Positions 1-40,349 of a stretch of 40,349 bases of DNA are shown here, piece by piece (position 1 is the stretch's first letter; every line of letters begins with the position of its first letter). The DNA comes from a virus. The stretch lies in IMG/VR virus record IMGVR_UViG_3300027749_000010, positions 1-40,349 of that record. One strand, written 5' to 3'. The notes under the pieces are model-generated. The model saw nothing but the letters and a program-made list of their open reading frames with translations. It was not told where the DNA came from and made no database searches. The position numbers and the translations under genes were made by a program.

Positions 1-127
1 TCAGTGGTAGAACCAGTGAAAGAACTGTTAGAACCTGTAACAGCAGTCAAAGTGCCTGATGGAACAACTGGAGTAAACGCAACAGCGCCAACACCGTTAG
101 CAACACCGTATTTACCAGCGTACACAA
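1..127. repeat. Left copy of 127-bp terminal direct repeat
   Basis: Identical base for base to 40223-40349. A repeat of exactly 127 bp at contig ends is what a de Bruijn assembler with k=127 leaves on a circular or circularly permuted template, so it most likely marks closure rather than a biological terminal repeat. It lies inside a coding sequence that reads through without a frameshift when the ends are joined. Confidence 0.95.
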
Positions 128-431
128 CACCAACTGTGGTGCTAGAAAACACTACGTAGTAGATACCACCAGTAGAGTCGCCAGACACAGCAGATGCTGG
201 GAAGTAAACAAACGCATTAGCGTAAGTTGTTGGTAAAGCAGTTCCCAAAGTAACAGTACCGCTAGTAGCGATAGTGCCAGTGTTTGCAACGATAACTGGA
301 ATACCAGACTCGCTCAAAGTACGTGGGAAATATTGAACTTGACCTTGTGTGCCAAGAACGCCAGTGATATCACCAGTGTTGACATCAGATACAAATGCGG
401 AGTTGTACTCTTTCCAAGCTAATGTAGCCAT
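1..431 (-). CDS. Virion protein downstream of the capsid gene (5' part; continues at 40349)
   Basis: Start is the ATG at 431-429 behind the ribosome site AAAGGAAAAAATC. The first 102 codons lead in frame into the piece annotated at 39847-40349 once the circular ends are joined, giving a 268-aa protein. It starts MATLAWKEYNSAF and is rich in Thr, Ser, Gly and Val with the look of beta-sandwich repeats, no charged clusters and no membrane segment. It follows the major capsid gene by 51 bp in the same operon. That place, and the composition, suggest a head decoration or minor capsid protein, but no family was recognised. Truncation here is only due to where the circle was opened. Confidence 0.85.
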   Translation of the reverse strand, partial: MATLAWKEYNSAFVSDVNTGDITGVLGTQGQVQYFPRTLSESGIPVIVANTGTIATSGTVTLGTALPTTYANAFVYFPASAVSGDSTGGIYYVVFSSTTVGVVYAGKYGVANGVGAVAFTPVVPSGTLTAVTGSNSSFTGSTT

Positions 432-482
432 GATTTTTTCCTTTAAAAGATTTGAAAAAGGGGGTGATTAGCCCCCTAGAAA

Positions 483-1637
483 TTACGCGATGTAGCGTTG
501 TACTTGAGTAGAAGCGCGTTGTGTAGTAACAACAGTACCTGTTGTCATTCCAGCCAACACAGCCACACCAGCAGGGTTACGCACAATCAAAGTGCCTTCC
601 ATGATGTATTGATCTAAGCTGGCATCAGCGTTAGAGAACACTTCATTGTTAGGACCAAGTTCGCGCAAGCTACCCCATTGAACAACATCAGGGTTCAAGA
701 ACAAGATAGACGTATTGTCAGCACCTGTTTGATCCATAACCCATGAGTCATCGATTTGGTATGTGTAGTTGAAATCACCTTCGTATGTACCAATCGTGTC
801 GCCCTTGTCAGCAGGGTTAAAACGGTTGATAGAACGGCTCTGAGGAATGTTGTCAGAGATAGTAGTACGCAACGATGTTGGCACAACCATGTTAGTGATC
901 TTGGCATTAAAACGCTGTTCTGCAACAGTCACCAATTGCTTGTACAGCACGGGGCTGAAAGCTTGCAATGTTTGACCAGTAGAGAAAGAGAAATAACCCA
1001 AACCAGCGTTAGACAACAGACCGTTGAAAGGCGTGTTAGTAGAAGTGGTAGAAGTTGTGTCGTTGCTGTCAGAAGTAGCCAAGTTCAAAACTGCTGTACC
1101 GCTGGTTGGGTTACCAGAACGTGTACCTGCGAATGAATACAACGAGCCGAAACGACGACCGTTGTTAGGGCTAGTGCCTTGGCTAGATGCTTGACCAGAG
1201 TACTTGATAGAAGCACCGTCAGCACGAACCATTTGCAACTCAACGTCAAACATAATCTCAGTCAATTGCTTGACTTCTTGATATGCCTGTGGATCGCCAC
1301 CAGCTTGTTCAACAGCACGAGCAGTACCAGTGGCACCGATCACAGTTGTGAAAATCTGTGTGTAGTTACCGCAGTTAGCACGGGTGTTAGATGCGGCATC
1401 AGATGCTGCAACGCCAGCGCCTTCCAACTTTGCGTTCAAAGCTGGTGTGCGGAAGTAGTCATTAGGCCAAATGTGCAAAGTCGAATTGATTTTGCGCTTC
1501 TTTGACATAGCCATGTTAGTGATTGGGGTACGGTCTTTAACATAGTTAGAGACTGTGAGGTCGAGGTCTTTGACCACGATGTCGGTTGTATAGGAACCGT
1601 TACCATTGCCAAGATTGGCGGAGGTGATAGTAGACAT
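483..1637 (-). CDS. Major capsid protein, SU10/DUF5309-like
   Basis: 384 aa. Begins MSTITSANLGNG and then carries the DLTVSNYVKDRTPITNMAMS-like start typical of the SU10-type major head protein family (DUF5309), with an HK97-like fold expected. Residues 60-130 include the conserved NYTQIFTTVIGATGTARAVE stretch, and the C-terminal part contains SILFLNPDVVQWGSLRELGP, also typical. The start is well placed behind AAGGAAAACTTAA. It follows the scaffold gene and precedes a probable decoration protein, the usual order for the head module. It would form the icosahedral shell. Family assignment is by eye; role is well supported by context. Confidence 0.85.
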   Translation of the reverse strand: MSTITSANLGNGNGSYTTDIVVKDLDLTVSNYVKDRTPITNMAMSKKRKINSTLHIWPNDYFRTPALNAKLEGAGVAASDAASNTRANCGNYTQIFTTVIGATGTARAVEQAGGDPQAYQEVKQLTEIMFDVELQMVRADGASIKYSGQASSQGTSPNNGRRFGSLYSFAGTRSGNPTSGTAVLNLATSDSNDTTSTTSTNTPFNGLLSNAGLGYFSFSTGQTLQAFSPVLYKQLVTVAEQRFNAKITNMVVPTSLRTTISDNIPQSRSINRFNPADKGDTIGTYEGDFNYTYQIDDSWVMDQTGADNTSILFLNPDVVQWGSLRELGPNNEVFSNADASLDQYIMEGTLIVRNPAGVAVLAGMTTGTVVTTQRASTQVQRYIA

Positions 1638-1657
1638 TTAAGTTTTCCTTAGAAGAT

Positions 1658-2764
1658 TTAACGAGTTCTGCGTTTATTAGACGCAAGCATTGTTGCCAAA
1701 AGGTCACGCGCTGCATTCTTATCGCCAGCTTGCGCTTTCTTTTGAAGTTCTTCGGCTTTGTTATCAGGACTAGTCTTGGCTTTTGCTTTGGGCTGATTAG
1801 CTGCTGCTAACGAACCACCTGCATTACGCACTTTAGGACCATCCCTAAACTTCAAACCATCACGAACAAGGCCAAGTAAGTATTCGTCACTAGAAACCAA
1901 ATCAATGTTTGGTACACCAGGCACGAATGACCCATTAGCGCCTTTCCAGTCCTTGACTAGCTTTTCCCGAAGTTCGGTAAAGTTAGCCTTGTTTTTCAGT
2001 TCGGCATCAGTGAAATTCTGACGCGCTTTCTCAAGTTCTCCCTGCACAAATGCAGATCGGTGTTGATAGAACTGCTCAACTTTAGGTCTGTTCGCCTTAA
2101 TGAACTCGCTCTTTTCTTGGATCAACTGTGCGTTTTGACGGTAAGCCGCCTCTGCCTCACTACGTTTGATCTCATCAGTAGCACTCTTGTAGATTTGCTC
2201 CCATTGCTGGTTATATTGCTGAAGGGTTACCAGTTCATCCGCTGCCTGTTGTAACTGCGGTTGAATCGTTAACTCTAGACCAATCTGCAATCCATCTAGT
2301 TCTTTACGACGATTCGCTTCATATTCTTCAAAATCAGCACGTTCAGCTTTAAGCTTACGCGCATTTTCATGAATAGCACTACCTTGACCAAGAATCGCAG
2401 CAGCCCTTGATACTGGAATTTCCACAAAGCCGCCTTCTGCGTCCTTGTTTGGAATCCTCCACATCATGTCGGGATTCTGCTCTGCAAACTCTAGAAAATT
2501 AACTGTATCGGTTACACCATCGGTGGCCTCTTCAGTGTTTTCATTGTCTACAGCCTCTGTAGTCTCTGTTGCACCATTTTCAGGTTCGGCTTCAGGAGCC
2601 GCCTCAGGGGAATCAACAACTGTTTCTTCTTGTCCTGCTGGAGGAGCGGTACTACCATTTGGCTGCGGATTGTTACGCTTGTTAGCGGCAATCATCGCTG
2701 CTATGTTCTGTTCTGCACTACCAGTTTGCTCAGTGGCGGTCGCGTTTGCGATTACGTCTGACAT
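1658..2764 (-). CDS. Scaffold protein of the procapsid
   Basis: 368 aa, very rich in Glu, Gln, Ala and Lys. Residues 1-90 are disordered (Pro/Glu/Thr-rich), followed by a short conserved piece (NFLEFAEQNPDMMWRIPNKD), a long predicted coiled coil at about 130-260 (many ELE/QLQQ/KRSEAEA heptads), and a basic C-terminus ending KRRTR. This pattern and the place between portal and capsid genes fit an internal scaffold that directs capsid assembly and leaves before maturation. No protease motif is visible. Start at 2764 is behind AGGG; the capsid start lies 20 bp after the stop. Confidence 0.8.
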   Translation of the reverse strand: MSDVIANATATEQTGSAEQNIAAMIAANKRNNPQPNGSTAPPAGQEETVVDSPEAAPEAEPENGATETTEAVDNENTEEATDGVTDTVNFLEFAEQNPDMMWRIPNKDAEGGFVEIPVSRAAAILGQGSAIHENARKLKAERADFEEYEANRRKELDGLQIGLELTIQPQLQQAADELVTLQQYNQQWEQIYKSATDEIKRSEAEAAYRQNAQLIQEKSEFIKANRPKVEQFYQHRSAFVQGELEKARQNFTDAELKNKANFTELREKLVKDWKGANGSFVPGVPNIDLVSSDEYLLGLVRDGLKFRDGPKVRNAGGSLAAANQPKAKAKTSPDNKAEELQKKAQAGDKNAARDLLATMLASNKRRTR

Positions 2765-2781
2765 ATATTACCCTATTTTCG

Positions 2782-3102
2782 TTAAAGTTCGGCTTTTTTA
2801 CTAGCCACCCTAGCGAGATATTCAGTCTTCTCCACGAAGTCAATGAAATCACGCACTCCAGCAACATAATATGCGTTGCCAATCCTTTCCTCGTCGGTTC
2901 TGGCTTCTTCAAGCCTTTCCAACATGTTGAACCGATAAAGGTTAAACATCAATGCAAAATCCGTGTTTAGCATCAGCCGACTAGCGACCTCGCCATTCTG
3001 GATTACTAGAGTTCGTTTTTCAACATTGGCCTCCTTATAAGCATCCGTTGCTTTAGTTCTGCGGTTAAAGTATTCCCTGACATTCTTTACAAGACTTTTC
3101 AT
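2782..3102 (-). CDS. Small alpha-helical protein between portal and scaffold
   Basis: 106 aa, mostly charged helix (KNVREYFNRRTKATDAYKEA, LERLEEARTDEERIGNAYYV), no membrane segment or cysteine. Start codon follows AAGGATTTGTA. It lies between portal and scaffold genes with gaps of 9 and 17 bp, so it is co-translated with the head proteins and may be a minor head-assembly factor, but I do not recognise a family. The function remains unknown. Confidence 0.7.
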   Translation of the reverse strand: MKSLVKNVREYFNRRTKATDAYKEANVEKRTLVIQNGEVASRLMLNTDFALMFNLYRFNMLERLEEARTDEERIGNAYYVAGVRDFIDFVEKTEYLARVASKKAEL

Positions 3103-3111
3103 TACAAATCC

Positions 3112-5283
3112 TTAATCTATTTCTACAGCGCTAAGTTTGCCTCTTTTTGCTGCCATCATTTCAAACATGTTGTCGGTATCAATATCTTCTGCTTTCTTTA
3201 TGTTCAAAGCAGCTATGGTTTCAGATTCCTTAGTCTTGGCTGCGTTTAGCCCAACCTTAGATTGGATTTCTTGCTGTTCAGGTGATGGGCCTTTTTGTGA
3301 CTTGGCTTGCATAACCTTGGCTGCTTCTTCCAATGTAGGCAGATAAGAATCACAATTCTTTACACCTAAAGTATACAAAGTGTCCTCAAATGGCCTTCTA
3401 GCCTTAGCAAACAACTCTGGAACACTTGGGTCAAGTTGGGCAACTAATTGGGCAAATTGGGCTTGCGCTTGGGCAATCAATTGTTGGCGGGTTAGGCGGT
3501 TCTCGTCTGACAAGAAACCTAAGGCCAAATCAATGTTGATCATGTTGCGGTCAATAAAATCAAAGTTTTCCATAGACTTGGCATCTAGGAAGCCTGTGCC
3601 TGGAGACATAGCTTCTGCCAACTGTTGCATGTTGTAGTCATCAGAGTACTGGATCATGGTCTTCCAGACTATGTAGATCAAGTCTTTTAAGCCAACAGCA
3701 CAGTTCTTAACCATCTCATCTTGGATAAGTTGATTTGGACCCATAGCTAATTGCAACTTGTAACCACTGTTGCCGTCTTTCATAACCTCTGGGTTAAGGG
3801 TATCGGCAGGGTTAGTCATGCCCAACATACGGCTTGTGTCTTGGTCAAAGCGCTGCATAGCGTCTTGGACATACGCCAAGTTGCCTTCCATTGCTTGGAA
3901 CTCATAGATGTGCTTAGTAGGATCAAACTTGCGATCCAACACAAACAATGCAGATACTCCGCGCTGAATCTCTTCTGCATCTATAAACTCAGGGTTTACA
4001 CCTATGCGTGGTGTAGATGCTTGCATAGCAAAGGCAATCTCAGCACGGTTAATGGCTGTCTTGTATTCCTGTAACGGGACAAGACGCTCTGCTTGGCTGT
4101 AACCAAAGAAGTTACCAACAATAGGCTTAGGACACATTACCGCCAGAGGGATAAAGTCCACTTCCTTGACGTACAAGATGTAAGAACCTGAATAGCAGAT
4201 TTCTATAGTTTCTTCGTCGCCATCATTGTCAATGTCTCTTTTTAACCACGCTGTGGTCAACATAACCACACGGCTATAGCGGTCTGCACCTGCGGAGGCA
4301 ATAACACCTTGGCCTGGCACTGGGGTTGAATCCCTAGCGTGTAGGGCTAAATCGTTCTCCAAAGCACCAGCCTGATATGCGCCAGCAGGACCGTAAGCAG
4401 CGTGGTCAGCAAACTTCTCTAGGTCAATGTATGGATACTGAGACTTGGCTTCATGGATTGTCATGGGCTCATAAAAGCCACAGAAGTCTTGTCTACGAAT
4501 GCCTGGGATTGTCGGATTACACACAAAGTAATGTTGTGCAACATGTTTGATTTGGATATTGGTTGAATAGCCTGTCAGCTTGTACTTAGCGCGATAGATG
4601 GTGTGCGCCTTAATAGCGTCTTGCACCTCATCGGTTGTTGGTTCGGTTGGCTGGCCTGTCTCGTCAGGCATCATGGTTTCTTGGGCTACACCCTGTAAAT
4701 CCACATCAATCCTACGCATCTGCTGGCGCTTGGCTGTCAAACCTTTTTCAGCAGCCATGATTTCAAATGATCTCAGATTGTCTCTAGTGCCTTCAACTTC
4801 TTTGTATTGGGTAATTTGTTCGCGCACGGGTGATGCCATGACTACACCGCACTTGTGGAGCAGAGAGTCTTGCGCCCAGTCACGAACAAATTGATAAGAA
4901 TCATTCTTACTATTTAAAAAATGTAAGGCCATCTTTGCTGCTTGACGCGCACCAGCAGCATCAGCCTCAGAGAATCTTTCAAACTCAAAGTTAATCTTTC
5001 CGTCTGGCATCAAGCATTTAGTAATGACGGCAGTCGAGTAATCAATGCCTGGACTTACCACGGGGGAAATATAATCAATGCCCCTAACTGGCTCTGTAGA
5101 GTTAGATACCGCAATGTTTAAGTAATGGTAATCACTTAGGCGGTTAAGCGTATTCTTGGCTTGGGTAAGACGAAGATAGTCCACCATCTTGAGGTAGGCT
5201 TCATGGGCAACTTGATACTCTATGCCTTTGTTACCAGGGGGGCTTTCCAAACTCTCAACTATCAAATTTTGTTTATCTAACAT
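3112..5283 (-). CDS. Portal protein, P22-like size
   Basis: With the start at 5283 the product is 723 aa, close to the P22 portal (725 aa). This start is preferred over an upstream ATG at 5334 because it sits directly after the terminase stop with AAAGGATATGAC before it; the longer form would overlap the terminase by 50 bp. Portal-type features include ISPVVSPGIDYSTAVITKCLM near residue 70, an acidic RDIDNDGDEETIEICYSGSY segment, and a C-terminal Gln/Ala-rich helical barrel-like region (QQLIAQAQAQFAQLVAQL). It would form the dodecameric DNA channel at one capsid vertex and dock the terminase during packaging. Confidence 0.88.
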   Translation of the reverse strand: MLDKQNLIVESLESPPGNKGIEYQVAHEAYLKMVDYLRLTQAKNTLNRLSDYHYLNIAVSNSTEPVRGIDYISPVVSPGIDYSTAVITKCLMPDGKINFEFERFSEADAAGARQAAKMALHFLNSKNDSYQFVRDWAQDSLLHKCGVVMASPVREQITQYKEVEGTRDNLRSFEIMAAEKGLTAKRQQMRRIDVDLQGVAQETMMPDETGQPTEPTTDEVQDAIKAHTIYRAKYKLTGYSTNIQIKHVAQHYFVCNPTIPGIRRQDFCGFYEPMTIHEAKSQYPYIDLEKFADHAAYGPAGAYQAGALENDLALHARDSTPVPGQGVIASAGADRYSRVVMLTTAWLKRDIDNDGDEETIEICYSGSYILYVKEVDFIPLAVMCPKPIVGNFFGYSQAERLVPLQEYKTAINRAEIAFAMQASTPRIGVNPEFIDAEEIQRGVSALFVLDRKFDPTKHIYEFQAMEGNLAYVQDAMQRFDQDTSRMLGMTNPADTLNPEVMKDGNSGYKLQLAMGPNQLIQDEMVKNCAVGLKDLIYIVWKTMIQYSDDYNMQQLAEAMSPGTGFLDAKSMENFDFIDRNMINIDLALGFLSDENRLTRQQLIAQAQAQFAQLVAQLDPSVPELFAKARRPFEDTLYTLGVKNCDSYLPTLEEAAKVMQAKSQKGPSPEQQEIQSKVGLNAAKTKESETIAALNIKKAEDIDTDNMFEMMAAKRGKLSAVEID

Positions 5284-5284
5284 G

Positions 5285-6877
5285 TCATATCCTTTGGATT
5301 TTTCCCTCAATCGGGTTAAAGCGTCTAGCTTCAAATGTATTGGCTCGGCTCACTACAGATTCACCATGTCCTTGAACTAATGCCAATATACCAATACGAG
5401 CAGAGTCGATATGGTCATCAGGGTCAGAAAATCGTCCATGTTCGTCAATAGCATAATTTCTTGCTTCGTCTAGGAATTCAATACATGATTCATTTATCAT
5501 TAATGTACCTCGCTCCATGCCTAAGCGCATTATATTGATTCCGTAAGCTTTATGGTTCGTGACCTTACCTTGGTCGTTAACTGGGTTAAGAATAGCGCCC
5601 TGAATACAGTTAAGCCCATATGTGTCCTCAAATACCTCCCGAACAGACTGCTCCGTAAGGGTGTAGCGCCCTGCGGTAGCCGCATCATGTGGAAGGGCGA
5701 TTGGAACTCCTTTAGACTCTTTGTCCAGCAAGTAATGTACGTATTCATCTGGCGTTTCCCCAGACGGGATTTTGACTTGCCTGTGAAGGTAAATAATCTC
5801 CTGTATTGCATCTCTAAAGAAGAACGAAATAACTGTCGGGTCATTCTTAATTCCTAAGTCAAAGCTAATCAGTCTTTCTAATTTTTCGTTGTTACGTAAA
5901 TCTGTATCTGTGCCTTTGTAGGTAGGCCAGTTAAGGATAGGGAACACCACACCTTTACCAACCAATGGGATGCCCTTCATACGGCAATCCCTCTCCCACG
6001 GCATAAAGTCGCGGGACAACTGTTCTCTCTCAGACTGGCTAAAGAATGCCTCGCCCCATTCGTTCTCATATGGGATATCGTCCCAAGTTACCCGCACATG
6101 GGAGTAACCTTCTACCTGATCCCAGAACTTACGTACTAACCCTGAGAGTCCTTTAAGTGGGGTGAATGAGCATATAACCTGTCCGTTTCTAGCTGCTGTA
6201 CGGACAACAAGTTCTGAGAAAGTTTCATCTGGTGGCTGCTCATCGAGGACAACAAGGTCGAGTTCAAATCCTTGCAGGTGTCTAACTTGTTGGGTGTAGT
6301 TGGAGAAGTACAGTTTGGATTTACCACCTGATTCGTGCCAGACTTCAATAGATAACACGTTTTGTCCATCGGATCGGTAAGACTTGTCATCAATGCACTC
6401 CTTAGGGATTGAACCTGTTCCCAGCTTATATGCTTGCTTAATGTCATCACATCCAAGCAATTTGGCTTGTAGCGTCTTGGCTACCTGCTCCCATGATTCA
6501 CCAGCGCACATGGCAATGATGGGCTTATCCCAGCGCTTGCCTTTCCAGTTTGGCGGGTATCTGCCTGTCAGGTGGTAAGCAGTCTCAAAGGTACTAGCAA
6601 TGGTTTTACCTGCGCGGTTGGCAGCAATCATGCCTCTACGGGCTGAGTGTGCGCCAGTCTTAAAAAACTCTTCTTGGTACTTAAATGGCCTAAACCACTT
6701 TAATTGGTTGAATTGCATGTCATGGGCTAACTTGTCCCGTGCCATCATCATCTTCTTTTTTTGTTCGCCATCAAGAGCAGTAGTCGCTCTTTTGCCACCC
6801 GCCAATTTAACAAGGTACTTTAATGCTCGGTCTTTGTAGATTGGCTGGATGTAGTCACTTGCTTCACTTTTTGCCAT
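5285..6877 (-). CDS. Terminase large subunit (packaging ATPase and nuclease)
   Basis: 530 aa. The N-terminal ATPase shows a Walker A variant AANRAGKT at residues 85-92 and Walker B LDLVVLDE at 206-213, followed by the coupling motif CSFTPLKG near 236. The C-terminal RNase H-like nuclease starts with ISFDLGIKNDP (Asp340) and ends with a late DDHIDSAR acid motif. It cuts concatemeric DNA and drives it through the portal by ATP hydrolysis. The start overlaps the upstream 63-aa gene by 14 bp, and the portal gene follows at once. Family is certain; whether it cuts at a fixed cos site or headful-style cannot be read here. Confidence 0.95.
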   Translation of the reverse strand: MAKSEASDYIQPIYKDRALKYLVKLAGGKRATTALDGEQKKKMMMARDKLAHDMQFNQLKWFRPFKYQEEFFKTGAHSARRGMIAANRAGKTIASTFETAYHLTGRYPPNWKGKRWDKPIIAMCAGESWEQVAKTLQAKLLGCDDIKQAYKLGTGSIPKECIDDKSYRSDGQNVLSIEVWHESGGKSKLYFSNYTQQVRHLQGFELDLVVLDEQPPDETFSELVVRTAARNGQVICSFTPLKGLSGLVRKFWDQVEGYSHVRVTWDDIPYENEWGEAFFSQSEREQLSRDFMPWERDCRMKGIPLVGKGVVFPILNWPTYKGTDTDLRNNEKLERLISFDLGIKNDPTVISFFFRDAIQEIIYLHRQVKIPSGETPDEYVHYLLDKESKGVPIALPHDAATAGRYTLTEQSVREVFEDTYGLNCIQGAILNPVNDQGKVTNHKAYGINIMRLGMERGTLMINESCIEFLDEARNYAIDEHGRFSDPDDHIDSARIGILALVQGHGESVVSRANTFEARRFNPIEGKIQRI

Positions 6878-7055
6878 ATGTATCTCGTATGTTTAACAAG
6901 ATATTAGCCGCGCTTGCTAAGTAATAAACCTCGAAAGGAAGAAGCTTGAACTCGCCCTGTAAATCTTTTTGTAACCATTCAAGACTTTTACGAGCGCAAA
7001 CTTCTGCCTGTCCATGCAATCTCTGCTGAAATTTTGCAGAGTGATCTTGTTCCAT
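6864..7055 (-). CDS. Small conserved protein upstream of TerL
   Basis: 63 aa, helical, with LLPFEVYYLASAANILLNIRD in the C-terminal half. The start codon directly follows the TAA of the 213-aa gene and the stop overlaps the terminase start by 14 bp, so translation is coupled to both. A small partner of the terminase is conceivable, but it is shorter than known small subunits and has no obvious DNA-binding motif. Function unknown. Confidence 0.7.
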   Translation of the reverse strand: MEQDHSAKFQQRLHGQAEVCARKSLEWLQKDLQGEFKLLPFEVYYLASAANILLNIRDTYGKK

Positions 7056-7697
7056 TTAAGCCCAAGGATCAGCGATATTCTTAGCCGATACGCTTACCAT
7101 GTCTCTGTCAATTAAGGTCCATACACCACCACCTTTTTCGCCTATCAGATAGGTGTGGAGGCCACGCCCACGCTCAGTGAAAGTGCCATCAGGTCTACGC
7201 ATGATCAGCTCTTCTGTACGGGGATCAAGCCATGTGTACTTCTCTGGAACTGTCTGTCCATATTTGTTGATACGTGAGCCAACAGCGATCTGCTCAACAG
7301 GTGCTACCACTTGGTAAGTAATCAATCCATTCTCATACTTGCGGAAGTCAATAGCCACCTTCTTGTCAGACTGTGGGTCTAACGGGTGTGGCATATTGGT
7401 AGCGCCAAAGTAATGGACTTGTGATCCAGCATCAGGCAATTCTTTGTTGCGTTCTGGCAATACTTTGAGTTCGTCAACAGGAATCAAATCTTTCTTATCT
7501 ACATAAGGATTCTCTGCTGTAATAAACTCAATTGGTATTTTTTTACCTTCAAGTGCATTCTTAGCCACTTGGTATTGATCTTCTTTTGGTTTGCCTACAA
7601 GGTCTAGAGCAATCTGTGTCTTGTCGTACACAAACTGCGCTAGATCTTTAGCCGTGGGTAAGTCGGCTTTTAAAGCCTCAATGTCATACGTTGCCAT
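7056..7697 (-). CDS. Conserved protein of the packaging module, unknown function
   Basis: 213 aa. N-terminal half is helical (YDIEALKADLPTAKDLAQFV); the C-terminal half looks beta-rich with conserved Gly and aromatic residues (KYTWLDPRTEELIMRRPDG, GGGVWTLIDRDM). No membrane segment. Start behind AAAGGAATAGT. It sits two genes before the terminase large subunit, so a role in packaging or head assembly is likely, but no domain was recognised. Confidence 0.7.
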   Translation of the reverse strand: MATYDIEALKADLPTAKDLAQFVYDKTQIALDLVGKPKEDQYQVAKNALEGKKIPIEFITAENPYVDKKDLIPVDELKVLPERNKELPDAGSQVHYFGATNMPHPLDPQSDKKVAIDFRKYENGLITYQVVAPVEQIAVGSRINKYGQTVPEKYTWLDPRTEELIMRRPDGTFTERGRGLHTYLIGEKGGGVWTLIDRDMVSVSAKNIADPWA

Positions 7698-7706
7698 ACT
7701 ATTCCT

Positions 7707-7862
7707 TTACTTTGTTTCTACAGTGGGTTCGTCTTCTACTATCTCATCACCAACTTGTGGCTTATGCTCTGTAATGTAATCCCAGGTTAATGGGACTTGC
7801 TTCTTGCCACAAATGGCAATCACGTTTTGATCTTGATCACGAATAAATGCATCAATAATCAT
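7707..7862 (-). CDS. Small acidic protein (51 aa)
   Basis: 51 aa, MIIDAFIRDQDQNVIAICG at the start and an acidic C-terminus (DEIVEDEPTVETK). Its ATG overlaps the stop of the previous gene (ATGA), and the next gene starts 9 bp later, which supports it as a real coupled gene. No family recognised. Confidence 0.65.
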   Translation of the reverse strand: MIIDAFIRDQDQNVIAICGKKQVPLTWDYITEHKPQVGDEIVEDEPTVETK

Positions 7863-8083
7863 GGGTTTACTTTAGCCTTCTCTTTAACAGTTTGGAACTT
7901 TCCATTGTTAGAGTTGTTAGTTGTTTGGTCAGACAAATGGCGAACTGTAAATGCATTTTTTACAGCAGTAGCAATAACTGCTCTACGCTCATTCTCTTCT
8001 TCAAAGCCAGCCAACTTGTCATTAATGCCTTTGGTCAAACCTTTAGACATTTGTTTACCACCAGAGATTACTCTTCCGTACAT
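7859..8083 (-). CDS. Small conserved protein, unknown function
   Basis: 74 aa, basic and helical, starting MYGRVISGGKQMSKG, with EEENERRAVIATAVKNAF in the middle and a polar Asn/Lys C-terminus. Located in a run of small genes before the packaging genes and joined to the next gene by an ATGA overlap. No membrane segment, cysteine pair or known domain. Confidence 0.6.
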   Translation of the reverse strand: MYGRVISGGKQMSKGLTKGINDKLAGFEEENERRAVIATAVKNAFTVRHLSDQTTNNSNNGKFQTVKEKAKVNP

Positions 8084-8090
8084 ATTAGCC

Positions 8091-8381
8091 TCACTTTAAA
8101 TAGTTGGTGCGGTCACTATTCATGTAACCATCATTGTGAATCTTGCCGTCATAGGTACAGTTTGTTTCAACCATAACTTTTTGCTTGCGACCGCCAGTAG
8201 CGCCAACAGAAGTGTTGCTAGTAGCACCCATACATTTAGGAGCGCCTTGTGCGCCTTTGGGTTGAGCCAAGCCACCCATAGGATTTGTAATAGCAGTTAC
8301 ACCCTTGTTGTGGGATGCTACGCGAGTAGATGCGTTGCCTTTGCGATTAGGAGCTTGGGTATACAAGAAATTGGTGGTCAT
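8091..8381 (-). CDS. Low-complexity Gly/Asn/Thr-rich protein
   Basis: 96 aa with low sequence complexity: repeated Gly, Asn, Thr, Lys, a PMGGLAQPKGAQGAPKCMG stretch and a single CTYDG near the C-terminus. The ATG overlaps the stop of the DUF6496-like gene (ATGA). Composition suggests a disordered or structural protein. Its place at the start of the late operon with other small basic proteins suggests a virion or assembly part, but no family was recognised. Confidence 0.55.
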   Translation of the reverse strand: MTTNFLYTQAPNRKGNASTRVASHNKGVTAITNPMGGLAQPKGAQGAPKCMGATSNTSVGATGGRKQKVMVETNCTYDGKIHNDGYMNSDRTNYLK

Positions 8382-8530
8382 TTTTTGCCTTTCGGTTTAC
8401 GTTTATCGTCAGAATCACGCTTCATAGAATACGCAATAGCGACTGCTTGTTTCATGGGTTTACCAGCATGCATTTCAGTCTTGATGTTTGACTTAAACGC
8501 TTTTTCGGACTTACCTTTTTTAAGTGGCAT
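8378..8530 (-). CDS. Small basic protein, DUF6496-like
   Basis: 50 aa. The pattern MPLKKGKSEKAF...SNIKTEMHAGKPMKQAVAIAY is that of a widespread small phage family (DUF6496-like), here followed by a Lys/Arg-rich tail ending KPKGKK. Strongly basic, so nucleic-acid binding is possible. It overlaps the following gene by ATGA and starts just after the upstream gene. The family's role is unknown. Confidence 0.75.
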   Translation of the reverse strand: MPLKKGKSEKAFKSNIKTEMHAGKPMKQAVAIAYSMKRDSDDKRKPKGKK

Positions 8531-8531
8531 T

Positions 8532-8882
8532 TTATACCTTTCGTAGTGAATCTAGGAAGTCGTCCATAGCATCATCTGCCGAGACTTCTTCTTCTCTTAC
8601 TATATTCTGTACATGCTCGATTGAGATGACAGGTGCGCGGGAAGACTCAAAGGGAGCCAACTTGTCCGCGATTCTAGCCTTATCTTTAATATCTAGTTCA
8701 TCTGACTGCATAGCCTCAATCAAGACTTCCATAGCCGTTTTTAGCGGGGGCAGTCCTTTGGCGATATGCTGCTCGTTTAATTGGTTAAACAAAGCCCCGT
8801 ATTCGGTTACGCGGTTAACTACCGACTTAGGCCGACCAACAGGGTTTTTGGTTTTAAGGGCTACAACTTTTTCGTCAGACAT
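8532..8882 (-). CDS. Candidate terminase small subunit
   Basis: 116 aa, helical. Residues 8-25 carry basic KTKNPVGRPKSVVNRV, an AT-hook-like GRPK. The middle part KDKARIADKLAPFESSRAPV resembles small terminase subunits of related phages, where a helical segment ends in a Pro-rich loop. The C-terminus is acidic (DDAMDDFLDSL), a common feature of the part that contacts the large subunit. It lies seven small genes upstream of TerL. Start follows AAAGGAATGGA and overlaps the preceding gene by 22 bp. The role is inferred from composition and context. Confidence 0.45.
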   Translation of the reverse strand: MSDEKVVALKTKNPVGRPKSVVNRVTEYGALFNQLNEQHIAKGLPPLKTAMEVLIEAMQSDELDIKDKARIADKLAPFESSRAPVISIEHVQNIVREEEVSADDAMDDFLDSLRKV

Positions 8883-9406
8883 TCCATTCCTTTTTCAGTT
8901 CGTATCCAAGCATAGCTTCCATTGACTGCAAATCCACGCTTTGCATGAATCTTCATAAAGCCATCATGCTCGGCACGAATAGAGGTTGAGCAAACAATAG
9001 GAACCCCATACTTATTTGCCCATAGTATATGCTGATCAATCATTTGGTTAATAAGTAATACACGAGTACGTACAGGCAGAGAAAGATCAAGATGGTGGAA
9101 CTTTGCATTACTTATCTCTTCATTGGAATAGGTTGTATAACCGCCACGATCAAACCAGCAAAACCCCATTAGTTTCGGTTGATCAGGATGTCCTTCATCT
9201 AACTCTACTAGTGGGTTCTCCCGACAGACTGCTATCAGTTCCCTAGACTTGTTAAACACCTGTTCGGTACAAGCCACCGTAACCCTGTGCCTAAAGACAT
9301 CTCTTGACCTAGTAACTATGCCATCAGCCTCATGTCCAAAGAAGCTGTCAGCCATCTCAACGATATCTTCTACGTCATGTAGCGGGTGAGCAAGAGACCA
9401 TTCCAT
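8861..9406 (-). CDS. GNAT-like acetyltransferase
   Basis: 181 aa. Overall pattern of a GNAT fold: MGFCWFDRGGYTTY as central strands, then LPVRTRVLLINQMIDQHILWANKYG as the cofactor-binding helix region, followed by HAKRGFAVNGSYAWIRT, which matches the usual final strand pair with the GF before it. The canonical Q/RxxGxG/A pyrophosphate loop is not clear. Such proteins are common near packaging genes of podoviruses, with unknown substrates. Start behind AAAAGGATATGT. Confidence 0.55.
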   Translation of the reverse strand: MEWSLAHPLHDVEDIVEMADSFFGHEADGIVTRSRDVFRHRVTVACTEQVFNKSRELIAVCRENPLVELDEGHPDQPKLMGFCWFDRGGYTTYSNEEISNAKFHHLDLSLPVRTRVLLINQMIDQHILWANKYGVPIVCSTSIRAEHDGFMKIHAKRGFAVNGSYAWIRTEKGMECLTKKL

Positions 9407-9416
9407 ACATATCCTT

Positions 9417-9686
9417 TTAACATTTCCAATTCCTTAACGATGCTTTAGCTCTCTCAGCAGGACCCTTGGCGTTCCTGACCACACCTTCCATTCTCGCGCA
9501 AAAAGAAGCCTTACGCCCCTTATCAGCCTTAGTCTTAGGAGATGGAGCAGGAGCCTTTAGATTGCTACCGTTCTTCTTGTTGTACTCAGCACGACCCTTA
9601 GCAGTCATGCCAGCACCCTTAGAAGTAGGGTTATAGGTCTTACCCTTGCCAGTAGTCTTATGTGCAATAGGCTTATCGTGCTTCAT
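9417..9686 (-). CDS. Small basic conserved phage protein (DUF6321-like)
   Basis: 89 aa, very basic. Key features are GAGMTAKGRAEYNKKNGSNLK, then KGRKASFCARMEGV and a C-terminal ASLRNWKC. This KGRR-SFCARM-G ... LR-W-C pattern is shared by a large phage family of unknown function (DUF6321-like). The ATG overlaps the preceding stop (ATGA). Two conserved cysteines and high charge suggest nucleic-acid contact, unproven. Confidence 0.8.
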   Translation of the reverse strand: MKHDKPIAHKTTGKGKTYNPTSKGAGMTAKGRAEYNKKNGSNLKAPAPSPKTKADKGRKASFCARMEGVVRNAKGPAERAKASLRNWKC

Positions 9687-9841
9687 TTCTTAGCCGTCTT
9701 CTTAGAGTTAGCAAATGCTTTAGCAGTAGGAGCGCCCTTAGAGCCTGGCGTTCTCATCTTCTCTACAGGTTTACCAGCAGCCTTCTCACGTTTGATACGT
9801 TCTTGCTTTTTATGGATATTGGCATACAAACCAGGCTTCAT
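9683..9841 (-). CDS. Small basic protein, first gene of the late operon
   Basis: 52 aa: MKPGLYANIHKKQERIK, then EKMRTPGSKGAPTAKAF and a Lys-rich end. This MKPGLYANI ... MR-PG-KGAP-A-AF pattern is recurrent in phages and usually lies next to the DUF6321-like gene, as here. Start codon at 9841 sits behind AAAGGATGTAT. It is the first gene after the late promoter and the structured leader. Function unknown. Confidence 0.8.
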   Translation of the reverse strand: MKPGLYANIHKKQERIKREKAAGKPVEKMRTPGSKGAPTAKAFANSKKTAKK

Positions 9842-9859
9842 ATACATCCTTTGTTAGTT

Positions 9860-10021
9860 GTTGGTAACCGCCACATAAAGCAGTGTTTCCGTCTTTCTGT
9901 ATTTGCACAACATGAAAGGTAAGGCGCTAACCCTTACTCGGCTACCAACACGGCTGGAGACTGATCCGTCAGGATGGTTCACAAGTACGGCTGACGGCCC
10001 GCCTCGGTTTACCCAATCTCC
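9860..10021 (-). ncRNA. Candidate two-domain structured leader RNA of the late operon
   Basis: On the minus strand two domains can be folded by eye. Domain A is closed by 10015-10021 pairing with 9956-9962 (7 bp) and contains a perfect 7-bp stem CCGTCAG/CTGACGG (9991-9997 with 9966-9972). Domain B is closed by an 11-12 bp helix (9939-9950 with 9859-9870) and holds GTAAGG/CCTTAC (9932-9937 with 9919-9924) and CTTTC/GAAAG (9914-9918 with 9893-9897). Both closing helices contain one G-U wobble in the minus-strand RNA that would be an A-C mismatch in the plus strand, which supports transcription from the minus strand. The RNA ends 18 bases before the first start codon and leaves its ribosome site free. 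Antitermination, attenuation or ligand sensing are all possible. Confidence 0.45.
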
Positions 10022-10039
10022 ATGCGTCTTGGTGTGTGG

Positions 10040-10069
10040 ATTATATATATCTTATTTGAGTATTGTCGC
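10040..10069 (-). promoter_or_regulatory. Candidate sigma70 promoter of the late operon
   Basis: Minus strand: -10 hexamer TATAAT (perfect) at 10045-10040 and -35 GCGACA (4 of 6 matches) at 10069-10064, 18-bp spacer. It faces the late genes and would start transcription near 10033, giving a leader of about 190 nt before the first gene. It is the only good match found in front of the late operon. The weak -35 suggests a need for an activator or for early-protein help. Confidence 0.5.
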
Positions 10070-10546
10070 TTGGTTAAGAAAAGTTATGTGAAAAATTTGG
10101 GAATGGGTGAGTGGGCCCCCCTCCCTCCGTCACCTTCCAGTGCTACCCCTCCCGAATCTATGGCTGGGGGGGGTATGTAGATGCGAATGCTTCTCGTTTG
10201 CTATTGACCAATGGGTTAGTAACTAGATGCGAATGGTTTGCATTTACTAATGACCAGCGGGTCAGTAATGTTTGCCACAAGGGTGCCCTATCATTTCAAG
10301 GGTTTGTATATCCGTGCGGTTAACGCGTTGCATTGTGTTTGCTTATACGTGCATTGGAGACAATGGCACGGGGGTTTTGTTTATTTACGCGGGTTTCCAG
10401 CGGGTTTAGTAAACCGCTTGCATGCACCCAATAGCTGCAATTGCCCTTTGTATTTCCCCTTATATGTTTGCACCCAATGGCTTAGGGTTTTGGGTTTTCT
10501 TTTTGTGCGCGTTTTGTAACTTGATTATGCGAATTTAATCAAGTAT
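10070..10546. other. Non-coding block left of the plus-strand module
   Basis: No credible gene. The plus strand is G/T rich, with a run of eight G at about 10166-10173, many GGGTTT words and a degenerate tandem repeat listed separately. Reading frames that stay open have no good ribosome site and odd composition. Together with the DnaA boxes just after it, the block looks like a replication or partition-type control region. Confidence 0.5.
10180..10271. repeat. Two-copy degenerate 46-bp tandem repeat
   Basis: Copies at 10180-10225 and 10226-10271 agree at 34 of 46 positions by direct comparison. Both begin GATGCGAATG and share TTGACCA/ATGACCA and GGGTYAGTAA. The exact adjacency suggests an old duplication or a protein-binding iteron pair; the shared GTTAGTAA/GTCAGTAA word also resembles the iterons at 13270-13548. 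Confidence 0.6.
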
Positions 10547-10593
10547 TTATCCACAAGGGTTTTAGTTATCCCCATAAAGGCAAGTTATCCACA
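10547..10593 (+). promoter_or_regulatory. Array of three DnaA-box-like sites, 19-bp period; candidate origin
   Basis: TTATCCACA at 10547-10555 and at 10585-10593 match the DnaA box consensus perfectly; TTATCCCCA at 10566-10574 differs by one base. Starts are exactly 19 bp apart and all are on the same strand. AT-richer sequence follows toward 10620-10690. Such an arrangement is known from bacterial and plasmid origins, and the phage encodes no DNA polymerase of its own, so host DnaA-led initiation is plausible. Confidence 0.6.
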
Positions 10594-10800
10594 CGATGCA
10601 CCAATACAGTGTAATTATGCTTTGTTATAGTGCATGACAATTAAACCGTGCGCTAATACAGTGCGCGGTAATTGTAATTATGTAACCCTTTGTTTGTATT
10701 GTCGTGCGGTTTAATAGTGGCATGATGTTTGCACGTATAAATAGACTGCTAATAGTGGCAGTCACTGTAAAGCAAAGTTATCAACAAAGGAAACCAAACC
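10594..10800 (+). promoter_or_regulatory. Leader and control region of the plus-strand small-gene module
   Basis: Holds several repeats. An imperfect 13-bp inverted pair lies at 10640-10652 and 10703-10715 (two mismatches). Three similar words, TATAGTGCATGA (10626), TAATAGTGGCATGA (10712) and TAATAGTGGCAG (10750), recur, and a fourth relative lies in the early control region at 17753. A perfect 6-bp hairpin GACTGC/GCAGTC spans 10744-10763. The first start codon (10801) has a purine-rich AAAGGAAACCAAACC before it. No convincing -35/-10 pair could be fixed; the recurring word may be an operator. Confidence 0.4.
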
Positions 10801-10938
10801 ATGTTTGAAATTATTTTCTCTTATTCAAAAAACAAATTCATTATTAGATCAAGCGATAACAATTCTTTAGTTAAACCTATTTTTATAGGCACTTTAGAGG
10901 AATGCGAAAAAAGATTATTAACTTGTGGACCACGTTGA
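10801..10938 (+). CDS. Small protein, first gene of plus-strand module
   Basis: 45 aa, MFEIIFSYSKNKF and then a short basic tail ending LLTCGPR. Start lies behind AAAGGAAACCAAACC. The next gene starts 14 bp after its stop. The strand, the ribosome site and the tight spacing support it; no family was recognised. Confidence 0.55.
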   Translation: MFEIIFSYSKNKFIIRSSDNNSLVKPIFIGTLEECEKRLLTCGPR

Positions 10939-10952
10939 AAGGAAATCAAACC

Positions 10953-11123
10953 ATGAAAACTTACATTGTTTACGCTGAATGTGTCATTTTAGAAACTCTA
11001 GAAATTGAAGCACGTAATGAAAACGAAGCATTAGAACTAGCGGGGTTTGCTAAAAACGAAGCATGGCAAACCAAGCAAGATATTGATTGGCGCATTATAA
11101 CCGCGCAAGAAATAACAGAATAA
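10953..11123 (+). CDS. Small acidic protein
   Basis: 56 aa, starting MKTYIVYAECVILETLEIEA, then NENEALELAGF and a charged end. The start at 10953, behind GAAAGGAAATCAAACC, is preferred to an upstream ATG that has no ribosome site. Beta-strand then helix pattern similar to small phage proteins that carry an -EAxELA- helix; its relative at 12872 has a comparable start. Function unknown. Confidence 0.65.
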   Translation: MKTYIVYAECVILETLEIEARNENEALELAGFAKNEAWQTKQDIDWRIITAQEITE

Positions 11124-11133
11124 GGGGCAAACC

Positions 11134-11451
11134 ATGTTAACTACTGAAAACCAAACCATTATATTGACCGCAAACCCTGCGGCAATGATCGACGAAGCAG
11201 GCGCGTTACGTTTTGAGATAGAAAGACTAACCGTGCAGCTTGATACCCTTAAAACCGCGATCAAGGCAACGGGTGCAGGCAAACATTTGGGCACGGTATT
11301 TTATGCAAACGTCACCGACTCAAACCCAAAACCTAAAACCGACTGGAAAACGGTCGCATTACGTTGCAACCCGTCAACGCAATTAGTCACCGCGCATACA
11401 TCCATGCCCGAATCAGTGCGCGCCATTGCATTCGAAAAAATCACTAAGTAA
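11134..11451 (+). CDS. Conserved small phage protein with N-terminal coiled coil
   Basis: 105 aa. A helical segment (ALRFEIERLTVQLDTLKTAIK, residues 24-44) is followed by GAGKHLGTVFYANV, then TDWKTVALRC and a C-terminal QLVTAHTS. This order (helix, G-G-H-GT, DWK, QL-HT) recurs in small phage proteins whose function is not known. Start behind AAGGGGCAAACC. Confidence 0.7.
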   Translation: MLTTENQTIILTANPAAMIDEAGALRFEIERLTVQLDTLKTAIKATGAGKHLGTVFYANVTDSNPKPKTDWKTVALRCNPSTQLVTAHTSMPESVRAIAFEKITK

Positions 11452-11461
11452 GGGGCTAAAA

Positions 11462-11539
11462 ATGAGACACCAATTATTTGACATTGTGATTTACGTTTTG
11501 GGTTTTATTGCCTTATTAGTTGTTTGGTTAACCGCATAA
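11462..11539 (+). CDS. 25-aa single-pass membrane peptide
   Basis: MRHQLFDIVIYVLGFIALLVVWLTA: after a short polar start, one hydrophobic helix of about 18 residues spans to the end. It has the module's characteristic ribosome site AAGGGGCTAAAA directly before the ATG and fits exactly between its neighbours, so translation is likely despite the small size. A role in membrane modulation during early infection is a guess. Confidence 0.55.
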   Translation: MRHQLFDIVIYVLGFIALLVVWLTA

Positions 11540-11550
11540 AGGGGATAAAC

Positions 11551-12207
11551 ATGCAAAGTAAAGTTATACCAATTCGCAAAGTTGACGCGGTTTCCATTTG
11601 TGGCACGTTGACGCAAACGTCAAAAATGCCTTGTAAGTCGTATTCGTTGCCGACTGAGGCATGCCAAACGGGTTATCGCATGGCAAAAATTAAGGGATCT
11701 ATCTGTAGTAGCTGCTATGCAGACAAGGGTTTCTATCGTGCATATGCAAACACAATTAAACCCGCGCAATTTGCCCGACTTGACGCGATCAACGATCCAT
11801 TATGGGTTGACGGTATGGTTTCCCTTATTGGTAACGATAGTTATTTTCGTTTTCACGATTCGGGTGATCTACAAGGGGTTGACCATTTGCGCAAAATTGC
11901 ACAAATTGCCGACCGTTTGCCAAAATGTTTGTTTTGGCTGCCGACCCGCGAATATGCAATGATCAAACAATATATCGATCAATTTGGCGCGTTGCCTAAA
12001 AATTTAATCGTGCGACTTTCGGCAATGTATCCCGATAAACCCGTAAAAATTCCAGCTTCGCTGCAAGGGTTTTCAAACATTACCGCGTCAAACGTGCACA
12101 CAAGTAAACCAATGGGCAAAGCATGCGTCGCGCCTAATCAAGGGGGTTCATGCGTCGATTGTCGGGCGTGCTGGAGCAATGCGGTTATTTCTTACAAATT
12201 ACATTAA
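11551..12207 (+). CDS. Gp88-family cysteine-rich protein
   Basis: 218 aa using the ATG at 11551 behind AAAGGGGATAAAC. Cysteines are at 17, 28, 38, 52, 55, 126, 192, 201, 204 and 207, in the patterns MPCKSYSLP, GSICSSCYADKGFY and GSCVDCRACW. These match the Gp88 family found in mycobacteriophages and other phages. The CxxC pairs could hold a metal or Fe-S cluster, and the family recalls radical-SAM-like folds, though no CxxxCxxC motif is present. Contains a FHDSGDLQG loop typical of the family. Function not established. Largest gene of its module. Confidence 0.8.
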   Translation: MQSKVIPIRKVDAVSICGTLTQTSKMPCKSYSLPTEACQTGYRMAKIKGSICSSCYADKGFYRAYANTIKPAQFARLDAINDPLWVDGMVSLIGNDSYFRFHDSGDLQGVDHLRKIAQIADRLPKCLFWLPTREYAMIKQYIDQFGALPKNLIVRLSAMYPDKPVKIPASLQGFSNITASNVHTSKPMGKACVAPNQGGSCVDCRACWSNAVISYKLH

Positions 12208-12217
12208 GGGGTTAAAA

Positions 12218-12430
12218 ATGACAACGATATCTAAAATGCATACGGGTTTTATCTCTGCTATGGTTCAAAGCGCCTATAAATTCGACGCTAAACATACAAA
12301 AACAATAAACGAACCATTAATGAGTAATTGTGAATTACGCGATTACTATTGTGCGTTTTGTGGTTGCAGCGAAAAACCAATAAACGAACCGTTTTGTTAT
12401 CCATATTGTCCACAATGTAAGGGGGTTTAA
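12218..12430 (+). CDS. Small zinc-ribbon-like protein
   Basis: 70 aa, start behind TAAGGGGTTAAAA. The C-terminal half has YCAFCGCSEK and CYPYCPQCKG, two CxxC-type knuckles about 20 residues apart, as in zinc ribbons. N-terminal half is polar and without a clear fold. A nucleic-acid-binding or protein-contact role is possible. Not assigned to a named family. Confidence 0.65.
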   Translation: MTTISKMHTGFISAMVQSAYKFDAKHTKTINEPLMSNCELRDYYCAFCGCSEKPINEPFCYPYCPQCKGV

Positions 12431-12432
12431 TA

Positions 12433-12630
12433 ATGAATAAATCAGAACTAGATGCATTTTTAGATGCATATTGTCAAAATGGCATCGCGCCTGAAAACAA
12501 TGTAAGACAATTTTTAGAGTTGTTTGAATCAAATCAGGATATCCCTTACGACGAATACTACACGGGTATCGCGGACGCATTAAGCATTTGGCATTTAGCT
12601 ATTCAATATTCACTTAAACAAAGGGGCTAA
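12433..12630 (+). CDS. Small acidic helical protein
   Basis: 65 aa, MNKSELDAFLDAYCQNG at the start; acidic with alternating helices and an ADALSIWHLAIQYSL end. Ribosome site TAAGGGGGTTTAATA overlaps the previous stop. No domain recognised. Confidence 0.6.
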   Translation: MNKSELDAFLDAYCQNGIAPENNVRQFLELFESNQDIPYDEYYTGIADALSIWHLAIQYSLKQRG

Positions 12631-12632
12631 AA

Positions 12633-12872
12633 ATGATCTCTAATAAATGGAAAATATTTGCAATGGGTCAAATTTTGGCCGACTGGAATGCCGACGCGGT
12701 TGTTATATTTGATGCAATTACTGGATCAACAAATGACGAAGCAAACAAACATTTTGAACATTTTGAAATTGATGCATGGGAAACATTTGAAAATTGGGAT
12801 CCCGTAGACATATGCGAATTGATTTGGATAATGGCAAATGAAGCACAACAAACTGAAAACGGGGGAAAATAA
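12633..12872 (+). CDS. Small acidic protein rich in Trp
   Basis: 79 aa with six tryptophans and a net negative charge (FEHFEIDAWETFENWDPVD). Start directly behind AAAGGGGCTAAAA and 2 bp after the previous stop. The last base of its stop codon is the first of the next start. Possibly a small inhibitor-type early protein, but no family was recognised. Confidence 0.6.
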   Translation: MISNKWKIFAMGQILADWNADAVVIFDAITGSTNDEANKHFEHFEIDAWETFENWDPVDICELIWIMANEAQQTENGGK

Positions 12873-13054
12873 TGCAAAATTTTACAGTTACCAAAACGGT
12901 TGAATATATTTTCACAATTGAAGCTGGATCGCATCACGACGCGGAGAAAATAGCAGCTTTTTTAGAGTCAAACGATGCGGATCAATGGACAATTTTGGAC
13001 GTTAACGCGGAAACCGACGACGAATATGCTGCAAGCATTAAGGGGGAATTATGA
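12872..13054 (+). CDS. Small acidic protein
   Basis: 60 aa, MQNFTVTKTVEYIFTIEAGS, then a helix HHDAEKIAAFLES and an acidic part. Strand-helix order is like the 56-aa protein encoded at 10953, which also has a -EAxxxAxF- helix, so the two may be distant paralogues. Start follows GGGGGAAAATA; the stop overlaps the next ATG. Confidence 0.6.
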   Translation: MQNFTVTKTVEYIFTIEAGSHHDAEKIAAFLESNDADQWTILDVNAETDDEYAASIKGEL

Positions 13055-13218
13055 TCCGCGCGGGTAATATAGGGGTTATTACAACCTACAACGATCAAAC
13101 ATTATTTGAGATAACCGCAATTCGCAATGGGTTAGTTTATTGCGTTACGTTAACTCACCCTATAAAGGGGGCAATTTGTTTGCCTGATCAATTTTGGGTT
13201 TTATTAGACGAATTTTGA
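13051..13218 (+). CDS. Small beta-rich protein, last gene of module
   Basis: 55 aa: MIRAGNIGVITTYNDQTLF, then ITAIRNGLVYCVTL and CLPDQFWVLLDEF. The strand pattern recalls a small SH3-like barrel (inferred only). Start lies behind TAAGGGGGAATT and overlaps the previous stop. A strong terminator lies 18 bp after its stop. Confidence 0.6.
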   Translation: MIRAGNIGVITTYNDQTLFEITAIRNGLVYCVTLTHPIKGAICLPDQFWVLLDEF

Positions 13219-13235
13219 CGCGGTAAACCTAAGTA

Positions 13236-13260
13236 AACGGGGGTAATTCCCCGTTTTTTT
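13236..13260 (+). terminator. Rho-independent terminator of the plus-strand module
   Basis: Perfect 7-bp stem AACGGGG (13236-13242) with CCCCGTT (13249-13255), six-base loop, followed directly by a run of T to 13260. It lies just after the last gene of the module. Confidence 0.9.
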
Positions 13261-13269
13261 GGGTTTGCT

Positions 13270-13548
13270 AAGTTAGTTGGCGCTTACTTCGGTTTTGTCG
13301 CGGGTTTGCATGTTTGGGTTTTGGTTTGGTTTCCAGCTTTGCATGCATTCCCGCGCATTTATAAGATCAATTTAAACGCGTTTTGCGGAGTTATTTTGGT
13401 TTGGTAGGGGTATGTATAGGGTTTGCATTTTGACGCGTTGTGCGTCGTTTTAACGCGTTTTGCTTTTGGTTTGTTAAGTTAGTAAGCGCTTACGGGGGCG
13501 GTTAGTAAGTGAGTGCTAACTTACATTATTAAGTTAGTGAGTGCTTAC
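13270..13548. repeat. Iteron-like palindromic repeats
   Basis: Three direct copies of AAGTTAGTnnGYGCTTAC lie at 13270-13287, 13476-13493 and 13531-13548. The second contains the perfect palindrome GTAAGCGCTTAC. Between copies two and three, 13501-13520 holds an inverted repeat GTTAG/CTAAC nested with GTAAGT/ACTTAC (13505-13524). A perfect GACGC/GCGTC inverted repeat is at 13432-13446. The copies lie between converging gene ends, where a promoter operator is not needed, so an origin or partition-like function fits better. Confidence 0.65.
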
Positions 13549-13790
13549 ATCGATTTGGTGATTTTTTGCCTATTTTTATAGCAATCACCATATTTCTGGA
13601 GAGACACCCCCCCCCTCAAAAAAAATAAGGTCACATTTTGGGATTGGGGGGTAAATATATTTGGCTGGGGCTGAAAAAAGATTGAGGCTCGATTTGGTCT
13701 TCAACATGCTGGGGTGGAAAACCAGAAAATGCCCCAGGTCAACATCCTCGAAAGCTGGCTTAACGCCTCAAAAACTTCACTCAACGAAGT
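13549..13790. other. Non-coding stretch between converging operons
   Basis: No gene. Contains a run of nine C followed shortly by a run of A at about 13606-13626, another G run near 13646, and a CTGGGG/CCCCAG inverted pair (13709-13714, 13732-13737) with a 17-base loop. Homopolymers here could hide assembly errors. Confidence 0.5.
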
Positions 13791-13791
13791 T
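13770..13791 (-). terminator. Weak candidate terminator of the minus-strand early operon
   Basis: Minus strand: AACTTC (13791-13786) pairs with GAAGTT (13778-13773), seven-base loop, followed by a T tract at 13774-13770 that partly shares the stem. It coincides with the end of the last gene. The stem is short and AT-rich, so efficiency is doubtful. Confidence 0.35.
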
Positions 13792-14147
13792 CAGGGGAAA
13801 CGCAGTAGGTACAGGGTTTGGTCAATAGATTGGGCTATTTCGTCAATCAGGTTCTGTATCTCAGAATCTTGCGGTAGCTGTGTTCTTGTCTGCATCACAT
13901 AGTCTTTTAGGGCTTCTAGTTCTTCTTTTGCTGTGGCTGCTGGCGCGTAATAGTTCACAGGGAATGTAGGGGTTGTGTCGTATTTTCCCATCATGGCCTC
14001 TGCCACTTGGTCTACCAATTCAGGCAATCCAGTGTAGAACGCTCCTAATGCTTGGTGTTCTGCGTAACTCTTACTTGTCCAATGAAGCAGGTGTGTGTTA
14101 GTCGCTGCATGTAACAGGGTTAATAGGAATTCTGCTGCTTCATTCAT
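13791..14147 (-). CDS. Dps/ferritin-like protein (DUF5856-like)
   Basis: 118 aa from the ATG at 14147 behind GGAGCGCAAC; a TTG four codons upstream is less likely. The early motif THLLHWTSKSYAEHQALG followed by FYTGLPELVDQVAEA is characteristic of the DUF5856/Dps-like family of phages: His and Asp/Glu residues on two helices of a four-helix bundle. C-terminal helices (AKEELEALKDYVMQ, EIQNLIDEIAQSIDQTLY) complete the bundle. Metal or DNA binding is plausible, function unknown. Last gene of the early operon. Confidence 0.7.
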   Translation of the reverse strand: MNEAAEFLLTLLHAATNTHLLHWTSKSYAEHQALGAFYTGLPELVDQVAEAMMGKYDTTPTFPVNYYAPAATAKEELEALKDYVMQTRTQLPQDSEIQNLIDEIAQSIDQTLYLLRFP

Positions 14148-14502
14148 GTTGCGCTCCAATGTGCTGTAGGACTGCCTTGGCTGCGTCTACCTTCCAAGGT
14201 CTCAGTAACGGGTTGTGGGCTATCTTTCCCCACTCTATTACTTGATTGTACCAAGCAGTATCAAATGCCTTGGCTTTTTCTTTTTTTGTCAAGCCACCAT
14301 TGTCTAGCCATGTGTGGCACTTGTAACAAGCCCAGACTGTCATGCAGTCGTCAGCCTTTATGCCCTTGCCCTTACCGTGGATCAGTTGGTCAGAGTGTGC
14401 AGCTACTGTTGTACTGCCTTCGTCACCATCGCAGTATGGGTGAATCTTCAGTAGGCACTCCGCACCTTTGGCTAACTCTAATAAATGCTTGTCTCGATAC
14501 AT
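14140..14502 (-). CDS. HNH-like nuclease, DUF1364 family
   Basis: 120 aa. AKGAECLLKIHPYCDGD with a CxxxxxxxC pair, then TTVAAHSDQ (the HNH His), GKGIKADD, and WACYKCHTWLDNG with the second CxxC. This order matches DUF1364, a small HNH/recombination-endonuclease-like family of lambdoid phages. It may process recombination intermediates. Start overlaps the upstream stop by one base, and the upstream 109-aa protein is a usual neighbour. Confidence 0.8.
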   Translation of the reverse strand: MYRDKHLLELAKGAECLLKIHPYCDGDEGSTTVAAHSDQLIHGKGKGIKADDCMTVWACYKCHTWLDNGGLTKKEKAKAFDTAWYNQVIEWGKIAHNPLLRPWKVDAAKAVLQHIGAQHE

Positions 14503-14831
14503 TACGACATCGCCCTAGCTTCTACTCTGTTGTTGAAGCAGGTGATTTTATAGTGTTCGAACCTAAGTTTGGCAGCTTCCATGCGGTACTTCAATTCCTC
14601 TTCTGTGGCTACAGCTTGCCTCATTGCTTGTAACTGGGTCTCATAGTTCATCGACATATATGCATCTATCTCACGGTCGCCCAGGGTCTTTTTGTCGCTG
14701 TTAGCCATCTCTGTAGCCTTTACTACCTTTAGATAGTTTTCAATGTATGTACGCTCTGCCTTTGCTTTTGCATATATAGGGGCTGAATCCCGTATGTAAT
14801 CTATTGCTTTCTGTGCGTCATCTTCGGTCAT
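14502..14831 (-). CDS. Helical phage protein paired with the DUF1364 nuclease
   Basis: 109 aa, almost fully helical: DDAQKAIDYIRDSAPIYAKAK, YLKVVKATEMANS, then ALRQAVATEEELKYR-type helices. This protein type, with an RxxxExxLK core and a DxREIDAYxS centre, is regularly found before small nucleases in phages. Function unknown. It overlaps its upstream gene by 14 bp. Confidence 0.7.
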   Translation of the reverse strand: MTEDDAQKAIDYIRDSAPIYAKAKAERTYIENYLKVVKATEMANSDKKTLGDREIDAYMSMNYETQLQAMRQAVATEEELKYRMEAAKLRFEHYKITCFNNRVEARAMS

Positions 14832-15075
14832 TTATTTCTCCAACTAAAGCGTCCCACATAAACACAGGTGTTTTAGGTCCCACATAAGCGCCTTCTACAT
14901 TAAAGCTGATGTACTCAATAGCTTCTTCTTCTGTCATCCCCGCATCATTTTCTAAAATTTTTATCATTTTTTCAACAGAATAAACCAACACATCTTCTCT
15001 GGTTTGATCGCGCCAAACGCAAGCTGTACCTATAACAGCATCATCAAATCCATCTGCCTTTAAATAATCTTCCAT
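14818..15075 (-). CDS. Conserved small protein behind twin operators
   Basis: 85 aa. DGFDDAVIGTACVW, LVYSVEKMIKILEND and EEEAIEYISFNVEGAYVG, ending with a TPVFMWDALV segment, form a pattern found in many bacterial and phage small proteins of unknown function. Ribosome site AAAGGAAAAAA overlaps a poly-A tract. The two 26-bp operator-like repeats lie directly before it, so its transcription is likely controlled separately from the upstream part of the operon. Confidence 0.75.
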   Translation of the reverse strand: MEDYLKADGFDDAVIGTACVWRDQTREDVLVYSVEKMIKILENDAGMTEEEAIEYISFNVEGAYVGPKTPVFMWDALVGEINDRR

Positions 15076-15084
15076 TTTTTTCCT

Positions 15085-15160
15085 TTTATGTCCCGATCAG
15101 AACATTTTTTATTGCTTTACAGTGTTTTTGTGCATTTATGACCCGATCGGGATATTTTTT
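15085..15160 (-). promoter_or_regulatory. Twin 26-bp operator-like repeats with CCCGATCGGG palindrome
   Basis: Copies at 15085-15110 and 15135-15160 agree at 22 of 26 positions and start 50 bp apart (about five helical turns). The second copy contains the perfect 10-bp palindrome CCCGATCGGG (15142-15151); the first has CCCGATCAGA. Each is followed by six T (plus strand). They fill the 95-bp gap before the gene that starts at 15075. A dimeric repressor binding on one DNA face is the simplest reading. Confidence 0.55.
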
Positions 15161-15170
15161 GCATGAAACT

Positions 15171-15497
15171 TCAATGAGGTTCTTCAACAGGCCAGCATCT
15201 AACTGCCCATGATTCACCATACTCTTTAATGACTTCTATTGGATAATCCTTGTTGACAATCCATTCGCTCATCTGCCCATCAGTATCAGGGTCATATATG
15301 GCAGGGAAACCATACCGCCAGCCTTCAGGTGGGTCAACCCACACTTTGCTTTGCTTGATACTTAAATTGTCTGACTTGATACTTAAATCATTGTCCGTTG
15401 TGGCGGTCATTGTGAACAATTTAGGTGTTTTTTGTCCGTATAGGCGGGCAAATGGCGCGAGTGTGTCGCCAGTTCCTCTTTTGCGCCACAGACTCAT
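15171..15497 (-). CDS. Conserved small protein, unknown function
   Basis: 108 aa: a basic start (MSLWRKRGTGDTLAPFARLYG), a middle with the repeated words DLSIKSDNLSIKQ, then WRYGFPAIYDPDTDGQ and a Trp-containing end. The start overlaps the preceding stop (ATGA type). The PPEGWRYGFP and DPDTDG words look like a small beta domain. No known family was recognised. Confidence 0.6.
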   Translation of the reverse strand: MSLWRKRGTGDTLAPFARLYGQKTPKLFTMTATTDNDLSIKSDNLSIKQSKVWVDPPEGWRYGFPAIYDPDTDGQMSEWIVNKDYPIEVIKEYGESWAVRCWPVEEPH

Positions 15498-15697
15498 ATC
15501 ATTGCTGCCTCAATCTTTGCAATCATTTGGTTTCTCTTTCTCAATTCAATGTCATATTCAATTAATAACTTTTGCAATTCTTTTATCTCTGCCTTTAAAT
15601 GTTCCGCTTCAGTTTGCACTTTCAGGAAACTAACCTCAATGTCGTCTTCATAGTCTAAGTCGTGGAACGCATTGTCAAGCGCTTTAGCATCAGTCAT
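15494..15697 (-). CDS. Small coiled-coil protein
   Basis: 67 aa. Acidic start (DYEDDIEVSF) then a clear coiled coil over residues 27-62 (EAEHLKAEIKELQKLLIEYD). Stop overlaps the next start. Possibly a small adaptor; no family recognised. Confidence 0.6.
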   Translation of the reverse strand: MTDAKALDNAFHDLDYEDDIEVSFLKVQTEAEHLKAEIKELQKLLIEYDIELRKRNQMIAKIEAAMI

Positions 15698-15705
15698 AAA
15701 TCACC

Positions 15706-15996
15706 TCATAAATGTTGATCGATTAGCGCCTGAACACCATCATTCAAGCTACCATTGCCCATCTCCTTTAAGGACAATAGTTGAATGTTATTTAACTTAA
15801 CTACAACTGTCAAGCCTTCTTGCATCTGTTTTTTAATCTGCTTTGGTCTACCAGCACCTTTGCGTTTGCCACCCCAACTCCTTACAGGCCCAACAAATGT
15901 AGCCTTGAATACTTCAGGGGTTTTCAAGTACTTTTCGTAGGTTGTCTCTTCCTTCGTCAGTACTGGGTCAGACCAATCAATGAAGTGTTTACTCAC
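15706..15996 (-). CDS. AT-hook-containing small DNA-binding candidate
   Basis: 96 aa if started at the GTG at 15996, which has AGGTG six bases before it and overlaps the stop of the nuclease gene; an upstream GTG at 16005 is an alternative. GGKRKGAGRPKQIKKQ (about residue 45) is an AT-hook-like GRPK in a basic stretch, often found at the start of phage ribbon-helix-helix or helix-turn-helix regulators. The following LTVVVKLNNIQLLSLKEMGN agrees with a ribbon-helix-helix start. DNA binding is likely; function unknown. Confidence 0.6.
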   Translation of the reverse strand: MSKHFIDWSDPVLTKEETTYEKYLKTPEVFKATFVGPVRSWGGKRKGAGRPKQIKKQMQEGLTVVVKLNNIQLLSLKEMGNGSLNDGVQALIDQHL

Positions 15997-16258
15997 CCAC
16001 CACACCTATCATGCGTAATGCGGCCTCAGGGCTGTCTATCCTTGCCAGTGTGCCACCAGTCCAGTTTAGGAAAAAGTCTTCTTGTAGGGCTGTTAAACGC
16101 TTTTTAGAGCCATCCTTGACCTCAACAAGGAAAGTGTGGTTCTTGTAGCCAACTAAAAGGTCAACAGGTAGGCCAATGATCCAGACATAAGCGCCAGCAT
16201 CCCTTAATGCTTTGACGATAGCTTGCTGGTTGGCATCAACTCTTGCTGCGTATCTCAT
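15989..16258 (-). CDS. PD-(D/E)xK nuclease, VRR-NUC-like
   Basis: 89 aa. AARVDANQQAIVKALRDAGA helix, then GLPVDLLVGYKNHTFLVEVKDG: the Asp before LLVG and the E-V-K of VEVKDG form the PD-(D/E)xK signature. QEDFFLNWTGG follows with the usual aromatic helix. This small nuclease type (VRR-NUC or resolvase-like) acts in phage recombination or Holliday junction processing. Start overlaps the stop of one of the two ORFs before it (ATGA). Confidence 0.8.
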   Translation of the reverse strand: MRYAARVDANQQAIVKALRDAGAYVWIIGLPVDLLVGYKNHTFLVEVKDGSKKRLTALQEDFFLNWTGGTLARIDSPEAALRMIGVVGE

Positions 16259-16505
16259 TCATTCGCCTCTTGAGGTCCGTGATTTGCTCTAAACCATTCT
16301 TCGCTTCCATAATATCGGCCTGTTCCAGCCACCACGTTGTGGCCTTTACTTTCCCAACTTGCTTTACTTTCTTCTGATGCCGACTGATCCACTCCCTCGC
16401 TAAACACCAGCGCATTTCCTCTAAGGTCTCCTGTGAGGAATAGTGCTCGATCAATCGCTGACGGTAGGACTGAGAGTCCTCGTTTTCTAGCATTAAGTAG
16501 TTCAT
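16236..16505 (-). CDS. Overlapping ORF B, helical
   Basis: 89 aa, highly charged and helical (ETLEEMRWCLAREWISRHQK, EQADIMEAKNGLEQITDLKR), with protein-like composition. It overlaps ORF A (16255-16524) over nearly its full length in another frame and the nuclease start by 23 bp. The start ATG at 16505 has GAGG three bases upstream, too close for a good site. It could be a true overlapping gene or the second part of one protein made by frameshift from ORF A. Confidence 0.45.
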   Translation of the reverse strand: MNYLMLENEDSQSYRQRLIEHYSSQETLEEMRWCLAREWISRHQKKVKQVGKVKATTWWLEQADIMEAKNGLEQITDLKRRMNEIRSKS

Positions 16506-16524
16506 GCGCCTCTATTTTATTCAT
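16255..16524 (-). CDS. Overlapping ORF A, with N-terminal ALFLTGDL motif
   Basis: 89 aa. The N-terminal 36 residues (EAHELLNARKRGLSVLPSAI, then DRALFLTGDL) follow a pattern seen at the start of small phage proteins (helix, Pro, helix, TGDL). The rest is polar and less protein-like (Ser/Gly-rich). It joins both neighbours through ATGA overlaps and has GAGG eight bases before its ATG, so initiation here is well supported. See ORF B in the overlapping frame. Confidence 0.55.
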   Translation of the reverse strand: MNKIEAHELLNARKRGLSVLPSAIDRALFLTGDLRGNALVFSEGVDQSASEESKASWESKGHNVVAGTGRYYGSEEWFRANHGPQEANE

Positions 16525-17279
16525 TTGTGTAACCTCGCCATATATTCACGGATTTCTGGCGGCATCGGAACCGCCTCTTTTAATTTCTGTTCAACAGCAA
16601 TCAAGGCAGGATCTCTCTCAAACCTGCTCGGCACGGTAGTAAACACCTGGTCGGCCTTGTTGACCACACCCTGCTTCTGGTTTCGCACCCAATTACGCCA
16701 AGTGGCTAACCAGTCTAGCTTGACACCCTGTTGACCAGGCTTGGCAATCCAATAATCTTTGAAACCATCAAACACCTTTTGTGGATCAAGGTCAAACCGT
16801 TCTGTCCGACAGAATTCTTTCCACTCATCTGTTAAACAAAAATCTGGCTGGAGGCGCGAGCCTCTGTCCTGCTTAACAACTGGTTCTTGGTTCTTGGTTC
16901 TTGGTTTATGGTTAGGTGGAGGTTCGTCTACGCTTGGTACACGGTTCGTGTTTCTTTCCTTACGTTTCGTTTCTCTTTCTATAGCAATTCGTTTGTTTGT
17001 ATCGGCATTTGTGTGATAGTTAAGCAATTCTTCAAGCACTCTATCTTGTATATATTGCCCTTCATTGTCCAATGTAAAAAACCTGCTTAAAACAAACTTT
17101 ACCGCCTCAATCTCTGCTTCTGTTGATGCCCAAGTCCACTCAAGTGCTTTGTCTAATGTTGGAAACACTTCACGGTCATAACACGCATCAATGAGAAGCG
17201 TGTACGCTCCGTGCTGTAGCATAGTAAGACGACCTGCTTTTTTGGCATAGTCGCCAATATTTCTTTTGTAATAGTGCAT
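16521..17279 (-). CDS. DUF1376 (YdaU-like) replication initiation protein
   Basis: 252 aa. N-terminal HYYKRNIGDYAKKAGRLTMLQHGAYTLLID is the signature of DUF1376, with ALEWTWASTEAEIEAVKFVL and RVLEELLNY following. The middle (110-150) is a charged Pro/Asn linker, and the C-terminus (LTDEWKEFCRTERFDLDP, LDWLATWRNWVRN) resembles the DnaT-like or replisome-organiser C-terminal domain. It probably acts in initiating phage DNA replication by loading host helicase. Followed by coupled small genes and the nuclease. Ribosome site is weak (GCGGGTTAT). Confidence 0.8.
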   Translation of the reverse strand: MHYYKRNIGDYAKKAGRLTMLQHGAYTLLIDACYDREVFPTLDKALEWTWASTEAEIEAVKFVLSRFFTLDNEGQYIQDRVLEELLNYHTNADTNKRIAIERETKRKERNTNRVPSVDEPPPNHKPRTKNQEPVVKQDRGSRLQPDFCLTDEWKEFCRTERFDLDPQKVFDGFKDYWIAKPGQQGVKLDWLATWRNWVRNQKQGVVNKADQVFTTVPSRFERDPALIAVEQKLKEAVPMPPEIREYMARLHK

Positions 17280-17387
17280 ATAACCCGCTTTTTATAAGCC
17301 CCTTAGATGAAACGGTCGGCAGGAGAAGGGGTAACTCTTTTCGGTATGCTCATGACTTCATACCTAGCCGTGTTTCAAACCACTATA

Positions 17388-17558
17388 TCACTGATTCTCG
17401 TTTAGCACAATATTGGGCTTTTGTAGATCAGCAAGCATTTCTAGGAATAGATTGGTCACATGGTTACTGATACTGTAATCTTCTGTAGGGTCAGCAATGA
17501 TCTGTACACCCAGAGTTCCATCTTCCTTGTCTGTCAAAATTATGTTTACTGTGTGCAT
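17388..17558 (-). CDS. Small protein after Cro-like gene
   Basis: 56 aa, MHTVNIILTDKEDGTLGVQ then a helical LFLEMLADLQ segment. It overlaps the Cro-like gene by 13 bp, which implies translational coupling. This type (short strand, DxxDG, helix) is common in phage early operons; no family name is given. After its stop there are 108 bases without a gene before the DUF1376 start. Confidence 0.6.
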   Translation of the reverse strand: MHTVNIILTDKEDGTLGVQIIADPTEDYSISNHVTNLFLEMLADLQKPNIVLNENQ

Positions 17559-17722
17559 TCTTCTTCCTTAAACCATTCTGGCTTCTTCTCTTTTAACTGA
17601 TAGACGCGCAGGTCGGGAATCTTGTTCTTAATCTTGTATTTGTAAGCTGCTGGCGCTGTTATGCCAAGCACTTTTGCCAGCTCGTATAGGGTGACGTTTT
17701 TAGGTAAATCTGTAACTTTCAT
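17546..17722 (-). CDS. Cro-like repressor
   Basis: 58 aa. LYELAKVLGITAPAAYKYK is a helix-turn-helix of the Cro type, followed by KIPDLRVYQLKEKKPEWF, matching the IP-LR-YQL-E-PEW tail of Cro-like DNA-binding proteins. Start behind AAAGGAATGCA. Being first in the minus-strand early operon and facing divergent genes, it probably binds the 17723-17896 region and tunes both early promoters. No CI-type partner or integrase was found. Confidence 0.8.
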   Translation of the reverse strand: MKVTDLPKNVTLYELAKVLGITAPAAYKYKIKNKIPDLRVYQLKEKKPEWFKEEECTQ

Positions 17723-17896
17723 TGCATTCCTTTGTTATTGTTAACGGTGCGATAATAGCGCATGATACAACACTATTAAATAGAAACTGCCTATCGTTTC
17801 TGAAACATTGATAGAAATAATTGTTTAGTAAATGTCGCAAAGTTGATGTAAAGTCTCTTCATGCCATCAGATAACGGTGGCTAAGAAAAGCAAAGT
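17723..17896. promoter_or_regulatory. Divergent early control region
   Basis: Lies between the start of the Cro-like gene (minus) and the first plus-strand early gene. It holds an inverted repeat CTATC/GATAG with a nested TTTC/GAAA core (17791-17814), TGCG/CGCA (17748-17762) and a TAATAG/CTATTA pair (17753-17758, 17773-17778). ATAGAAA occurs twice. These look like Cro operators. The motif TAATAGCGCATGAT resembles the word that recurs at 10712. No certain -35/-10 pair. Confidence 0.55.
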
Positions 17897-18085
17897 ATGG
17901 ACTATTTAACAGCGTGGCAGGAAGGTTATACAAGCGGTCAAGAGTTTGCTCTCAAGCTGGTTAACCAAGAACTAAAGCTAGATTTCAAGAAAGTATCAGA
18001 ACTTGTTCTGTACATGGAAAAGTTAGAAGCATTGATAGAAGAGTTAAGAGCAAGAGTAGAAGAAATGGAGAGTTACCATGATTGA
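17897..18085 (+). CDS. Small coiled-coil early protein
   Basis: 62 aa. Start MDYLTAWQEGYTSGQEFALK, then a coiled coil LEALIEELRARVEEMES. First gene of the plus-strand early operon. Its stop overlaps the next start. Composition is typical of small early host-modifying or regulatory proteins, but no family was recognised. Confidence 0.65.
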   Translation: MDYLTAWQEGYTSGQEFALKLVNQELKLDFKKVSELVLYMEKLEALIEELRARVEEMESYHD

Positions 18086-18290
18086 TTTCAATATATTTTC
18101 CAACAAGTTATATACAACCTTCGGCAGTGTAAAAACTGATCAAGACGGCAATGTATTTACTAAGTCTGGTAGTTCATGGATTTCTACAGATGGCGATGTT
18201 ATTCAGGAAACCAGCGGTGGTTACTTAAACGTCAAGACAGGAACATTATCAACATTTGGCGATCCGTTTAATGAGGTGAATCATGACTGA
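18078..18290 (+). CDS. Small early protein, beta-rich
   Basis: 70 aa, MIDFNIFSNKLYTTFG, with KTDQDGNVFTKSGSSWI, IQETSGGYLN and NVKTGTLSTFGDPFN-like strand pairs, no charge clusters. Overlaps both neighbours, which supports it as a real translated gene. Function unknown. Confidence 0.6.
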   Translation: MIDFNIFSNKLYTTFGSVKTDQDGNVFTKSGSSWISTDGDVIQETSGGYLNVKTGTLSTFGDPFNEVNHD

Positions 18291-18531
18291 CAAGATGGAA
18301 GTTGACTTAGGCGACTTAGGTGTCTGCGACATAGAGTATGACTACTGTGCTGGCGATCCAAATTGGGGCGAACCAGAATCATATGAGTTCAGAGTTCTGT
18401 ACCGTGGTGACGAAGACGGCAGCAGAAAGGGTTTAGACATTACCGATACCCTTGATGATGACCAGTTGACCTACATAGAAGAAGAAATAAAAGAACTAGA
18501 ACACAAACTGTGGATTACATATGGACCATAG
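18283..18531 (+). CDS. Acidic early protein
   Basis: 82 aa, strongly acidic (VDLGDLGVCDIEYDYCAGD, DTLDDDQLTYIEEEIKELEH). Beta-strand start and a helical end. It could be a DNA-mimic-type or protein-binding early protein; this is inferred only from charge. Overlaps both neighbours. Confidence 0.6.
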   Translation: MTDKMEVDLGDLGVCDIEYDYCAGDPNWGEPESYEFRVLYRGDEDGSRKGLDITDTLDDDQLTYIEEEIKELEHKLWITYGP

Positions 18532-18742
18532 CATTGCATGGACAAAAGACTTTAGTACTTGGAATATGAAAACATCACAATTTGTTAAACACGTACAGTG
18601 GGAAGAAGTAAAGCTTCTCATTGTGTATCACAGGCTATATGACGATATGTATAGCATTGACGAAGTGCAAACCCTTGATGGACAAAACATCATTGATATG
18701 TTGCGCGACCGAGTAATACAAGCATTGGAGAAAATGATATGA
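18521..18742 (+). CDS. Small early protein
   Basis: 73 aa, MDHSIAWTKDFSTWNMKTSQ, then VQWEEVKLLIVYHRLYDD and a helical end. Overlaps its neighbours by 11 and 4 bp. No domain recognised. Confidence 0.55.
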   Translation: MDHSIAWTKDFSTWNMKTSQFVKHVQWEEVKLLIVYHRLYDDMYSIDEVQTLDGQNIIDMLRDRVIQALEKMI

Positions 18743-18933
18743 AAGATATACCAGCATTTCCACGCACTCAATGGCCTAATGAAATAGGCATGACCTTGCG
18801 TGATTACTTTGCGGCTAAGGCTATGCAGGGTTATTGTGCAGACACAGAATTTAAAAAAGAATGTGGTCAAGAAGATACTGCTATTTCCGCATACAAGATG
18901 GCAGACGCAATGATAAAAGAGAGGAAAGTATGA
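18739..18933 (+). CDS. Conserved small phage protein (MTLRDYFAAKAMQG type)
   Basis: 64 aa. IPAFPRTQWPNEIGMTLRDYFA-like start, here GMTLRDYFAAKAMQG, then AYKMADAMIKER. This pattern (MTLRDxFA-xA...AYxxADAMLxxR) is very common in phage and prophage early regions; its function is not known. ATGA overlaps at both ends. Confidence 0.8.
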   Translation: MKDIPAFPRTQWPNEIGMTLRDYFAAKAMQGYCADTEFKKECGQEDTAISAYKMADAMIKERKV

Positions 18934-19133
18934 AAGTAAAGAGTCTATTCGAGCAATACAAGCAAGAGTTTATGCAATCCAGCGTGGAGTATTGCTGTTA
19001 CTGCTGCCAGCCTAAAGAAGAAAAGATTGGCTGTTGCCATGAGAATCACTTTGTTGAGTTTAGGGATCTATATCCTGAAGACCAGCAAGCCATCATCAAC
19101 GAAGAGTTAGAACTAGTATTTGGAGCAGAATAA
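18930..19133 (+). CDS. Small cysteine-rich early protein
   Basis: 67 aa from the ATG at 18930, which overlaps the previous stop and has GAGGAAAGT before it. It holds YCCYCCQP and GCCHENH, a set of Cys and His residues that could form a zinc site (CxxCC ... CCHxxH), followed by an acidic tail ending LVFGAE. Its TAA overlaps the ERF start. Not a recognised family. Confidence 0.65.
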   Translation: MKVKSLFEQYKQEFMQSSVEYCCYCCQPKEEKIGCCHENHFVEFRDLYPEDQQAIINEELELVFGAE

Positions 19134-19741
19134 TGAATGTATATCAGAAGTTGAATATTGCGCGGTCTAGATTTCACGCATCTAAACTCAAGAAGTCAGG
19201 ACATAACAAGTTTGCTAACTATTACTATTTTGAGTTGGGTGACTTTATCATTCCAGCACTAAATATATTTGATGAGGTTGGCCTCACATCGGTTATCAGC
19301 TTTGGCAAAGACATGGCGACCATGACAATCATCAACATGTCAATACCAGAAGAGCAGATAGTTATCTCTAGTCCTATGTCTACGGCTGCTTTAAAAGGCT
19401 GTCATGAGGTCCAAAACCTTGGCGCAGTGCAGACATATATCCGCAGGTATCTGTGGGTTGCAGCGCTTGAGATTGTTGAACATGATGCGCTAGACGCTAC
19501 AACAGGTCGCAAAGGTGATGCGCCAATAATTACTCCTCGCGGTAGCCCTGAGGTTAACGAAGAGGATCAAGAATTTCTCAAAGGTATGGCAGTTGCCTGT
19601 GAGGAATTGGTCGGTGTCGGCAAAGCAAAAGAAGCATCTGAAATGCTCGACAAAGCAATGCTAGACAGCGAACAAAAACTATGGCTCTGGGGACTGTTAA
19701 CAGCACCAACCAGATCCGCAATTAAAAAACAGAAAGGCTAA
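19133..19741 (+). CDS. erf: ERF-family single-strand annealing protein
   Basis: 202 aa. Start MNVYQKLNIARSRFHASKL, KFANYYYFELGDFI, then the family core with SPMSTAALKGCHEVQNLGAV and TYIRRYLWVAALEI followed by EHDALD. ERF proteins anneal complementary single strands in phage recombination. C-terminal third is variable and helical. Coupled to the preceding gene (TAATG) and followed 2 bp later by the ssDNA-binding-like gene, as expected for a recombination cassette. No exonuclease partner in the operon. Confidence 0.85.
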   Translation: MNVYQKLNIARSRFHASKLKKSGHNKFANYYYFELGDFIIPALNIFDEVGLTSVISFGKDMATMTIINMSIPEEQIVISSPMSTAALKGCHEVQNLGAVQTYIRRYLWVAALEIVEHDALDATTGRKGDAPIITPRGSPEVNEEDQEFLKGMAVACEELVGVGKAKEASEMLDKAMLDSEQKLWLWGLLTAPTRSAIKKQKG

Positions 19742-19743
19742 TC

Positions 19744-20034
19744 ATGGAAATCTCAGTCGAATGGAAAGACGGTAAGTACCCCTCTTTCAACTTAATCTTG
19801 GCATCTAAACCAGGTGTAGACCCGTTTATCACTATCAAGAGTTGCAGCATCATGTCTGGCAGTAAGGGTGACTTTGTAAAGTATCCATCCAAGAAGATGG
19901 ACGATGGCAAATGGTTTAACTACATCTATGCAAACGAGAAATTTAACTCTGCTGTGATGGAAAAGGCTAAAGCTGCCAAGAAAGACACTCCCGTCAAAAC
20001 TGTGCAAGACATGGATGATGACGTCCCCTTCTGA
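19744..20034 (+). CDS. SpoVG-like protein with SSB-type acidic tip
   Basis: 96 aa. Residues 1-75 resemble SpoVG (PFITIKSCSIMSGSKGDFV, then YPSKKMDDGKWFNYIY and the helix NEKFNSAVMEKAK). The C-terminus DMDDDVPF matches the DDD(I/V)PF tip that bacterial SSB uses to recruit repair proteins. SpoVG proteins bind DNA, so this may be the phage single-strand-binding partner of ERF. The SpoVG assignment is by pattern; the tip is unmistakable. Confidence 0.7.
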   Translation: MEISVEWKDGKYPSFNLILASKPGVDPFITIKSCSIMSGSKGDFVKYPSKKMDDGKWFNYIYANEKFNSAVMEKAKAAKKDTPVKTVQDMDDDVPF

Positions 20035-20036
20035 CA

Positions 20037-20252
20037 ATGGATAACAGCACCCCCACCCCCCTATGTTTTCAATCAAGGGAACAGTTTGATAGTTGGAGAG
20101 AATTTGCACGAATAGCAAAAGATAAATGTTCTATTTGTGAAGACTGCAATCCAGCGTACAGATACAAAATGAAAGAAGTAAACAGATGCAAACAAGCTTT
20201 TTGGACACTGCCAGAGAACGAATTCAATCTACGAATAATGAGGAAGATATGA
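20037..20252 (+). CDS. Small cysteine-containing protein
   Basis: 71 aa. KCSICEDCNPAYRYKM with CxxCxxC followed by RCKQAFW, so a possible metal site. N-terminal part FQSREQFDSWREFA is helical. Lies between the ssDNA-binding-like gene and the winged-helix gene; its stop overlaps the next start. Confidence 0.6.
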   Translation: MDNSTPTPLCFQSREQFDSWREFARIAKDKCSICEDCNPAYRYKMKEVNRCKQAFWTLPENEFNLRIMRKI

Positions 20253-20539
20253 AACTAATGGAATTCTTTAGGGCGCGAGTCCTTGATCCAATAACAAGTC
20301 ATATGGCTGCTCACAGCGTTGCTGATGTAGCTCCCGCCCATATGGAAGTTATTCATGCTTGCTTAAAAAAGTATGGACCATTGGGTAAAGACGGTATAGC
20401 AAAGTATTCTGGACTACGGAACGACCAGGTATGGCGTAGGTTGCCAGAGTTGCAAAAGCTGGGAATGATCGAGTTAACAGGTAAAACTGCTAGGTCTAAT
20501 TCTGGTAGATCAGAAAGGGAATGGAGGGCTATATGTTAG
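20249..20539 (+). CDS. Winged-helix DNA-binding protein
   Basis: 96 aa from the ATG at 20249, coupled to the preceding stop. ARVLDPITSHMAAHSVADVA, then YGPLGKDGIAKYSGLRNDQVW and RRLPELQKLGMIELTGKT form a winged-helix (MarR-like) fold with a wing, ending NSGRSEREWRAI, as in phage helix-turn-helix proteins of this type. Probably regulates early or replication genes. Confidence 0.75.
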   Translation: MKLMEFFRARVLDPITSHMAAHSVADVAPAHMEVIHACLKKYGPLGKDGIAKYSGLRNDQVWRRLPELQKLGMIELTGKTARSNSGRSEREWRAIC

Positions 20540-20634
20540 AGACAGTTCTTTGGGTAGTGTTCTTAATTATGTTTGGAGCAATAGCTACCGTTGCCACTTT
20601 GGTAGCAGTACTAATGCTGTCGGAGGACAAATGA
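20533..20634 (+). CDS. 33-aa single-pass membrane peptide
   Basis: MLETVLWVVFLIMFGAIATV and then ATLVAVLMLSEDK: one long hydrophobic segment (about residues 4-29). It starts inside the previous gene's end with GGAGGGCT upstream and its stop overlaps the next start (ATGA), so both ends show translational coupling. Likely real despite its size; function unknown. Confidence 0.6.
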   Translation: MLETVLWVVFLIMFGAIATVATLVAVLMLSEDK

Positions 20635-20822
20635 AAATCACTCTAGAGTTTGACGACCTAGAAGATGCAAAAAGAGCCATCCATGCTGCGGAAGCGTGGA
20701 TAGCCCTATCTGAAATTAGCGAGTTATTAAGGTCTCAGCGTAAACACGATGTCCCTATGGATCAGACCTTGGCCTGTATCCAAGAAATTGTGCAAGACGC
20801 TATGCCCTTGATTTACTCCTGA
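20631..20822 (+). CDS. Small helical early protein
   Basis: 63 aa from the ATG at 20631 behind CGGAGGACAA. LEFDDLEDAKRAIHAAEAW, then ALSEISELLRSQRKHD and a final helix. Typical of small phage proteins of this part of early operons. Its stop overlaps the end of the opposite-strand acidic gene by 10 bp. Confidence 0.65.
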   Translation: MKITLEFDDLEDAKRAIHAAEAWIALSEISELLRSQRKHDVPMDQTLACIQEIVQDAMPLIYS

Positions 20823-21046
20823 TCTTCGTCTTCTTCTTCTTCTACTTCAACCCACTCGTCGAGGTCTTCGTCGTAGTAGTAGCTGATGCCGTCTTCGTCA
20901 ACAAAGACTAATTCGTCGTCTTCGCTCCAGTTGCACTCTTCTTGTTCTTCAATAAATTCAGCTAACAAAGCAACCTTGGAAAAATCACTAGTTTCCATTG
21001 TGATTGTTTCGCCCCAGCCATTTAATTCGATCTCGACTTTATACAT
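20813..21046 (-). CDS. Acidic protein, last gene of the late operon
   Basis: 77 aa. Starts with a beta part MYKVEIELNGWGETITMETS; the second half is extremely acidic (DEDLDEWVEVEEEEDEDQE). Start behind AAAGGATTTATAT. The charge recalls DNA-mimic inhibitors, but low complexity alone also explains it. It meets the plus-strand early operon tail to tail. Confidence 0.7.
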   Translation of the reverse strand: MYKVEIELNGWGETITMETSDFSKVALLAEFIEEQEECNWSEDDELVFVDEDGISYYYDEDLDEWVEVEEEEDEDQE

Positions 21047-21055
21047 ATAAATCCT

Positions 21056-22021
21056 TTAAACGTTAATGATTTGACCTCTAAACTCTACCTGACCATCGTC
21101 CCACTTGTGGACCAGTTCAGGCCAAAGAAGTCTCCCATCCTTAAATGTCAGAATTGCGAAACCGCTTCTATGGTTTAAGGGATTGTCTTCACCGTAACTG
21201 AACTGAGGTCCATATGGTTCAGCAAGTGTACCTGTATCAACTCCAAATCGGTTACCGTTATAGTCAGCATAAGGTGTTACTTTTAGGCTGTGTAAGTGAC
21301 CAGTCACTACCGACTTTCCGCTTGCCGCGGTATTGTTATGGGTAGCATGAACACCACCTTTATACCTATGTTTAACAACCAAATCATCTGTAGGCCAGCA
21401 AGTCATGCAGAATTCCCAGTTGGGAAAATGGTCTTCTAACTTAAAACCATAGGTCTTGGCAAACTCAGGCGCATTGGCTGCTAAACGGGCGTTAAACCTC
21501 GAATCGTGGTTACCCCATGTATAGACTAGCTTAACGTTGTGACGGGCTTGCTTGGCTGTTTCCTCGACCTCTCCAAGCCGTTCTTGGCAAGCCTTTAGTT
21601 CTTCAATAAGACTAGGTTCTTTGCCAGATACACCAGAAGGCGGGTGGCGACTGATAGAAGCCCCGTCTAGCGCATCTCCATTACATATCACAAATGATGG
21701 CTTAAACTCTTTAATCGCCCATAAAAGACCTTTATGAGCTGTTGTGACAATGCCAGGCCAATAGTGCGCGTCACTAAAAACAATCCCTGTACCATTTAGG
21801 ATACCAAGTTGCTTACGCTCATATGCTGATTGTGGTCTTTCTGGTCTTCCATGAGGATTTTTGGCTTCCATTAACAGACCATATTTAGTCTCTAAAGCAG
21901 CCCTACGCCTCTGAATGGTTCGTATATTGCCCCCTGTGACTTTATGTATAGCAGTCGCAGAACCTGTCGTTTTCCATAATTCGATGAACTCAGCATCTGA
22001 TAAACGTGGTGTTTGAGGCAT
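21056..22021 (-). CDS. Metallophosphoesterase with N-terminal HTH
   Basis: 321 aa from the ATG at 22021, which follows GGAG and directly succeeds the GNAT stop; a longer form would overlap it. N-terminal LSDAEFIELWKTTGSATAIH and ...GNIRTIQRRRAALE resemble a homeodomain-like HTH. The calcineurin-like core shows DAH (Asp84, His86), NGDALDG (115-116), GNHD (170-173), a THN motif near 227 and GHLH (241-244), all metal ligands of the family. It probably hydrolyses a phosphodiester, perhaps in DNA or a nucleotide signal; substrate unknown. Confidence 0.85.
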   Translation of the reverse strand: MPQTPRLSDAEFIELWKTTGSATAIHKVTGGNIRTIQRRRAALETKYGLLMEAKNPHGRPERPQSAYERKQLGILNGTGIVFSDAHYWPGIVTTAHKGLLWAIKEFKPSFVICNGDALDGASISRHPPSGVSGKEPSLIEELKACQERLGEVEETAKQARHNVKLVYTWGNHDSRFNARLAANAPEFAKTYGFKLEDHFPNWEFCMTCWPTDDLVVKHRYKGGVHATHNNTAASGKSVVTGHLHSLKVTPYADYNGNRFGVDTGTLAEPYGPQFSYGEDNPLNHRSGFAILTFKDGRLLWPELVHKWDDGQVEFRGQIINV

Positions 22022-22023
22022 GA

Positions 22024-22446
22024 CTACTCCAGTTTTAATCGCCAGTAACTTGTGTGCTTTGTCATCCAAGGCTTAGTTGGATTAAACATTTTGAAACCAC
22101 ACGAAATAAGAGAATTTGCTGAAGCAGGGTTATCGTATGTGCTTGTAATAACCCAATTCATTTTGAGAGCTTTTGCTTGTCGGATGCGGACCCGAATAAA
22201 CTTCTTCTGTAACCCTTGTCCACGATGATCAGGAACAACGCCACAGCGTATAAGGTAACCGCAATCAGACCACCAAGGACTACAAATAAGACCTGCGAAA
22301 GCACAATCCACCCCATCCTGAGTAGCAATCCACCAATAGCCATGATTTGTGTCATAAGGCTTGTCATAAGGTAAACACTTCTTTTGAAGTACCGACAGTC
22401 TCGTCTGCACAGAGTCGAGCCGCGTATCTACTCGCTGTATTTTCAT
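22024..22446 (-). CDS. GNAT acetyltransferase
   Basis: 140 aa. Cofactor loop VPDHRGQGLQKKFIRVRIR (the R-G-Q-G-L form of the Q/RxxGxG/A motif), preceded by a beta-strand GYLIRCGV and followed by VITSTYDNPASANSLISCGF, typical of the GNAT C-terminal part. Likely transfers an acetyl group to a small molecule or protein; target unknown. Lies between the lysis cassette and the phosphoesterase. Confidence 0.85.
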   Translation of the reverse strand: MKIQRVDTRLDSVQTRLSVLQKKCLPYDKPYDTNHGYWWIATQDGVDCAFAGLICSPWWSDCGYLIRCGVVPDHRGQGLQKKFIRVRIRQAKALKMNWVITSTYDNPASANSLISCGFKMFNPTKPWMTKHTSYWRLKLE

Positions 22447-22478
22447 GGTGCGTATTAGACAAAGGTTATATGACTTAT

Positions 22479-22907
22479 TTATGAATAAGTACGAGTACCT
22501 TGTTTGTCAATAATTAATGCTTGTTTGCGTGGTGTACCTGATGGATTATTTGGTACAGAGATATGCGTCCATGAGTTGAACTCACGAATGATCTGGTCGT
22601 AATTAATGCCTGAGGCCATTACAGCCTTGACTACTTCATCTGGTGTCATACCTGGCACTCTGATGTCAGCAGCGCACCCTACACGGTGCTGAGAAGTATC
22701 CTTAGACCCTACGGCATCATTGACCTGCTTACACCTAAAGGCACTGTTAACCATAATAGGCTTGCCACCAATCAGTGTCTTAACTTGTTCTAGCAAGTCT
22801 GCAACACGTTTAAGGTTGTTGATTTCAGAACTGTTAGGGGTATTGTCAAACTCTCTGTGATCGGTGACGGTAAGTTCTTCAAGGGAAAAATGTGGTGATA
22901 ACAACAT
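22479..22907 (-). CDS. Endolysin, M15-type D,D-/L,D-carboxypeptidase
   Basis: 142 aa with the start at 22907, directly after the holin stop (TAATATG). An upstream ATG at 22964 would add MVHWLWFCLITLAQAINTN, a signal-like hydrophobic stretch overlapping the holin by 56 bp. M15 motifs: SAFRC near 55, SQHRVGCAADIRV with His74 and Asp81, and WTHISV with His115 as zinc ligands. It cuts cell-wall peptides. Order holin then endolysin is standard. Confidence 0.85.
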   Translation of the reverse strand: MLLSPHFSLEELTVTDHREFDNTPNSSEINNLKRVADLLEQVKTLIGGKPIMVNSAFRCKQVNDAVGSKDTSQHRVGCAADIRVPGMTPDEVVKAVMASGINYDQIIREFNSWTHISVPNNPSGTPRKQALIIDKQGTRTYS

Positions 22908-22908
22908 A

Positions 22909-23370
22909 TTAGTGTTTATGGCTTGCGCCAAAGTAATAAGACAAAACCATAACCAATGCACCATCCAATGTACCTAGTACACGAATAATGATCTCTCGCA
23001 TTTCATTGGGTACGACATGGGTTAGTAAGTGATACTGGATAAGTCCCCATGCAACCACCACCACAATCGCTAGAATAGGTGTTACTGACTTGTTGAGCAG
23101 AGGGGTGTTCTCGCTCGTCGCTAGGGCTGCTTCATTCTTACGGGCAGAATCACGGTCAGCAGCATCCAATTTCGCATACTCTAACTCTAGTTCAGCCAGC
23201 TTCTGAGCCGCTTGTGGATCGCCAGCAATAGCTTTAGCAACCGACTCGACAGAATCAGCAACACCAAACTTGTTAGCCAAAGCGGTAACAGCCATACCAC
23301 CCAAAGGACCTGCCACAGCAGTCGCCAATGAAGGGGCCAAGCCCTTGAGTAAACCAAATAATTCATTCAT
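22909..23370 (-). CDS. Holin, 3TM/GTA-type
   Basis: 153 aa. N-terminal Gly/Ala-rich amphipathic part (LAPSLATAVAGPLGGMAVTA), a charged helix (AQKLAELELEYAKLDAADRD), then two hydrophobic segments, LLNKSVTPILAIVVVVAWGL and LGTLDGALVMVLSYYFG. This matches the 3TM holin family first described in gene-transfer agents. It would permeabilise the inner membrane. Start overlaps the previous stop (ATGA). Confidence 0.8.
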   Translation of the reverse strand: MNELFGLLKGLAPSLATAVAGPLGGMAVTALANKFGVADSVESVAKAIAGDPQAAQKLAELELEYAKLDAADRDSARKNEAALATSENTPLLNKSVTPILAIVVVVAWGLIQYHLLTHVVPNEMREIIIRVLGTLDGALVMVLSYYFGASHKH

Positions 23371-23519
23371 TTATTTCTCCAACAGATTTCTGCTTGTTTC
23401 TTATAGTAGTCAGCACGTTTGTCATGCTCACGCACAAACCAAGACGCGCAAATTACCACCACAGCGATAAGTATGGTGACAACTACCATAACAGCAATCT
23501 CCCATATCAGTATCCCCAT
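23367..23519 (-). CDS. 50-aa single-pass membrane protein of lysis cassette
   Basis: MGILIWEIAVMVVVTILIAV then VVICASWF and a basic, polar tail REHDKRADYYKKQAEICWRN: one transmembrane helix with an inside-positive tail. Starts inside the end of the preceding gene (13 bp overlap, AGGGAATGGAG before the ATG) and couples to the holin by ATGA. No lipobox before Cys24, so it is not an Rz1-type lipoprotein. Might be a pinholin or antiholin. Confidence 0.65.
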   Translation of the reverse strand: MGILIWEIAVMVVVTILIAVVVICASWFVREHDKRADYYKKQAEICWRNK

Positions 23520-24079
23520 CTCCATTCCCTGTCATACTCAACTAACCAAGTTAAAGACCAAACAGAAATGTACACATAAACCGCTGCAATCAGTATTGCT
23601 ATGTATATATGTACTTTATCTTTGATCCTTTGTATCTTTTCTTGCCTCTTTAATTGCTCTTGTCTCTCAGCTTCTTGTTGTAGTTTAGTTATTGCTTTAG
23701 CTTCTTCAATCAACTTGTCACGCTCTGCTTGTATCTCAACCCACAAGTCAGGCATACCCAACTCGTATCTAACCATGTGTTCTAAGTCTTTGTAATACTG
23801 TCTGATCTGACGGACATGCATTACATTGTCTATGGCTTGCAGGGTTACATTCTTGACCTTGCCCTGTTTGGCTAACTCTTTAGTCTCTTCAGTCTTCTTC
23901 TGATAATCTTCTTCTAGCTGGCTTTGACCGTGAAAGAATTTCGAGAGTAACCCACCGACCTCACCAGCGATACCTGCAACCTCGCCACCAGTCCTCTTGA
24001 TGTCTTGGTACGCTTCAATTGCCGACTTGATTCCTTCGTAGGCAAGTTTGCATCCTGCGAAGATAAGGGTGGGTTCAAT
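23507..24079 (-). CDS. Coiled-coil, C-terminally anchored lysis-region protein; ATT start
   Basis: 190 aa. The frame is open from 24079 and has no ATG, GTG or TTG for the first 97 codons although it is clearly coding there (GIKSAIEAYQDIKRTGGEVA, GEVGGLLSKFFHG, ELAKQGKVKNVTLQAIDNV). Best start is ATT at 24079-24077, with GAGGTG five bases upstream, overlapping the stop of the holin-like gene as ATTGA. C-terminal: coiled coil, then one membrane helix (IYIAILIAAVYVYISVWSL). The family is common in aquatic phages; a spanin-like role is inferred. Confidence 0.7.
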   Translation of the reverse strand: MEPTLIFAGCKLAYEGIKSAIEAYQDIKRTGGEVAGIAGEVGGLLSKFFHGQSQLEEDYQKKTEETKELAKQGKVKNVTLQAIDNVMHVRQIRQYYKDLEHMVRYELGMPDLWVEIQAERDKLIEEAKAITKLQQEAERQEQLKRQEKIQRIKDKVHIYIAILIAAVYVYISVWSLTWLVEYDREWRWGY

Positions 24080-24257
24080 CTTTCACCTCTTTGTAGATTT
24101 GGTATAACTTTAGACCAATCATCAGAATCGTGTATATCAAAGTAGCCCAAAGGACTAGTTCACTGACCTGATAACCATATACGGTCGCCAAGGATACTCC
24201 TACTGGAGGTGCTATTTTGGTGGCTATAGCCCCTACGGTTTCGTCTTGATGTGTCAT
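24075..24257 (-). CDS. Class II holin-like protein, T7 gp17.5 type
   Basis: 60 aa. Polar N-terminus, Pro/Gly-rich hydrophobic stretch, then QVSELVLWATLIYTILMIGL and a charged KLYQIYKEVKD end. The spacing of A-x-x-IYT-x-x-x-IG-x-K matches the T7 holin. It would be a second holin besides the GTA-type one. Confidence 0.65.
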   Translation of the reverse strand: MTHQDETVGAIATKIAPPVGVSLATVYGYQVSELVLWATLIYTILMIGLKLYQIYKEVKD

Positions 24258-24259
24258 GA

Positions 24260-25387
24260 TTATCTCGGTGGGGGTACTGAACGATATGGGCTACCCAACT
24301 TCTGGGCTTCTTGAAATGCTTTTAATTGTTTCTCAGTTAGTGTGCCAGGTGCAAGTTCAGATGAAGTCATACCTATTGGTAATAACCCTTCAGCAACATT
24401 GCCAACACCTTGACGTAGGTTTTCTGCTTTAGCCAAATCAGCCAATGAAATTAATGCGCCAGCAACACCACCAACTTTAATTACTTTAGATCCCTTTGGA
24501 CCACCTACTCGTTCAAGAATGCCTTTTGTAGGTTCTGGCATTTGTTCATGCGGAACACCTCTAGCTTCTAATTGAGCGCGAGTTTCTCTACCTAAACTTC
24601 TATTTATTTCTTTGCCAGTTTCAATAGAACCTTTATATTCCGTAGGAAAATCTCGACCAGTAAATGATTGTGTGTATGTTGGCTGACCAAGATCGTTTCT
24701 TAATACATCAATGTATTGTGCATTTGGAATAAACGCTTTACCCTGAGGTACATCCCTTATCGATGGATAAGTAGATCTCATCTTGCCCTCAGGATTCATA
24801 CCTTCAAACGCAGGTTTACCAGTACCAGTCCTAAGTTCTGAAGCGCCCTCAAAAGGATTTACACCTATTGTCTTTTGTTTGGCAAGTTCGTTTTTAAGTT
24901 TGTTTTGCTCAGATTGTTTAATAAGCCCCATATCTTTTGGTGGATTACCAACAGAAGTATTTAATGGAACGGTAGGCACTTCTGGAATAGGCGCTATGGT
25001 TTGTTGCGGAAGAGTTGGCAACTTAGATTCTGGCAATAGGTCGCCAACCAATCTTGGCTCTTGTCTACCAAGAGGGCGCTGGCTAACATCCATCATTGGC
25101 TCAATTGGAGCAACAGATTGGCCTGGAGATATAAATCTATCTTTTATAGACTTATAAACCTTTGGAGCAAGAATAGCACCTCCAAAAGCAGTAGCGCCAG
25201 CCACAGCAGGAACAGTGTAATCAGGTATTCCAAATGTTGACTGGTCAACTTTTACGTTAGCCATGTTTGCATCGCCAGCAAAAGGTTTAGCGCCTTTTGT
25301 TTCTTCTGCTATATCTTGTTCAATTTCTTCGTCAGTAAAACCAGCAGCCTTGGCTTCTTTGCGGTAATTTTCTGCATCAAATGCCAT
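24260..25387 (-). CDS. Probable ejection (internal virion) protein
   Basis: 375 aa. Begins FDAENYRKEAKAAGFTDEEI followed by EQDIAEE, a short helical motif found at the N-terminus of phage virion proteins. Two weakly hydrophobic segments (about 55-80 and 300-325) flank a long disordered Pro/Gln/Lys-rich part. Last of a series of virion genes before the lysis cassette, which is where podoviruses put DNA-ejection proteins. Not homologous by eye to a named family. Confidence 0.6.
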   Translation of the reverse strand: MAFDAENYRKEAKAAGFTDEEIEQDIAEETKGAKPFAGDANMANVKVDQSTFGIPDYTVPAVAGATAFGGAILAPKVYKSIKDRFISPGQSVAPIEPMMDVSQRPLGRQEPRLVGDLLPESKLPTLPQQTIAPIPEVPTVPLNTSVGNPPKDMGLIKQSEQNKLKNELAKQKTIGVNPFEGASELRTGTGKPAFEGMNPEGKMRSTYPSIRDVPQGKAFIPNAQYIDVLRNDLGQPTYTQSFTGRDFPTEYKGSIETGKEINRSLGRETRAQLEARGVPHEQMPEPTKGILERVGGPKGSKVIKVGGVAGALISLADLAKAENLRQGVGNVAEGLLPIGMTSSELAPGTLTEKQLKAFQEAQKLGSPYRSVPPPR

Positions 25388-25389
25388 GT

Positions 25390-26901
25390 TTATTCCTTCC
25401 TATTCTTTTGACGAAGTTGCGCTCTTGTTTCTTCTCTTTTACCCGCTTCGGTAGGAGATGGTCTTGGCTCTTCACGCTGAACTTTGTTTGGAGTAGGTGC
25501 AGGTGTTTCTGGGAATGCTTCTACTGGTCTAGACCTTACATTTGTAGTTTCTTCCATATATTTATTTTTTAATTCTTTATATATAGGAGTCTTAATAAAT
25601 GCTTGTTCTAGTTCATTGGGATTAGGAACCTGTCCTGAAGGATAACTTTTTAATTTGTCATCTTTCCAGTTCTGGAATTCTTGTAAAGCAACAGAATTAA
25701 ATTTACCAATAATGGCTTGAACTTCACCACGAGCAAATTGATCAGATACCGACATTGCTGAAGGAGTTATTAAGAAACTTGGCTGACCATATTGAGATGA
25801 CAATCTAGAACTCTTGTCTTCAATCCTGCGATCAATCTCAAGAATACTGTCAAATACTTGCTTTTCTTTTAAACCAAGATTTTTGTACACCATGCTTTTT
25901 GCTGCATCGGCTTGTGTTTGGCTATAGTTTTGTTCTGATGAATTACTTTCAGAGAAATTCTTTTGTAACTGCGCCAAAGCACTGGCATTAACAGTTTCAC
26001 CTTTAGAGTTCTTGATAGAACCATCAGCTTCAACTTTCAATCCCAAACGAGATGCGGCTGCTTTAGCGCTTTTGGCAACAGCTTCATCAACATTAGTTCC
26101 ACGAGATTTAACAAATTGATCTAAATCAGTAAAGCCTTTAGATATGGATTGGCTTGAACCAATTTGGCGCGTTGTAAAACTTGCAAGTTCTTCAAGTTGT
26201 TTATTGTTTAAACCCGAACCATACAGTTGTTGTAGCATTTTTTGTTTCTGCTCATACAAAGTATTAAGTTCTGGCGCTGCTGCTCCCCATGCGCCTGTAG
26301 CCTTTTGATTCTTATTAAACTCTTCTAGATTTTGCTTTTGATTTTCTAGTTGTGCTTTACGGGCTAAAGTGTTTTCTAAAGATGTGCGTCCACCACCTAA
26401 ACGACCATATTCTGATGGACCAAGTTCTCTTTGTGTAGCAACATCAACAACTTTTACGCGTTGACCTAGTTCGTTAGTATGTTCTTCTAGTTGATTACCT
26501 TGATCGTCATAACTAATTGATGTTTTTACATTTCCACCAGTTGCTTGTAATCGAGCATTAGGGTTGCCCAACAAATGTTCAACTAAAAAATTACCCCACT
26601 GAGGATGATCTTTAACCGTCTTCCAACTATCGGCTGCTTTTAATCTGCCTTCTGGAGTTTGTATACCACCAGCCTGTTCAATTGGTTTAGTTAAATTATC
26701 AAAAGCTTGTGTTGATTGTTGCAATTTATTAGCATTTTCAACAGCAACGTTAGAAATTGGAGTTCCAACAGTTTCTCGCGCCACTTTCATCATGGCGACA
26801 GGATCACGCGCTTGTACTGCTAATTCATATTGATCAACAATAGATAATGGCTTCTGTGCAACATTGTCAGAAGGTGGAGCAATTGGTGTTAATTCAGGCA
26901 T
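25390..26901 (-). CDS. Probable large ejection protein
   Basis: 503 aa with the start at 26901, coupled to the preceding stop (TAATG). Long helical, Gln/Asn/Lys-rich with coiled coils (KAQLENQKQNLEEFNKNQK, LNTLYEQKQKMLQQLYGSGL); the last 60 residues are Pro/Glu-rich. No membrane segment or lysozyme motif. Position and composition fit an internal head protein that leaves with the DNA. Function by context only. Confidence 0.6.
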   Translation of the reverse strand: MPELTPIAPPSDNVAQKPLSIVDQYELAVQARDPVAMMKVARETVGTPISNVAVENANKLQQSTQAFDNLTKPIEQAGGIQTPEGRLKAADSWKTVKDHPQWGNFLVEHLLGNPNARLQATGGNVKTSISYDDQGNQLEEHTNELGQRVKVVDVATQRELGPSEYGRLGGGRTSLENTLARKAQLENQKQNLEEFNKNQKATGAWGAAAPELNTLYEQKQKMLQQLYGSGLNNKQLEELASFTTRQIGSSQSISKGFTDLDQFVKSRGTNVDEAVAKSAKAAASRLGLKVEADGSIKNSKGETVNASALAQLQKNFSESNSSEQNYSQTQADAAKSMVYKNLGLKEKQVFDSILEIDRRIEDKSSRLSSQYGQPSFLITPSAMSVSDQFARGEVQAIIGKFNSVALQEFQNWKDDKLKSYPSGQVPNPNELEQAFIKTPIYKELKNKYMEETTNVRSRPVEAFPETPAPTPNKVQREEPRPSPTEAGKREETRAQLRQKNRKE

Positions 26902-27314
26902 TATGGATTCCAAGCTTGAACAATTTCACCTACATGCTTGGCATTAGGATCAATTTGTTGTTGTGTTACAAATGGATTTGTGCCGCCATTTAGATAATTT
27001 AAATTAGGCGGTATTCCAGCAGGTCTGGCATTTAAACCAGTTCCACCTGGGGGTGCTACAGGTAATCGCATAACATTCATACCTTGATTAGATATTGGTA
27101 GTTCTGGAGCAATAGAGTATTGATTTGGGTTAACTCCAACAGGATTAGCTTTAGGATTATTAGCATTTAAATAATCTTTTAATCCAGTTTGATCAATAAA
27201 CATTCCAAGTAATTTAGATCCAATACCATTAGAACCATCTCCGCCAAAAGCAAAGTTTCTATCAGCACCAAATTGGTTTAACCCAGCAGTTGCAAATGGA
27301 TGACTATCTGCCAT
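26901..27314 (-). CDS. Asn/Pro/Gly-rich virion protein
   Basis: 137 aa, mostly disordered (repeated NP, PGG, GLN words) with one short hydrophobic piece LLGMFIDQTGLKDYL. Start behind AAGGATTTAAT. Lies in the ejection-protein cluster. No family recognised. Confidence 0.6.
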   Translation of the reverse strand: MADSHPFATAGLNQFGADRNFAFGGDGSNGIGSKLLGMFIDQTGLKDYLNANNPKANPVGVNPNQYSIAPELPISNQGMNVMRLPVAPPGGTGLNARPAGIPPNLNYLNGGTNPFVTQQQIDPNAKHVGEIVQAWNP

Positions 27315-27323
27315 ATTAAATCC

Positions 27324-28040
27324 TTAAATTTTAAAGCCTTTGCTCTGACTTTGACCTGTAGTGCTTTGAGTTCCTTTAAAGTCAGGCGTAGTAGAAGCTT
27401 GGGGTGTTCCAAAAAGAACTTGGGCATATTTAGCCAAAGTATCTTGTGGCGTACCTGCATAGCCAATACGAGCAGCAGCAGCTTGATTAGCAGCACTAAG
27501 TTGTTGACCACCCAAAGTAGCCAGTTGATTGGCAGCAGCAGCTTTGTTGGCTTGTACACCAGCGCGAGCATTAGCGGCAGCAGTGGCTTGACGTTGGGCA
27601 TTTAAACTTGATAAGTTTTGATCTGCCAAAGCCATACGCGAACTACCTAAACCACCTGAAGCGCCATACATAGCGTTTTGACCTAATTGTGATTCACGTG
27701 CAGATTCACGACCTGCTTGCAATGCAGCTTGAACTTGGCCTTCTTCGTAATTAGGATCAAACAAAGATGCCAGTCCTTGCATACCCGTATTTGTTCCACG
27801 GATACCAGCATTCTGTTGGGTAGCACCTATTTGCCCAGCAACATTACTTGCTGTATTGGCTGCATTTGTTGTCGCTTTGTTAGTATTTCCATAAACATCA
27901 TTTGCCATTCCCAATACTTTTTGATAAGCAGGAAATGCTGTGCCAGTTAGAAAATCTGTTTGTGCGCCAAGTAATCGTGTTTGTTCAGGGGTTAATTGAA
28001 CTTGTTGGCTACCTGATGATGAACCTTTTCCTCCACCCAT
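27324..28040 (-). CDS. Ala/Gln/Gly-rich probable ejection protein
   Basis: 238 aa. The LTPEQTRLLGAQTDFL start, ARESQLGQNAMYGASGGLGSSR in the middle and an Ala/Gln-rich helix (AAANARAGVQANKAAAANQL) are the usual features of P22 gp7-like or similar internal DNA-transfer proteins of aquatic podoviruses. Ends in a Gln/Ser tail. Start behind AAAGGAGTTTAAT. Confidence 0.65.
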   Translation of the reverse strand: MGGGKGSSSGSQQVQLTPEQTRLLGAQTDFLTGTAFPAYQKVLGMANDVYGNTNKATTNAANTASNVAGQIGATQQNAGIRGTNTGMQGLASLFDPNYEEGQVQAALQAGRESARESQLGQNAMYGASGGLGSSRMALADQNLSSLNAQRQATAAANARAGVQANKAAAANQLATLGGQQLSAANQAAAARIGYAGTPQDTLAKYAQVLFGTPQASTTPDFKGTQSTTGQSQSKGFKI

Positions 28041-28041
28041 A

Positions 28042-28677
28042 TTAAACTCCTTTACCTTTACCGCCAGTTGTAGCAGTAGTATTTCTTGAATTATCCTTCA
28101 TACCTACAGTATTAGGGTAAGCATTTGGTTGTCCCATTTGTGGTTGACCAGAGGTTGCTGAGTTAGTTGAAGCGCCTTGACTACCTAAAGTTTGACCACT
28201 TTTACCCATCAAAGCATTAAAATTACCAGATGGCGCTTCTCTGGGTGCATAGTCAGTATTAGCATAATTGCCGCCTTTACCACCGCCAGGCATTGGAGCC
28301 TTTTGAGGTGTACCAGCCGCTGGTTGACCATTCATAGGCTGACCGTAAATCAAACCTTGTGTGTTTGGACTGCCATAAGTTTGATTCTGAGCATTCCAAC
28401 CTGTATCAATCTGCCCAGCAGAACCACCAACAGGCTGTATAGTCTGCGCAGGACTAGCAGGAGCCGTAGAGGTGGGTGCAATTGCAGGTGGTGGCGTTTG
28501 TCCAGGAGGTGGAGGTCTATAACCTGTTCTAGCCAACTCAGGAGCAGCCGCCCGTTTAAACAATTCAAGGCCATTGTCTTCATTAACGTCAAGAGTGCGC
28601 CAATATTGTTGTCCACTAGGATCAGGCGCTCTGCCCAATACCTGCTGGTATAAATCATTAAGGTCTTTATAAGCCAT
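28042..28677 (-). CDS. Virion protein with one DUF4214 unit
   Basis: 211 aa. Residues 3-26, DLNDLYQQVLGRAPDPSGQQ followed by YW, match the DUF4214 repeat (LYxxVLGRxPDxxGxxYW) usually found in bacterial surface and S-layer-like proteins. The rest is Pro/Gly/Gln/Thr-rich and disordered. A single DUF4214 unit in a tail module suggests contact with a glycan or cell surface. Start behind AAAGGAAATAT. Confidence 0.7.
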   Translation of the reverse strand: MAYKDLNDLYQQVLGRAPDPSGQQYWRTLDVNEDNGLELFKRAAAPELARTGYRPPPPGQTPPPAIAPTSTAPASPAQTIQPVGGSAGQIDTGWNAQNQTYGSPNTQGLIYGQPMNGQPAAGTPQKAPMPGGGKGGNYANTDYAPREAPSGNFNALMGKSGQTLGSQGASTNSATSGQPQMGQPNAYPNTVGMKDNSRNTTATTGGKGKGV

Positions 28678-28689
28678 ATATTTCCTTTG

Positions 28690-30705
28690 TTAGCCGCACA
28701 TATATATGCAAGCAATCATTTTTACCTCGGTTGGACTAGCAAAAGTTACAGATTCCCTAGCCTTTGCCACGGTGTATTGATGCACCAGATCATCCGATTG
28801 TTTCATACCTTTGCCAATAACAGAACTTGCTGATATTAGGTCGCCAGTTTGAATATCACCACCCATTCCACACACATTAATCTGCCCTTCACCCACAGCG
28901 TTTAATGGCATAAAGTTGTATATCCCGCAGGATGTGTAGTAACTAGCCTTCATAGTAGTAACGGTTTTGCCGTCTACTTCAGAAATACTGTCAATAAACG
29001 CAGATGGTCTTTGGTCATTCAAGGGGCTTGGTTCTGCACAAACCACTCCAATAACCCCTGATTGATTGGCTGTTGTACTATTTCCAACAAGGGCTATGGT
29101 TGAGGAAACTCCATTACGCTCAATAATTTGTTCGTCAACAACAATGTCGCCAACAGTAAAAGTAGACCCTATTGGGACTAATGAATCGTGAGTTCCCGTA
29201 AACGGGCCATAGTTAGTGCCAGAGCCGTCAGCATAGAAGTCATACCCATTGGCAGCACCTACTAGTCCTGAGGTGGTTGTAGAGGCTTTGTAGTTAGCTC
29301 CACGCACTCCATGAGCGTTAGCACCACCAGAACCAGCGGCACTAATGCCACCAATAAAACCTTCTATGTTTCCATAACTATACGCAACTAGCGGATTGTT
29401 AGATGTGTAGTAACTGTTTGCAAAGTAACCAACGCCACTAAATAAGTTATCTGCCCAAAGTACACCAGCGCTTGTTATCTCAAAAGCATTGCTACTAGGC
29501 GTATGACCAGAACCTATCTTTATAGTGCCGCCATTGATTGAACTTGAATTTAAAGTAATACTGTTAATAGTTCCAGCATTAATAGTTCCAAGATCGGCAG
29601 TAATAGCAGATAACTGACCAACCCGAAGGTTAGACAAATAAGGTGTATTCCAGTTAGTAGTGTTAGCTACTGGGTCATATATGCCGTCTGACTGAAACAT
29701 GGCCTGAGAAGCGCCTGGGTTTTGTACAGCATAGGTAAACGCTGTAGCAGACGTAGGAGAGAAGTCTGTAGTAGCTGGTACAGATGTTCCAGACTTGGTA
29801 ACAGAAGACCCTGTAACCGTTGGATTGCCGTTATACAAGGCATAGCAAATGGTTGAGTTCTTACCACCATAAGTAAACACAAACTGCATTGTTGATATTG
29901 CTGCTTGCCTAATAGTTCCAGCATTGTCCTTGTATCTAACAGGAACTGCCATAGTTGCGTTATTAGCAGCCATAGCCGTAGGAATAGGCCATACAGCATA
30001 TGAACCACCATCTGTTGGATCAGCAATGGTTATATTGGTTTTAACAATATCCGTATAGCCAGTAGTAGAACTGTTACCAATACGCCATGTATTGTTTACA
30101 AACGCCCCGTCTGAGTCTGTTTGAGAAGCTACAAAATCAACAGAACCATACGCATTTGTACCGTATAAGCGACAGATTATTCCTGTAAATACAGGAGCAT
30201 TTGTATATGGAACTTGATAAGTAGATGGGGCAAACGTAGTCCCAAATGAATCACTTGTCAATGATGAAGTAATAACATCTAGGTCAATAGATACGCCAAT
30301 ATCTTGTACATACCCTACATCAAATGCAAGAACTGAAACGCCAAACTGAATTTGGCGACCACCTGTTACTGCATACCAAAGTGATTTAGTTGTTCCAAAA
30401 CCACCTGATACTTGAGTCCAAACATAATCCGCTGGATTAGTTGATTCAGTTGAACTATCAGTATTTCTTACACCAAAATAAAGTCTATTGGTAGGAGTGT
30501 TACTAAAATTTACAGCGCCATCAGCACTATCCGCATATTTGATAGCAATGTACTTGTATAGGTAACCAAGAATATTTCCAGTTGGACCCGTCACTTGGCC
30601 TGTTACTGGATCAGTGGCAATGCCAGGGTTAAAGTTAGCCAGCAAATAGTTAATCGCCCCTGATATCTCAGTAGGTGATGCTATTGCGCCTAAATTAAAG
30701 TTCAT
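28690..30705 (-). CDS. Tail fibre / tip protein, J-like C-terminal type
   Basis: 671 aa. ADYVWTQVSGGFGTTKSLWY and GRQIQFGVSV are typical of central tail-fibre proteins (phage J-like). The middle has two Ig-like beta domains, then LSAITADLGTINAGTINSIT, the short repeat that starts many tail-fibre tips, and GTIKIG. The C-terminal 150 residues are beta-rich and probably receptor-binding. Overlaps the gp10-like gene by one base (TAATG). Confidence 0.7.
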   Translation of the reverse strand: MNFNLGAIASPTEISGAINYLLANFNPGIATDPVTGQVTGPTGNILGYLYKYIAIKYADSADGAVNFSNTPTNRLYFGVRNTDSSTESTNPADYVWTQVSGGFGTTKSLWYAVTGGRQIQFGVSVLAFDVGYVQDIGVSIDLDVITSSLTSDSFGTTFAPSTYQVPYTNAPVFTGIICRLYGTNAYGSVDFVASQTDSDGAFVNNTWRIGNSSTTGYTDIVKTNITIADPTDGGSYAVWPIPTAMAANNATMAVPVRYKDNAGTIRQAAISTMQFVFTYGGKNSTICYALYNGNPTVTGSSVTKSGTSVPATTDFSPTSATAFTYAVQNPGASQAMFQSDGIYDPVANTTNWNTPYLSNLRVGQLSAITADLGTINAGTINSITLNSSSINGGTIKIGSGHTPSSNAFEITSAGVLWADNLFSGVGYFANSYYTSNNPLVAYSYGNIEGFIGGISAAGSGGANAHGVRGANYKASTTTSGLVGAANGYDFYADGSGTNYGPFTGTHDSLVPIGSTFTVGDIVVDEQIIERNGVSSTIALVGNSTTANQSGVIGVVCAEPSPLNDQRPSAFIDSISEVDGKTVTTMKASYYTSCGIYNFMPLNAVGEGQINVCGMGGDIQTGDLISASSVIGKGMKQSDDLVHQYTVAKARESVTFASPTEVKMIACIYMCG

Positions 30706-32318
30706 TAGAACGCATCCTCAGTAACTGTGGCTTGCCAGTTAATAGCAGTCATGTTCCATGTATCAGTTGCATCATTAGATCCAAACTTAACAGACATTGT
30801 TCTAAATGTGTTTTGCTGAGTAGTAACCCAAGGCGTATTGGTGTCTATCAGGGTTGAATCTGTTTGACCATATGTGGCTGCTTGTGCAGTTGAATTAGCA
30901 CCGCCCAAAGTAATGTTGATCTTTCCAGAGCCTGATATCTCAGGAAGCAATCTATGGACATAGACTTTAGATGAATAAGGCACAGTACCTTCAGGAGACT
31001 GAAGAACCATGTTATTACGCTCAAACTGAGAATCAATAGCGCCACTGTTGATAAACGAGTTACCCACAGCAGTCTGTACTAACTTTTGTCCTGACACGCC
31101 AGCACGGGCGTATGTAACCACGCGAGAGGCTAATTTAAAAGCTCCATCTATAAACTTAGGCGCTTCGGTAGCCATGCAAGCATTTGAGATGTCTTTGGGT
31201 GCATTCCAAATTTGCAAATCATAACGATATGACAACATCTTGTTGCACCAACCACTAGAAGTCAGATCGGGATAGTAAATCTCAATCTGGTTTTTCTGTG
31301 TGTTGTTAACCATAAATGTACGAGCAGAATAAGCAGTACTTAGGTTGTTGTAAAAGTAATCTTTAACTTTTTGGTTACCCAAAGGTGCAAAATCTGATCC
31401 GTTAAATATCCAGATATCACGGGCATCGAGGCCATAAACAGCACTATCAGTATTTGACCAACAGTTATTGTTTAGTAAGCCACGACCTTGGTTAAACAGG
31501 CGCACACCAAATACAGGCGCTGTGCTGTTTTGATAAGCAATAGGAGCCATTACCACGGTATCCCAATAGGAACATAAGTAGAAGTTAGCACCAAGAAAGA
31601 ATCCGTCTACCAATGGTCCACGAACTGGGACTTCTTGCTCGTTGGCAATGTTAGACAGGGTTGGCTGCCAAGTAGCAGGAATGCCTGTATTAGCAAATGC
31701 TTGTGACCAACGGATGGTTGTCGGATAGTTAGTTGTAATGCCACTAGCAACTTTGGTTAAGTTACCAGCCACCAAGATGTTGCCTACGTTTGGTGAACAG
31801 TAATTACGGACAAAACTAGCAGTTGTACTAGTTATTCCACTTTCATAATTCCATGTGGCATTAGATGTTACTGTCAACTCAGTAGCAGTTGGCAATAGAT
31901 ACATTGGATTACTCAAGGTATCGTTTAAAAAGAAAACATTTCCAACCGCTGAAAAGGTGATATTAATGTCTTCTGTATAACCAGATAGATATACGTTTGG
32001 ATTAGAACCTACGCCAGGGGTTATGTTTGTTATACCAGAACTAGTAATTAAAAACCATTTACCTTGGCTGGAACTATTGCGTGTAGCCACAATGTAAGCC
32101 CAAGCAGTTTCAGATCGATAACCGCCCTCCATGAAGATAGGCATATCAGTAATGGCAGACAGTATTTCCTGTTCGCCATATATCTTCTTCACTCCACGAA
32201 CATCAGCTTCTACGTTCTTTCCGCTGTTGTACTCATTTGTACCAAGCGCATTGCTAGGCACATCTGGCGTAAACGACATTGCCGTAAAAAGGGTTCGTAG
32301 ACTTTGATAGTCGCTCAT
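30705..32318 (-). CDS. Tail nozzle/stabilisation protein, P22 gp10-like
   Basis: 537 aa. DVPSNALGTNEYNSGKNVEA followed by DVRGVKKIYGE; repeated blades with VFFLNDTLSNPMYL, DAVWI/DIWIFNGSDF and SYRYDLQIWNAPKDISNAC form a beta-propeller-like hub as in P22 gp10 and related nozzle proteins. It would cap the portal-adaptor channel and hold DNA in. Start follows GGGTAAAT. Confidence 0.7.
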   Translation of the reverse strand: MSDYQSLRTLFTAMSFTPDVPSNALGTNEYNSGKNVEADVRGVKKIYGEQEILSAITDMPIFMEGGYRSETAWAYIVATRNSSSQGKWFLITSSGITNITPGVGSNPNVYLSGYTEDINITFSAVGNVFFLNDTLSNPMYLLPTATELTVTSNATWNYESGITSTTASFVRNYCSPNVGNILVAGNLTKVASGITTNYPTTIRWSQAFANTGIPATWQPTLSNIANEQEVPVRGPLVDGFFLGANFYLCSYWDTVVMAPIAYQNSTAPVFGVRLFNQGRGLLNNNCWSNTDSAVYGLDARDIWIFNGSDFAPLGNQKVKDYFYNNLSTAYSARTFMVNNTQKNQIEIYYPDLTSSGWCNKMLSYRYDLQIWNAPKDISNACMATEAPKFIDGAFKLASRVVTYARAGVSGQKLVQTAVGNSFINSGAIDSQFERNNMVLQSPEGTVPYSSKVYVHRLLPEISGSGKINITLGGANSTAQAATYGQTDSTLIDTNTPWVTTQQNTFRTMSVKFGSNDATDTWNMTAINWQATVTEDAF

Positions 32319-32320
32319 AT

Positions 32321-32557
32321 TTACCCTAGCGCTTGAATTTGTGTTTGAAGCTCTTGCAATTTAGCAAATAATTCTTCTTTGGTTGGCGCGGGTGGCGTAA
32401 CTATTTCTGGCTGTGGACGATTATCAACAAATTGACCATTTACATATGACCACCCAATACCACCTTCAGTAGCTTCAACAAGATTTTGCATAAATTCAAG
32501 TGAATCAACTTCAATTGTATTTATTACTTTTCCATTTTCAATAATGTGTGCGCGCAT
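32321..32557 (-). CDS. Small tail protein with C-terminal TKEELFAKLQELQTQIQALG
   Basis: 78 aa. An HIIENGKVINTIEVDSLEFM strand part, GWSYVNGQFVDN, a Pro-rich linker and the C-terminal helix. The helix (TKEELFAKLQELQTQIQALG) is a near copy of the end of the 58-aa protein at 35403. This form resembles small tail-fibre assembly proteins. Start behind AAGGAGTAATT. Confidence 0.65.
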   Translation of the reverse strand: MRAHIIENGKVINTIEVDSLEFMQNLVEATEGGIGWSYVNGQFVDNRPQPEIVTPPAPTKEELFAKLQELQTQIQALG

Positions 32558-32566
32558 AATTACTCC

Positions 32567-33331
32567 TTAATATTCAAAAATTACAATACCACTTGCACCT
32601 GCGCCACCATCACTATTCGATATCGTACCTCTACCACCGCCTCCTCCACCACCGTAATTTCCACCATTTGTCCCAACTGTAGTTCCAGAAACACCAGCAC
32701 CACCACCGTAAATAGAACTACCACCATTGCCACCCCAATTATTGTTAGTAGCAATATTAGATCCAGCACCGCCTGAACTACCTTGAATATTTAAATTTGC
32801 ACCACTGCAAGTTCCACCTGTTCCAGTTGGTGGAGTTACTCCATTTGGACCACCACCACTGCCACCTAACGCAGTAATTGTTGTAATGGTTTGTGTTCCT
32901 GATTGTATTAATGAATTGCCACCGTCATTGCCACCACCACTGCCGCCACTACCACCTGCGCCTACAGTTACTGAAATTGTGTTTCCTGGTGTCAATGAAC
33001 TTAAATAAGATATTCCAGCACCACCACCGCCACCACCAAAACCTAGAGAATCACGCCCTCCTCCAGAACCTGTACCACCTTGACCACCACCGCCAATAAC
33101 CGTAACTTTTACAGTTGTTTTTCCAGATGGAATGGTAAATGTTCCTGATGTTGTAAATAATTGAATGGTAGAAAAACCACCAGCAGGTGTTGACCAAGTA
33201 GGTGTGCTTGAACCAGCAGAAGTAAGAACTTGCCCAGAAGTACCAGCCGCTGTAGTAGCGTAAGCAGAACCATTTCCATACGTTACGCCACCTGCTGTAG
33301 GTGTATTGCTACCATTGATTATGACTGTCAT
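32567..33331 (-). CDS. Glycine-rich tail adhesin-like protein
   Basis: 254 aa. N-terminal 30-52 carries GTSGQVLTSAGSSTPTWSTP, shared with the 244-aa tail protein. It then has FTIPSGKTTVKVTVIGGGGQ, the start of a Gly-rich domain, with poly-Gly loops to the end and a terminal ASGIVIFEY. The architecture is common among aquatic phages and is usually a receptor-binding tip on tail fibres (polyglycine type). Confidence 0.75.
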   Translation of the reverse strand: MTVIINGSNTPTAGGVTYGNGSAYATTAAGTSGQVLTSAGSSTPTWSTPAGGFSTIQLFTTSGTFTIPSGKTTVKVTVIGGGGQGGTGSGGGRDSLGFGGGGGGAGISYLSSLTPGNTISVTVGAGGSGGSGGGNDGGNSLIQSGTQTITTITALGGSGGGPNGVTPPTGTGGTCSGANLNIQGSSGGAGSNIATNNNWGGNGGSSIYGGGAGVSGTTVGTNGGNYGGGGGGGRGTISNSDGGAGASGIVIFEY

Positions 33332-33353
33332 ACTAATTATCCTTGGCTAATTT

Positions 33354-33713
33354 TTAAGTTGTTAAAGAATATTTTGTCATCAACTCAAATGCTTGTTCTG
33401 TTGTTATATCTGGAGATGCAACATCATCAACACCGTCACCATCACGAATAGCATGAATACAACAAAAAACAGTATTTTCTTCTAAAGCTGTAAATTTATG
33501 CGTAACACCTTTGGGTGTAACAATTAAATGTGGGGCTTTATACTCTTGTTCGCCATTATCATGCACCATTTTTACTGAACCAGAAGACAGCAATGTAATA
33601 TGGTCAAAAGTATGGGCATGACCTTGATGGGTATCACCAACACGCACAAAATGGTGTATTTTTACAAATACATTATCTACAATTTTTATATCAGTATAAA
33701 GATTGTTAAACAC
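33354..33713 (-). CDS. Cupin-fold protein
   Basis: 119 aa, GTG start at 33713 behind AGGAGTATCCC and overlapping the preceding stop by 8 bp. Cupin motif 1 region VGDTHQGHAHTFDHITLLSS (His residues and the G) and motif 2 PHLIVTPKGVTHKF. Metal-binding small beta-barrel. In marine and freshwater phages cupins often sit among tail genes; a link to sugar or 2-oxoglutarate chemistry is possible. Confidence 0.75.
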   Translation of the reverse strand: MFNNLYTDIKIVDNVFVKIHHFVRVGDTHQGHAHTFDHITLLSSGSVKMVHDNGEQEYKAPHLIVTPKGVTHKFTALEENTVFCCIHAIRDGDGVDDVASPDITTEQAFELMTKYSLTT

Positions 33714-34059
33714 GGGATACTCCTATTCTTGCGCGATGTTCAGGGGCTTTAGGGTCAAACCATTTACAGGTTTCTTCATTTAATTCGTAAACATCCCCAT
33801 TTGAAAATGGAGGCGGCATAGGAGCAATAAACGCATTACGGGTTACATCGTATGTGTCACCTATTCCTGCATAATTCTTTCTAAAATTGGCGTTATAACT
33901 TGTTTGTTTCCAAATAGTTTCAGGACCAATTAAAGATTTTAAAAACTCAATGCCAAGTTGTTCTTGTTCGTTGCCTTGGTCGTCTTTAATTATGTAATTT
34001 TCAACGACTAAAACCTGAAGAACAATATTATTTGTGTCTAGTTGAGCAAAGTGCGCCAT
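33706..34059 (-). CDS. Small tail protein of the MAHFAQLD type
   Basis: 117 aa from the ATG overlapping the previous stop (TAATG). MAHFAQLDTNNIVLQVLVVE is the typical start of a family widespread in T4-like and T7-like aquatic phages, with NFRKNYAGIGDTYDV and FIAPMPPP, then KWFDP. Found near tail fibres; role unknown. Confidence 0.8.
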   Translation of the reverse strand: MAHFAQLDTNNIVLQVLVVENYIIKDDQGNEQEQLGIEFLKSLIGPETIWKQTSYNANFRKNYAGIGDTYDVTRNAFIAPMPPPFSNGDVYELNEETCKWFDPKAPEHRARIGVSRV

Positions 34060-34925
34060 TATTGAAATCTCCATTTGATTACAACAATGCCAGAGCCGCC
34101 AGCACCACCAGTTGAATTTAGACTTCCACCGCCACCGCCGCCCTTATTAGCAGTACCAGCACCACCAGTGCCTGAACTTACGCCAGCGCCACCGCCACCA
34201 ACGCCACCAGTACCGCCCAATACGGAATCACCACCAGCACCACCGCCGCCAGCGTAGGTTACCGAAGACCCTGTAATTGACGAGGCTCGACCAGCGCCGC
34301 CGTTACCATTGACAAAAATAGTACCAGCACCGCCAGCCGCATTTGCGCCGCCACCACCACCTCCAGAACCTATATAAGGTGTAAAAGCGCCTAACGCGCC
34401 GTTATTTCCTTCTCCAGATGTGCCTGTACCAACAGTTCCAGAACCAGAACCAGTACCTGCTGCGCCGCCACCAGAACCACCATTTCTACCATTACCAATT
34501 GCACCGCCGCCGCCCGTACCACCGCTGCCACCGCCAGACGTTGAAATGATTCCAGAAATAGATGACGCGATGCCAAGACCTGCTCTTGTTGTACCATTTA
34601 CATTCCCGCCAACACCACCGCCGCCTACTGTAACCGTATACGTTTGTACAGAAACAGCTTGACCTGTGGCGCTAAGCATACCCCCCGCACCGCCACCGCC
34701 GCCTCTGTCATAGCCACCACCACCGCCACCAGAAATAACCAAATAATCTACTGCTGAACCTTCAGTTATATCCGAACCAACTGTATTTACAGTAAATGAA
34801 CCAGTGCCATTAAAGGTTGCAATCTTATAATTTCCAGATGTGCTAACGCTTGCACCAGACGTAGTAACGTCCATATACAGCGGTCCACCCGCCATTGTTT
34901 GCATTAGTTTTGTATAAGCAAACAT
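34059..34925 (-). CDS. Glycine-rich tail adhesin-like protein
   Basis: 288 aa. After a beta part (YKIATFNGTGSFTVNTVGSD) it has a Gly-rich domain with LVISGGGGGGYDRGGGGG and many GGxG loops, ending SGIVVIKWRFQ. It resembles the second Gly-rich gene (32567) and is likely a paralogue with a different tip. Start has a weak ribosome site (AAAGAAAAAAC). Confidence 0.7.
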   Translation of the reverse strand: MFAYTKLMQTMAGGPLYMDVTTSGASVSTSGNYKIATFNGTGSFTVNTVGSDITEGSAVDYLVISGGGGGGYDRGGGGGAGGMLSATGQAVSVQTYTVTVGGGGVGGNVNGTTRAGLGIASSISGIISTSGGGSGGTGGGGAIGNGRNGGSGGGAAGTGSGSGTVGTGTSGEGNNGALGAFTPYIGSGGGGGGANAAGGAGTIFVNGNGGAGRASSITGSSVTYAGGGGAGGDSVLGGTGGVGGGGAGVSSGTGGAGTANKGGGGGGSLNSTGGAGGSGIVVIKWRFQ

Positions 34926-34934
34926 GTTTTTTCT

Positions 34935-35399
34935 TTAAGGCGTATAGCCTTGAGCAATAGAACCATACCAATTTGTTCCATCAGATATAAAAGTAAGAAT
35001 ATCCATCTTGCCAGCAGTAGCAGTAATTGTTGGTGCGCCAGCAGTTCCCCACTTTACGCTAGTAAATGTTGCCGTTCCATTTCCTGTGCTTGCAGGTTGT
35101 TTAAGTAACAAAACAAAGGATTTACCAGCAGTTGTTGTTGGCATAGTAAAAGTACAGGCCGTTGACGCAGTCAAAGTAATGATTTGAACAGTGCCATTAG
35201 TCAAAGCTAACGTAATGGTAGAGGTAACAGTGGTTGTATATACTTTTTCTGTATATGCTCCATTAAATGTAGCGTTCTGATCTGTTTCCAAAGTTAACGC
35301 TGTTGTTGTTCCATTGGTTTGGAAAACTAACGCACCACTTGTGTCTGCACTTGAGACTAAAGCGGTTCCGCTTGTGGTTCCTGCTGCTATTGAACTCAT
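34935..35399 (-). CDS. Thr/Ser-rich tail-fibre-associated protein
   Basis: 154 aa. MSSIAAGTTSGTALVSSADT start, then TNGTTTALTLETDQNATFNG, ending DILTFISDGTNWYGSIAQGY. The ISDGTNWY end and SAD-SG start are typical of small tail-tip units of aquatic phages. Start follows GGGGTAAAAC. Confidence 0.7.
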   Translation of the reverse strand: MSSIAAGTTSGTALVSSADTSGALVFQTNGTTTALTLETDQNATFNGAYTEKVYTTTVTSTITLALTNGTVQIITLTASTACTFTMPTTTAGKSFVLLLKQPASTGNGTATFTSVKWGTAGAPTITATAGKMDILTFISDGTNWYGSIAQGYTP

Positions 35400-35402
35400 G
35401 TT

Positions 35403-35579
35403 TTACCCCAGTGCGTTAATTTTTGCTGTCAGCGCTTGTAACTCTGCAAACAGTTGTTCTTTGGTTAGTTCGGTTGGTGCAATGGGAGGTACATACGCCA
35501 ATTCCATAGCATCCCATTCCGCTTCTTCTTCAGCGGTAAATGGCACTGGGCCTTCTGCCGTCATGTGATGTCTTGACAT
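35403..35579 (-). CDS. Small tail assembly-like protein
   Basis: 58 aa: acidic VPFTAEEEAEWDAMELAY and the C-terminal helix TKEQLFAELQALTAKINALG. The ATG at 35579 lies behind AAGGAAACACC and its stop is 4 bp before the next gene. Resembles tail-fibre assembly chaperone ends; its C-terminal helix repeats in the 78-aa protein at 32321. Confidence 0.65.
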   Translation of the reverse strand: MSRHHMTAEGPVPFTAEEEAEWDAMELAYVPPIAPTELTKEQLFAELQALTAKINALG

Positions 35580-35588
35580 GGTGTTTCC

Positions 35589-36311
35589 TTAACTGTTTGA
35601 AATTCCATATAAACGGAATGTTCCTGAAGTAATATTTCCAGAATTCATAAATAAACGAAGTCCCGTCATTGCCCCCGTACCAGAGTTAGACCCAGACCCA
35701 AAAAATGTTGTAGTTTGACTAGCGCCAACCCCCGATGAGGCAGATGCAACTCCAGAAAACACAACCCTTTTTTGTTTTGTTGTGCTACTTGGGTTATATA
35801 TATTTATATTGAATCCTGCTATATCAGAAGTATCCGCGCCTAAGTTAGTCCCAATATAAAACGATGTTAAACCATTAGTATTGTCAGCATTAAATGTACC
35901 TGTAGTGCTAACAAGATTCATTAATTTACCGTAATAAGTGCTAGTAGTCACATAAGCACCATTTAGTTTAAATCTGCCTACTAGCGTAGCGTTGTCATTT
36001 CCCACTACTAAATTACTAACAACTAAAAGATACGCATCATAAGTGCTGCTAAATGTTGTTTCAATATCAACAGTTGCGGAATTACTTGCAGTCACAGTAG
36101 ACAAATAAATCAATGAACCAGCACTTGGTGTTGACCAAGTTGGCGTAGCAGAACCAGAAGAAGTTAAAACTTGACCCGATGTTCCATTTGAAGTTGGGGC
36201 CATAACCGTACCAGTTGTTGAAGGTAAAGTTAAAACTGTCGTACCAGCAACAGCTGGCGCTTGTAGGGTTACCGTACCCGATGTATCGCCTGAAATAACA
36301 ACTGAACTCAT
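35589..36311 (-). CDS. Tail protein with SGQVLTS module
   Basis: 240 aa from the ATG at 36311 (ATGA overlap with the tail-fibre stop). MSSVVISGDTSGTVTLQAPA and GTTVLTLPSTTGTV make a beta-helical lead; GTSGQVLTSSGSATPTWSTP follows at residue 43, shared with the 254-aa Gly-rich protein. C-terminal half is a beta sandwich-like Thr/Ser-rich tip. Confidence 0.75.
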   Translation of the reverse strand: MSSVVISGDTSGTVTLQAPAVAGTTVLTLPSTTGTVMAPTSNGTSGQVLTSSGSATPTWSTPSAGSLIYLSTVTASNSATVDIETTFSSTYDAYLLVVSNLVVGNDNATLVGRFKLNGAYVTTSTYYGKLMNLVSTTGTFNADNTNGLTSFYIGTNLGADTSDIAGFNINIYNPSSTTKQKRVVFSGVASASSGVGASQTTTFFGSGSNSGTGAMTGLRLFMNSGNITSGTFRLYGISNS

Positions 36312-38290
36312 AGAATTACCCACCTTTGTCCACTAGTGACGGTTACGCTTTGACCAGAAGCAACAGTAACAGGGCCAACAGACATTGCGTTGAATCCACT
36401 TGCTACCGTATAACTTGCAGATATAGTTGCACTGTTAACGACTATGCCATTACTTGCAACCAATTGAGATGCTTGTAGTTCGCCAGTAGAAGGCTTGTAC
36501 AAGTAATTGGCATTGCTTGTGTATATAGTTGTTGGTGTACCTGATGTAGCAGAAGCAAATATTGGGTACAAATTGGATGCTGTACTTGTATCATTGCTTA
36601 ACGTAGCACCTGCTACAACACTTGCCCAGCTTGTATTAGTGCCATCAGTAGTCAGGTATTTGCCTGTGTTTGATGTTTGTGATGGGGCTAATGCGTTAAA
36701 TGCAGTATTTGCAGTTGTTTGACCCGTACCGCCTCTGTTAATAGCAACAGTAGTTCCATTCCATGTGGCACTTGTAATCGAACCAGCGTAATCTAGAGTA
36801 TTTGTTGACCAAGAAACATTGGATGGCGTTGAATCATGTCTATCCCACGAACCAGCAGCAGTCGAGTTATCCAACAAAACAATAGTTACATAACCGCCTG
36901 ACTGGATAGTTGCAATAGTTGTAGAAGAATTATTCTGTACAGTAATAGCACCAGAAGACTGGTTGTTATTAAATGTAAACAATGCACCATTTGGTAGCGT
37001 TGTGCCACTTGGTAACTTAATTGTCTGACCACCAGAGCCCGTAATTTGATAATTTTGTGCGGATGCAGCAGTAAGCGTAATAGTCGTACCGCTTGCCGCT
37101 TGAGATACATATCCCTCAAACAAACAATTAGTTGTAATGTTTCCGCTTGCATCTCGCAAAACAACGCTATTAGCACCTGACGATGTTGTAACTCCTGTAC
37201 CCCCATTAGCTACGGGCAGTGCTGTACCGCTATAACTTAATGCCAATGTACCGCTAGAAGTTATAGGACTTCCGCTAACAGTAAATAATGCAGGAGCAGA
37301 TAGTGCAACTGAACTTACCGCACCAGATCCATCAGTTCCTTTTTGGGCAAGTACATTCCAATATGTTGCATTGGGAGGTGCTTGGTTTGTACTGGCGGCA
37401 ACAGCGTAATAAGAAGTACCGTTATAAGTTACAGCATCACGGATAGCATATGTTGTACCGCTACTCCATGTGCCAAGCCAATTAATGCCTGGTACGCCTT
37501 GCGCTCCCGTAGCTCCCGTAGCGCCCGTAGCTCCTGTAGCGCCCGTGTCACCACGAGGAATTGTGAAATTAAATACCGCAGCGCTTGTCGTTCCAGAATT
37601 GGTTATAACAACTGAACTACCAGCCGCGCCTGTAGTGGTTGTACCAAGTGTAAGAGTAGCGGCAGTCCCTGTTGCACCTGTCGCACCTGTCGCACCCGTA
37701 GCCCCTGTAGCACCGCGAGGAATTGTAAAATCAAAAACAGCGGCACTTGTTGTACCCGAATTGGTAACAGATGCAGATGTCCCAGCCGCGCCTGTGGTGG
37801 TAGTTCCTGCGGCAACTGTGGCAGCAGAACCTGTAGCACCTGTGGCTCCTGTAGCCCCTGTAGCGCCCGTAGCGCCCGTATTCCCGCGAGGAATGGTAAA
37901 GGTAAGGATTGGGTTAGTAGCAGTGCCAGTGTTAGTTACAGAAGCATTAGAACCAGCCGCGCCAGTAACAGGCGTTGGAAATGTAAAGTTAGGAACTACG
38001 CCAAAAAGTCCAGGAACTGTCCAAGCTAATGCTGCCGTTGATTTGGAGTTAACCAAAGCAATTGAAACCCAAACTTGATTTGTTGGCGTAGCAGGTGGCA
38101 ACAATGACCAGCCAGTTGGAGCCGTACCACTATTGGTTGTAAAACTCCATGACCCACCAGTTGGGGTTGCGGGAGCAGTTGCAGAGTCCTGAAAAATAAA
38201 CCATTCAAAATATGTACCACCAAAAGAAATGGTATTTCCATAAAGGCCATTGGTTTCAGTGCCACCGTTATATAAACCGCTTGTAGCCAT
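36308..38290 (-). CDS. Tail fibre with collagen-like GAT repeats
   Basis: 660 aa. Residues 1-105 form a virion-attached domain with WSFTTNSGTAPTGWSLLPP. Residues 109-255 hold three units: TGAAGxxxSVTNxGT..., FTIPRG and a GATGATGATG run. Then INWLGTWSSGTTYAIRDAVT is a carbohydrate-binding-like module common in fibres, followed by IRDAV and a beta-helix-like part. C-terminal ASGQSVTVTSGQRWVIL typical of fibre ends. Start behind AAGGAAGCAAA. Likely receptor-binding. Confidence 0.8.
   Translation of the reverse strand: MATSGLYNGGTETNGLYGNTISFGGTYFEWFIFQDSATAPATPTGGSWSFTTNSGTAPTGWSLLPPATPTNQVWVSIALVNSKSTAALAWTVPGLFGVVPNFTFPTPVTGAAGSNASVTNTGTATNPILTFTIPRGNTGATGATGATGATGATGSAATVAAGTTTTGAAGTSASVTNSGTTSAAVFDFTIPRGATGATGATGATGATGTAATLTLGTTTTGAAGSSVVITNSGTTSAAVFNFTIPRGDTGATGATGATGATGAQGVPGINWLGTWSSGTTYAIRDAVTYNGTSYYAVAASTNQAPPNATYWNVLAQKGTDGSGAVSSVALSAPALFTVSGSPITSSGTLALSYSGTALPVANGGTGVTTSSGANSVVLRDASGNITTNCLFEGYVSQAASGTTITLTAASAQNYQITGSGGQTIKLPSGTTLPNGALFTFNNNQSSGAITVQNNSSTTIATIQSGGYVTIVLLDNSTAAGSWDRHDSTPSNVSWSTNTLDYAGSITSATWNGTTVAINRGGTGQTTANTAFNALAPSQTSNTGKYLTTDGTNTSWASVVAGATLSNDTSTASNLYPIFASATSGTPTTIYTSNANYLYKPSTGELQASQLVASNGIVVNSATISASYTVASGFNAMSVGPVTVASGQSVTVTSGQRWVIL
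37526..37966 (-). repeat. Threefold collagen-like coding repeat in tail fibre
   Basis: Three successive units of the fibre gene repeat the words TGAAG, TNSGT, FTIPRG and GATGATG, at residues 109-150, 164-203 and 214-255. At DNA level they are rich in TGTAGC(A/G/C)CC words on the plus strand. Repeats of this type can expand or contract by recombination and change fibre length. Confidence 0.75.
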
Positions 38291-38299
38291 TTTGCTTCC

Positions 38300-39283
38300 T
38301 TACTTAAAGCTGTAGCGATAGTCGCGGGGTTGAAATTCTGAGGTGAGGTGTTGATCTCCACCTTTCCAGCGACCTTTGTTGTACTGGTCTTCAATCAAGC
38401 CATACGATTCATCTAAACGCGCAAGCCATTTTTGAGATTCTGTTGTGTTTTTATTCTTATCGTAGTAAGCCCACAAAGTACCATAAAGGTAACCTTCGGG
38501 AAATGAAGCCAATACAGCGTTATTTTGGACAATAGGATTTAATGCATCATCCGTTGGGCCAAAAAGAAATGGAAATGTTTTTATGTAATACGCTTTGATC
38601 ACTACTGCATTGCCAGGGTTAGGCGTAAACACGTAGTTAGGGCCAACCTCTGAGAAACTGCCCCGTATCACTCTTGGTACGCCAAATGGACGAACATAAA
38701 GTTGGTCAATCATGCGTCTGCGAATAATCTCACGGTCACCCACACGGTCATACATGATCCAAGGACCAAACCCAGTAGCAGAAGGACTTGTATTAGCGCC
38801 TGGCGTTTCTTGGAAAAACAAAATAGGAATGTTCATATCCGCAGGGATAGGAGCCAAACCTTCTGAATTTGTTGTAATTATTGCTGGTGATGTAGGGTCA
38901 TAAGGGTTACTACGTAGACCAGGTAATTCCAAGGTACGCATCTTTAGTTCAGCAAGCTGAATACAAGATTGAATCTCTAATGATGCTTGCGAAGGAAGCA
39001 GTAATACCAAAGTTGAATAAGTTGCAGAAGACCAGACTCCATCTGGATCGCTAACAGTAATAGTAGTGCTAGTTACAGCTAAAACTGGTGTAAATGGTCC
39101 TGAGATTGATATGCCAATAAAGTCGCCAATATTAATTGTTCCAACAGGCGTGGGAGATACTGTAATTACACCCGTACTTGAATTAAAGGCAGAAGCCGTA
39201 ATAGCTGTGGCTTTAGGAATTGCCCCTACCCACTGTGCTACCCGACTTACTAATGCGTTAGCAGATTGAATATACAAGGACAT
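38300..39283 (-). CDS. Head-tail adaptor, SU10-adaptor-like
   Basis: 327 aa. The N-terminal helix SLYIQSANALVSRVAQWVGA, a middle beta insertion, ASLEIQSCIQLAELKMRTLE, then GYLYGTLWAYYDKNKNTTES and LARLDESYGLIEDQYNKGRW. This C-terminal helix pair is typical of adaptor proteins that bind the portal ring in podoviruses. The N-terminal insertion after residue 25 is unusual for an adaptor. Start behind AAGGAAAATTC. Confidence 0.65.
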   Translation of the reverse strand: MSLYIQSANALVSRVAQWVGAIPKATAITASAFNSSTGVITVSPTPVGTINIGDFIGISISGPFTPVLAVTSTTITVSDPDGVWSSATYSTLVLLLPSQASLEIQSCIQLAELKMRTLELPGLRSNPYDPTSPAIITTNSEGLAPIPADMNIPILFFQETPGANTSPSATGFGPWIMYDRVGDREIIRRRMIDQLYVRPFGVPRVIRGSFSEVGPNYVFTPNPGNAVVIKAYYIKTFPFLFGPTDDALNPIVQNNAVLASFPEGYLYGTLWAYYDKNKNTTESQKWLARLDESYGLIEDQYNKGRWKGGDQHLTSEFQPRDYRYSFK

Positions 39284-39292
39284 GAATTTTCC

Positions 39293-39799
39293 TTACTTTG
39301 TCGGTATAGCGGGATTATAGGGCAATGGTATCTTTCCAGAGGGGTGACAGATAAAGTCAGAATAATACTCATTGACTATTGCATAGAACAGTATTTTGTC
39401 CTTTTTGTCTTGTTTTATCAGTTCCCACGGTCTATTACTAAACCATTTAGAACTAATTTCATGGGCAAAACACTTAGGTAACTGCATAGCGTGGAATGTG
39501 CCAGCAAACATTGGATTGTCCGTCCCATGAATTGCGTGAAACTCTCTACGCTCTTTGCAAAATTGTTTAACATTCTCAACATTCTTTTGTTCATACTGGA
39601 CATATCGTTCCCCATCAACAGCACCAACTTTATAGTTAATATTGTCAGTATTGAATGTTTGAGACCAAGTACCAGACTTGACCTCGTTGTACATTTTGTC
39701 GTTTCTTGCTAGTAAGCCTTCAACCCCAGCTTCAAGGATACCTTTGGAATAGTATCTTTCGTCAATCTTTGCTTCTTCATTATTTAAATTCAATTCCAT
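39293..39799 (-). CDS. Virion-module protein, unknown function
   Basis: 168 aa, charged and mixed alpha/beta: KIDERYYSKGILEAGVEGLL, VQYEQKNVENVKQFCKERRE, AIHGTDNPMFAGTFHAMQ. No domain recognised. Between the capsid-region gene and the adaptor, spaced 9 bp from the latter. A head-completion part is possible. Start behind AAGGAGTCGTT. Confidence 0.65.
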   Translation of the reverse strand: MELNLNNEEAKIDERYYSKGILEAGVEGLLARNDKMYNEVKSGTWSQTFNTDNINYKVGAVDGERYVQYEQKNVENVKQFCKERREFHAIHGTDNPMFAGTFHAMQLPKCFAHEISSKWFSNRPWELIKQDKKDKILFYAIVNEYYSDFICHPSGKIPLPYNPAIPTK

Positions 39800-39846
39800 A
39801 ACGACTCCTTACCAAAAGAGCCTCTTGCGAAGCCCTTTCAGAAAGA

Positions 39847-40349
39847 TTAGTCTTTAGGATTCAAAGTAACAGTGAAGCCTTCAAGAATAATGTGGTCAGT
39901 AGCAGTAGCAGTGTCACCAGTAATGGTCAATGCAACAGATGCTGATGTGTCAATTGCTGTGTAAACATGAGCACTAGCGGCTGCGCCACCAATCAATTGG
40001 GTAGACTGAACACCCAAAGCACCACGATTACGGATAGAGTTCATAGAACTGCCACCAGTAGAAGTTGTGTAAGAAGATGCAGTACCAATTGCAGAAGCAC
40101 CTAAGTACACAGTACCTGTTTTAGCGCCAGCAGAGTTGTTGCAAGCCCAGTTAGAAGTCACAACGATTTGACCGTTGTTGCCAATAGAACCAGCAGGAAC
40201 AGTTACGTTGATCAAAGTAGTTTCAGTGGTAGAACCAGTGAAAGAACTGTTAGAACCTGTAACAGCAGTCAAAGTGCCTGATGGAACAACTGGAGTAAAC
40301 GCAACAGCGCCAACACCGTTAGCAACACCGTATTTACCAGCGTACACAA
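39847..40349 (-). CDS. Virion protein downstream of the capsid gene (3' part; starts at 431)
   Basis: This is the 3' part of the 268-aa gene whose start is at 431; the overlap 40223-40349 repeats bases 1-127. Continues the Ser/Thr/Gly-rich beta pattern (NSSFTGSTTETTLINVTVPA) and ends EGFTVTLNPKD. The GTG at 40347 is not the real start. The frame is unbroken across the junction, which supports circular closure. Confidence 0.85.
   Translation of the reverse strand, partial: VYAGKYGVANGVGAVAFTPVVPSGTLTAVTGSNSSFTGSTTETTLINVTVPAGSIGNNGQIVVTSNWACNNSAGAKTGTVYLGASAIGTASSYTTSTGGSSMNSIRNRGALGVQSTQLIGGAAASAHVYTAIDTSASVALTITGDTATATDHIILEGFTVTLNPKD
40223..40349. repeat. Right copy of 127-bp terminal direct repeat
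   Basis: Exact copy of bases 1-127. Removing one copy gives a 40,222-bp circle in which the gene that crosses the junction is intact. Confidence 0.95.

Follow-up and report, generated by a model that had tools for sequence, protein, structure and literature searches.

The late operon of a freshwater virus of bacteria begins with a structured, untranslated RNA built from two modules, and relatives of both were found at phage operon starts in well over 100 other phage sequences, in which they correspond to no catalogued RNA family. The window, that is, the whole stretch of 40,349 nucleotides that was analysed (IMG/VR record IMGVR_UViG_3300027749_000010), carries one copy of each module: domain 1, a constant helical clamp around a variable interior, and domain 2, a four-helix RNA which, judging from its homologues, is a new RNA family, designated R1. 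We tentatively favour a role for this leader as a modular, cis-acting nascent RNA that would aid the host polymerase across a long operon, in the manner of the put RNA of phage HK022 and without being a member of that class.

The preliminary description of this region had noticed a TATAAT −10 element followed by a folded, two-domain leader on the minus strand; both were confirmed, the former by a consensus scan and the latter by folding, and the observation proved to reach further than first noted (Table 1). What had escaped attention was that one UUGG strand is common to both domains, and that both domains recur elsewhere as independent modules. On the 5′ side of the late promoter, positions 10069-10149 hold TTTTTCACATAACTTTTCTTAACC and a G/C-rich stretch, also present in MW202484, the nearest named relative of the window, and the T-rich part of this block is repeated in the relatives L002 and L003; the block is a possible activator site. 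Farther on, ATTCGCATCTA-like motifs are repeated at positions 10160-10270, in the non-coding region between the early and late transcription units, and L002 has similar repeats. Could these be origin or regulator sites?

Table 1. Positions in the window of the late promoter, the modules of the leader and the ends of the late operon.
Feature	Position	Strand	Basis
−35-like GCGACA, late promoter	10064-10069	-	consensus scan, 18-nt spacer; weak match
−10 TATAAT	10040-10045	-	consensus scan; predicted start ~10033
CCAA, 5′ extension of domain 1, partner UUGG 9948-9945	10029-10032	-	folding energy gain 7.5 kcal/mol
Domain 1, constant clamp ACGCAUGGAGAUUG ... CAGUCUCCAGCCGU, variable interior	9950-10027	-	clamp matches, compensatory changes
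GUUGG, common to domain 1 extension and domain 2 closing helix	9945-9949	-	both partners conserved
Domain 2, four-helix RNA, new R1 family	9860-9949	-	R1 model, covariation
P2 hairpin GUAAGG-GUUAGCG-CCUUAC, domain 2	9919-9937	-	flanking pairs complementary in homologues
P4 hairpin CAC-UGCUUUAU-GUG, domain 2	9872-9885	-	CAC/GUG alternates with CUC/GAG
First late gene, 52 aa, phrog_16028 family, start codon at 9841	9683-9841	-	
Intrinsic terminator at the far end of the late operon	20676-20704	-	only one found in late direction

Folded as a whole, the leader reached −59.9 kcal/mol (z −2.47), and none of 200 shuffles was as low. The minus strand at positions 10032-9860 folded as two domains, with z values of −2.65 for domain 1 with its extension and −3.12 for domain 2, versus −1.89 for the plus-strand copy of the latter; deprived of the CCAA/UUGG extension, domain 1 scored −1.48 on the minus strand versus −0.23 for its plus-strand copy. 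Since the interiors alone barely exceeded shuffled sequences (mean z −0.85 and −0.36), thermodynamics alone could not settle whether the RNA is structured, and it is the comparison of homologous sequences that we regard as decisive. It had been argued from the window that the non-Watson-Crick pairs of the closing helices are G-U on the minus strand and A-C on the other. The argument holds among homologues: in the clamps of 131 homologous domain 1 units, G-U cells outnumbered A-C cells by 198 to 14, the majority of the former being one constant U-G pair and one position that is G-U or A-U, which identifies the minus strand as the transcribed strand. The domain 2 homologues likewise had G-U/U-G far more often than A-C/C-A.

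In the window, ACG/CGU, a 2x2 internal loop (CA/GC) and a helix of 9 bp (UGGAGAUUG/CAGUCUCCA), one of them a U-G pair, together close domain 1. Well over 100 contigs had the clamp, ACGCAUGGRGAUUG/CAGUCUCCAGCCGU, and compensatory changes occurred among them. A pattern search of IMG/VR with the clamp half AGTCTCCAGCCGTGTTGG matched at least 119 viral contigs, and the partner half ACGCATGGRGATT, which was absent from the search pattern, lay upstream in 116 of them as counted in the list of matches, mostly 37-98 nt away. Compensatory variants of the clamp included UGAGGAUU/AGUCCUCA, UGAAGAUU/AGUCUUCA, UGCUGAUU/AGUCAGCA, UGGGGUCU/AGUCCCCA and UGGGAACU/AGUUCCCA. An IMG/VR pattern in which the first clamp pair was left free returned no matches, so this pair rarely varies there while the rest is kept. 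The YYAA before ACG was kept in most of the 131 units, and the interior found in the window also occurs in L121, where the differences are compensatory and the fold is kept. Bacterial genomes yielded seven exact matches to AGTCTCCAGCCGTGTTGG, with the partner half ACGCATGGRGATT nearby only in L181, the one match of the seven that was judged real.

An 11-bp helix, one of its pairs being G-U, closes domain 2 of the window. A search of IMG/VR with GGGTTAGCGCC-N(42-72)-ACTGCTTTATG, a pattern that fixed the two anchors only and left all else free, matched 83 contigs. The four pairs adjoining the first anchor (P2) were complementary in 65, 64, 62 and 59 of 65 sequences, versus 29-44 when partners were swapped, and each occurred as five or six pair types. 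The closing helix was free in sequence and still complementary, 56 of the 65 scoring at least 14 versus 2 among letter-shuffled controls. In a 33-sequence alignment, 98.9% of cells were paired and double changes were seen in 77 cells versus 19 ± 4.7 in shuffles; shifting the partner by one to three columns abolished the signal. The P4 stem CAC/GUG alternates with CUC/GAG among homologues, and the P4 loop may kiss the P2 loop through AGC/GCU, for which a related cassette has GGC/GCC in two of its sequences. Covariation in homologous leaders was thus found for both domains, and together with the absence of an Rfam match it supports the earlier view of a structured RNA of no known class.

The R1 model scored the copy in the window, which is part of the seed, at 76.5 bits (E 2.1e-20), and R1 was found as a single copy per phage record or as two copies near each other. 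The cultured Acidovorax phage ACF1, reached through blastn with a homologous R1 RNA, has R1 with a score of 45.8 bits. There the RNA closes a ~700-nt non-coding stretch, headed by tRNA-Ala, that separates terminase from portal genes. As the members were collected by pattern, anchor conservation is overstated; it is not solely an artefact of the pattern, since ACF1 and the copy in a Burkholderiales genome have altered anchor letters. R1 occurred in one of 399 Burkholderiales genomes and the domain 1 pattern in none of the 399, so the leader RNA would rarely be found in chromosomes. The loci are mostly metagenomic fragments, and host clues are limited to ACF1 and the Burkholderiales hints. None of the weak similarity matches in other phages matched R1.

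At the gathering threshold, Rfam 15 gave no match in the window, GOLLD, ROOL and riboswitches included, and no credible weak match appeared at a permissive threshold; ARAGORN found no tRNA in the window, and tRNA (RF00005) was therefore rejected for its domain 2. In a blastn comparison with cultured phages, the leader itself had chance matches only. Integron attC sites have the consensus boxes RYYYAAC/GTTRRRY, and the junction here is mostly GTTGGT[GA], which breaks the GTTRRRY box; attC, cos site and riboswitch were weighed and judged less likely. The P4 loop UGCUUUAU resembles boxA (UGCUCUUUA) and is two bases short of it. Neither of two Q families, PF03589 and PF06530, was found in 37 records, the HK022 control giving PF03589, and no single-subunit phage RNA polymerase was found in the same number of records by a search that had no positive control.

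The two modules alternate along arrays, domain 1 preceding domain 2, with one to four pairs per array; among close relatives of the window, one has two pairs and another has domain 2 alone, and many R1 RNAs lack domain 1. The most unusual feature of these arrays is that constant clamps hold swapped contents. The 124 domain 1 units contain 66 interior families; 16 of the 21 multi-member domain 1 families were joined to at least two domain 2 families, and 17 of the 20 domain 2 families to at least two domain 1 families, counts that depend on the 75% similarity cut by which families were defined. The domain 2 cassette type of the window was also found within a domain 1 clamp (L257). A recurring array module is the CCGGAAAGACGG hairpin (L060, L067, L125, L140, L270 and L271), which adjoins a tRNA-Met in L271. 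In Bordetella phage PHB04 (L274), positions 1213-2550 hold phage tRNA-Met, -Asn and -Pro and a predicted tmRNA, and a module of this phage, ACCATCATCGAAGCGG...CCGCTTCGATGATGGT, resembles one in the R1-bearing array of L270.

In the 34 R1 loci without domain 1, −10 hexamers clustered 0-11 nt before the closing helix (21 and 20 loci in the two nearest 6-nt bins, and one to six per bin beyond 11 nt), and in the 90 arrays that begin with domain 1 they clustered 6-17 nt before the YYAA, all promoters and transcription starts being predictions. Stand-alone R1 copies are 5′ leaders ~40 nt before the first gene and, depending on the phage, head either late (terminase) or early replication operons. By our reading of the translations, the genes that follow R1 are terminase and portal genes in many phages and a replication operon in nine loci. 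In the region examined, a terminase-like gene cluster was present in 70 of 107 array loci, mostly downstream, and was co-directional with the array in 68 of the 70. No intrinsic terminator was found within the 29-kb late operon of the window, the sole one standing at its far end. Strong terminators, about tenfold above background, lie ~13 nt upstream of 11 arrays, and a few arrays are followed by one. An intrinsic terminator separates the array from the first gene in L054, L151, L105, L167, L060 and L267, with no room for a promoter between the two in the first four; the arrays of L060 and ACF1 end in a terminator.

From this structure, strand, modularity, conservation and placement at predicted starts, we infer a folding order, a target and an effect for the leader. 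Transcribed first from the late promoter, it would fold while leaving the RNA polymerase. Domain 1 would form before domain 2, and UUGG would probably stay paired with the CCAA of its extension until the 3′ strand of domain 2 emerges and captures it, an order of co-transcriptional folding that we read into the shared GUUGG. The finished fold would owe its specificity to the internal loop of domain 1 and to loops P2 and P4 of domain 2, and would most likely engage the host transcription machinery, raising the processivity of elongation over the long operon in the face of pausing, Rho or terminators.

Action of the nascent leader on host transcription is favoured by the placement at operon starts, the conserved loops and the lack of a known antiterminator. 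Since the RNA heads both late and early replication operons, the common factor would be a long phage operon read by the host polymerase, and the single terminator at the far end makes anti-pausing or Rho protection the likelier form of this idea. Minus-strand covariation in both domains and the terminators between array and first gene in several loci also argue for polymerase control. However, the terminator at the end of the late operon would have to survive antitermination, the terminator just before the array in 11 loci is in the wrong order for protection, the hypervariable interiors and tRNA-like cassettes are left unexplained, and the R1 model found nothing in HK022 at E ≤ 10. A broader reading, possible and in our view rather doubtful, is that of a new kind of phage genetic element, the RNA cassette array. 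Here a pair of constant helical clamps would enclose exchangeable folded RNAs, some tRNA-like, that would be traded among phages by recombination and expressed at operon heads for a fast-evolving RNA-based function, either polymerase control or counter-defence.

Simple 5′-end protection remains close, somewhat unlikely as we rate it. A helix at +1 would shield the late mRNA from 5′-end-dependent decay (pyrophosphohydrolase, RNase E), with extra modules adding stability, and it accords with this that, in modules that stand alone or come first, the closing helix begins at the predicted +1, and that this helix retains its pairing although its sequence is free to vary. However, a plain hairpin would suffice, and tandem arrays, as well as arrays after a terminator, would be unexplained. 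Moreover, conservation is strong in loops P2 and P4 and in the internal loop of domain 1, in part through pattern choice, but also in ACF1 and L270, which were found without the exact pattern.

It is unlikely that the array is instead a non-coding RNA of the tRNA-island type, processed into RNAs (tRNA mimics, decoys or complexes) acting in trans, for which the two clamps would be standard frames holding exchangeable cassettes. Domain 2 cassettes are tRNA-like by Rfam in L074, L077, L101 and L116, and true tRNAs adjoin the arrays of L165, MW202484 and ACF1, which keeps a trans-acting, GOLLD/ROOL-like reading open; the free exchange of cassettes and the terminator-ended arrays also point this way. 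In MW202484 (L178, 185-260, minus strand), the tRNA is a tRNA-Asn directly 5′ of a divergent late-leader domain 1. Arrays nevertheless precede phage operons with which they are co-directional, and stand-alone R1 copies are ordinary 5′ leaders.

A conformational switch, also suggested by the preliminary description, appears improbable. The GUUGG between the domains pairs either with the upstream YYAA (CCAA in the window) or with the CCAAC that ends domain 2, the two being mutually exclusive; each partner is kept in most units and each state gives a stable fold, and the choice between them would control late gene expression. This part of the suggestion gained support, but the window showed no expression platform, be it a terminator or a pairing of the leader that covers the ribosome site, domain 1 is missing from many R1 RNAs, and the strand exchange may merely order the folding. 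Very improbable is a DNA-level element, a terminase (cos/pac) or cassette-recombination site whose pairing reflects hairpin DNA: the array directly precedes terminase genes in many phages and cassettes recombine at the clamps, which would fit, but one strand keeps G-U and avoids A-C, as expected of RNA, and the element sits at predicted transcription starts and before replication genes.

The modules thus probably help host machinery to make or keep long phage messages, and they add a widespread, strongly conserved RNA family to phages, in which few leader RNAs have known roles. RNA-only control of the host polymerase has so far meant put, and the alignment, the covariance model and a cultured phage (ACF1) could be used to test whether such control is common. 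That cassettes are exchanged within constant clamps is unusual and points to strong selection for novelty in untranslated RNA.

In phage lambda, the late leader (pR′-6S RNA-tR′) is ~190 nt long and lies at the early/late boundary before the late genes. The leader of the window has the same length and location; it differs in having no terminator, and lambda acts through the Q protein and a DNA site, whereas Q families were not found here. The put RNA of HK022 binds the zinc-binding domain of the polymerase β′ subunit and counteracts termination and pausing. It has ~70 nt and two stem-loops, lies at early promoters and acts as nascent RNA (PMC9378689); putL starts at the transcription start and no phage protein is needed (PMC9378689). 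The put-like role proposed earlier for the leader agrees with its position, since this compact RNA likewise stands at or close to where a long phage operon begins, behind a predicted promoter, and with the R1 domain that related phages carry at an early replication operon, as put stands at early promoters. It was weakened by the terminator-free interior of the 29-kb operon, and membership in put RNA was rejected, since HK022 has no R1 match and size and fold differ: the 90 nt of domain 2 contain four helices, domain 1 adds 78 nt, and the family has a clamp domain, exchangeable interiors and tandem arrays. GOLLD and ROOL are structured phage RNAs of unknown function, often near tRNA islands and with variable linker regions (PMC12286853), whereas the leader family comprises short modules with swapped interiors, located at operon starts and without an Rfam match. 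Finally, some domain 2 cassettes fold as tRNAs with the acceptor GUUGGUG/CACCAAC, whereas most, including that of the window, are not tRNA-like.
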